Of a stretch of DNA of 32,581 bases, positions 1 through 32,581 are shown piece after piece. Under the pieces are notes generated by a model, which was not told where the DNA came from, made no database searches, and saw nothing but the letters and a program-made list of their open reading frames with translations. Position 1 is the stretch's first letter; each line of letters opens with the position of its first letter. The DNA lies in the NCBI GenBank assembly GCA_027053355.1, contig JALUDX010000141.1, positions 1-32,581 on the forward strand. The letters run 5' to 3'. Source of the stretch: Anaerolineales bacterium (GTDB taxonomy: Bacteria; Chloroflexota; Anaerolineae; Anaerolineales; DRMV01). The position numbers and the translations under genes were made by a program.

Positions 1-1340
1 CCGGCGCGGTCAGCAATTCCTCTTCTGCCACGCCTTGTTTGGCGGCCAGGCTTTCCAGCCAGGCCAGGGCTTCGTCCGCGTCCGCGGGGGCAGCGGAGGG
101 CTCAGCCTCGGTTGCAGGGGCCTCGGCTTCCGCGGCCGCCCCGGCCAGCCAGTCGGGCAGGGGTTCTTCCTCGGCCGGGGCTTCTGCCGGTTCCGCGGCC
201 TCGGCTGCAGGGGCCTCGGCCTCCGCGGCGGCACCAGTCAGCCAGTCGGGCAGGGCTTCTTCTTCGGCCGGGGCTTCTGCCGGTTCCGCGGCCTCGGCTG
301 CAGGGGCTTCGGCCTGCACCCAGGCGGGCGGTTCGCTCTGCCGTTCTTCCGGCGCGGTCAGCAATTCCTCTTCCGCTGCGCCCTGTTTAGCGGCCAGGTT
401 TTCCAACCAGGCCATGGCTTCGTCCGCATCCGCGGGGGCAGCGGAGGGCTCAGCCTCGGCTGCAGGGGCCTCGGCCTCCGCGGCCGCCCCGGCCAGCCAG
501 TCGGGCAGGGCTTCTTCTTCGGCCGGGGTTTCTGCCGCCTCCACGGCCTCGGCTGCAGGGGCCTCGGCCTCCGCGGCCGCCCCGGCCAGCCAGTCGGGCA
601 GGGCTTCTTCCTCGGCCGGGGCTTCTGCCGGTTCCACGGCCTCGGCTGCAGGGGCCTCGGCCTCCGCGGCGGCACCGCCCAGCCAGTCGGGCAGAGGTTC
701 TTCCTCGGCCGGGGCTTCTGCCGGTTCCACGGCCTCGGTTGCAGGGGCCTCGGCTTCCGCGGCGGCACCGGCCAGCCAGTCGGGCAGAGGTTCTTCTTCG
801 GCCGGGGCTTCTGCCGGTTCCACGGCCTCGGTTGCAGGGGCTTCGGCTTCGGCCTGCACCCAGGCGGGCGGTTCGCTCTGCCGTTCTTCCGGCGCGGTCA
901 GCAATTCCTCTTCTGCCACGCCTTGTTTGGCGGCCAGGCTTTCCAGCCAGGCCAGGGCTTCGTCCGCGTCCGCGGGGGCAGCGGAGGGCTCAGCCTCGGT
1001 TGCAGGGGCCTCGGCCTCCGCGGCCACATCGGCCAGCCAGTCGGGCAGAGGTTCTTCCTCGGCCGGGGCTTCTGCCGGTTCCGCGGCCTCGGCTACAGGG
1101 GCTTCGGCTTCGGCCTGCACCCAGGCGGGCGGTTCGCTCTGCCGTTCTTCCGGCGCGGTCAGCAATTCCTCTTCTGCCACGCCTTGTTTGGCGGCCAGGC
1201 TTTCCAGCCAGGCCATGGCTTCGTCCGCGTCCGCGGGGGCAGCAGAGGGCTCGGCCTCGGCTGCGGGCGCTTCGGCTTCCGCGGCCGCCCCGGCCAGCCA
1301 GTCGGGCAGGGGCTCTTCGAAGGAGGCCTCAGGAGATCCC
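1..1340 (-). repeat. Nested in-frame repeat array inside the TPR protein gene
   Basis: A 93-bp unit (31 codons, carrying the LPDWL motif) recurs with GCCAGCCAGTCGGGCAG-type anchors at about 144, 237, 492, 585, 678, 771, 1032 and 1293. Spacing is exactly 93 bp within clusters. A longer segment encoding WLESLAAKQGVAEEELLTAP recurs with its CCGGCGCGGTCA anchor at 1, 349, 889 and 1150. The super-unit is 261 bp (87 codons). The other spacings, 540 and 348 bp, equal 261 plus three or one extra 93-bp units (the latter less 6 bp). All spacings are multiples of three, so copy number can change without a frameshift. Confidence 0.92.
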
Positions 1341-2452
1341 TCTTCCCCACCGGCAGCGGCCAATAGCGCGGCCAGGTCTTCATCGTAAGCCTCTTCGTCT
1401 GTCGCTTCCGGAGCCGTGGCGCCAGGTTCTTCCTGCTGGGCGATTTCTGGCGGCGCGATTTCTTGCAGCCAGTCGGGCAGTTCGGCCTCGGCCAAAGTTT
1501 CAGCCGCTTCCGGTTCGGCTTCGGCTACAGGCGCGCTTTCGGCCGCAGCGGCTTTGCTTTCCACCGGGGTATCGCTTTCCGCAGTGGGTTGTTCTTCATA
1601 CCAAGTGGGTAGCGCCTCGTCTTCCGCACCTTCCGCTTGCAAGGGCTCTTCGATGCCAAAGGCGGCCTCGGCCATCTCAGGCGACCAGAGCAACTGCTCT
1701 AACATGACCGCGTCATCGGGCACCTGGGCGACCGACAGCATTTCGGGGGTGCGGTAGGCTTCGTAAGGATCCAACGCCGCGAGGCGACGACGATATTTTT
1801 GGGCTTCTTCTGCTCGGTCTTCTTTTTCCAAAATTTCAGCCAGGATCTGATTGGCCTGATAGCAGTAGGGAAGTTTGCGCAACAACGTTGCTGCGGTATT
1901 GGCAGCCTCGGCCATCTGGCCGTCGCGGTAAAGGGCTTCGGCCAGCAGCGCCATTAGATCCGCGCGATGGGGTTCTTTGGCCAACGCAGCGCGCAGTTCG
2001 CCCACGGCCTGGGCATACAAACCGTTGCGGACGTACATGCGCGCCAACGCGCCGCGGGTAAGACGCAGGCGGGGCGGCGCCAGGCCCTCGGCTTTCTCGT
2101 ACAGCCGGCGCAGTTCTTCCTGAATGGCCGGATTGGCCGGTTGCACCTCGAAGGCGCGAGTCATGTGCCAAAGCGCGGTTTGGTCATCGCCCAAAGCCTC
2201 GTGGGCAACGCTGAGGGCCGCGTGGGCAATGAAGTCGTCGGGCACTGCGGCCAACACCCGGCGGAAAAGGTCGACGGCCTGCGGATAACGCTCGGCTTCC
2301 AGATAAGCCTTGCCCAACAGTCGGTAGGTGCCGACGTGCTTGGGGAAGGTTTCGAGGATATGTCGGCAATGGGCAATCGCCTCCGCGTATTGCTCTTCTT
2401 CGATCAAGCGGTCGATGTAGCGCTGATAAGCGCGTAAATTAATTTTGTCCAT
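1..2452 (-). CDS. TPR protein with LPDWL-type repeat tail (3' end outside window)
   Basis: The minus-strand frame is open from ATG 2452-2450 (MDKINLRAYQRYIDRLIEEE) to the window edge, at least 817 residues, with no stop. Residues about 1-230 are tetratricopeptide repeats, for example AIAHCRHILETFPKH followed by GTYRLLGKAYLEAERY. The rest is an Ala/Glu/Pro-rich acidic region. From about residue 370 it is a nested repeat array containing LPDWL, a WLESLAAKQG segment and PEERQSEPPAWV. No signal peptide or membrane segment is seen, so it is probably a cytoplasmic scaffold. A GGGAG-type ribosome site lies upstream of the ATG. The frame is the same at both ends (codon register checked), so the array has stayed in frame. 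Similar TPR proteins with PDWL repeats are, from memory, common in Anaerolineae. The molecular function is unknown. The opposite strand is also open for more than 440 codons in two frames, but only because the repeats lack stops there. Confidence 0.88.
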   Translation of the reverse strand, partial: MDKINLRAYQRYIDRLIEEEQYAEAIAHCRHILETFPKHVGTYRLLGKAYLEAERYPQAVDLFRRVLAAVPDDFIAHAALSVAHEALGDDQTALWHMTRAFEVQPANPAIQEELRRLYEKAEGLAPPRLRLTRGALARMYVRNGLYAQAVGELRAALAKEPHRADLMALLAEALYRDGQMAEAANTAATLLRKLPYCYQANQILAEILEKEDRAEEAQKYRRRLAALDPYEAYRTPEMLSVAQVPDDAVMLEQLLWSPEMAEAAFGIEEPLQAEGAEDEALPTWYEEQPTAESDTPVESKAAAAESAPVAEAEPEAAETLAEAELPDWLQEIAPPEIAQQEEPGATAPEATDEEAYDEDLAALLAAAGGEEGSPEASFEEPLPDWLAGAAAEAEAPAAEAEPSAAPADADEAMAWLESLAAKQGVAEEELLTAPEERQSEPPAWVQAEAEAPVAEAAEPAEAPAEEEPLPDWLADVAAEAEAPATEAEPSAAPADADEALAWLESLAAKQGVAEEELLTAPEERQSEPPAWVQAEAEAPATEAVEPAEAPAEEEPLPDWLAGAAAEAEAPATEAVEPAEAPAEEEPLPDWLGGAAAEAEAPAAEAVEPAEAPAEEEALPDWLAGAAAEAEAPAAEAVEAAETPAEEEALPDWLAGAAAEAEAPAAEAEPSAAPADADEAMAWLENLAAKQGAAEEELLTAPEERQSEPPAWVQAEAPAAEAAEPAEAPAEEEALPDWLTGAAAEAEAPAAEAAEPAEAPAEEEPLPDWLAGAAAEAEAPATEAEPSAAPADADEALAWLESLAAKQGVAEEELLTAP

Positions 2453-2474
2453 AATCCTGCTCTCCCTTTCCTTT

Positions 2475-2503
2475 AGTATGCCTTATATTTGCCAGAAAAG
2501 CAA
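2475..2503 (-). promoter_or_regulatory. Candidate promoter of the TPR gene
   Basis: On the minus strand TTGCTT (2503-2498) and CATACT (2480-2475) are 17 bp apart, each matching the sigma-70 consensus at four of six positions. They lie 23 bp upstream of the ATG. An alternative is TATAAG a few bases upstream. Modest support. Confidence 0.35.
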
Positions 2504-2514
2504 GGGCAAGTCAG

Positions 2515-2607
2515 GAATTTGTGCGCGGCCTGGAGGAACGCGGAGGCGCAGAGACGCCAAGGGCGCCAAGGGCACAAAGGACGCCAAGAAAAATTTTGTG
2601 TTTTCTG
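2515..2607. repeat. Fragment of the dispersed GCCAAGG/TTTTCTG repeat family
   Basis: This stretch has CGCGGAGGCGCAGAGACGCC, repeated GCCAAG units and a TTTTGTGTTTTCTGG end. The same vocabulary is found in the family-2 elements at 14985-15229 and 22076-22302. No ends or target duplication can be defined. A 14-bp sequence like the family-1 terminus, GTAATCACCTACCC, follows at 2608-2621, but no partner end was found. Confidence 0.5.
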
Positions 2608-2676
2608 GTAATCACCTACCCATCGTCGCCGCACACCAAAGCAAAACTGCTGACAGAGGCCACCACACAGGTCATT

Positions 2677-3122
2677 ACAACCATTCAGCCTTGAGAAAAT
2701 CGGCTGCGGATGACGCGGATGGCGACGGGATTCCCGCGGATTCTCGAGACGCCAGGCCGCTCAGCAACGGAAGTGAGCGTGGTGCTTCTCAGCGCAATCT
2801 GTGCTCATCTGTGAAATCTGGTAACTACCTACCCTGCGCCGAAAACGAGGTTGACAAGCAACATTCCAATAACTCCGCCATGCCATGAAACAACATTACA
2901 CCTTGCTCGCCCTCACCACTCCCCCAGAGCCGCTCCCTTCGCCTTCGCTCAGGGCGGCGGCTCAGCCCCCTCTCCTCTCCCAGTGGGAGAGGAGAGGGGG
3001 CGCGCAGCGGGGGTAAGGTGAGGGCGAAAAGCCACTGCAGCGCTTCTGGGTAATAATTACGAAATCTGTGAATGTTTTTCTGCGGAATCTGTGGTTTTCC
3101 CTCGCCGAGGCTGAGCGGTTAC
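2677..3122. mobile_element. Decayed family-2 element interrupted by a family-1 MITE
   Basis: The left part (ATTCAGCCTTGAGAAAAT, then GCGGATGACGCGGAT) matches the left end of the intact family-2 element at 22076. The right part ends GGCTGAGCGGTTAC, resembling the intact right end GCTGAACAGTTAC. A complete family-1 MITE (2821-3060) with its own target duplication sits between them. The 758-bp gap 2453-3210 therefore holds stacked repeats and no convincing gene. Confidence 0.5.
2821..3060 (+). mobile_element. Family-1 MITE, copy 1 (IS66-like ends, 8-bp duplication)
   Basis: This 240-bp non-coding element starts GTAACTACCTACCC and ends GGGTAATAATTAC (inverted, with one base lost). It is flanked by the perfect 8-bp direct repeat GAAATCTG at 2813-2820 and 3061-3068. 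Its centre is a long palindrome: a 17-bp perfect stem (2965-2981 with 2985-3001, loop AGT), inside a wider arm pairing CGCCCTCACC with GGTGAGGGCG. The other copies are at 10068-10284 and 30355-30595. GTAA termini with 8-bp duplications are the known hallmark of the IS66 family. No transposase is encoded here. Confidence 0.93.
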
Positions 3123-3146
3123 GTGTTTTCATTGCCGCCAAGGGCG

Positions 3147-3181
3147 CGAGAAAGAAACAGGCCGCGCCGGGCGCGGCCTGT
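3147..3181 (-). terminator. Rho-independent terminator of hppA
   Basis: The 10-bp stem ACAGGCCGCG/CGCGGCCTGT (3157-3181, loop CCGGG) is followed on the minus strand by TTTCTTTCT. It lies about 30 bp after the hppA stop codon. Confidence 0.82.
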
Positions 3182-3210
3182 GGGAAGTCGAGGGAAGGAA
3201 AACGCGGCGC

Positions 3211-5553
3211 TTAGTCGCCCACGCGCAGGGCATCTTCACTGCGGCGGCTGTACCAGATCGACCAGACTAACGCCACGAACAACACGGCAAAAGTGACCCA
3301 TGCGCCCAAGCCCCAGTGCGTCATCTGAGCGACCATGGGTGCCACGATCACGGCCACCAGGTTGACCACTTTGATCATCGGGTTGAGGGCCGGGCCGGCG
3401 GTGTCTTTCAAGGGGTCGCCCACGGTGTCGCCCACCACACTGGCTTTGTGGCGTTCAGAGCCTTTGCCCAAGTTGCGGGCCGGGTCGCGGGGCTCGTCTT
3501 CGATGGTCTTCTTGGCGTTGTCCCATGCGCCGCCGGCGTTGTTCATGAACACGGCCAGCAATTGGCCGGAGAGGATCAGGCCGGCCAAAAAGCCGCCCAA
3601 AGCCTCCACGCCCAGCCACATGCCCACCAACACGGGCGAGACCACGCCCATGGTAGCCAGGGCGATGAGTTCCTTTTGTGCGGCCGCGGTCGAAATGGCC
3701 ACCGGACGCTGATAATCGGGCTTGTTTTTGCCTTCCAGCAGGCCCAGTTCCCGGAATTGGCGTCGCACTTCGTTCACCATCAGCGAAGCCGCGCGCCGCA
3801 CGGCCTGGATGGCGTAGGCGGAGAACAGCATGGGCAGCGCGCCGCCGATGAGCATCCCGACGAACACTTCGGGCACGTTGATGCGGATGCCCAAGTTTTT
3901 CAAGAGCATGGCGCTGGAAATGCCTACCTGCTCCTGGGCTTTGCTGACATCCACCAAGTAAGAGCCAAACAAGGCCACCGCGGCAATCACTGCCGAGCCG
4001 ATGGCCACCCCTTTGGTGATAGCTTTGGTGGTGTTGCCCACCGCGTCCAGGTCGGCCATGATTTGCTGCGCTACCTGGGTTTCCTCGCCTTTCTCGTCTG
4101 CCCAAGCCATTTCGCCAATGCCGTTGGCGTTGTCGGCAATGGGGCCAAAGGAGTCCATGGCCACGTTGTTGCCGGTCAGAGTAAGCATCCCGATACCGGT
4201 GAGGGAGACGCCGTAGAGGATGTAGAAGACTTTTTCCACTTCCGTGGTGCCGGGGATGCCCTGGAAGATGAACACCGAGGCCATGATGGTGGCCGCGATA
4301 ACCAGAATAGCCCACACCGACGATTCAAAGCCCACGGCCAGGCCCTGCAGCAACAGGGTGGCGGAACCCGTGTCGGCCGATTTCTTGATTTCTTTCACAG
4401 GCTGGCTTTCGGGGCCGGTGAAGAAGTCGGTCAGCCGGTCGTTGGCAATAGCCAAAAGCACGCCCACGGCCACGGCCAACGGTGCGCGCCACCAGCCGCC
4501 GGGCAATTGCCCGTTCTGCATCGCATCCAGGTAATACCACCCTACCGCGAAGAACAACGCCGTAGAGATGGCCGCGGAGGAAAGGAAGCCCTTGAAGATG
4601 GCTTTCATCGCTGCGTCGCCGCCTTCCTCCGAGCCGCCTTTGACCAGGTAAGTGCCAACGATGGAAGAAAGCACGCCGATGCCCCGCACCAACAGGGGGT
4701 ACACGATCCAGGCCAGGCTATGGGTGAAGTGCCACAGCGCCAGGCCCAAAATCAACGCCGAGACGATGGTCACCTCGTAAGACTGGAAAATGTCGGCGGC
4801 CATGCCCGCGCAGTCGCCCACGTTGTCGCCCACCAGGTCGGCCACCACCGCGGGGTTGCGGGGGTCGTCTTCGGGGATGCCGGCTTCCACCTTCCCCACC
4901 AGGTCGGCGCCCACGTCGGCCGCTTTGGTGTAAATGCCACCGCCCACCCGCATGAACAGGGCGATCAGGGTGGCGCCAAAGCCAAAGCCCAGCAGGGCAT
5001 CGGGCGCGGCAATGCCGAAAATCATGAAGATGACCGTGCCGCCCAACAGCCCCAGGCCGTCGGTAAGCATCCCGGTGATGGTGCCCGCGCGGTAGGCAAT
5101 GCGCAGCGCGTCGCTAAAGGAGCGGCGAGCCGCCCAGGCCACCCGCACATTGCCTTCCACCGCCATGCGCATGCCGATTTGCCCCACCGCCAGAGAAAAT
5201 AGGGAGCCCAAAATAAAAGAGACCGCCCGGCCTAAGCCCATAATCAAGCGGACGGTCCCTTCTGGCATCCCGGCGAAGCGCTGCAGGGCCTCTTCGGATA
5301 CCGGCACGATGTACACCGAGAAGAAGAGCACCACAGTCAGCACCACGATGAAGGGCATGATGATTTTGGTCTGGCTGCTCAGGTAGGCCACCGCACCGTC
5401 ACGGATGGCCTCCCACACTTCTTGCATGGCTTTGGTGCCCTTTGCTTCGCGCAAAATTTGCTTGCGCAAGAAAAGCGCGTAGGCCAAACCGAGAATGGCG
5501 ATTCCCAAAATGGCCCAAATCATCAATTGCTCTGCGGGAGTTAGTAAACTCAT
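3211..5553 (-). CDS. hppA: Membrane-bound ion-translocating pyrophosphatase, K+-independent type
   Basis: 780 residues, about 16 hydrophobic segments. The protein hydrolyses cytoplasmic pyrophosphate and pumps protons (or Na+) across the membrane. Substrate-binding motifs are DVGADLVGKVE (213-223), followed by EDDPRNP and GDNVGDCAGMAAD (242-254), and a C-terminal KASVVGDTVGDPLKDTAGP stretch. The segment GNTTKAITKG (506-515) has Lys510 and Thr513. In the K+-dependent subfamily these positions are Ala and Gly, so this is predicted to be a K+-independent enzyme, usually a proton pump. The GDCAGMAAD form is also typical of that group. The start is supported by an AGGAGG ribosome site about 9 bases upstream. 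The gene is monocistronic, with its own promoter, leader hairpin and terminator. H+ versus Na+ specificity was not settled from sequence. Confidence 0.97.
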   Translation of the reverse strand: MSLLTPAEQLMIWAILGIAILGLAYALFLRKQILREAKGTKAMQEVWEAIRDGAVAYLSSQTKIIMPFIVVLTVVLFFSVYIVPVSEEALQRFAGMPEGTVRLIMGLGRAVSFILGSLFSLAVGQIGMRMAVEGNVRVAWAARRSFSDALRIAYRAGTITGMLTDGLGLLGGTVIFMIFGIAAPDALLGFGFGATLIALFMRVGGGIYTKAADVGADLVGKVEAGIPEDDPRNPAVVADLVGDNVGDCAGMAADIFQSYEVTIVSALILGLALWHFTHSLAWIVYPLLVRGIGVLSSIVGTYLVKGGSEEGGDAAMKAIFKGFLSSAAISTALFFAVGWYYLDAMQNGQLPGGWWRAPLAVAVGVLLAIANDRLTDFFTGPESQPVKEIKKSADTGSATLLLQGLAVGFESSVWAILVIAATIMASVFIFQGIPGTTEVEKVFYILYGVSLTGIGMLTLTGNNVAMDSFGPIADNANGIGEMAWADEKGEETQVAQQIMADLDAVGNTTKAITKGVAIGSAVIAAVALFGSYLVDVSKAQEQVGISSAMLLKNLGIRINVPEVFVGMLIGGALPMLFSAYAIQAVRRAASLMVNEVRRQFRELGLLEGKNKPDYQRPVAISTAAAQKELIALATMGVVSPVLVGMWLGVEALGGFLAGLILSGQLLAVFMNNAGGAWDNAKKTIEDEPRDPARNLGKGSERHKASVVGDTVGDPLKDTAGPALNPMIKVVNLVAVIVAPMVAQMTHWGLGAWVTFAVLFVALVWSIWYSRRSEDALRVGD

Positions 5554-5589
5554 GCGCCGTTGCCTCCTTCAAAAGTTTTTGACTTTGGG

Positions 5590-5632
5590 AAACAAAAAAA
5601 CCCTCCATGTTGTGAGAAATTGCACAACATGG
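5590..5632 (-). promoter_or_regulatory. hppA leader hairpin: operator or attenuator
   Basis: CCATGTTGTG (5605-5614) and CACAACATGG (5623-5632) form a perfect 10-bp inverted repeat around AGAAATTG. Read on the minus strand it lies at the very start of the predicted hppA transcript and is followed by AGGGTTTTTTTG, which makes it look like an intrinsic terminator. The core TGTG-N8-CACA also has the spacing of CRP/FNR-family operators. Either role (leader attenuation or repressor site at the start of transcription) is possible. Confidence 0.6.
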
Positions 5633-5640
5633 GCACTCCG

Positions 5641-5669
5641 ATTTTATAGGAGAGGGCTAAAAATGTCAA
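5641..5669 (-). promoter_or_regulatory. Strong sigma-70-type promoter of hppA
   Basis: On the minus strand a perfect TTGACA (5669-5664) is followed after 17 bp by TAAAAT (5646-5641, five of six). Transcription would begin around 5634, immediately before the inverted repeat at 5632-5605, leaving a leader of about 80 bases before the ATG. Confidence 0.75.
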
Positions 5670-5715
5670 GCAGTGGTAAGGCGGGCAAGCGAAAAAGGAC
5701 GAATTGTAAATGCAC

Positions 5716-5914
5716 GTGACTCAGCCTCAGCAAGGCGAAACGACAGATTACGCAGATTTCGCCAAAAAACATCCTCAGATTTCACAGATTGGCGACACGC
5801 TGCAATTCTTGGCCTGTTCGGCGTCCCAAAATGAGCGTCTTCATTCGCAATTCGCAATTCGCAATTCGTTCCCGCGCTCATCCGTGGCCTGCTTCCCCAA
5901 GGCTGAGCCGTTGC
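5716..5914. repeat. Decayed family-2-like element with ATTCGCA microrepeats
   Basis: The left end GTGACTCAGCCTCAGCAAGG and the right end CCAAGGCTGAGCCGTTGC are imperfect inverted repeats like the GTAAC-GTTCAGCC termini of the intact copy at 22076. The interior has CAGATTACGCAGAT-type motifs and 3.7 copies of the 7-bp unit ATTCGCA (5843-5868). The flanking 8-mers match only four of eight, so there is no convincing target duplication. It fills most of the gap between hppA and lon. Confidence 0.4.
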
Positions 5915-5932
5915 CTCTGCGCGATTTGTGGT

Positions 5933-8404
5933 TTATCCGTCTGTTGGCTCCTCGCTCGGCGGCTGCAAGGCTTCGGCCAGCACCTCGTCCAACCGTTTGA
6001 CCGGCACCACTCGCAACGCTTGCAGGGCCGATTTGGGCACGTCTTGCAGGTCGGTGAGGTTGCGGTGGGGCAAGATGACGGTTTTCAGGCCGTGGCGGTG
6101 CGCGGCGAGCACCTTCTCGCGCACGCCGCCCACCGGGAGCACCCGCCCTCGCAACGTGATCTCGCCGGTCATGGCAATTTCGTGCTTGACCGCGCGGCCG
6201 GTAAAGGCAGAAATCAGCGCGGTAGCCATGGTGACCCCCGCGCTGGGGCCGTCTTTGGGCACCGCCCCTTCGGGCACATGGATGTGGACGTCGGTCTTCT
6301 CGAACAGCGTCGCGTCCAGGCCAAAGGCGGATGCGTGCGCGCGCAGGTAAGAAAGGGCGGCCTGTGCGGATTCTTGCATCACATCGCCGATTTGGCCGGT
6401 GATCTGCAAATTGCCTTTGCCTTCCATGAGCAACACTTCCACTGGCATCACCGCGCCGCCATCCACAGTCCAGGCCAGGCCCAGGGCTACGCCCACCTCG
6501 TCTTCCTCTTCGGTTTCCAGGTCGAAGTACATGGGCGGCCCCAAAAAGCGGCCTACGGTGCGCGCGGTCACCCGGCGGGGGAAGCGCTTGCCCTCGGCTT
6601 TCAGGCGGGCGATTTTACGGCAGATCCGCCCAATTTCCCGCTCTAAATTGCGCACCCCGGCCTCGCCCGTGTACTCGCGGATGATTTTGCGCAGCGCCGC
6701 GTCGGTGCAGCGCACTTCTTCGGCTTCCAGGCCGCTTTCTTCCATCTGCCGGGGAATCAGGAACCGCCGGGCAATGTGGATCTTCTCTTCTTCCACATAG
6801 CCCGGGAAGGCGATGACCTCCATCCTGTCCAGCAGGGCAGGAGGGATGTTGGCTAAGGTGTTGGCCGTGGCGATGAAAAAGACTTGTGAAAGGTCGTAGG
6901 GGATTTCCAGATAATGGTCGGAAAAGGCATGGTTTTGCTCCGGATCCAGCACTTCCAACAAAGCGGAAGAGGGATCGCCGCGGAAGTCCGCGCCCAGTTT
7001 GTCCACTTCGTCGAGCATGAACACAGGGTTGACCGTGCCGGCGCGCTTCATGGTTTGCAAAATGCGGCCTGGCAATGCGCCGATGTACGTGCGGCGGTGG
7101 CCGCGGATTTCGGCTTCGTCGCGCACGCCGCCCAAAGAGACGCGCACGAATTTGCGGCCTAAAGCCTCGGCGATGGACTTGCCCAAGGAAGTTTTGCCCG
7201 TGCCCGGCGGCCCCACAAAGCACAAAATGGGCTGGCGGCTGCGCTTGGGCTTGAGTTTGCGCACTGCAATGTATTCCAAAATGCGCTCTTTGGCTTTGGG
7301 CAAGCCGTAGTGGTGGGCTTCTAACACCTCGGCCGCGTGGCGCAAATCCAGGTTGTCTTCGGTTTGCGTCCTCCAGGGGAGGTCTAAAATCCACTCGATG
7401 TAAGCCCGAAGGATGCCGACTTCCGGCGCCATGGGAGGCAGTTGTCGCAGGCGTTCCACTTCCTTCAAGGCGCGACGCTGGGGCTCTTCGGGCAGGTCGG
7501 CTTCTTCGATGCGCGCGCGCAGTTCGTTGATTTCCTGGGTCCAAAAGTCGCCTTCGCCCAATTCGGTTTGGATCGCCCGCATTTGCTCCCGCAGATAGGC
7601 CTCGCGCTGGTTGCGATCCATTTCGCTTTGCACCCGCGATTGGATTTCGTTTTCCAGTTCCAGGCGGGCCAGTGCGTTTTGCAGGGCTTGCAGGGCTTTT
7701 TGCAGCCGCACTTTGGGGTCGGTGGTGCTCAAAAACTCGAGCACCTGGTCGTGCTCCGGCGAGAGGGCAGCGAGGATCAAATCGGCCAACCGCCCCGGGT
7801 GGCCGATGTTGAGCGCGTAAAGATAAATTGCGTCGGGCAAGGCCTCGTTGAGATCCAGATACCGTTCCAGCGCGCTCAAAGCCATGCGGGTCAGCGCCTG
7901 CATTTCTTCGTCGTGGGGGGCTTCTTCTTCCCGGATGCGCGCCCGCACCACCGCGTAGGGCTCGGTGTGCACGATTTCTACCAGTTCGACCCGCCGCCGG
8001 CCCTGCATGAGCACCGCGAAGGTCTCGTTGGGCAGGTTGTAGGGCAGGCCGACCGCGCTTTCTACGCCGATGGGGTGAAGGTCGCCCCAGGTGGGGTCCT
8101 CTTTGGTGGGGTCGCTCAGGAGGAAGACGGCTACCGTATGGCCGCGCTCCGCGGCCGCCCGAATGGCCGCGACGTTTTCTTCGCCGCCCAAAACCACCGG
8201 GCCTAACAAGCCGGGGAAGATCACCACGTCGGGCAGCACCACCGCGGGCAACGTCAGCAGGCCGTCTCCCCCCGGCTCGGCATCGCGCACGTGGTACAAT
8301 TCTTCGGCTTGGGAACGGAACATGTCGGCGTTGGCTTCGTCGAACACGTCGTCCCAGGGGAATTCGTCTTCAAGATCGAAGTCGTCGGGGAGGAAATCGT
8401 CCAT
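5933..8404 (-). CDS. lon: ATP-dependent Lon protease
   Basis: 823 residues from ATG 8404-8402 (MDDFLPDDFDLEDEFPW). This start has GAGGGAAA just upstream. An in-frame ATG 27 codons further up lies in repeat sequence and is rejected. Lon degrades misfolded and regulatory proteins in the cytoplasm. Order of domains: acidic N-terminal extension, LAN substrate-binding domain with a coiled-coil part, AAA+ ATPase with Walker A GPPGTGKTS (about 397-405) and Walker B FMLDEVDKL, then the S16 protease domain. The catalytic dyad is Ser721 (PKDGPSAG) and Lys764 (GGVREKVLAA), 43 residues apart as in E. coli Lon. The acidic, Asp-rich N-terminus of about 40 residues is longer than in many homologues. The gene lies downstream of folC on the same strand, 195 bp apart. 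No heat-shock operator (CIRCE or HAIR) was recognised. Confidence 0.97.
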   Translation of the reverse strand: MDDFLPDDFDLEDEFPWDDVFDEANADMFRSQAEELYHVRDAEPGGDGLLTLPAVVLPDVVIFPGLLGPVVLGGEENVAAIRAAAERGHTVAVFLLSDPTKEDPTWGDLHPIGVESAVGLPYNLPNETFAVLMQGRRRVELVEIVHTEPYAVVRARIREEEAPHDEEMQALTRMALSALERYLDLNEALPDAIYLYALNIGHPGRLADLILAALSPEHDQVLEFLSTTDPKVRLQKALQALQNALARLELENEIQSRVQSEMDRNQREAYLREQMRAIQTELGEGDFWTQEINELRARIEEADLPEEPQRRALKEVERLRQLPPMAPEVGILRAYIEWILDLPWRTQTEDNLDLRHAAEVLEAHHYGLPKAKERILEYIAVRKLKPKRSRQPILCFVGPPGTGKTSLGKSIAEALGRKFVRVSLGGVRDEAEIRGHRRTYIGALPGRILQTMKRAGTVNPVFMLDEVDKLGADFRGDPSSALLEVLDPEQNHAFSDHYLEIPYDLSQVFFIATANTLANIPPALLDRMEVIAFPGYVEEEKIHIARRFLIPRQMEESGLEAEEVRCTDAALRKIIREYTGEAGVRNLEREIGRICRKIARLKAEGKRFPRRVTARTVGRFLGPPMYFDLETEEEDEVGVALGLAWTVDGGAVMPVEVLLMEGKGNLQITGQIGDVMQESAQAALSYLRAHASAFGLDATLFEKTDVHIHVPEGAVPKDGPSAGVTMATALISAFTGRAVKHEIAMTGEITLRGRVLPVGGVREKVLAAHRHGLKTVILPHRNLTDLQDVPKSALQALRVVPVKRLDEVLAEALQPPSEEPTDG

Positions 8405-8444
8405 TTTCCCTCTGTCTACGAAAAGGGGGCAAGGGTTAGGGCAG

Positions 8445-8598
8445 GATCGGCCTTGGGGAAATCGGCCACGGATGAACGCGGGCAATGACAGATAGCCGCG
8501 GATTTTGGGGCGCCAAGGTCGCAGCCCGTTTCCCGCCTCCCCGCTTGCGGTGCCTTCTCTGTATCTTCTCCGCGGCTTGTTTTCCCAGGGGCCGAAGG
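8445..8598. repeat. Family-2 element remnant between lon and folC
   Basis: The sequence CCTTGGGGAAATCGGCC, followed by ACGGATGAACGCGGGCAATGAC, AGCCGCGGATTTT and GGCGCCAAGG, runs parallel to the intact element at 22076. A GTGCCTTCTCTGTATCTTCT segment follows. The right end is missing at the folC stop codon, and no target duplication is left. Confidence 0.55.
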
Positions 8599-8599
8599 G

Positions 8600-10012
8600 T
8601 TATGGCACAGCAGGCAAAGCAGCCCAGGGGTGGGGGGCTGAGGCCATGGCTCGCCAGACGCTCCGCGCGGCCGCGGCAATGAACAGGCTGCCGGTGACCA
8701 GCACCACGGCTTCGCCGCCGGCGCGTTGCAACGCGGCTTGCAGGGCGTCTTCCATGTCGTCGAAGGGCTGGGCAGCCCGCCCCAGCCGATGCACTAAGTT
8801 TACCAGACTTTGGGGCGACGCGGCGCGAGGGTGAAAGGAGCGGGTGACGATGATTTGGCGGGCGCGCGGCACCAATTCGGCCAGCATCCCTTCCACATCC
8901 TTGTCGGCCGAAGCGCCGAACACCAGCACCACAGGCCAGCCGGGGAAGTATTCGTCCAGGGTGAGGCGGATCTGGTGGGCGGCCGCGCGGTTGTGGGCGC
9001 CGTCGATGACCACCGGCGGGTTGCGGTGCAGCACTTCGAAGCGCCCCGGCCAACGGGCTGCGGCAAAGCCTTGGCGCAGCCGCTCTTGCGGCAGGGCCAG
9101 CCCATGCTGCCGCGCCACTTGCAGTGCGGCGTAGGCCGTGGCCGCGTTGACCACCTGGTGTGGCCCCAGCAAGGGAATGCGCAGGCGAGTAGGCTCCCAT
9201 TCTTGCAGGCCGCCCGCTTCCACATAGGCGTCGACCAGGGGCTGCTCGGCCGCCTGCCACACAAAGAGCACCTGCCCCTCCAGGCTGCGGGCGACCGGCG
9301 CATACAGCCAATCGCGGCCCACTTCGCTCAGCGCCGCGCGCCGCGCCTGGGCTATCGCCCGGATGGCTTGCCGCGCTTCGGGGGGCTGGGGCGCGACCAC
9401 CACCGGCACGCCTTCTTTGATGATGCCCGCTTTCTCCGCGGCGATGGCCGCCAACGTGCGGCCCAGGATGGCCGTGTGGTCGTAAGAGATGGGGGTGATC
9501 ACCGAAACCAACGGCTGCAGCACGTTGGTGGCGTCCAAGCGGCCACCCAACCCCACTTCCACCACCGCCACGTCGACGCCCTGGCGGGCAAAATAGAGGA
9601 AGGCCGCGGCGGTGGTCAGTTCGAATGTGGTCAGGCCAGGGATGCGGGCTGCCACCGGCCGCAACTCGGCCACCACAGGGGGTAAATCCTGATGGGGGAT
9701 GGGCGAGCCATCCACCTGGATGCGCTCGGCAAAATCTTCCAGATGGGGGGAAGTGTAAAGCCCCACCCGGTACCCCGCGGCTTGCAGCGCGGCGGCCATC
9801 AGCGCAGCCGTCGAGCCTTTGCCTTTGGTTCCGGCCACGTGCAGGGTGGTATACGCCTGGTGGGGCCGCCCCAACGCGTCCAGCAGGGCTTCCATGCGGG
9901 CCAGGTCGAAGTTTTCCGCCGCGTTGCGTAAGTTGCGGGTCAGGCTATGGTCGATGAAACTGTAAAAAAAACTCACCGCGGCTTGATAAGCAGCATCGTG
10001 TTCGGCAGGCAT
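8600..10012 (-). CDS. folC: Folylpolyglutamate synthase / dihydrofolate synthase
   Basis: 470 residues. The enzyme adds glutamate to dihydropteroate and/or folates in the cytoplasm (Mur ligase family). Visible motifs are the P-loop GTKGKGS at about residues 61-67, TSPHL shortly after, VVEVGLGGRLDATN, the SYDHTAILG segment with the metal-binding His, EKAGIIK, and IDGAHN in the C-terminal domain. Length and order fit bacterial FolC. The start ATG 10012-10010 has no good ribosome site at normal spacing, but a -10 element only 6 bp upstream suggests a leaderless mRNA. Other folate genes are not in the window. A family-1 MITE lies 55 bp upstream. Confidence 0.95.
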   Translation of the reverse strand: MPAEHDAAYQAAVSFFYSFIDHSLTRNLRNAAENFDLARMEALLDALGRPHQAYTTLHVAGTKGKGSTAALMAAALQAAGYRVGLYTSPHLEDFAERIQVDGSPIPHQDLPPVVAELRPVAARIPGLTTFELTTAAAFLYFARQGVDVAVVEVGLGGRLDATNVLQPLVSVITPISYDHTAILGRTLAAIAAEKAGIIKEGVPVVVAPQPPEARQAIRAIAQARRAALSEVGRDWLYAPVARSLEGQVLFVWQAAEQPLVDAYVEAGGLQEWEPTRLRIPLLGPHQVVNAATAYAALQVARQHGLALPQERLRQGFAAARWPGRFEVLHRNPPVVIDGAHNRAAAHQIRLTLDEYFPGWPVVLVFGASADKDVEGMLAELVPRARQIIVTRSFHPRAASPQSLVNLVHRLGRAAQPFDDMEDALQAALQRAGGEAVVLVTGSLFIAAAARSVWRAMASAPHPWAALPAVP

Positions 10013-10018
10013 GGCGTG

Positions 10019-10047
10019 ATTGTACCCTCAGCCCCAAGGAAGGGCAA
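10019..10047 (-). promoter_or_regulatory. folC promoter, predicted leaderless transcript
   Basis: On the minus strand TTGCCC (10047-10042) and TACAAT (10024-10019) are separated by exactly 17 bp. The start point predicted 6-7 bases after the -10 element falls on or next to the folC ATG. Confidence 0.55.
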
Positions 10048-10067
10048 GAAAAAAGCATGAATTTCGG

Positions 10068-10284
10068 GTAACTACCTACCCTGCGCCGAAAACGAGGTTG
10101 ACAAGCAATATCCCAATAACTCTGCCATGCCATGAAACAACATTACACCTTCCTCGCCCTCACCACTCCCCCAGAGCCAGCGGCTCAGCCCCCTCTCCTC
10201 TCCCAATGGGAGAGGAGAGGGGGCGCGCAGCGGGGGTAAGGTGAGGGCGAAAAGCCACTGCAGCGCTTCTGGGTAGGTAATTAC
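10068..10284 (+). mobile_element. Family-1 MITE, copy 2
   Basis: A 217-bp element with ends GTAACTACCTACCC and GGGTAGGTAATTAC, a 14-bp inverted repeat with one mismatch. Flanks are AATTTCGG (10060-10067) and GATTTCGG (10285-10292), seven of eight identical, consistent with an aged 8-bp duplication. Compared with copy 1 it lacks about 24 bp of the CCCTTCG-CTTCGCTCAGGG module. It keeps the 17-bp perfect stem (10188-10204 with 10208-10224). Same orientation as copy 1. Confidence 0.9.
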
Positions 10285-10292
10285 GATTTCGG

Positions 10293-10453
10293 TGCAGAAA
10301 AAGGGTGGGTGGTGGGTGGGGGGATGGTTGCTTGGTTACCTGGTTGCCTCGAATACAGAATTTTTCTTGGCGTCCTTTGTGTCCTTGGCGCCTCCGCTGC
10401 GTTAGCGGCGCGCTTGGCGTCATCTTCGCAGCCTTGGCATCCCAATTTCGGGC
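10293..10453. repeat. G-rich tract and degenerate dispersed repeat upstream of glgA
   Basis: At 10303-10323 four G-runs with loops of 1, 4 and 1 bases form a canonical G-quadruplex motif on the plus strand. At 10360-10440 GGCGTCCTTTGTGTCCTTGG and CTTGGCGTCATC are fragments of the family-2 repeat vocabulary. No gene is seen. Confidence 0.45.
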
Positions 10454-10459
10454 TATAAT
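10454..10459 (+). promoter_or_regulatory. Candidate -10 element of the glg operon
   Basis: A perfect TATAAT lies 46 bp upstream of the glgA start. The expected -35 position (GCCTTG) is poor; TTGGCA occurs but only 14 bp upstream. The leader would be about 40 bases. Confidence 0.4.
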
Positions 10460-10505
10460 GAGGGTAACCACGCTGCTTACATTTCGTTGCTGCACCGAGG
10501 GCACC

Positions 10506-11960
10506 ATGAACATCCTTTTCCTTGCTGCCGAAGCCGCGCCCTTTGCCAAAGTCGGCGGGCTGGGCGATGTGGTGGGCGCCCTGCCCTGGGCGCTGAAGCA
10601 GGCTCACCCCGAAGCCGATATTCGGCTGGTGCTGCCCTTCCACACCACGGTGGACGCGGCGCGCTGGGGCTTGCAGTCCGCGGGTGCGTTCACCGTGGCG
10701 CATCGCAACGGCCCGCTGCGCGCCGAGGTCTACGAAACCACGCACCGGGGGCTGCCGGTGTATTTCATCAACGGCGCGCCCATCGCCGCGGTGCCGGGGG
10801 TGTATAGCCGTGACCCGCGGGCCGACGAGGTCAAATACGCCTTCTTTTCTTTGGCCGCGTTGGCCCTCACCCGTATGCTCGCCTGGCCGCCCGACATCCT
10901 CCACGCGCACGACTGGCACACCGCGCTGGCCGTCCACGCGGTGGCCCACAGCCAGGCCCAGGCCGCCACCCGCACCGTGCTCACCGTGCACAACCTGCCT
11001 TACATGGGCGCACCCTCCCCGCTGCTGCTGGAAGCCTTCGGCCTGCCGCCGGCGAGCCGCGCCACCGGCTTGCCCCAGTGGGCGCTGACCACCCCCTTGC
11101 CCATGGGCATGGCCGCCGCCCACGCCATCACCACGGTTTCGCCTACCTACGCGCGCGAAATCCTTACCCCCGCGTTCGGCCACGGGCTGGAAGGCTTTTT
11201 GCAGCGCCGCCGCGACCGCCTTTTCGGCATTCTCAACGGCCTGGATACCGACCTGTGGAACCCGGCCACCGACCCCGCGCTGGATGTCCGCTACAGCGCG
11301 GCCACCCTGAGCCTGCGTGAACGCAACGCGGCCGCGTTGCGCGCGGAGGTCGGCCTGCCCCAACCATCTGCCCGGCAGCCGCTCATCGGCCTGGTGAGCC
11401 GCTTGACCGAGCAGAAGGGGGTAGATCTCGTGCCCGCGGCCCTGCGCTTGCTGGCCGACTACCCCTGGCAGGCCGTGCTGCTGGGCACAGGCGAACCTGG
11501 GTTGGAAGAAGCCTTGCGCTCGCTGGAAGCCGCGTTCCCCGGACGGGTGCGCGCGGTGCTCCGTTACGACGACGCGCTGGCCCGCCGCATCTATGCCGGC
11601 GCCGATATGCTGTTGGTGCCCTCCCGCTACGAGCCCTGCGGCCTCGCACAGATGATCGCCATGCGCTACGGCACCCCGCCCGTGGCCCGTGAAACCGGCG
11701 GCCTGGCCGACACGGTGGACGATGTGGACTTGCGCCCCCGGCACAGCACGGGCTTCCTCTTCCCCGAGGCCAGCGTCCCCAGCCTGGCTTTTGCTTTGCG
11801 CCGGGCCTTTGCCCTCTTTGGGCACCGCCGCCGCTGGCAGGCATTGCAACGGCGGGGCATGGCGAAAGATTTTTCCTGGCACAAATCGGCCAAAGCCTAC
11901 CTCGAACTTTATCGGCGGCTATTGCGCGACCCATCGCAGGCAAAATCTTTCCCCCCGTAA
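10506..11960 (+). CDS. glgA: Glycogen synthase (ADP-glucose type, GT5)
   Basis: 484 residues from ATG 10506 (MNILFLAAEAAPFAKVGGLG), with GAGGG upstream. Longer upstream reading runs through repeat sequence and is rejected. The enzyme transfers glucose from ADP-glucose to the growing alpha-1,4-glucan. Signatures are the N-terminal KVGGLGDV loop (KTGGL in E. coli), HAHDWHTAL, GLDTDLWNP, the domain boundary GLVSRLTEQKG and the nucleotide-sugar site PSRYEPCGLAQMIAMRYG followed by RETGGLADTV. Length is normal. It heads a plus-strand group with glgC (which makes ADP-glucose) and malQ (which remodels maltodextrins), so the three genes together synthesise and process storage glucan. Confidence 0.96.
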   Translation: MNILFLAAEAAPFAKVGGLGDVVGALPWALKQAHPEADIRLVLPFHTTVDAARWGLQSAGAFTVAHRNGPLRAEVYETTHRGLPVYFINGAPIAAVPGVYSRDPRADEVKYAFFSLAALALTRMLAWPPDILHAHDWHTALAVHAVAHSQAQAATRTVLTVHNLPYMGAPSPLLLEAFGLPPASRATGLPQWALTTPLPMGMAAAHAITTVSPTYAREILTPAFGHGLEGFLQRRRDRLFGILNGLDTDLWNPATDPALDVRYSAATLSLRERNAAALRAEVGLPQPSARQPLIGLVSRLTEQKGVDLVPAALRLLADYPWQAVLLGTGEPGLEEALRSLEAAFPGRVRAVLRYDDALARRIYAGADMLLVPSRYEPCGLAQMIAMRYGTPPVARETGGLADTVDDVDLRPRHSTGFLFPEASVPSLAFALRRAFALFGHRRRWQALQRRGMAKDFSWHKSAKAYLELYRRLLRDPSQAKSFPP

Positions 11961-12028
11961 CCGAAAACGCTGCACAAGCAGCACCCTCTCGGATGCACGC
12001 AAAATCTGTAGAAATATCCGCCGGCGTG

Positions 12029-12145
12029 CGGAAACGCCCTCACCCCTCAAGCCGCCTGACGGCGGCTTTCTCCCCTCTCCCAGTGGGAGAGGGGAGAAAC
12101 GGCGAGCGCAGCGAGCCAAAGTGGGGCGAGGGCGCAACATCGCTT
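12029..12145. repeat. Palindromic C/T-rich element between glgA and glgC
   Basis: A perfect 15-bp stem (12067-12081 with 12085-12099, loop AGT) shares the CTCTCCCAGTGGGAGAG core with the family-1 MITEs. Its flanks (CCCTCACCCCTCAAGCCGCC and GTGGGGCGAGGGCG) are different, and no GTAA ends or duplication are present. As RNA it would be a very stable hairpin inside the glg transcript. It has no U-run, so it is not a classical terminator. Confidence 0.7.
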
Positions 12146-12185
12146 CTCCAACATTTACTTGCACCCCCACCCTCTGGAGGCCATG

Positions 12186-13445
12186 ATGAAAACGCGCGTG
12201 GTGATTTTGGCAGGCGGCGAAGGCTCCCGTTTGGGCGTGTTGACTTCCAAACGCACCAAGCCCGCCGTGCCCTTCGCCGGAAAGTACCGCATCATTGATT
12301 TCGTGCTCTCCAATTGCGTCAATTCGGGGCTGTTCGATGTGATGGTGGTCGCCCAATACCGGCCGCATTCCCTCATCGAGCACATCGGTTCGGGCGCGCC
12401 TTGGGATCTCAACCGCGATTGGACGGGCGGGGTGCGGATTTACACTCCTTACCGCGCCCGCAACCAGTCGGGCTGGTTCGTGGGCACTGCCGACGCGGTG
12501 CAGCAAAACTTCCGCTTTGTCAAACACGGTAACCCCGCGCACGTGCTCATCCTTTCGGGCGACCACATCTACAAGATGGATTACGAGCCGATGATCGCCT
12601 TCCACCGCCAGCGCCGGGCACACCTCACCATGGCGGTGATTCGGGTGCCGCTGGAAGAGGCGCCCCGCTTTGGCATTGTGGGCGTGGACGAGGACCTGCG
12701 GGTCAACGCGTTCGTCGAAAAGCCGCCGGAGCCGCCCTCTAACCTGGCCAACATGGGCGTGTACCTCTTCGACCTGGAGGTGCTGGACAAAGTGCTGCTG
12801 GAAGACCACCACAACCCCGCTTCGAGCCACGATTTTGGCAAAGACATTTTGCCGCGCATGGTGGCTCAAGGCTACCGGGTGTTCGCTTACCCCTATGCGG
12901 ACTACTGGCGCGATGTGGGCACTGTGCAATCGTATTGGGAAGCGCACATGGATCTGCTGAAGGTGCCGCCGCCGCTGGATCTGTACGACCGCGGCTGGGT
13001 GATTCACACCCGCACCGAAGAACGCCCGCCCATGCGCATCGCTCAGGGCGCGGAAGTGCGGGATAGCATGATTTCGGACGGCTGCTTGATCGAAAGCGGC
13101 GCGCTGATCGAACGCAGCGTGCTTTCGCCAGGGGTGGTGGTGCACGCCGGCGCGGTGGTGCGCGAATCGGTGGTGCTCACCGACACCACGGTGGGCGAGC
13201 AAGCCGTGCTGGAACACGCCATCCTCGACAAGCGCGTGCGGGTGGAAAAGGGTGCCCGGGTGGGGGGGCTATCTGAGCCGGTGAACCTCGCCATGGTGGG
13301 GAAAGGCAGCGTGGTGCCGTCCGGTGCGGTGCTGGCGCCCGGCGCGCGCGTGGGCACCGATGTCATTGCCGCCGACTACCCCGAGGATTTGCACGTGCGC
13401 AGCGGCCAGCCTTTGCAAACTCAGCGCCGGGCGCATCAGGTGTAA
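12186..13445 (+). CDS. glgC: Glucose-1-phosphate adenylyltransferase (ADP-glucose pyrophosphorylase)
   Basis: 419 residues from ATG 12186. An adjacent ATG at 12183 is equally in frame, but GGAGG at 12176-12180 gives better spacing to 12186. The enzyme makes ADP-glucose from glucose-1-phosphate and ATP, the committed step of glycogen synthesis. Motifs: the nucleotide loop AGGEGSRLGVLT, KPAVPFAGKYRIIDFVLSN, SGDHIYKMDYE, FVEKP and DYWRDVGT. The C-terminal part is a hexapeptide-type left-handed beta-helix, which carries allosteric sites in this family. The gene is 225 bp after glgA, separated by a hairpin element, and 6 bp before the malQ GTG. Confidence 0.97.
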   Translation: MKTRVVILAGGEGSRLGVLTSKRTKPAVPFAGKYRIIDFVLSNCVNSGLFDVMVVAQYRPHSLIEHIGSGAPWDLNRDWTGGVRIYTPYRARNQSGWFVGTADAVQQNFRFVKHGNPAHVLILSGDHIYKMDYEPMIAFHRQRRAHLTMAVIRVPLEEAPRFGIVGVDEDLRVNAFVEKPPEPPSNLANMGVYLFDLEVLDKVLLEDHHNPASSHDFGKDILPRMVAQGYRVFAYPYADYWRDVGTVQSYWEAHMDLLKVPPPLDLYDRGWVIHTRTEERPPMRIAQGAEVRDSMISDGCLIESGALIERSVLSPGVVVHAGAVVRESVVLTDTTVGEQAVLEHAILDKRVRVEKGARVGGLSEPVNLAMVGKGSVVPSGAVLAPGARVGTDVIAADYPEDLHVRSGQPLQTQRRAHQV

Positions 13446-13451
13446 TTCGCC

Positions 13452-14969
13452 GTGCTGCCTCCCCCTTCTCGCCTTCCCATGCGCGCCTCCGGCCTTCTCC
13501 TTCACATCACCAGCCTGCCCGGCCCCTATGGCATCGGCGACCTCGGCCCCGAAGCCCACGCCTTCGCCGCCGACTTGGCGCGGGCGGGCTGCACGTTCTG
13601 GCAGGTGCTCCCCTTGGGGCCCACCGGCTACGGCGATTCCCCCTACCAGACGTTCTCGGCCTTCGCCGGCAACCCCTACCTCATCAGCCCCGACGACCTG
13701 CTGCGCCTCGGCCTGCTGGAAGCCGCCGACCTGCAGCCGCGGCCGCCCTTCCCACCGGGGCGGGTGGATTACGCCGCGCTCATCCCCTGGAAACAAAGCC
13801 TGCTGCGGCGAGCCTTCGCCCGCTTCCGCGAGGGGCGCGCACCGCGGTTGGAAGCCGAGATGGCGGCCTTCCGCCGCCAACATGCCGCCTGGCTGGACGA
13901 CTTCGCGCTGTTCATGGCGCTCAAAGCCGCCCACCGCGGCGCGGCATGGACGGCCTGGCCAGAGCCCCTGCGCGCTCGCCAGCCCCAAGCCCTGGCGCAG
14001 GCGCGGCAATCTTTGGCCCCGGCCATGGAGCAGGTGGTCTTCGAGCAGTTCCTCTTCTTCCACCAATGGGGGGCTTTGCGCGCCGCGGCGGCCGCTCAGG
14101 GGGTGCGGTTCATCGGCGACGCGCCGATTTTCGTCGCCCACGACAGCGCCGACGTGTGGGCGCACCCCGAACTCTTCGCCTTAGACGACCAGGGCAACCC
14201 CACTGTGGTCGCCGGGGTGCCGCCCGACTACTTTTCGCCCACCGGCCAGCGCTGGGGGAACCCCCTCTACCGTTGGGATGCCCACCGCGAGCAAGGCTAC
14301 GCCTGGTGGCTGGCGCGGCTGCGCACCCTGCTGAGCCTGGTGGACGTGGTGCGCCTGGATCACTTTCGCGGCTTTGCCGCGTATTGGGAAATCCCCGCCC
14401 AGGCGGCCACCGCAGCCCAGGGGCGCTGGGTGGCAGGGCCGGGCGCGGCGTTTTTGGCTGCGGTGCGCGAGCACTTAGGCGACCCGCCCCTCATCGCGGA
14501 AGACCTGGGGCTCATCACCCCCGAAGTCGAGGCGCTGCGTGAGGAATTTGGCCTGCCGGGCATGAAAGTGTTGCTCTTTGCCTTCGGCAGCGGGCCCGAC
14601 AACCCCTTTTTGCCCCACAACTACCAGGGCGTGCGCTGGGTGGTCTATACCGGCACCCACGACAACGACACCGCGGTGGGGTGGTGGCAGACGCGCGCCA
14701 CCCCCGCGGAACGCGACTTCGCCCGCCAGTATCTGGCCGTGGATGGTCACGACATTGCCTGGGATTTGATTCGCGCGGCCTGGCGGTCGGTGGCCATGTG
14801 GGCCATCGCACCGGTGCAAGACGTCCTCAGCCTGGACAACGGGGCGCGCATGAACTACCCCAGCACCAGCAGCGGTAACTGGGCCTGGCGAATGACCGAA
14901 CGCCTGCCCCCTTCAGCCCTGGCCCGGCTGGAAGCCATGAACACCCTCTACGGCCGCAAACCCCACTGA
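13452..14969 (+). CDS. malQ: 4-alpha-glucanotransferase (amylomaltase, GH77)
   Basis: 505 residues if the GTG at 13452 is used; AGGTG inside the end of glgC lies about 9 bases upstream. The ATG at 13479 (MRASGLLLHITSLPGPYGIG) has no ribosome site but is where family similarity begins. The enzyme moves alpha-1,4-glucan segments between maltodextrins. Visible are GDSPYQTFSAFAGNPYLIS, the nucleophile Asp303 in VRLDHFRG, the acid/base Glu350 in IAEDLG, and the TGTHDNDT motif. Length fits the short bacterial form. It is tightly spaced after glgC, so it is probably co-transcribed and serves glycogen turnover. Confidence 0.96.
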   Translation: MLPPPSRLPMRASGLLLHITSLPGPYGIGDLGPEAHAFAADLARAGCTFWQVLPLGPTGYGDSPYQTFSAFAGNPYLISPDDLLRLGLLEAADLQPRPPFPPGRVDYAALIPWKQSLLRRAFARFREGRAPRLEAEMAAFRRQHAAWLDDFALFMALKAAHRGAAWTAWPEPLRARQPQALAQARQSLAPAMEQVVFEQFLFFHQWGALRAAAAAQGVRFIGDAPIFVAHDSADVWAHPELFALDDQGNPTVVAGVPPDYFSPTGQRWGNPLYRWDAHREQGYAWWLARLRTLLSLVDVVRLDHFRGFAAYWEIPAQAATAAQGRWVAGPGAAFLAAVREHLGDPPLIAEDLGLITPEVEALREEFGLPGMKVLLFAFGSGPDNPFLPHNYQGVRWVVYTGTHDNDTAVGWWQTRATPAERDFARQYLAVDGHDIAWDLIRAAWRSVAMWAIAPVQDVLSLDNGARMNYPSTSSGNWAWRMTERLPPSALARLEAMNTLYGRKPH

Positions 14970-14984
14970 CGCAACCGCGGGGGA

Positions 14985-15229
<245 letters not shown>

Positions 15230-15232
15230 CAC

Positions 15233-15270
15233 AAAAAAACGGGCGAGGAACGTGGCTCCTCGCCCGCTTT
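15233..15270 (-). terminator. Intrinsic terminator after the distal gdh gene
   Basis: CGGGCGAGGA (15240-15249) pairs with TCCTCGCCCG (15257-15266). A run of seven A on the plus strand becomes a U-run after the hairpin on the minus strand. It lies 25 bp after the stop codon at 15292. CTTTT on the other side gives weak activity in the plus direction (for malQ). Confidence 0.85.
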
Positions 15271-15291
15271 TGTCATTCTGAAGCCGGCGCG

Positions 15292-16542
15292 CTACACCCA
15301 GCCGCGCAGTTTCATGGCTTCGGCCACGCGCGCTACGGCCACCATGTAGGCCGCCAAGCGGTTGTGGACGCCCTCTTTCTGCGCCATTTCATGCACGGCG
15401 TGGAAGGCCGCGGTCATCTTCTTGTCCAGCCGCTCGTGCACGGTTTCCAGATCCCAGTAGTAGTCGTAGGCGTTTTGCACCATCTCAAAGTAGGAAACCG
15501 TCACGCCGCCGGCGTTTGCTAAGAAGTCGGGGATGACGTAAGAGCCCTTGTCGTGCAAGATGAGGTCGGCTTCGGGCGTGGTGGGGCCGTTGGCCAGTTC
15601 CACGATCACCTTGGCCTTGATGCGACCGGCGTTTTCGTCGGTGATCACGTCTTCCAGAGCGGCGGGCACCAGCACCGGCACGTCCAGTTCCAGCAGTTCC
15701 TCGTTGGTGATGTTGTCGGCGCCGGGGAAGTTGATGACCGAGCCGGTCTCTTTCTTGTGCGCCATCACGGCTTTGTAGTCCAAGCCCTTGGGGTTGTAGA
15801 TGCCGCCCTTGGAGTCAGAGACCGCCACCACCTTGAGGCCGAACATTTCGCTGCCGAGCACGTGGGCAAAGTAACCGGCGTTGCCGTAGCCTTGAATGGC
15901 CGTCGGTGCATCTTTCAATTCAAGGCCGAGCACCTTGGCCGCCTCGCGCAGGGTGTACATGCCGCCGCGAGCGGTGGCGTCGCCGCGACCTTTAGAGCCA
16001 CCTAACGGAATGGGCTTGCCGGTGATCATGCCAAATTCGTTCCAGCCCTGCATGGTGGAAAACTCGTCCATCATCCAGGCCATGATTTGCGGGGTAGTGT
16101 AAACATCGGGCGCGGGCACGTCCTTTTCCAACCCGATGAGCGCGGTGCCGATGGCGCGGATGTAAGCGCGCGAAAGTCGCTCTAATTCGGCAGTGGAAAG
16201 TTTGTGGGGGTCACAAATCACGCCACCTTTGCCGCCGCCCAGGGGGATGTCCACCACCGCGGTCTTCCACGTCATCCACGCGGCTAAGGCGCGCACCGTG
16301 TCGATGGTTTCGTCGGGGTGGAAGCGAATGCCGCCCTTCGTCGGCCCACGGGAGTTGTTGTATTGGACGCGGAAACCATGGAACACCTGGTACGAGCCAT
16401 CGTCCATCCGCACCGGGAAGGTGACATGGATCTCCCGCATCGGCCAGCGGAGCATTTCGTGGGTGGCCTTGTCGAGGCCGAGCCGTTTAGCGGCGGCGTC
16501 CAACTGGGCTTGCGCGATCTTAAAGGGGTTGTGCTTGGACAT
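15292..16542 (-). CDS. gdhA: Glutamate dehydrogenase family protein (canonical NAD-type loop)
   Basis: 416 residues from ATG 16542-16540 ([20 protein letters not shown]), preceded by AAGGAGG. The 17 extra codons upstream in frame are rejected. It catalyses reversible oxidative deamination of glutamate. Conserved features are [30 protein letters not shown] with the catalytic and substrate lysines, [14 protein letters not shown] with the catalytic Asp, the Rossmann motif GYGNAG followed by [13 protein letters not shown], and [10 protein letters not shown]. Ser-Asp-Ser after the Rossmann strand suggests NAD use, but this is not decisive. It lies 85 bp downstream of a second paralogue. The two may form separate enzymes or a hetero-complex like Thermus GdhA/GdhB. 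Confidence 0.95.
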
Positions 16543-16583
16543 GGGTTCCTCCTTACAAGTAGAGAAGAGTAAAATGGGACATT

Positions 16584-16620
16584 GTGAAAGCAAACGCCGC
16601 CTGCCAAAAGCAAGCGGCGT
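16584..16620 (-). terminator. Hairpin between the two gdh genes
   Basis: On the minus strand ACGCCGC (16620-16614) pairs with GCGGCGT (16600-16594) around an additional short TGC/GCA stem, followed by TTGCTTTC. It starts 7 bp after the upstream gdh stop. It may be a weak terminator that lets part of transcription continue into the second gene. Confidence 0.5.
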
Positions 16621-16627
16621 CTGTTAC

Positions 16628-17914
16628 CTAAATCCAGCCTCGCATTTCCATGGCCTTGACCACCCGATCAATAGCCACCATGTAAGCCGCGTCGCGGGTG
16701 TACACCTCCTCGTCCAGCGCCATCTGGAGCACACCGCTGAAGGCCTGGCTCATCTTCTTGTCCAGACGCTCCAGCACTTCATCCCGCGTCCAGTAGAAAT
16801 TCATGTCGTTTTGCACGCTTTCGAAGTAGGAAACGGTCACGCCACCGGAATTACAGAGAAAGTCGGGGATGACGAAGACACCACGTTCCTGCAAAACAGC
16901 GTCGGCTTCGGGCGTGGTAGGGCCATTAGCACCTTCGGCGAGGATTTTGACCTTATCGCTGATGAGTTTGACCGTTTCGCCGGTGATCTGGCCTTCCAGC
17001 GCGGCGGGGATGAGCACATCCACGTCCTTGGCAAGCCAGGCCATCGCGTCTTCAAGCACATAGCCCGCCTTTTGGGCTTTTTGCTTGTCGATAGTGCCGT
17101 ATTGGTCGGTGATGCTCTTGAGGAAATGGGGGTCGACGCCCTCGGGGTGACAGAGGGTGTAGGGCTTTTTGTCTTGGCGATCCCAGTAGGAGACGCAGGC
17201 CACCTTGCCGCCGAGGATTTCGATGAAGCCGATGACCGCGTTCTGAGCCACGTTGCCGAAGCCTTGCACCGAAGCGGTACTCTTGCTGGGGTCAATGCCC
17301 AGGTGTTTCATGGCCTCGCGGATGTTGTAGACCACGCCAAAGCCGGTAGCCTCGGCGCGGCCCAACGAGCCGCCGCCGCCCACGGGCTTGCCGGTGATCA
17401 CCCCGGGGGTGTATTCGCCGACGAGTTTGGAATACTCGTCCATCATCCAGCCCATCATCTGGGGGTTGGTGCCCACGTCGGGTGCGGGGACGTCAATGCG
17501 CGGCCCGATGTTGCGCCAGATCTGGTCGACCCAGCCGCGGCACAGGCGCTCCAGTTCCCCGCGCGAGAGGGTGGCCGGGTCAACCGCCACGCCGCCCTTG
17601 GCGCCACCCAAGGGGATGTCGGCTACTGCGGTCTTCCAGGTCATCCACATGGCCAGCGCGCGCACCGTGTCAATCGTCTCTTTGGGGTGGAAACGAATGC
17701 CACCTTTGGCCGGGCCGCGCGCATCGTTGTGCTGCACGCGGTAGCCCAAAAACGTCTTGATGTGGCCGTTATCCAGCCGCACGGGAATCTGGAAATGGAA
17801 TTCCCGCATGGGCTGGCGTAGCATTTGCGCTACGTCTTCGTTCAGGCCCAGCAACTCGGCCACGTGGTCAAATTGTTGCTGGGCCATCTTGAATGCGTTC
17901 ACCGATTCGGACAT
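16628..17914 (-). CDS. Glutamate dehydrogenase family protein, divergent subfamily
   Basis: 428 residues from ATG 17914-17912 (MSESVNAFKMAQQQFDHVAE), with GGAGTGA upstream. It has the family's catalytic framework: [45 protein letters not shown] and [11 protein letters not shown]. The nucleotide-binding domain differs clearly from its neighbour: GFGNVAQ replaces GxGNxG, and the usual VSDSxGGIYN is replaced by CVSYWDRQDKKPYTLCHPEG. This belongs to a recognisable separate subfamily of Glu/Leu/Phe/Val dehydrogenases. Cofactor and amino-acid preference may differ from those of the downstream copy. It is the upstream gene of a tandem pair. All main catalytic residues are kept, so an inactive regulatory role is not evident. 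Confidence 0.9.
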   Translation of the reverse strand: MSESVNAFKMAQQQFDHVAELLGLNEDVAQMLRQPMREFHFQIPVRLDNGHIKTFLGYRVQHNDARGPAKGGIRFHPKETIDTVRALAMWMTWKTAVADIPLGGAKGGVAVDPATLSRGELERLCRGWVDQIWRNIGPRIDVPAPDVGTNPQMMGWMMDEYSKLVGEYTPGVITGKPVGGGGSLGRAEATGFGVVYNIREAMKHLGIDPSKSTASVQGFGNVAQNAVIGFIEILGGKVACVSYWDRQDKKPYTLCHPEGVDPHFLKSITDQYGTIDKQKAQKAGYVLEDAMAWLAKDVDVLIPAALEGQITGETVKLISDKVKILAEGANGPTTPEADAVLQERGVFVIPDFLCNSGGVTVSYFESVQNDMNFYWTRDEVLERLDKKMSQAFSGVLQMALDEEVYTRDAAYMVAIDRVVKAMEMRGWI

Positions 17915-17939
17915 GAGCAAAGTCACTCCATTCTGGAAG

Positions 17940-17972
17940 ATAATAAACGGGCACCACTCGGGATGGTGCCCG
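17940..17972 (-). terminator. Terminator-like hairpin between the toxin-antitoxin genes and gdh
   Basis: CGGGCACCA (17948-17956) and TGGTGCCCG (17964-17972) form a 9-bp stem followed on the minus strand by TTTATTAT. It could end the toxin-antitoxin transcript (about 100 bp after its last stop) or be an attenuator in the gdh leader, because only about 25 bp remain before the gdh start codon. Confidence 0.6.
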
Positions 17973-18069
17973 CTCGTGCTCAAAGTTTATTCACGATAAT
18001 GCGCCGACGAAGGTTCTTCATTGCCGTTAGCCTTGTGGGGTTGACGATGGTTTTGCGTTGCAGAGAAAT

Positions 18070-18312
18070 TTATCCAACCTGAAAGAATTGCCCAATGGGG
18101 CGAAAGTCTGCCACATCCTGCCTTGCCAGTTTGCGGCGAATTTGCTCAAATCGCCTCACCGTGGCGGCAGTATACAGCCGTTCACCACAGCGTGTGCACA
18201 CCAACGCCTTCACTCGTACTACCGCTGTGTTAGAACCGCCCTTCAGCAACTTTTCAACTTCTTTCTCAACCAGTTCGCCACCGCAAATGGGGCATTTGTT
18301 CAGTTCGCTCAT
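18070..18312 (-). CDS. YgiT-type zinc-finger protein, putative antitoxin
   Basis: 80 residues. CPICGGEL near the N-terminus and LVCTRCGERLY in the middle give two CxxC pairs, the zinc-binding domain of the YgiT/MqsA N-terminus. There is no helix-turn-helix part, unlike full-length MqsA. The ATG overlaps the TGA of the upstream DUF4258 gene by four bases (ATGA), so the two are translationally coupled. DUF4258 plus a YgiT-type protein is a known bacterial toxin-antitoxin arrangement; here it is called by family and context only. The antitoxin is the second gene. Confidence 0.82.
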   Translation of the reverse strand: MSELNKCPICGGELVEKEVEKLLKGGSNTAVVRVKALVCTRCGERLYTAATVRRFEQIRRKLARQDVADFRPIGQFFQVG

Positions 18313-18623
18313 CGCTTCACTCTAACTCGCCAATCAATCCATCTTCCGGGGTCCGGGCGATATACCGTCACCAAAACAGCCCAGCCCGTTCTCTCATCGT
18401 AAGCCCAAACAGTATGAATTGGCTCGCCAGTAAAACTCTCACCATAAATCAAACAACTGGGATACGGTTTATCGGTGGGGTACTCTTCTATGATTTCTCC
18501 TTGTAAAACACTAAAGAAAATTTCGTCATACGACAAGTGGTCGGCATGTGCCTCTTCGTCTGCGTGGTCAGTAATACGAATCCGCCCGTCCCTAACGGCC
18601 TTCACAATGTCGTCAATACGCAT
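18309..18623 (-). CDS. DUF4258 domain protein, putative toxin
   Basis: 104 residues (MRIDDIVKAVRDGRIRITDHADEE). The protein has the DUF4258 pattern: an early ITDHADEEAHADHLSYDEI segment with conserved His, then GEIIEEYPTDKPYPSCLIYG, and a C-terminal HTVWAYDERTGWAVLVTVYRP block. It is a small single-domain protein, as usual for this family, with GAGGGA upstream of the ATG. It is followed by the overlapping zinc-finger gene. Base composition is lower in GC than that of its neighbours, which fits horizontal acquisition. The target and toxicity are not known from sequence; an RNase-like activity would be a guess. Confidence 0.8.
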   Translation of the reverse strand: MRIDDIVKAVRDGRIRITDHADEEAHADHLSYDEIFFSVLQGEIIEEYPTDKPYPSCLIYGESFTGEPIHTVWAYDERTGWAVLVTVYRPDPGRWIDWRVRVKR

Positions 18624-18689
18624 GACATCCCTCGGGACAAAGTTGTTCCTTCACTTTATTCAAGCATCCTATGGATCGCGACGGACGAA

Positions 18690-18795
18690 CGCGCATTTTT
18701 TGAACGCCAAGGAGTAACACAAAGGCGTAAAGAACCCAAAGGAAAATTCTGTGCTTTCTGTGCCTCCTCTGTGCCTTCTGTGGTTTTCCTTCCGC
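18690..18795. repeat. Dispersed repeat fragment upstream of the TA pair
   Basis: GAACGCCAAGGAG and AACACAAAGGCGTAAAGAA are followed by TTCTGTGCTTTCTGTGCC, CCTCTGTGCCTTCTGTGG and TTTTCC. The CTGTG motif returns every 10-12 bp. It is a partial relative of the family-2 elements without recognisable ends. Confidence 0.45.
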
Positions 18796-18816
18796 AATTA
18801 AAGATTACTCCAAACT

Positions 18817-20295
18817 TCACCCTGCGTCAAGAGACTTGCGGCGCTCTTGCAGGTTTCTCATCAAGACTTGACGCACCACTTTGGGGTTCGCCTGCCCGCG
18901 CGCCAGGCGCATCACCTGCCCAAACAAGAAGTTCGCCACGCCCTCTTTGCCTTTCAGGTAGGTCTCCAGTTCCTTGGGATGCGCGGCAAGCACTTCTTCC
19001 ACCCAGCCTTGGATGGCCGCTTCGTCGGAAACCTGCTTCAGGCCCTTCTCGGCAATGATTTCTGCCGCGCTTTTGCCGCTGGCGAACATTTCGGCGAGCA
19101 CGCTCTTGCCGGTGTTGTTGTTGATTTCGCCCCCGGCGATGCGGCGCAGCAGGTCGGCCAGCGCCTGCGGTGAGACTTTGACCGCAGCAATGTCCACGCC
19201 CGCTTGGTTCATCAGCCCAAACAGTTCGCCCGTCACCCAGTTGGCGACGGTTTGCGCGGGCACTGCGGGCGCGGCGGCTTCCACCGCGGCTTCGTAGTAG
19301 TCGGCCACCGCGCGCTCGGCGGTCAGCACCTCCGCGGCGTAAGCCGTGAGCCCGTATTGCTCTTGAAAACGGCGGAAGCGCGCGTAAGGCAGTTCGGGCA
19401 GTGCCGCGCGCAGTTCCTCCACCCATTCGGGCGGCACTTCTAAGGGCGGCAGGTCGGGCTCGGGGAAATAGCGGTAATCGTGGGCTTCTTCCTTGCTGCG
19501 CTGGGGCACGGTCACCCCGCGGGCATCGTCCCAGCCCATGGTTTGCTGCACCACCGGCTCGCCGCGGCGCAGCAGTTCGCTCTGGCGGGCAATTTCCTGC
19601 GTCACGGCCTGCTCCAAGGCTCGAAAACTGTTCAGGTTCTTGATTTCGGTGCGGGTGTTGAGCGCGTCGCTGCCCTTCCAGCGCACCGAAACGTTGGCCT
19701 CAAAGCGGATGACGCCCTTTTCCATATCGCCGCTGTTGACGCCCAAGTAGCGCACGATTTGCCGGATGGCCATGGCATACGCTTTGGCCTCTTCCACCGA
19801 GCGCATGTCGGGCTCAGAGACGATTTCCAGCAAGGGCACGCCGGCGCGGTTGAGGTCAACCAACGAGTATTCCTCGCCGCTCTCGGTGCGGACGTGGGTC
19901 AGTTTGCCGGTGTCCTCTTCCAGATGCACCCGGCGGACGCGGATGCGCCGCTCGCCCGCCGCGGTGCGGATGGTGATTGCGCCGTGCTCGGCCAGCGGCA
20001 GTTCGTATTGCGAAATCTGGTAGCCCTTGGGCAGGTCGGGGTAAAAATAGTTCTTGCGGGCAAAGATGCTCACTCGGTTGATGGTGCAGCCCAGGGCCAG
20101 CGCCACCTTGGTGCCCTTGGCAACCGCTTCTTTGTTGACCACCGGCAGCGCACCGGGCATCGCTGCGCACACCGGGCAGACCGCGGTGTTCGGCTCCGCG
20201 GTAGTGGAATCCACCACCGGGCAAGCACAAAACATCTTGGATTTGGTGTTCAGTTCGGCATGGATTTCAAGGCCGATGACGGGTTCAATTTCCAT
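18817..20295 (-). CDS. gatB: Asp-tRNA(Asn)/Glu-tRNA(Gln) amidotransferase subunit B
   Basis: 492 residues from ATG 20295-20293 ([20 protein letters not shown]), with GAGGCG upstream. GatB is the kinase and tRNA-binding subunit of GatCAB, which converts mischarged Glu-tRNA(Gln) and Asp-tRNA(Asn) to the correct amidated forms. Motifs are the [10 protein letters not shown] start, MFCACP and [13 protein letters not shown] with zinc-type cysteines, [39 protein letters not shown] and the C-terminal tail domain ([12 protein letters not shown]). Full length is normal. gatA and gatC are not in the window, so the complex is encoded at more than one locus. The protease gene ends about 100 bp upstream on the same strand. 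Confidence 0.97.
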
Positions 20296-20396
20296 AAAAA
20301 TCGCCTCAACGAAAAAGGATCAACGCGCCTCGCCCCCGCGCCAGACGAAACGGCTCAAGCGCGCGGCGGCCAAAATTGGCAACGCTGCCGCGAGCC

Positions 20397-22016
20397 TCAG
20401 CGTGAAGGCGCGCGCGCCACGAAATCATCGAAATACACGTCGATCACCGGCTCGTCATTGGTGCTGACGCTCAATCCTATCATACCTTGCCGGTACGTGT
20501 CGTCGTGCACCTCGGCCAGCAGATGACCGTTGACTTCCAACCGCAGGGTATCGCCCACGCACGAAGCGCGCAGGTGGTTGGTCACGTTATCGCCCTGATA
20601 AATCGCCTCGCTATAAGGCCACCGCTCGCCCAACAGAAAAGTGTCACCATCTGGGCCCACCCGGATAATCTGATAATAGCCATCCGCACCGACGCCGAAA
20701 TAGTAAAAATAGCCGTCGTCTTGATACCGGCAAATCACGCCAAAATCGCCGTCATCGCTGCCGCCGATTTTGGTAGCCGAAACCTCGATGACCACGTCGG
20801 CCACCGTCAACTCATAAACACTCCACGCCTGCCACTGCTTTTCCCAAACGGCCATGCGATAACGGCCGTTGGCGGTGTAATCCATCAGCGCGTGCTTGCT
20901 GCTATACTGCGCCCAGCCGCTGTTGGCGTCGGAGAAATCGTCGGCCAGATAGATCGCGCCGGGCGTCGCCTGCGCCACCGGGGCGGAAGAGGGGTTGTCT
21001 GGAGCCGCCGCGACTTCTCCCTCCAACGCGTCCTCGATGAGCGGCTTGGCCAGGTTGATGGGGCGCAAAGCATTGATGAACCCGCCCGTGGGCACACAAT
21101 CGTCGTCTTCATCGACGACGCCATCGCCGTTGGTGTCGGCGATATAGCGGCAATCAATGACGTCGCCCTCGGCTTCACCCGAACCCAATTGGGTGGGAAT
21201 GGCTACGATTTCGCCCTGGGCATTCACGGCCATGCCGCCGCTGTTGCCGCCGGCAATGGTGGCCGACGTCTTGATGAACGCGCGCGGCCCGTGCCCCTTT
21301 TCGGCCGTAAAGCCGCTCACTTCGCCGCGAGTGAGGGTGATGGTGTTGCCGCCGATGCCGGGGTAGCCCAAAATGGCCAACGAGTCGCCCAGGTGCAGGT
21401 CGTTGGCGTCGCCTAAACGGACATACGGCAAATTCAATGTAGAAGGATCCACCACGCGCCCCTGCAAATCGGTGGTCACCCGCAAAACGGCCAGGTCGAG
21501 ATCCCGGTCGGCCTGCACCACGGTGGCAAAATACTTAGGCACCGGAGGGTGGTCTTCGCTTTCGGTGAGCAACACTTCCAGCGCATCGACCCGCTCGCCG
21601 CGTTGGGGCAACGCGACGTGAGCATTGGTCAAAATCAAGCCGCGCGGGTCAACGATAGTGCCTGACCCGCTCCAAATAGGAACCAAATCGCCATGTATAC
21701 GCCGGAGCGCTAAAATTTGCACCACTGCGCGATAAGGAATGACCGACTGCAACGGTGTAGGCAAAGGGGCTGCTGGATTCAACGGAGGTAAAGTAGGGCC
21801 TGCGCTCGGTGAAGGCACAAAGGTAGCGCGCGGCACAGTGGTAGGGAAAAGCGTCGCGGTGGGCTCTACTGGTGTCGCCCAGCCACTCTCAGCCGAGGCG
21901 GCCGAACCTTCACCATCTAAAGCCAAGGCGGCGCCCCACACGATCAGGCCCAGCACGCCGCATAAAAACATCAACAGCAGCAATACCGCGCAACCTACGC
22001 CCTTCCGTCCACTCAT
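20397..22016 (-). CDS. Membrane-anchored trypsin-like serine protease with C-terminal lectin-like domain
   Basis: 539 residues from ATG 22016-22014, with AAAGGAGGAGCC just upstream. An N-terminal hydrophobic segment (about 9-32) serves as a signal anchor. A Pro/Thr-rich linker (about 48-90) then leads to a trypsin-like domain with the triad His133 (TNAHV), Asp174 (DLAVL) and Ser259 (GGNSGG), as in HtrA-type proteases. No PDZ domain is visible. Near residue 294 DTNGDGVVDEDDDC is a calcium-binding, EF-hand-like loop inserted between a possible disulfide pair. Residues about 355-535 start YLADDFSDANSGW and look like a concanavalin/LamG-like beta-sandwich. It probably acts outside the cell membrane in processing or sensing. 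Substrates are unknown. Confidence 0.88.
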   Translation of the reverse strand: MSGRKGVGCAVLLLLMFLCGVLGLIVWGAALALDGEGSAASAESGWATPVEPTATLFPTTVPRATFVPSPSAGPTLPPLNPAAPLPTPLQSVIPYRAVVQILALRRIHGDLVPIWSGSGTIVDPRGLILTNAHVALPQRGERVDALEVLLTESEDHPPVPKYFATVVQADRDLDLAVLRVTTDLQGRVVDPSTLNLPYVRLGDANDLHLGDSLAILGYPGIGGNTITLTRGEVSGFTAEKGHGPRAFIKTSATIAGGNSGGMAVNAQGEIVAIPTQLGSGEAEGDVIDCRYIADTNGDGVVDEDDDCVPTGGFINALRPINLAKPLIEDALEGEVAAAPDNPSSAPVAQATPGAIYLADDFSDANSGWAQYSSKHALMDYTANGRYRMAVWEKQWQAWSVYELTVADVVIEVSATKIGGSDDGDFGVICRYQDDGYFYYFGVGADGYYQIIRVGPDGDTFLLGERWPYSEAIYQGDNVTNHLRASCVGDTLRLEVNGHLLAEVHDDTYRQGMIGLSVSTNDEPVIDVYFDDFVARAPSR

Positions 22017-22075
22017 GGCTCCTCCTTTCGCCTAACAGCCGCCGCGGCTCCCCTGCCCCGGCCAGTCGCTGATTA

Positions 22076-22302
22076 GTAACTGTTCAGCCTTGAGAAAATA
22101 GGCCGCGGATGAACGCGGATAATGACGCCTAGCCGCGGATTTTTGGGCGTCAAGGCCGCCAAGAGGACGCTAAGGTCGCCAAGATGATGCCAATGGCGCA
22201 TCCCGCTTCCCGCTTCCTGTGTTTTCTGTGCCTTCTCTGTGTCTTCTGTGTTTTTCCGTCTGCGTCATTGAGATTTCTCTTTTGTTTGCGCTGAACAGTT
22301 AC
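22076..22302 (+). mobile_element. Family-2 MITE, intact copy (12-bp inverted repeats, 8-bp duplication)
   Basis: A 227-bp non-coding element starts GTAACTGTTCAG (22076-22087) and ends CTGAACAGTTAC (22291-22302), a perfect inverted repeat. It is flanked by the perfect direct repeat GCTGATTA at 22068-22075 and 22303-22310. The interior has CGCGGATGAACGCGGAT, GATTTTTGGGCG, several GCCAAG units and a CTGTGTTTTCTGTGCC tract. The insertion lies just past the stop codon of the DUF47 gene. It is the reference for the degenerate relatives in most other gaps. The ends begin GTAA as in IS66 elements. Confidence 0.93.
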
Positions 22303-22318
22303 GCTGATTATATCCCTT

Positions 22319-22942
22319 CTACAGCCATTTCACCACGATGTCGCCAATTACGTTGGCGGCTTCGTCCCCGCGGTCGGCCGCGTTGGACAGATGGCGGTAA
22401 ATTTCCCGCAGTTTGAGGATGGTCATCACCTCGGCCAAATCCTCGGGGGTGACAAACAAATGCGCCAAGGCTTCGCGGTAGACCTTTTCCACCCGATTTT
22501 CCAAGGCTTTGGCGCGCACCGCGTGTTCGTTCGCCACGTTGGGGTGATCGCCCAGCCGCTCGATGCCCCGATACACCTCGACGGCCGCATCGTGTAACAA
22601 AGCCACCATGCTTTTGATGTATTCATTGGGCTCCACCTCGAAAATTTCCATCTCGTCTACCGTGGTGTAGGCATAATCCAGCATGTCGTCCACGGTCAAC
22701 GAAAGGGCGAAAATATCTTCCCGGTCGAAGGGAGTGACAAACGTCCGGTTCAGTTCGTCGATCAAAATACGGCGGGCTTCGTCGGCCTCCTTCTCGATCT
22801 CTCGCAAGCGCATGGCCAGCGCCTCCGAAGGCGCGCTGGTGTATTGCTGCAGCATGTGAAAGCCTTCCATGGTCAACTCGGCCTGGCGCAAAAGTAACAC
22901 CATAAAACGATTGGCCTTCTTCTCCCGACGGAACAAACCCAT
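22319..22942 (-). CDS. DUF47 / PhoU-like protein
   Basis: 207 residues (MGLFRREKKANRFMVLLLRQ). The sequence is all-helical with the DUF47 pattern: EIEKEADEARRILIDELNRTFVTPFDREDIFALS and a C-terminal LKLREIYRHLSNAADRGDEAANVIGDIV. In this family, proteins are usually partners or regulators of Pit-type phosphate transporters and have conserved E/D clusters for metal binding. No pit gene is adjacent here, so the partner must be elsewhere. The start codon lies one base after the tilS stop. AAGGAG inside the end of tilS is the ribosome site, so the two are translationally coupled, although their functions appear unrelated. Confidence 0.88.
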   Translation of the reverse strand: MGLFRREKKANRFMVLLLRQAELTMEGFHMLQQYTSAPSEALAMRLREIEKEADEARRILIDELNRTFVTPFDREDIFALSLTVDDMLDYAYTTVDEMEIFEVEPNEYIKSMVALLHDAAVEVYRGIERLGDHPNVANEHAVRAKALENRVEKVYREALAHLFVTPEDLAEVMTILKLREIYRHLSNAADRGDEAANVIGDIVVKWL

Positions 22943-22943
22943 A

Positions 22944-24371
22944 TCACGACTCCTTGAAAAGTTGAAGGATGAACGCCTGCCGAGTAGCAGGCGTAATGCG
23001 CACCCCTTCGGCCGTAGCGAGCAGGGGTACCCAAAGCACGCCTTGGGCTGAAGTCACCAACGGCCATCGCGGGCGCAGCCAGCGGGGGATTTTGGCGTTG
23101 ATGAACAGGCGCGAAACTTTCTGATGACGGCCGTTCAGCCCCAAGGGGGCGATGGTATCGCCGGGGCGACGGGGGCGAACCGTCAGCGGCGTGGCGATCG
23201 CGTCGGCATCGAGCCAGGCCGTGGCCGGCGCGGCGCGCTGCTGCCAATCAGGGGGAAGGGGCTGGGGCCCGCGCAAACGCAGCCGCCACCCGCCGGCCAG
23301 GCGCACCGTTTCGCCCGCGCGCAGGGGAATTTCGGCCGCGGTAGGGCACTGGGGCCAGGCCGTGGTGGGCAACGCCGCACCGCTGCGGAACAGCCACGCC
23401 TCTTCTTGCCCCACCCACAACCACAACCCGGCGAACCACGACCGCGGCCCGCCCCCTGGCTGCTGCATCTGCTGCCGGGCGGCCTCGGTTTGGGAAAACG
23501 AGGGCGCCTGCGCACCCAGCGCCGCAGCGGCCAGCCGCAACCAACGGCGTTGCAACGCCAAGTGCGCGGCCAAAAAGGTCTGGCGGTGCAGCCCCACGTA
23601 GCCCGCGGCTTGCGAGAAAACCACCTCAGACCAGCGCCGCTGGGCTTCCTGGGTAAGGAAATCCTCGTCGGCTGCGGCCACGGCGGCCAAACGGGCTAAG
23701 GTTTCGGGCAACGCGGGGTTTTCCACCTGCAAGCGGGGCAAGATGTCCAGCCGCAGGCGGTTACGTAAGACGTCGCGCTGCCAGTTCGACGCGTCCCACC
23801 GCACGGGCAGCCCGCGGCCCAAGGCGTAAGCCACAGTCGCGGCGCGAGGGGCGAAAAGCAAGGGCCGCACCAAGGGCAAAGCGCCGCCCCAGCGCGGCAA
23901 CTGCCGCCGCGGGCGCAACCCGGCCAGACCGGGCAAACCGCTTCCCCGCAACACGTGCATCAACACGGTTTCGGCCTGGTCGTCGGCGGTGTGCCCCACC
24001 GCGACCGCGGACGCGCCGCGCTGCTGCGCCACGGTAAACAAAAAACGATAGCGCGCCTCCCGGGCTGCGGCCTCCAGCGGCGCTTTGTGGCGGGCCGCCG
24101 CGGCCAACACATCCGCGTGCGCCGAAACCAGGGGCACGCCCAATTGCGCCGCGGCCTCGGCCGCGGCCCGGGCATCGGCATCGGCTTCAGGCCGCAGGCC
24201 GTGGTGCAAATGCGCAGCGATCACCTCATAGCCCAGACGGTGCAACACGTCCAACAAGGTCAGGCTATCGGGCCCCGCGGACAAGCCGACCACCACCCGC
24301 GCGCCCGGCGTCAGGCCACAGGCCTGGCGGGCAAACGCCGCCGCCCGCTGCAGGAGGGCTTCCGCATCCAT
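22944..24371 (-). CDS. tilS: tRNA(Ile)-lysidine synthase
   Basis: 475 residues from ATG 24371-24369 ([20 protein letters not shown]). The 22 further in-frame codons upstream overlap the promoter and are rejected. TilS modifies C34 of tRNA(Ile2)(CAU) to lysidine with ATP and lysine. It shows the PP-loop [18 protein letters not shown] (Ser-Gly is Ser-Ala in this copy), [45 protein letters not shown] and RPLL, followed by the middle domain and a C-terminal TilS substrate domain around [26 protein letters not shown]. Gene order is tilS then DUF47. It is divergent from trmFO, another tRNA-modification gene, with 109 bp between them. Confidence 0.95.
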
Positions 24372-24378
24372 AGCCTTG

Positions 24379-24384
24379 ATTATA
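24379..24384 (-). promoter_or_regulatory. tilS -10 element, possibly leaderless mRNA
   Basis: A perfect TATAAT on the minus strand ends 7 bp before the tilS ATG, so the transcript would begin at or near the start codon. The -35 region is not recognisable. Confidence 0.5.
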
Positions 24385-24440
24385 GCATGGCAGAGGATGA
24401 CGCTACGCGCCGAAGGAACGCCTCCTCTTTGCGGCATTCA

Positions 24441-24449
24441 TGTTACAAT
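24441..24449 (+). promoter_or_regulatory. trmFO extended -10 promoter
   Basis: TGTTACAAT is a TGn-extended -10 element 31 bp upstream of the trmFO ATG. It faces away from the tilS promoter. A GGGAGG ribosome site follows at 24463-24468, about 12 bp from the ATG, which is longer than usual. Confidence 0.55.
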
Positions 24450-24480
24450 CAGCCAACACCCCGGGAGGCAAAACCGAGCA

Positions 24481-25854
24481 ATGACCCACGAACACGAAAA
24501 AACCCTGATGGTGGTCGGCGGCGGCCTGGCAGGCAGCGAGGCCGCGTGGCAAGCCGCGCAGCGGGGCATTCGGGTGCGGCTCTACGAAATGCGCCCCAAG
24601 GTGACCACCGGCGCGCACGTTTCCCCCTATTTGGCCGAACTGGTGTGCTCCAATTCCTTAGGCTCGACCTTGCCCGACCGGGCTGCCGGGCTGCTCAAAG
24701 CCGAACTGCGACGCTTGGGCTCGCTGCTGCTGCAGGCGGCGGAGGAAAGCGCGGTGCCTGCGGGCAGCGCCCTGGCCGTAGACCGAGAAATTTTCGCCCA
24801 GAAGGTTACCGCGGCGTTAGAAAACCACCCCAACATCACCATCGTGCGCGAAGAAGTGACCGACATCCCCGACCAGCCGGCCATCATTGCCTCGGGGCCC
24901 CTCACCTCCCCCCGCCTCTCGCAAGCCTTGGCGCGCCTCACCGGGCAGGAGCACCTGTATTTCTACGACGCCATCGCCCCCATCGTGGTGGCCGATTCCA
25001 TCGACATGGGCGTCTGCTTCCGCGCGTCCCGCTACGGCCGCGGGGAGCAGACCGAAGGCGATTACATCAACTGCCCCTTCGACCAGGCCCGTTACTACGC
25101 TTTTGTGGAGGCGCTGACCCACGCGGAGCGCATCGAACTGCGGGCCTTCGAACGGCCGGTGTTGGAAAGCAGCGCAGGGGTGCGCGCGGGCAAAGGTAAA
25201 TTCTTCGAGGGATGCCTGCCCATCGAAGTGTTGGCCCGCCGCGGCCCCGACGCCTTGGCCTTTGGCCCCCTGCGCCCCGTGGGCCTGACCGACCCCCACA
25301 CCGGTCGTCGGCCTTACGCGGTGGTGCAACTGCGGCAAGACAACCTGGCCGGCACCCTTTACAACATGGTCGGCTTTCAGACCAACCTCAAATTCAGCGA
25401 GCAACGCCGCGTGTTCCGAATGATTCCAGGGCTGGAGCAGGCAGAGTTCGCCCGCTACGGGCAGATGCACCGCAACACCTTCCTCTTTTCGCCCGCGCTG
25501 CTCCACCCCACCCTGCAATACCGCGGCCGGCCCGGGCTCTTCTTTGCCGGGCAAATTACCGGCGTGGAAGGGTACGTGGGCAACATCGCCACCGGCTTGC
25601 TGGCCGGGTGGAACGCGGCGCGCTGGCTGCACGGCCAGCCGCTCATCGTTTTGCCACGCGAAACCATGTTGGGCGCGCTGTGCCACTACATCACCCACGC
25701 TTCAGAAGCCGACTTCCAGCCCATGAAGGCCAACTACGGCATCCTGCCGCCGTTGCCGCGGCGCATCCGCAACAAACGCGCCCGCTACGCCGCATACAGC
25801 CAGCGCGCGCTGGAACGCTTAGACGCCTTTTTGAGGGAACGGGAAACGTCCTGA
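24481..25854 (+). CDS. trmFO: Folate/FAD-dependent tRNA (uracil-54) methyltransferase
   Basis: 457 residues from ATG 24481 ([20 protein letters not shown]). TrmFO makes ribothymidine at position 54 of tRNA with methylenetetrahydrofolate as carbon donor and FAD/NAD(P)H. The FAD-binding [12 protein letters not shown] is at the N-terminus, followed by [30 protein letters not shown] and the C-terminal [23 protein letters not shown] block with the second flavin contact. Length is normal for the family. Upstream in-frame codons to 24376 are in the promoter region. The gene depends on the folate pool to which folC in this window also contributes. Confidence 0.96.
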
Positions 25855-26229
25855 CCGGACAGACAGCCGCCTTGGAGAAAGCGGCAACGCGCCGCAGCAC
25901 GCCACAAGGGAACCGACTGAAAAAACCTTCGCTTGCTTGCAGCACGGCCGATTCGACCCCTCTGAACCCTCAGCACAACATCAATCGCGCACCCGCTCGT
26001 TGTTTCTTTGGCCGATAATCTCATCGCGTCAGGCCAAGACTTCTCGAAAACCTTGCTTTTCATGCCCTCTCCTCTCCCCCCAAGCCGCCCCCTTCGACTT
26101 CGCTCAGGGCAGCCTTCGACTTCGCTCAGGGCGGCGGCTTGGGGGGCGGGGTGAGGGTAAGATAGAAAACCATGCGGTGAGATTTGTCAGTCAACCAGCC
26201 CTCAGCCCACAAGGAGCCCCAAAACAGCC
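25855..26229. other. Intergenic gap trmFO to fabL, with a palindrome and duplicated module
   Basis: No gene is seen in 25855-26229. At 26076-26089 and 26133-26146 two 14-base arms (CCCCCCAAGCCGCC and its complement) form a perfect stem. The loop contains two direct copies of the 20-bp unit CCTTCGACTTCGCTCAGGGC (26091-26110, 26113-26132). The left flank, TTTTCATGCCCTCTCCTCTC, resembles the start of the repeat at 32391. Bases 25855-26040 hold nothing recognisable. Confidence 0.75.
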
Positions 26230-27024
26230 ATGCCCTCAGCCGACACCCCCGCTTCGCTCCCCTTTGCCGGGAAAATCGCGCTGATCACCGGCTCGGGGCG
26301 CGGTATCGGCCGCGCCATCGCCTTGCATTTTGCCCGCCTCGGCGCCGACGTGGTGGTCAACTTCTTCCGCAACCGCGCCCCCGCGGAAGAAACCGCAGCC
26401 CAAATCCGCGGCCTGGGGCGCCGCGCCTTGGTGGTCAAGGCTAACATCGGCGACCTACAGGCGCTGGATGCCCTCTTTCAGGCCACTGAAGAGCACTTCA
26501 GCGGGCTGGATATTTTCGTCCACAACGCGGCTTCGGGCTACAACCGGCCGGCCATGGCGCAAAAGCCCAAAGGGTGGGATTGGACGATGAACATCAACGC
26601 GCGCGCGTTTCTCTTTGGCGCGCAGCGGGCTGCGCGGCTGATGCGCGGCCGGGGCGGCGGCCACATGGTGGCGATTTCCAGCCCCGGCTCGGTGCGGGTG
26701 CTGCCCGAATACGTGGTGGTGGGCGCGAGCAAAGCCGCGTTGGAGGCCGTGACCCGTTACTTGGCGGTGGAACTGGCCGAGCAGAACATCGTGGTCAACG
26801 CGGTTTCGCCAGGGGTGGTGCCTACCGACGCGCTGCAGCATTTTTCCACCTTCCGCGACCCCGATTTGCTGCCCCGCCTGGCCGCGGCCAACCCTGCCGG
26901 TCGGCTGGTGACCCCTGAAGACGTGGCGCAGGTGGTAGCCTTCCTCTGCAGCCCCGCGGCGGCCATGATCCGCGGCCAGGTCATCCTGGTAGATGGCGGC
27001 GCGTCGCTGCTGCTGCACGGCTGA
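26230..27024 (+). CDS. fabL: Enoyl-[acyl-carrier-protein] reductase, FabL type
   Basis: 264 residues. This is a short-chain dehydrogenase/reductase with the glycine motif TGSGRGIGRAIA (about 20-31) and the NAASG motif at about 99-103. The catalytic residues are Tyr161 and Lys168, spaced Y-x6-K, the spacing of enoyl reductases rather than the Y-x3-K of ordinary SDRs. NAASGYNRPAMA, GWDWTMNINARAFLFGAQ, SKAALEAVTRYLAVEL and MIRGQVILVDGGASLL closely resemble Bacillus subtilis FabL. It would catalyse the last, NADPH-dependent step of fatty acid elongation. AAGGAG lies about 13 bases upstream of the ATG, slightly far. The gene stands alone, followed by the riboflavin transport operon. Confidence 0.88.
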   Translation: MPSADTPASLPFAGKIALITGSGRGIGRAIALHFARLGADVVVNFFRNRAPAEETAAQIRGLGRRALVVKANIGDLQALDALFQATEEHFSGLDIFVHNAASGYNRPAMAQKPKGWDWTMNINARAFLFGAQRAARLMRGRGGGHMVAISSPGSVRVLPEYVVVGASKAALEAVTRYLAVELAEQNIVVNAVSPGVVPTDALQHFSTFRDPDLLPRLAAANPAGRLVTPEDVAQVVAFLCSPAAAMIRGQVILVDGGASLLLHG

Positions 27025-27035
27025 ACCGCCCCCCA

Positions 27036-27044
27036 TGGTATAAT
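27036..27044 (+). promoter_or_regulatory. Candidate promoter of the riboswitch operon
   Basis: TGGTATAAT is a perfect extended -10 element just after the fabL stop codon. No clear -35 was seen. Use of this promoter would give a leader of about 250 bases before the aptamer, with the repeat at 27058-27286 included. A promoter nearer to the aptamer was not recognised. Confidence 0.45.
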
Positions 27045-27057
27045 CGCGTCGACGGGC

Positions 27058-27286
27058 ATCTGCTCAGCCCCTGCGAAGAAAAGGAGATAACGCAGAGGCG
27101 CAAAGCAGGGGCAAGGCGCGCCTCGCCCAGAGGCGCAGAGGAAGGACGCCAAGAGAGGCGCCCAGGCAACCAACCTCGCCCTAATTTCCCAATCCCTATC
27201 ACCTTCTGTGTTCTCGGCACCCTCTCTGTGTCTTCTGTGTTTTTCGTCTGCGAAACCTGCGATTTCCCTTGCTGAGGCGAGCAGAT
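27058..27286. repeat. Family-2-like element upstream of the FMN riboswitch
   Basis: The ends ATCTGCTCAGCCC (left) and GAGGCGAGCAGAT (right) give an 8-bp perfect inverted repeat. The interior has CGCAGAGGCGC, GGACGCCAAGAG and CTCTGTGTCTTCTGTGTTTT, the family-2 vocabulary. No 8-bp duplication remains. It lies between the presumed promoter and the aptamer. Confidence 0.45.
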
Positions 27287-27303
27287 AGCCCAACACAACG
27301 TCA

Positions 27304-27435
27304 CCACCTTCGGGGCAGGGTGAGCGGCGCGCGGCCGCAATTCCCGACCGGCGGTCAAAGCCCGCGAGCGCACTGCAAAGCGCAGACTCGGTGAAATTCC
27401 GAGGCCGACGGTACAGTCCGGATGGGAGAAGGTGG
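27304..27435 (+). ncRNA. FMN riboswitch (RFN element)
   Basis: The conserved aptamer segments follow in order: TTCGGGGCAGGGTG, ATTCCCGACCGGCGGT, AAAGCCCGCGAG, GCAGACTCGGTGAAATTCCG, GGCCGACGGTACAGTCCGGA and GGGAGAAGG. P1 is a perfect CCACCTT (27304-27310) with AAGGTGG (27429-27435). The variable P3-like arm (AGCGGCGCGCGGCCGC) is slightly extended. It lies upstream of a complete ABC transporter on the same strand and controls it through the terminator at 27495-27528. Confidence 0.97.
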
Positions 27436-27494
27436 CCATTCACGCGCTGGGCCTCCGGCAGGCGCGGCGTGTGGTGCTTGCCTCTTGCCCACAG

Positions 27495-27528
27495 CAGCCC
27501 CGAAACAGCCTTCGGGGCTGTGTTTTTT
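27495..27528 (+). terminator. Riboswitch-controlled intrinsic terminator
   Basis: CAGCCCCGAA (27495-27504) pairs with TTCGGGGCTG (27511-27520), followed by TGTTTTTT. The 5' arm's GCCCCGAA is also perfectly complementary to TTCGGGGC at 27309-27316 at the start of the aptamer, giving an antiterminator when FMN is absent. When FMN is bound, P1 is held and the terminator can form. Confidence 0.88.
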
Positions 27529-27609
27529 GTGCCCCGCTGCCGCCTCCCGCATCCCGCCCCCCGCCTCACGCATCCCGCTTCACGTCTTCACGCCTCCCTT
27601 TCTTGTCCA

Positions 27610-28458
27610 ATGAACCTCACCCACGCCCATCGTCGCCTGATGTATGCCATGCGGAGCAACCGCCACCGCGCGGCGCAGCACGTGCTTTCCACCGCGGCCG
27701 CGGTGGTGCTCTGGTGGGCAGTGGCGCGGCTGTTCCACCTGCCCGCGTTCCTCCTCCCCACGCCGGGGGAGGTAGCGCGGCGCGGCTGGCAGGCGCTGCA
27801 AGAGGGCATCCTCTGGCGCCACACCTGGGTGACCCTGCAAGAAGTGCTCGCCGGGTTGGCCTTAGGCACCCTGACCGCCACCGTGCTGGGCTACGGCCTG
27901 GCTAAATCGCGTGTGTTGGAACGGCTGCTTGCGCCTTACTTAGTAGCCAGCCAATCGGTGCCGGTAGTGGCCATTGCACCCTTGCTCATCATCTGGTTTG
28001 GCACCGGCCTGCTGGCCAAAACCCTGATCTGCGCGCTGATCGTGTTCTTCCCCGTCTTGGTCAACACGGTGGTGGGCGTGCGCAGCGTGCCCGAAGAACT
28101 GCACGACCTGTTCCGCTCCCTCCACGCCAGCCGCTGGCAAACCGTTCGCTACTTGGAAATCCCTGCCGCGCTGCCCGTATTTTTGGGCGGCCTGCGCATC
28201 GGCGCGACCCTCTCGGTCATCGGCGCGGTGGTCGGTGAATTCGTGGCCGCGGATAGCGGGCTGGGCTTCCTCATCAACCTGGCCCGGGGCCGTTACGACA
28301 CCGCGTTGGTCTTCGTGGCCGTGTTCGTGCTGGTCGGCCTGGCGCTGACCCTTTACGGCAGCGTGGTGGCTTTAGAGCGCCGCTTCTTGGCCTGGCAGGC
28401 GCCCTCAGCCCGCTCAGGTGCGGCGCAGTCATCCCCTGGTGGAGAGTTGACCCCATGA
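27610..28458 (+). CDS. ribX: ABC transporter permease, probable riboflavin importer (RibX-like)
   Basis: 282 residues from ATG 27610. There is no good ribosome site; later ATGs at 27640 and 27649 are possible starts. The protein has about six membrane segments, for example AAAVVLWWAVARLFHLPAF and VPVVAIAPLLIIWFGTGLLA. It has the binding-protein-dependent permease cytoplasmic loop around RSVPEELHDLFRSLHASRWQ followed by IPAALPVFLGGLRIG, as in the ThiX/SsuC group. The FMN riboswitch just upstream and the THI5-like binding protein just downstream point to riboflavin or a close precursor as substrate, like the RibXY systems described in Chloroflexota. The stop overlaps the next start by four bases (ATGA). 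Confidence 0.88.
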   Translation: MNLTHAHRRLMYAMRSNRHRAAQHVLSTAAAVVLWWAVARLFHLPAFLLPTPGEVARRGWQALQEGILWRHTWVTLQEVLAGLALGTLTATVLGYGLAKSRVLERLLAPYLVASQSVPVVAIAPLLIIWFGTGLLAKTLICALIVFFPVLVNTVVGVRSVPEELHDLFRSLHASRWQTVRYLEIPAALPVFLGGLRIGATLSVIGAVVGEFVAADSGLGFLINLARGRYDTALVFVAVFVLVGLALTLYGSVVALERRFLAWQAPSARSGAAQSSPGGELTP

Positions 28459-29441
28459 AACGCTATCTCTTGCTCCTCCCTCTGCTCTTTGCTCTGGCCG
28501 CTTGTGGCCGCACCCCCGCGGGAACGTCCACCCCCCGCCCCTTGCGCAAGATCAACCTGCCCATGGGCTACATCCCCAACATCCAATACGCGCCCTTTTA
28601 CGTGGCCAAAGAGCACGGCTATTACGAACAAGCCGGGTTCGACGTCTCGTTCGATTACAGTTTCGAGACCGACGGGGTCGCGCTGGTGGGCGCCAACAAG
28701 CGGGCTTTTGCCATTGTCTCCGGCGAACAGGTGCTCATGGCCCGGGAACAAGGGGTGCCCGTGGTCTATGTCATGGCCTGGTGGCAAAAATTCCCCATCG
28801 TGGTCATTGCAGACAAGAAACTCGGTCTGAAATCGCCCGCTGACCTCAAAGGCCAGCGCATCGGCTTGCCAGGGCTGTTTGGCGCCAATTACATCGGGCT
28901 GATTGCCCTGCTGCACGAATTCCACCTGCAGGAAAGCGACGTCACCTTAGACGCCATCGGCTTCAACCAGGTCGAGGCTTTCACCAGCGGCAAGGAGCCC
29001 ATCGTGGTGGGCTATGTGACCAACGAGCCGATCCAACTGCGTAACCAGGGCTATCAGATCACCACCTTCCCCGTGGCCGATTACGTCACCCTCGCCTCCA
29101 ACGGCTTGATCACCAACGAAACGCTGATTCGCGAAGACCCCGAAATGGTACACCGCTTCGTGCGGGCGACGCTGCGGGGGCTGAGCGATACCATCACTTA
29201 CCCCCACGAGGCTTACGAAATTTCCAAGAAGTACGTGGAAGGGCTGGCAGACGAAGACCCAAAGGTGCAGATGGAAATTCTGCGCACGGCCATTGAGTAC
29301 TGGCGCGGCGACCCCAACCCTCTTGGCTATACGAAACCAGCGGCGTGGCAAAAGACGCAAGAGGTGCTCCAAAGCATGGGGCTGCTCCACGGCGCGCAAG
29401 ACCTCAACGCGGCCTACACCAACGACTTCATCAAGCCGTAA
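28455..29441 (+). CDS. ribY: ABC transporter substrate-binding lipoprotein, THI5/NMT1-like (RibY-like)
   Basis: 328 residues. The signal MKRYLLLLPLLFALAAC has a lipobox LAAC, so the mature protein would be lipid-anchored at Cys17. The NMT1/THI5-type fold is visible in INLPMGYIPNIQYAPFYVAK, EHGYYEQAGFDVSFDYSFET, SPADLKGQRIGLPGLFGANY and the C-terminal helix-rich part. Its family members bind riboflavin or thiamin precursors. It is translated from an ATGA overlap with the permease. The riboswitch makes riboflavin the best guess for its ligand. A thiamin precursor is less likely since no TPP element was seen. Confidence 0.88.
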   Translation: MKRYLLLLPLLFALAACGRTPAGTSTPRPLRKINLPMGYIPNIQYAPFYVAKEHGYYEQAGFDVSFDYSFETDGVALVGANKRAFAIVSGEQVLMAREQGVPVVYVMAWWQKFPIVVIADKKLGLKSPADLKGQRIGLPGLFGANYIGLIALLHEFHLQESDVTLDAIGFNQVEAFTSGKEPIVVGYVTNEPIQLRNQGYQITTFPVADYVTLASNGLITNETLIREDPEMVHRFVRATLRGLSDTITYPHEAYEISKKYVEGLADEDPKVQMEILRTAIEYWRGDPNPLGYTKPAAWQKTQEVLQSMGLLHGAQDLNAAYTNDFIKP

Positions 29442-29499
29442 GGGTAGCGCCAAAGGGCGAAGAAGCAGAAGTGAGCATTATGCTTTGCGTAGGCGTATG

Positions 29500-30255
29500 A
29501 TGAACGCGGACACAACCCCTTTCCTGGAAGTGCAACACCTGGGCGTGGTCTTCCCGGCCGACGGCGCAGACCTGGAAGTGTTGCACGACGTCGCTTTCCG
29601 CGTTCGGCGGCGCGAGTTTTTGGCCGTGTTGGGCCCTTCGGGGTGTGGCAAGAGCACCCTGTTGCGGGTGCTGGCGGGGCTTTTGCCGCCCAGCCGCGGG
29701 CAGGTCACCTTCCCCGGCCACCGAGCCCGGCCGCGGGTAGGGCTGGTCTTCCAAAAGGCCAACCTGCTGCCCTGGCGCGACGTGTTGGGGAACGTCAGCC
29801 TGCCTTTGACCCTGCAAGGGGCGCCCCGGCGCACGGCCGAGCGCCGCGCCCAGCGGCTGATTGCCCGCATGGGGCTGCAGGGCTTCGAAGGGGCGCTGCC
29901 TCGCGACCTTTCGGGCGGCATGGCGCAGCGGGTCGCGCTGGCCCGCGCCTTCATCCATCAGCCTGACTTGCTCTTGTTGGACGAGCCGTTCACCGCCTTG
30001 GACGCCCTCACCCGCGAACGGCTGTGGGAAGAACTGCTGCGCATCTGGCGCGCGGAGCGCACCACCGTGGTCATGGTCACCCATTCCATCACCGAGGCGC
30101 TGCTTTTGGCCGACCGGGTGCTGGTGCTCAGCGCGCGGCCGGCCACCGTGCGCCTGGATATGGCCGTGACGCTGCCGCGCCCGCGCGCCGAGGGGCTGCG
30201 CTACACCCCGGCCTTCGGCCAAATGGCCCGCCGGCTGCGGGAGGCCATCGCCTGA
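29500..30255 (+). CDS. ABC transporter ATP-binding protein (riboflavin importer)
   Basis: 251 residues from ATG 29500; the adjacent ATG at 29497 is equally possible. Neither has more than a weak AGGCG ribosome site. The ATPase has Walker A GPSGCGKST, the Q-loop FQKANLLPW, signature LSGGMAQR, Walker B LLLLDEPF and the H-loop histidine in VMVTHSITEA. It resembles the SsuB/TauB/ThiZ group that pairs with this permease type. It is 58 bp after the binding-protein gene, so it completes a three-gene importer under one riboswitch. Confidence 0.92.
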   Translation: MNADTTPFLEVQHLGVVFPADGADLEVLHDVAFRVRRREFLAVLGPSGCGKSTLLRVLAGLLPPSRGQVTFPGHRARPRVGLVFQKANLLPWRDVLGNVSLPLTLQGAPRRTAERRAQRLIARMGLQGFEGALPRDLSGGMAQRVALARAFIHQPDLLLLDEPFTALDALTRERLWEELLRIWRAERTTVVMVTHSITEALLLADRVLVLSARPATVRLDMAVTLPRPRAEGLRYTPAFGQMARRLREAIA

Positions 30256-30346
30256 AGAAGGGGGTGGGGGGAGGTGCGAGGTGCTGGGGTACCGAGGCAC
30301 TGAGGGGGGATTGGGGGGGCCTTGCGCGCGGTGCGGTAAAATAAGA
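30256..30346. other. G-rich gap after the transporter operon
   Basis: No gene is seen. The plus strand is G-rich (runs of 5-7 G, GAGGTGCTGGGG also seen near 14981). GGTAAAATAAG near 30336 is a possible -10 region, now separated from the next gene by a MITE and a second repeat. Confidence 0.4.
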
Positions 30347-30354
30347 GTACCTGA

Positions 30355-30595
30355 GTAATTACCTACCCAGAAGCGCTGCAGTGGCTTTTCGCCCTCACCT
30401 TACCCCCGCTGCGCGCCCCCTCTCCTCTCCCAGTGGGAGAGGAGAGGGGGCTGAGCCGCTCCCCTGAGCGAAGACGAAGGGAGCGGCTCTGGGGGAGTGG
30501 TGAGGGCGAGTAAGGTGTAATGTTGTTTTATGCCATGGCAGAGCTATTGGAATATTGCTTGTCAACCTCGTTTTCGGCGCAGGGTAGGTAGTTAC
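30355..30595 (-). mobile_element. Family-1 MITE, copy 3 (opposite orientation)
   Basis: A 241-bp element with ends GTAATTACCTACCC (left) and GGGTAGGTAGTTAC (right). It is flanked by the perfect 8-bp duplication GTACCTGA at 30347-30354 and 30596-30603. It is the reverse complement of copies 1 and 2 in arrangement. It has the 17-bp stem (30415-30431 with 30435-30451) and the CCCTTCG-CTTCGCTCAGGG module, and it is similar in length to copy 1. Confidence 0.93.
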
Positions 30596-30603
30596 GTACC
30601 TGA

Positions 30604-30779
30604 GCAACTTTCAGCCACAAGGAAATAAACCACGGAGATCACAGGGACGAATTTTGGGACGCCGAGCAGGCCGCCTAATCGCAGCGTGTCGCCTCTGTGT
30701 CAATCTGTGCAATTGGTGGATGTTTTTCTGCCCAATCTGCGTAATCTGTGGTTTCTCCTCGTCAAGGCTGAAGCGTTGC
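30604..30779. mobile_element. Family-2-like element abutting MITE copy 3
   Basis: The ends GCAACTTTCAGCC (left) and GGCTGAAGCGTTGC (right) are imperfect inverted repeats of the family-2 type. The interior has ACCACGGAGATCACAGGGACG, TTTTGGGACGCC and AATCTGCGTAATCTGTGG. GTACCTGA at 30596-30603 and GCACCTTA at 30780-30787 match six of eight, which fits an old 8-bp duplication. Confidence 0.55.
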
Positions 30780-30815
30780 GCACCTTATCCGCCATTTCCA
30801 CCCAGCGAGGGAAAC

Positions 30816-31757
30816 ATGCCTCTCTTTCGCCGCGTGTTGCGCTTTGTGCCGCTTGTGCTGTTGCTGATGGTGGGCTTGCGCCCGGTGCGGGCTGCCCAAC
30901 CGCCTCATTTCGCCGTGCTGCAAATTTCGCTCTGGCCCGAATACGACCAGCCGAGCGTGCTGGTGATGTACACTCTGACCTTGCCTGCCGACGCCAAACT
31001 GCCTTTGCCCCTGGAAATTCGTATTCCCGCGCGGGCCGGGCAGCCCCACGCGGTGGCCTTCGAAGGCCCCGGCGGCAACTTAGTCAACGCGGATTTCCGT
31101 TACAGCGCCGACGCCAAGTGGGGCACCATCAGCCTGAGCGCCATGCGCCCCACGGTGCACATTGAGTTTTACGACCCCGCGCTCACCAAAGACGGCGCGC
31201 AGCGCACCTACACCTACCAATGGCCGGGCGGCGTGCAGGTAGACAACTTGCTGCTGGTGGTGCAGCAGCCCGCCGGCGCCACCCAGATGACCATCTCGCC
31301 CGAATTGGGCACGGGCGAGCAGGCCGACGACGGCCTGGTCTACTACCGCGGGGAACTGGGCGCGCTGACCGCAGACCAAACCTTCACCGTGACCATCCGC
31401 TACCAGAAAAAGGACGACACCCTGAGCGTAGACAGCCTTTCCCCCTCCACCGCGCCGCCCGCTTCGAACCAGCCCCCGGCCGGCGAAACCGGCTGGAACA
31501 AAGCCCTGCCGTGGATTGCCACCGCGTTGGGCGTGGTGCTGATTGTGGTGGGGTTGGTGTGGTACTGGTCGAGCACCCGCACCGTGGCCGCGCCCGCCCG
31601 CCGACGCAGCCACAAAACCCGGCGACAACCCATTCCCCCCGAAGCCTTAGCCGCCGATATAGAAGCCGACGACCAGGTGCGCTATTGCCCCCAATGCGGC
31701 GCACGCGCCCACCCCGGCGACCGCTTTTGCCGCATGTGTGGCACGCCGCTGCGCTAA
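30816..31757 (+). CDS. Secreted/membrane protein with C-terminal zinc ribbon, upstream of ccmE
   Basis: 313 residues from ATG 30816, with GAGGGA upstream. The longer in-frame reading starts in a repeat and is rejected. Signal peptide at about 1-27 (VLRFVPLVLLLMVGLRPVRA), then a beta-rich outer domain of about 190 residues without a recognised family. A Ser/Pro/Ala linker leads to a membrane segment (about 231-250) and a basic stop-transfer region (RRRSHKTRRQ). The C-terminal cytoplasmic zinc ribbon is CPQCGARAHPGDRFCRMCGTP. It lies 110 bp before ccmE on the same strand. A role in haem delivery or cytochrome maturation is suggested only by this position. Confidence 0.88.
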   Translation: MPLFRRVLRFVPLVLLLMVGLRPVRAAQPPHFAVLQISLWPEYDQPSVLVMYTLTLPADAKLPLPLEIRIPARAGQPHAVAFEGPGGNLVNADFRYSADAKWGTISLSAMRPTVHIEFYDPALTKDGAQRTYTYQWPGGVQVDNLLLVVQQPAGATQMTISPELGTGEQADDGLVYYRGELGALTADQTFTVTIRYQKKDDTLSVDSLSPSTAPPASNQPPAGETGWNKALPWIATALGVVLIVVGLVWYWSSTRTVAAPARRRSHKTRRQPIPPEALAADIEADDQVRYCPQCGARAHPGDRFCRMCGTPLR

Positions 31758-31867
31758 GCCCTTCCTCTCAAATTCATGCCTTTTTAATTCCCGTATGCCA
31801 AAATGGAAGTGGCGGGGCGTGCCCGCCTGTTTGTTGCATCTCCCCGACCCCAAAGGAGAAAAAGCCG

Positions 31868-32356
31868 ATGAGTGGCCGGACGCGTTTTCTGATTGGCGGT
31901 GCGCTGATTGTGGTCGCCGTGGTGTACCTCATTTTCAGCGCAACCCAGAGCAACGCCCAATACTTCCTGACCGTCGACGAGTTGCTGGCGCGGCAAAACG
32001 AACTGGTCGGCAAAAACGTGCGCATTTCGGGCGCGGTGCTTGGCAACAGCATCCACTACGACCCGCAAAAATTGGATTTGCGCTTCACCATTGCCCACGT
32101 GCCCAGCGACAACAAGTTGATCGAGGCCCAGGGCGGGTTGGCTAAAGTGCTGCATGAAGCCGTAATCGACCCGCAGCGCGCGCACTTGGACGTGGTTTAT
32201 CACGGGCCCCGCCCCGACATGCTCAAAAACGAAGCCCAGGCCATCATCACCGGCCATCTGGGGCAGGATGGCGTCTTCTATGCGGACGAATTGCTGCTCA
32301 AATGCCCTTCGCACTACGAAGACGCGGTGCCCGACCAGGTCGAAGACAAACCCTAA
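31868..32356 (+). CDS. ccmE: Cytochrome c maturation haem chaperone CcmE, CxxxY type
   Basis: 162 residues from ATG 31868, with AAAGGAG about 9 bases upstream. An N-terminal membrane anchor (about 7-26) is followed by an OB-fold domain (YFLTVDELLARQNELVGKNV at the start, and GHLGQDGVFYADELLLK at the end). Classical CcmE binds haem covalently through a histidine in HxxxY. Here the motif is Cys146-Pro-Ser-His149-Tyr150, the CxxxY variant known from some archaea and Desulfovibrio. It carries haem to the cytochrome c ligation machinery on the outer face of the membrane. Other ccm genes would be expected beyond the right edge. Confidence 0.92.
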   Translation: MSGRTRFLIGGALIVVAVVYLIFSATQSNAQYFLTVDELLARQNELVGKNVRISGAVLGNSIHYDPQKLDLRFTIAHVPSDNKLIEAQGGLAKVLHEAVIDPQRAHLDVVYHGPRPDMLKNEAQAIITGHLGQDGVFYADELLLKCPSHYEDAVPDQVEDKP

Positions 32357-32390
32357 CGGCTCACCCCGGTTTAGAGGCAGGGCTTTTCAA

Positions 32391-32581
32391 AAGTTTTACT
32401 CTTCACGCCCTCTCCTCTCTCCCCCCCCTGGCCGCTCCCTTCGTCTTCGCTCCCTTCGTCTTCGCTCCCTTCGTCTTCGCTCCCTTCGTCTTCGCTCCCT
32501 TCGTCTTCGCTCAGGGCGGCGGCCTTCCCCCCTCCCCTCTCCCACGGCGTGGGAGAGGGGAGGGGGGAACAAAAGGGGGGC
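32391..32581. repeat. Tandem 15-bp array and 21-bp hairpin at the right edge
   Basis: Five perfect copies of GCTCCCTTCGTCTTC lie at 32434-32508, followed by GCTCAGGGCGGCGG. Then a 21-bp perfect stem (32525-32545 with 32549-32569, loop GGC) ends the window. The same components occur singly in MITE copies 1 and 3 and at 26076-26146, so the array looks like an expansion of that module. The hairpin could also act at the end of the ccmE transcript, but no U-run follows. Confidence 0.8.

Follow-up and report, generated by a model that had tools for sequence, protein, structure and literature searches.

An FMN riboswitch in the stretch of DNA analysed here (the window; 32,581 nt from an Anaerolineales bacterium) very probably represses a RibXY-type riboflavin transporter through transcription termination. 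The aptamer, the terminator, their complementarity, its conservation in relatives and the computed ligand-free folding are established here, and we infer the ligand response, the direction of control and the promoter. At low FMN, the 5' strand of the aptamer, UUCGGGGC, with GGGUGAG behind it, would pair with GCCCCGAA, and with CUUGCCC, during passage of the polymerase, and this antiterminator would block the terminator, such that the transporter genes are transcribed. At high FMN, the ligand would lock P1 and the joining segment, leaving GCCCCGAA free to pair with the next-made copy of UUCGGGGC, and transcription would stop at the U6 tract. This switch logic is that of the established FMN-riboswitch antiterminator and is not special to the site; the window is a clear textbook case from a little-studied lineage.

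FMN Aptamer and Downstream Genes

The aptamer (RFN element) occupies 27302–27437 of the forward strand and matches Rfam RF00050 over the full model (1–138) with 108.7 bits, compared with a gathering score of 66.2; it is the only RF00050 match in the genome. The closest named relatives are Anaerolineales MAGs (Chloroflexota), and the G+C content of the window is 63%. According to the Rfam match, the P1 helix is formed by CCACCUUC (27304–27311) and GAAGGUGG (27428–27435), the latter strand being the anti-antiterminator.

Three transporter genes follow on the same strand, namely a ribX-like ABC permease (27610–28458; PF00528, 1.4e-32), a ribY-like NMT1/THI5-type binding protein (28455–29441; PF09084, 1.4e-47) and an ABC ATPase as third component (29497–30255; PF00005, start codon taken from the translation), so that the aptamer lies 5' of a gene layout of RibXY plus ATPase. 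RibXY of Chloroflexus has been reported to be under the control of FMN riboswitches, with uptake shown by complementation (PLoS One, PMC4418817). Among NCBIfam models, none gave a riboflavin-specific name to the genes at 27610–30255, and it is from the riboswitch and the RibXY literature that we infer riboflavin to be the probable substrate. A scan of 26900–27650 for promoters of the sigma-70 type, the only type covered, gave no match.

Terminator and Predicted Antiterminator

An intrinsic terminator lies 3' of the aptamer, as expected of a transcription-attenuating (OFF) switch: a hairpin of 11 bp with a loop of 6 nt at 27494–27521 (−20.3 kcal/mol; terminator scan and folding), followed by a U6 tract at 27523–27528. 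Its 5' arm, GCCCCGAA (27497–27504), is the perfect complement of the antiterminator strand UUCGGGGC (27309–27316), which is composed of UUC, at the inner end of P1, and GGGGC, the conserved joining segment. The word TTCGGGGC thus occurs at 27309–27316 and again, as the 3' arm of the terminator, at 27511–27518, and the window contains no other GCCCCGAA...TTCGGGGC hairpin. The original prediction of an FMN riboswitch at 27304–27528, with a terminator arm complementary to bases that overlap P1 and the first conserved aptamer positions and a second arm repeating those bases, is borne out in each of these points, coordinates included. The direct copy is, moreover, longer than eight bases, as 13 of 15 are alike between 27307–27321 and 27509–27523.

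In ViennaRNA calculations, the probability of pairing between the aptamer strand and the terminator 5' arm is 0.97 before the terminator 3' arm has been transcribed and 0.14 afterwards. For a transcript ending at 27512, the antiterminator is the minimum free energy structure (−103.7 kcal/mol, compared with −88.8 kcal/mol when P1 and P2 are forced, a cost of about 15), and for one ending at 27530 the lowest energy is that of the terminator fold (−116.5 kcal/mol, compared with −113.6 kcal/mol for the antiterminator). These folding results support the original interpretation. Because ViennaRNA omits the ligand, tertiary contacts and kinetics or timing, the aptamer is undervalued in these figures. 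The same behavior is computed across leaders of related genomes, where pairing of the first linked arm with the aptamer reaches a probability of 0.5 in 83 of 85 leaders while the 3' arm is still to be made and in 11 of 85 once it has been made, in a set selected beforehand for complementarity.

It had also been proposed that aptamer folding and antitermination compete for the same eight bases in a compact manner. The competition itself stands, at the level of computation and comparison, as the pairing of aptamer strand and terminator arm excludes the aptamer and the arm is kept across families, but the arrangement is less clean than was thought. In minimum free energy folds of the window leader (transcripts ending at 27504–27512), GGGUGAG at 27318–27324, which comprises the P2 5' strand and continues beyond it, forms a second antiterminator helix with CUUGCCC at 27484–27490, and the predicted antiterminator accordingly has 15 bp in two helices instead of 8 bp. 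In addition, a fallback hairpin, ACAGCCU-UCG-GGGCUGU (27505–27521; 7 bp and a 3-nt loop, then GU6), can fold while the aptamer strand holds the 5' arm.

This fallback hairpin leads to the most serious alternative, namely that it terminates transcription with or without FMN and that regulation is only partial, which we regard as possible, though clearly the less probable reading. At −9.5 to −9.9 kcal/mol it is the 7th strongest of 143 hairpins examined (median −3.0 kcal/mol), and since it remains when the antiterminator forms, the ON state of the window may be leaky. However, with 7 bp and a loop of 3 nt this hairpin may lack the strength or the speed to stop the polymerase, and the full terminator has roughly double its stability.

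Conservation in Relatives

RF00050 was found in 122 of the 151 genomes searched (that of the window and 150 relatives), from which 124 leaders were taken. The aptamer core was at the expected place in 114 of these, and the other 10 were left out of the hairpin count; in 8 of the 10, TTCGGGGCAGGG sits 51–113 nt farther upstream. In 8 leaders of family f9 (L190, L192, L193, L194, L195, L198, L199 and L200), the Rfam match begins 51–113 nt downstream of the TTCGGGGCAGGG core, pointing to a large insertion that probably lies in P2, behind the initial bases of the aptamer. Complement sites were counted in 111 of the 124 leaders, those with no core, with less than 150 nt or with N being excluded. 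As the leaders are related, none of the counts are independent, and numbers of families are given where they were made.

Downstream of the aptamer, 105 of 111 leaders contain a stretch of 7 nt or more that is complementary to its 5' strand, compared with a mean of 23.1 and a highest value of 32 in shuffled leaders. For at least 8 nt against the 18-nt 5' segment of the aptamer, the count is 83 of 111, compared with a mean of 6.0 in dinucleotide shuffles. Other 18-nt segments of the aptamer find a complement of at least 7 nt in 13 to 33 leaders. A single leader would have an 8-nt complement by chance in about 5% of cases, which makes the match in the window weak evidence alone; the case rests on the relatives, which as a set constitute strong evidence.

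The complement is also found in the right structure. We called a hairpin linked when RNAfold and a U tail identified it and its 5' arm had a complement of at least 6 nt to the aptamer 5' strand. Such a hairpin occurs in 89 of 114 leaders, whereas the mirror control, in which the 3' arm carries the match, gives 16 of 114; by this rule, no linked hairpin was found in the remaining 25.

These hairpins also bear on whether the element acts mainly on translation, with downstream structure hiding the ribosome binding site and no real terminator at 27494–27521. Dual platforms have been described by Barrick and Breaker (PMC2258182), and the second hairpin that many relatives carry often ends near the start codon (median of 28.5 nt to the first in-frame ATG, n = 32, with rough start codons that leave two distances negative and two over 800). 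In the window, however, U6 directly follows the 11-bp stem, with the ATG at 27610 lying 81 nt beyond the end of the tract, and the linked hairpins of the relatives have U tails, although these were required by the search rule. Regulation mainly at translation thus appears quite unlikely, and termination is the preferred reading.

Covariation and Bases Outside the Terminator Stem

The suggested check for covariation in the 8-bp pair is nearly uninformative, since the aptamer half of the pair shows next to no variation. Among 194 leaders, TTCGGGGC is present in 172, 9 have no recognizable core in the scanned stretch, and 13 carry variants. Full compensation is seen in only one of the 13 (G113, TTCAGGGC with GCCCTGAA); the near-identical G127 and G145 compensate in the second arm only, and in the other 10 there is none.

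A different comparison is possible because the terminator stems of many relatives use only CCCGAA/UUCGGG, leaving the bases just outside the stem free. The first of these matches the aptamer, being C in 25 of 25 hairpins from 8 families, and the next is G in 45 of 53 hairpins from 10 families; farther out, T is found in 35 of 65, and the following positions (14 of 68 and 21 of 70) are at background. This is the pattern predicted from TGCCCCGAA, the complement of UUCGGGGCA. Since the terminator stem does not use these outer bases, their match to the aptamer points to selection for pairing with it. The G faces T/U in 43 of 53 hairpins and could partly reflect G-U pairing within the terminator, which leaves the C as the cleanest evidence. 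Where ligand binding fixes the sensor strand, selection for switching would become visible as sensor-matching arm bases that the terminator does not use, and the comparison therefore supplies a test of expression platforms for cases in which covariation fails.

Least probable of all, and very improbable in our estimation, is that the 8-bp match is incidental, the lineage favoring GCCCCG...CGGGGC terminators to which the aptamer consensus is complementary by accident: the chance rate for a lone match and the terminators of similar base make-up elsewhere (GCCCC/CCCCG in the 5' arm of 11 of 506 background perfect-stem hairpins, 6 in the mirror arm, from 80 related loci plus the window, or 81 loci and 1.09 million bases on both strands with FMN regions masked) are outweighed by 79 of 139 such U-tailed hairpins in the 124 leaders with none in the mirror arm, by the fit of the unused C, and by a complement of at least 8 nt in 83–84 leaders for the 5' segment compared with 2–16 for other aptamer segments.

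Beyond the immediate relatives, a class-wide sample comprised 86 leaders, mostly from other orders and some from the same order (26 new and 60 picked among the matches listed); the core pattern missed 16 of the 86, and 68 were used for complement-site counts. A site of at least 7 nt occurs in 39 of 68, compared with 13.1 in shuffles, and the anti-aptamer arm is therefore weaker in this sample. The outside-stem comparison gives C in 2 of 3 there, from 7 hairpins in total, too few to be informative. By eye, leaders of another group, among them L207, L209, L211, L216 and L236, show either TTGCCCCAC...GTGGGGTTTT terminators or, close to the start codon, C-rich words (CCCTGCC), which complement the neighboring stretch GGGGCAGGG of the same aptamer strand. 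From one lineage to another, the anti-aptamer arm seems to change register.

Putative Tandem Terminators in Anaerolineales

It is an evenly balanced question whether, in Anaerolineales, one FMN aptamer gates two, or rarely three, consecutive terminators, its 5' strand serving them one after another, with the window representing the one-terminator form. More than one site of 7 nt or longer is present in 53 of 111 leaders from 12 of 15 families, compared with a mean of 2.6 and a highest value of 5 in shuffles, in a tally that includes the window and other leaders where a site is not a hairpin arm. We therefore also considered 45 leaders with two U-tailed hairpins, picked regardless of the sequence of the second arm. 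The second 5' arm matches the aptamer over at least 6 nt in 32 of the 45 (10 families), and the second 3' arm does so in none. Before the 3' arm of the second hairpin is made, the computed probability that its 5' arm pairs with the aptamer strand reaches 0.5 in 33 of 35 leaders, and afterwards in 7 of 35. One leader, L147 (G071), has three U-tailed hairpins with aptamer-matching arms. L147, L135 (G121), L140 (G099) and other Anaerolineales leaders show two to three successive terminator-like hairpins complementing the same aptamer strand.

Two arms cannot be held simultaneously by one strand, but a hairpin that closes once the polymerase has moved on is harmless, and the strand could therefore be reused. 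During passage of the polymerase it would occupy the first terminator's arm; closure of that hairpin, by then without effect, would set the strand free to occupy the second arm. A relay, in which the freed 3' arm of the first terminator serves as antiterminator of the second, was considered and rejected as a general rule: in the 45 leaders, the second arm matches the aptamer better than it matches the first terminator's 3' arm in 36, equally in 5 and worse in 4, which suggests reuse of one aptamer strand. The same comparison on 53 cases (45 better, 5 equal and 3 worse) is biased because the sites were chosen by aptamer match, and it includes the window, where neither the second nor the third site is a hairpin; it is not relied on.

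The window itself has one U-tailed hairpin and, in place of a second, an orphan 7-nt word complementary to the aptamer, TGCCCCG, at 27530–27536 of the forward strand, which has neither a hairpin nor a partner arm. It lies 25 nt past the first arm, and the second sites in leaders of the same genus lie farther. The orphan may be a chance occurrence or perhaps the remnant of a second terminator. In the class-wide sample, at least two sites are found in 6 of 68 leaders, compared with 1.2 in shuffles, so that doubling is mainly a feature of Anaerolineales.

In a limited search of the literature on tandem, multiple or consecutive riboswitch terminators, no account of several terminators with anti-aptamer arms behind a single aptamer was found. 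If real, the tandem form would be a double-check termination platform with a single sensor, and how one aptamer gates two stops, and whether repression is thereby sharpened, would become testable questions.

Comparison With Known Systems

In Bacillus subtilis, the FMN riboswitch of the rib operon at ribD works with transcription attenuation. Unlike the FMN riboswitches of rib operons, that of the window precedes a ribXY-type transporter and has a predicted second antiterminator helix and a fallback hairpin. For the ribD riboswitch of Bifidobacterium, aptamer bases TTCAGGGC are named AntiT and the P1 strands anti-antiterminators, with citation of Winkler 2002 (PMC7522473). As far as that account goes, the two elements share the aptamer family, P1 as anti-antiterminator, an OFF switch acting through a terminator, and an antiterminator strand drawn from the same 5' segment of the aptamer, TTCAGGGC there and TTCGGGGC in the window.

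The Chloroflexota RibXY leaders, as described in PMC4418817, likewise have an FMN riboswitch 5' of a permease and an NMT1-like binding protein; what is added here is the dissection of the expression platform in the window, a platform often doubled in its relatives. Tandem terminators within one attenuator leader are shared by these relatives and the rimP-leader of some Gammaproteobacteria (PMC2965389). The two terminators of the latter contain inverse CCCg/cGGG motifs, and no aptamer is mentioned in the portion of that report used here, whereas in the Anaerolineales relatives each of the two arms carries the complement of the same aptamer strand.

Other Features of the Window

A C-terminal CcmE domain lies in a longer open frame at 31220–32356 (378 aa, start uncertain), on which the NCBIfam CcmE models score under their cut-offs. 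The SDR protein encoded at 26230–27024 passes the NCBIfam cut-off for a FabL-type enoyl-ACP reductase (349 compared with 328 bits). Finally, the region between the terminator and the ribX-like gene (27540–27598) contains a pair of 21-nt direct repeats (86% alike) as well as three copies of a related 11-nt word; relatives carry their second terminator at the corresponding place.
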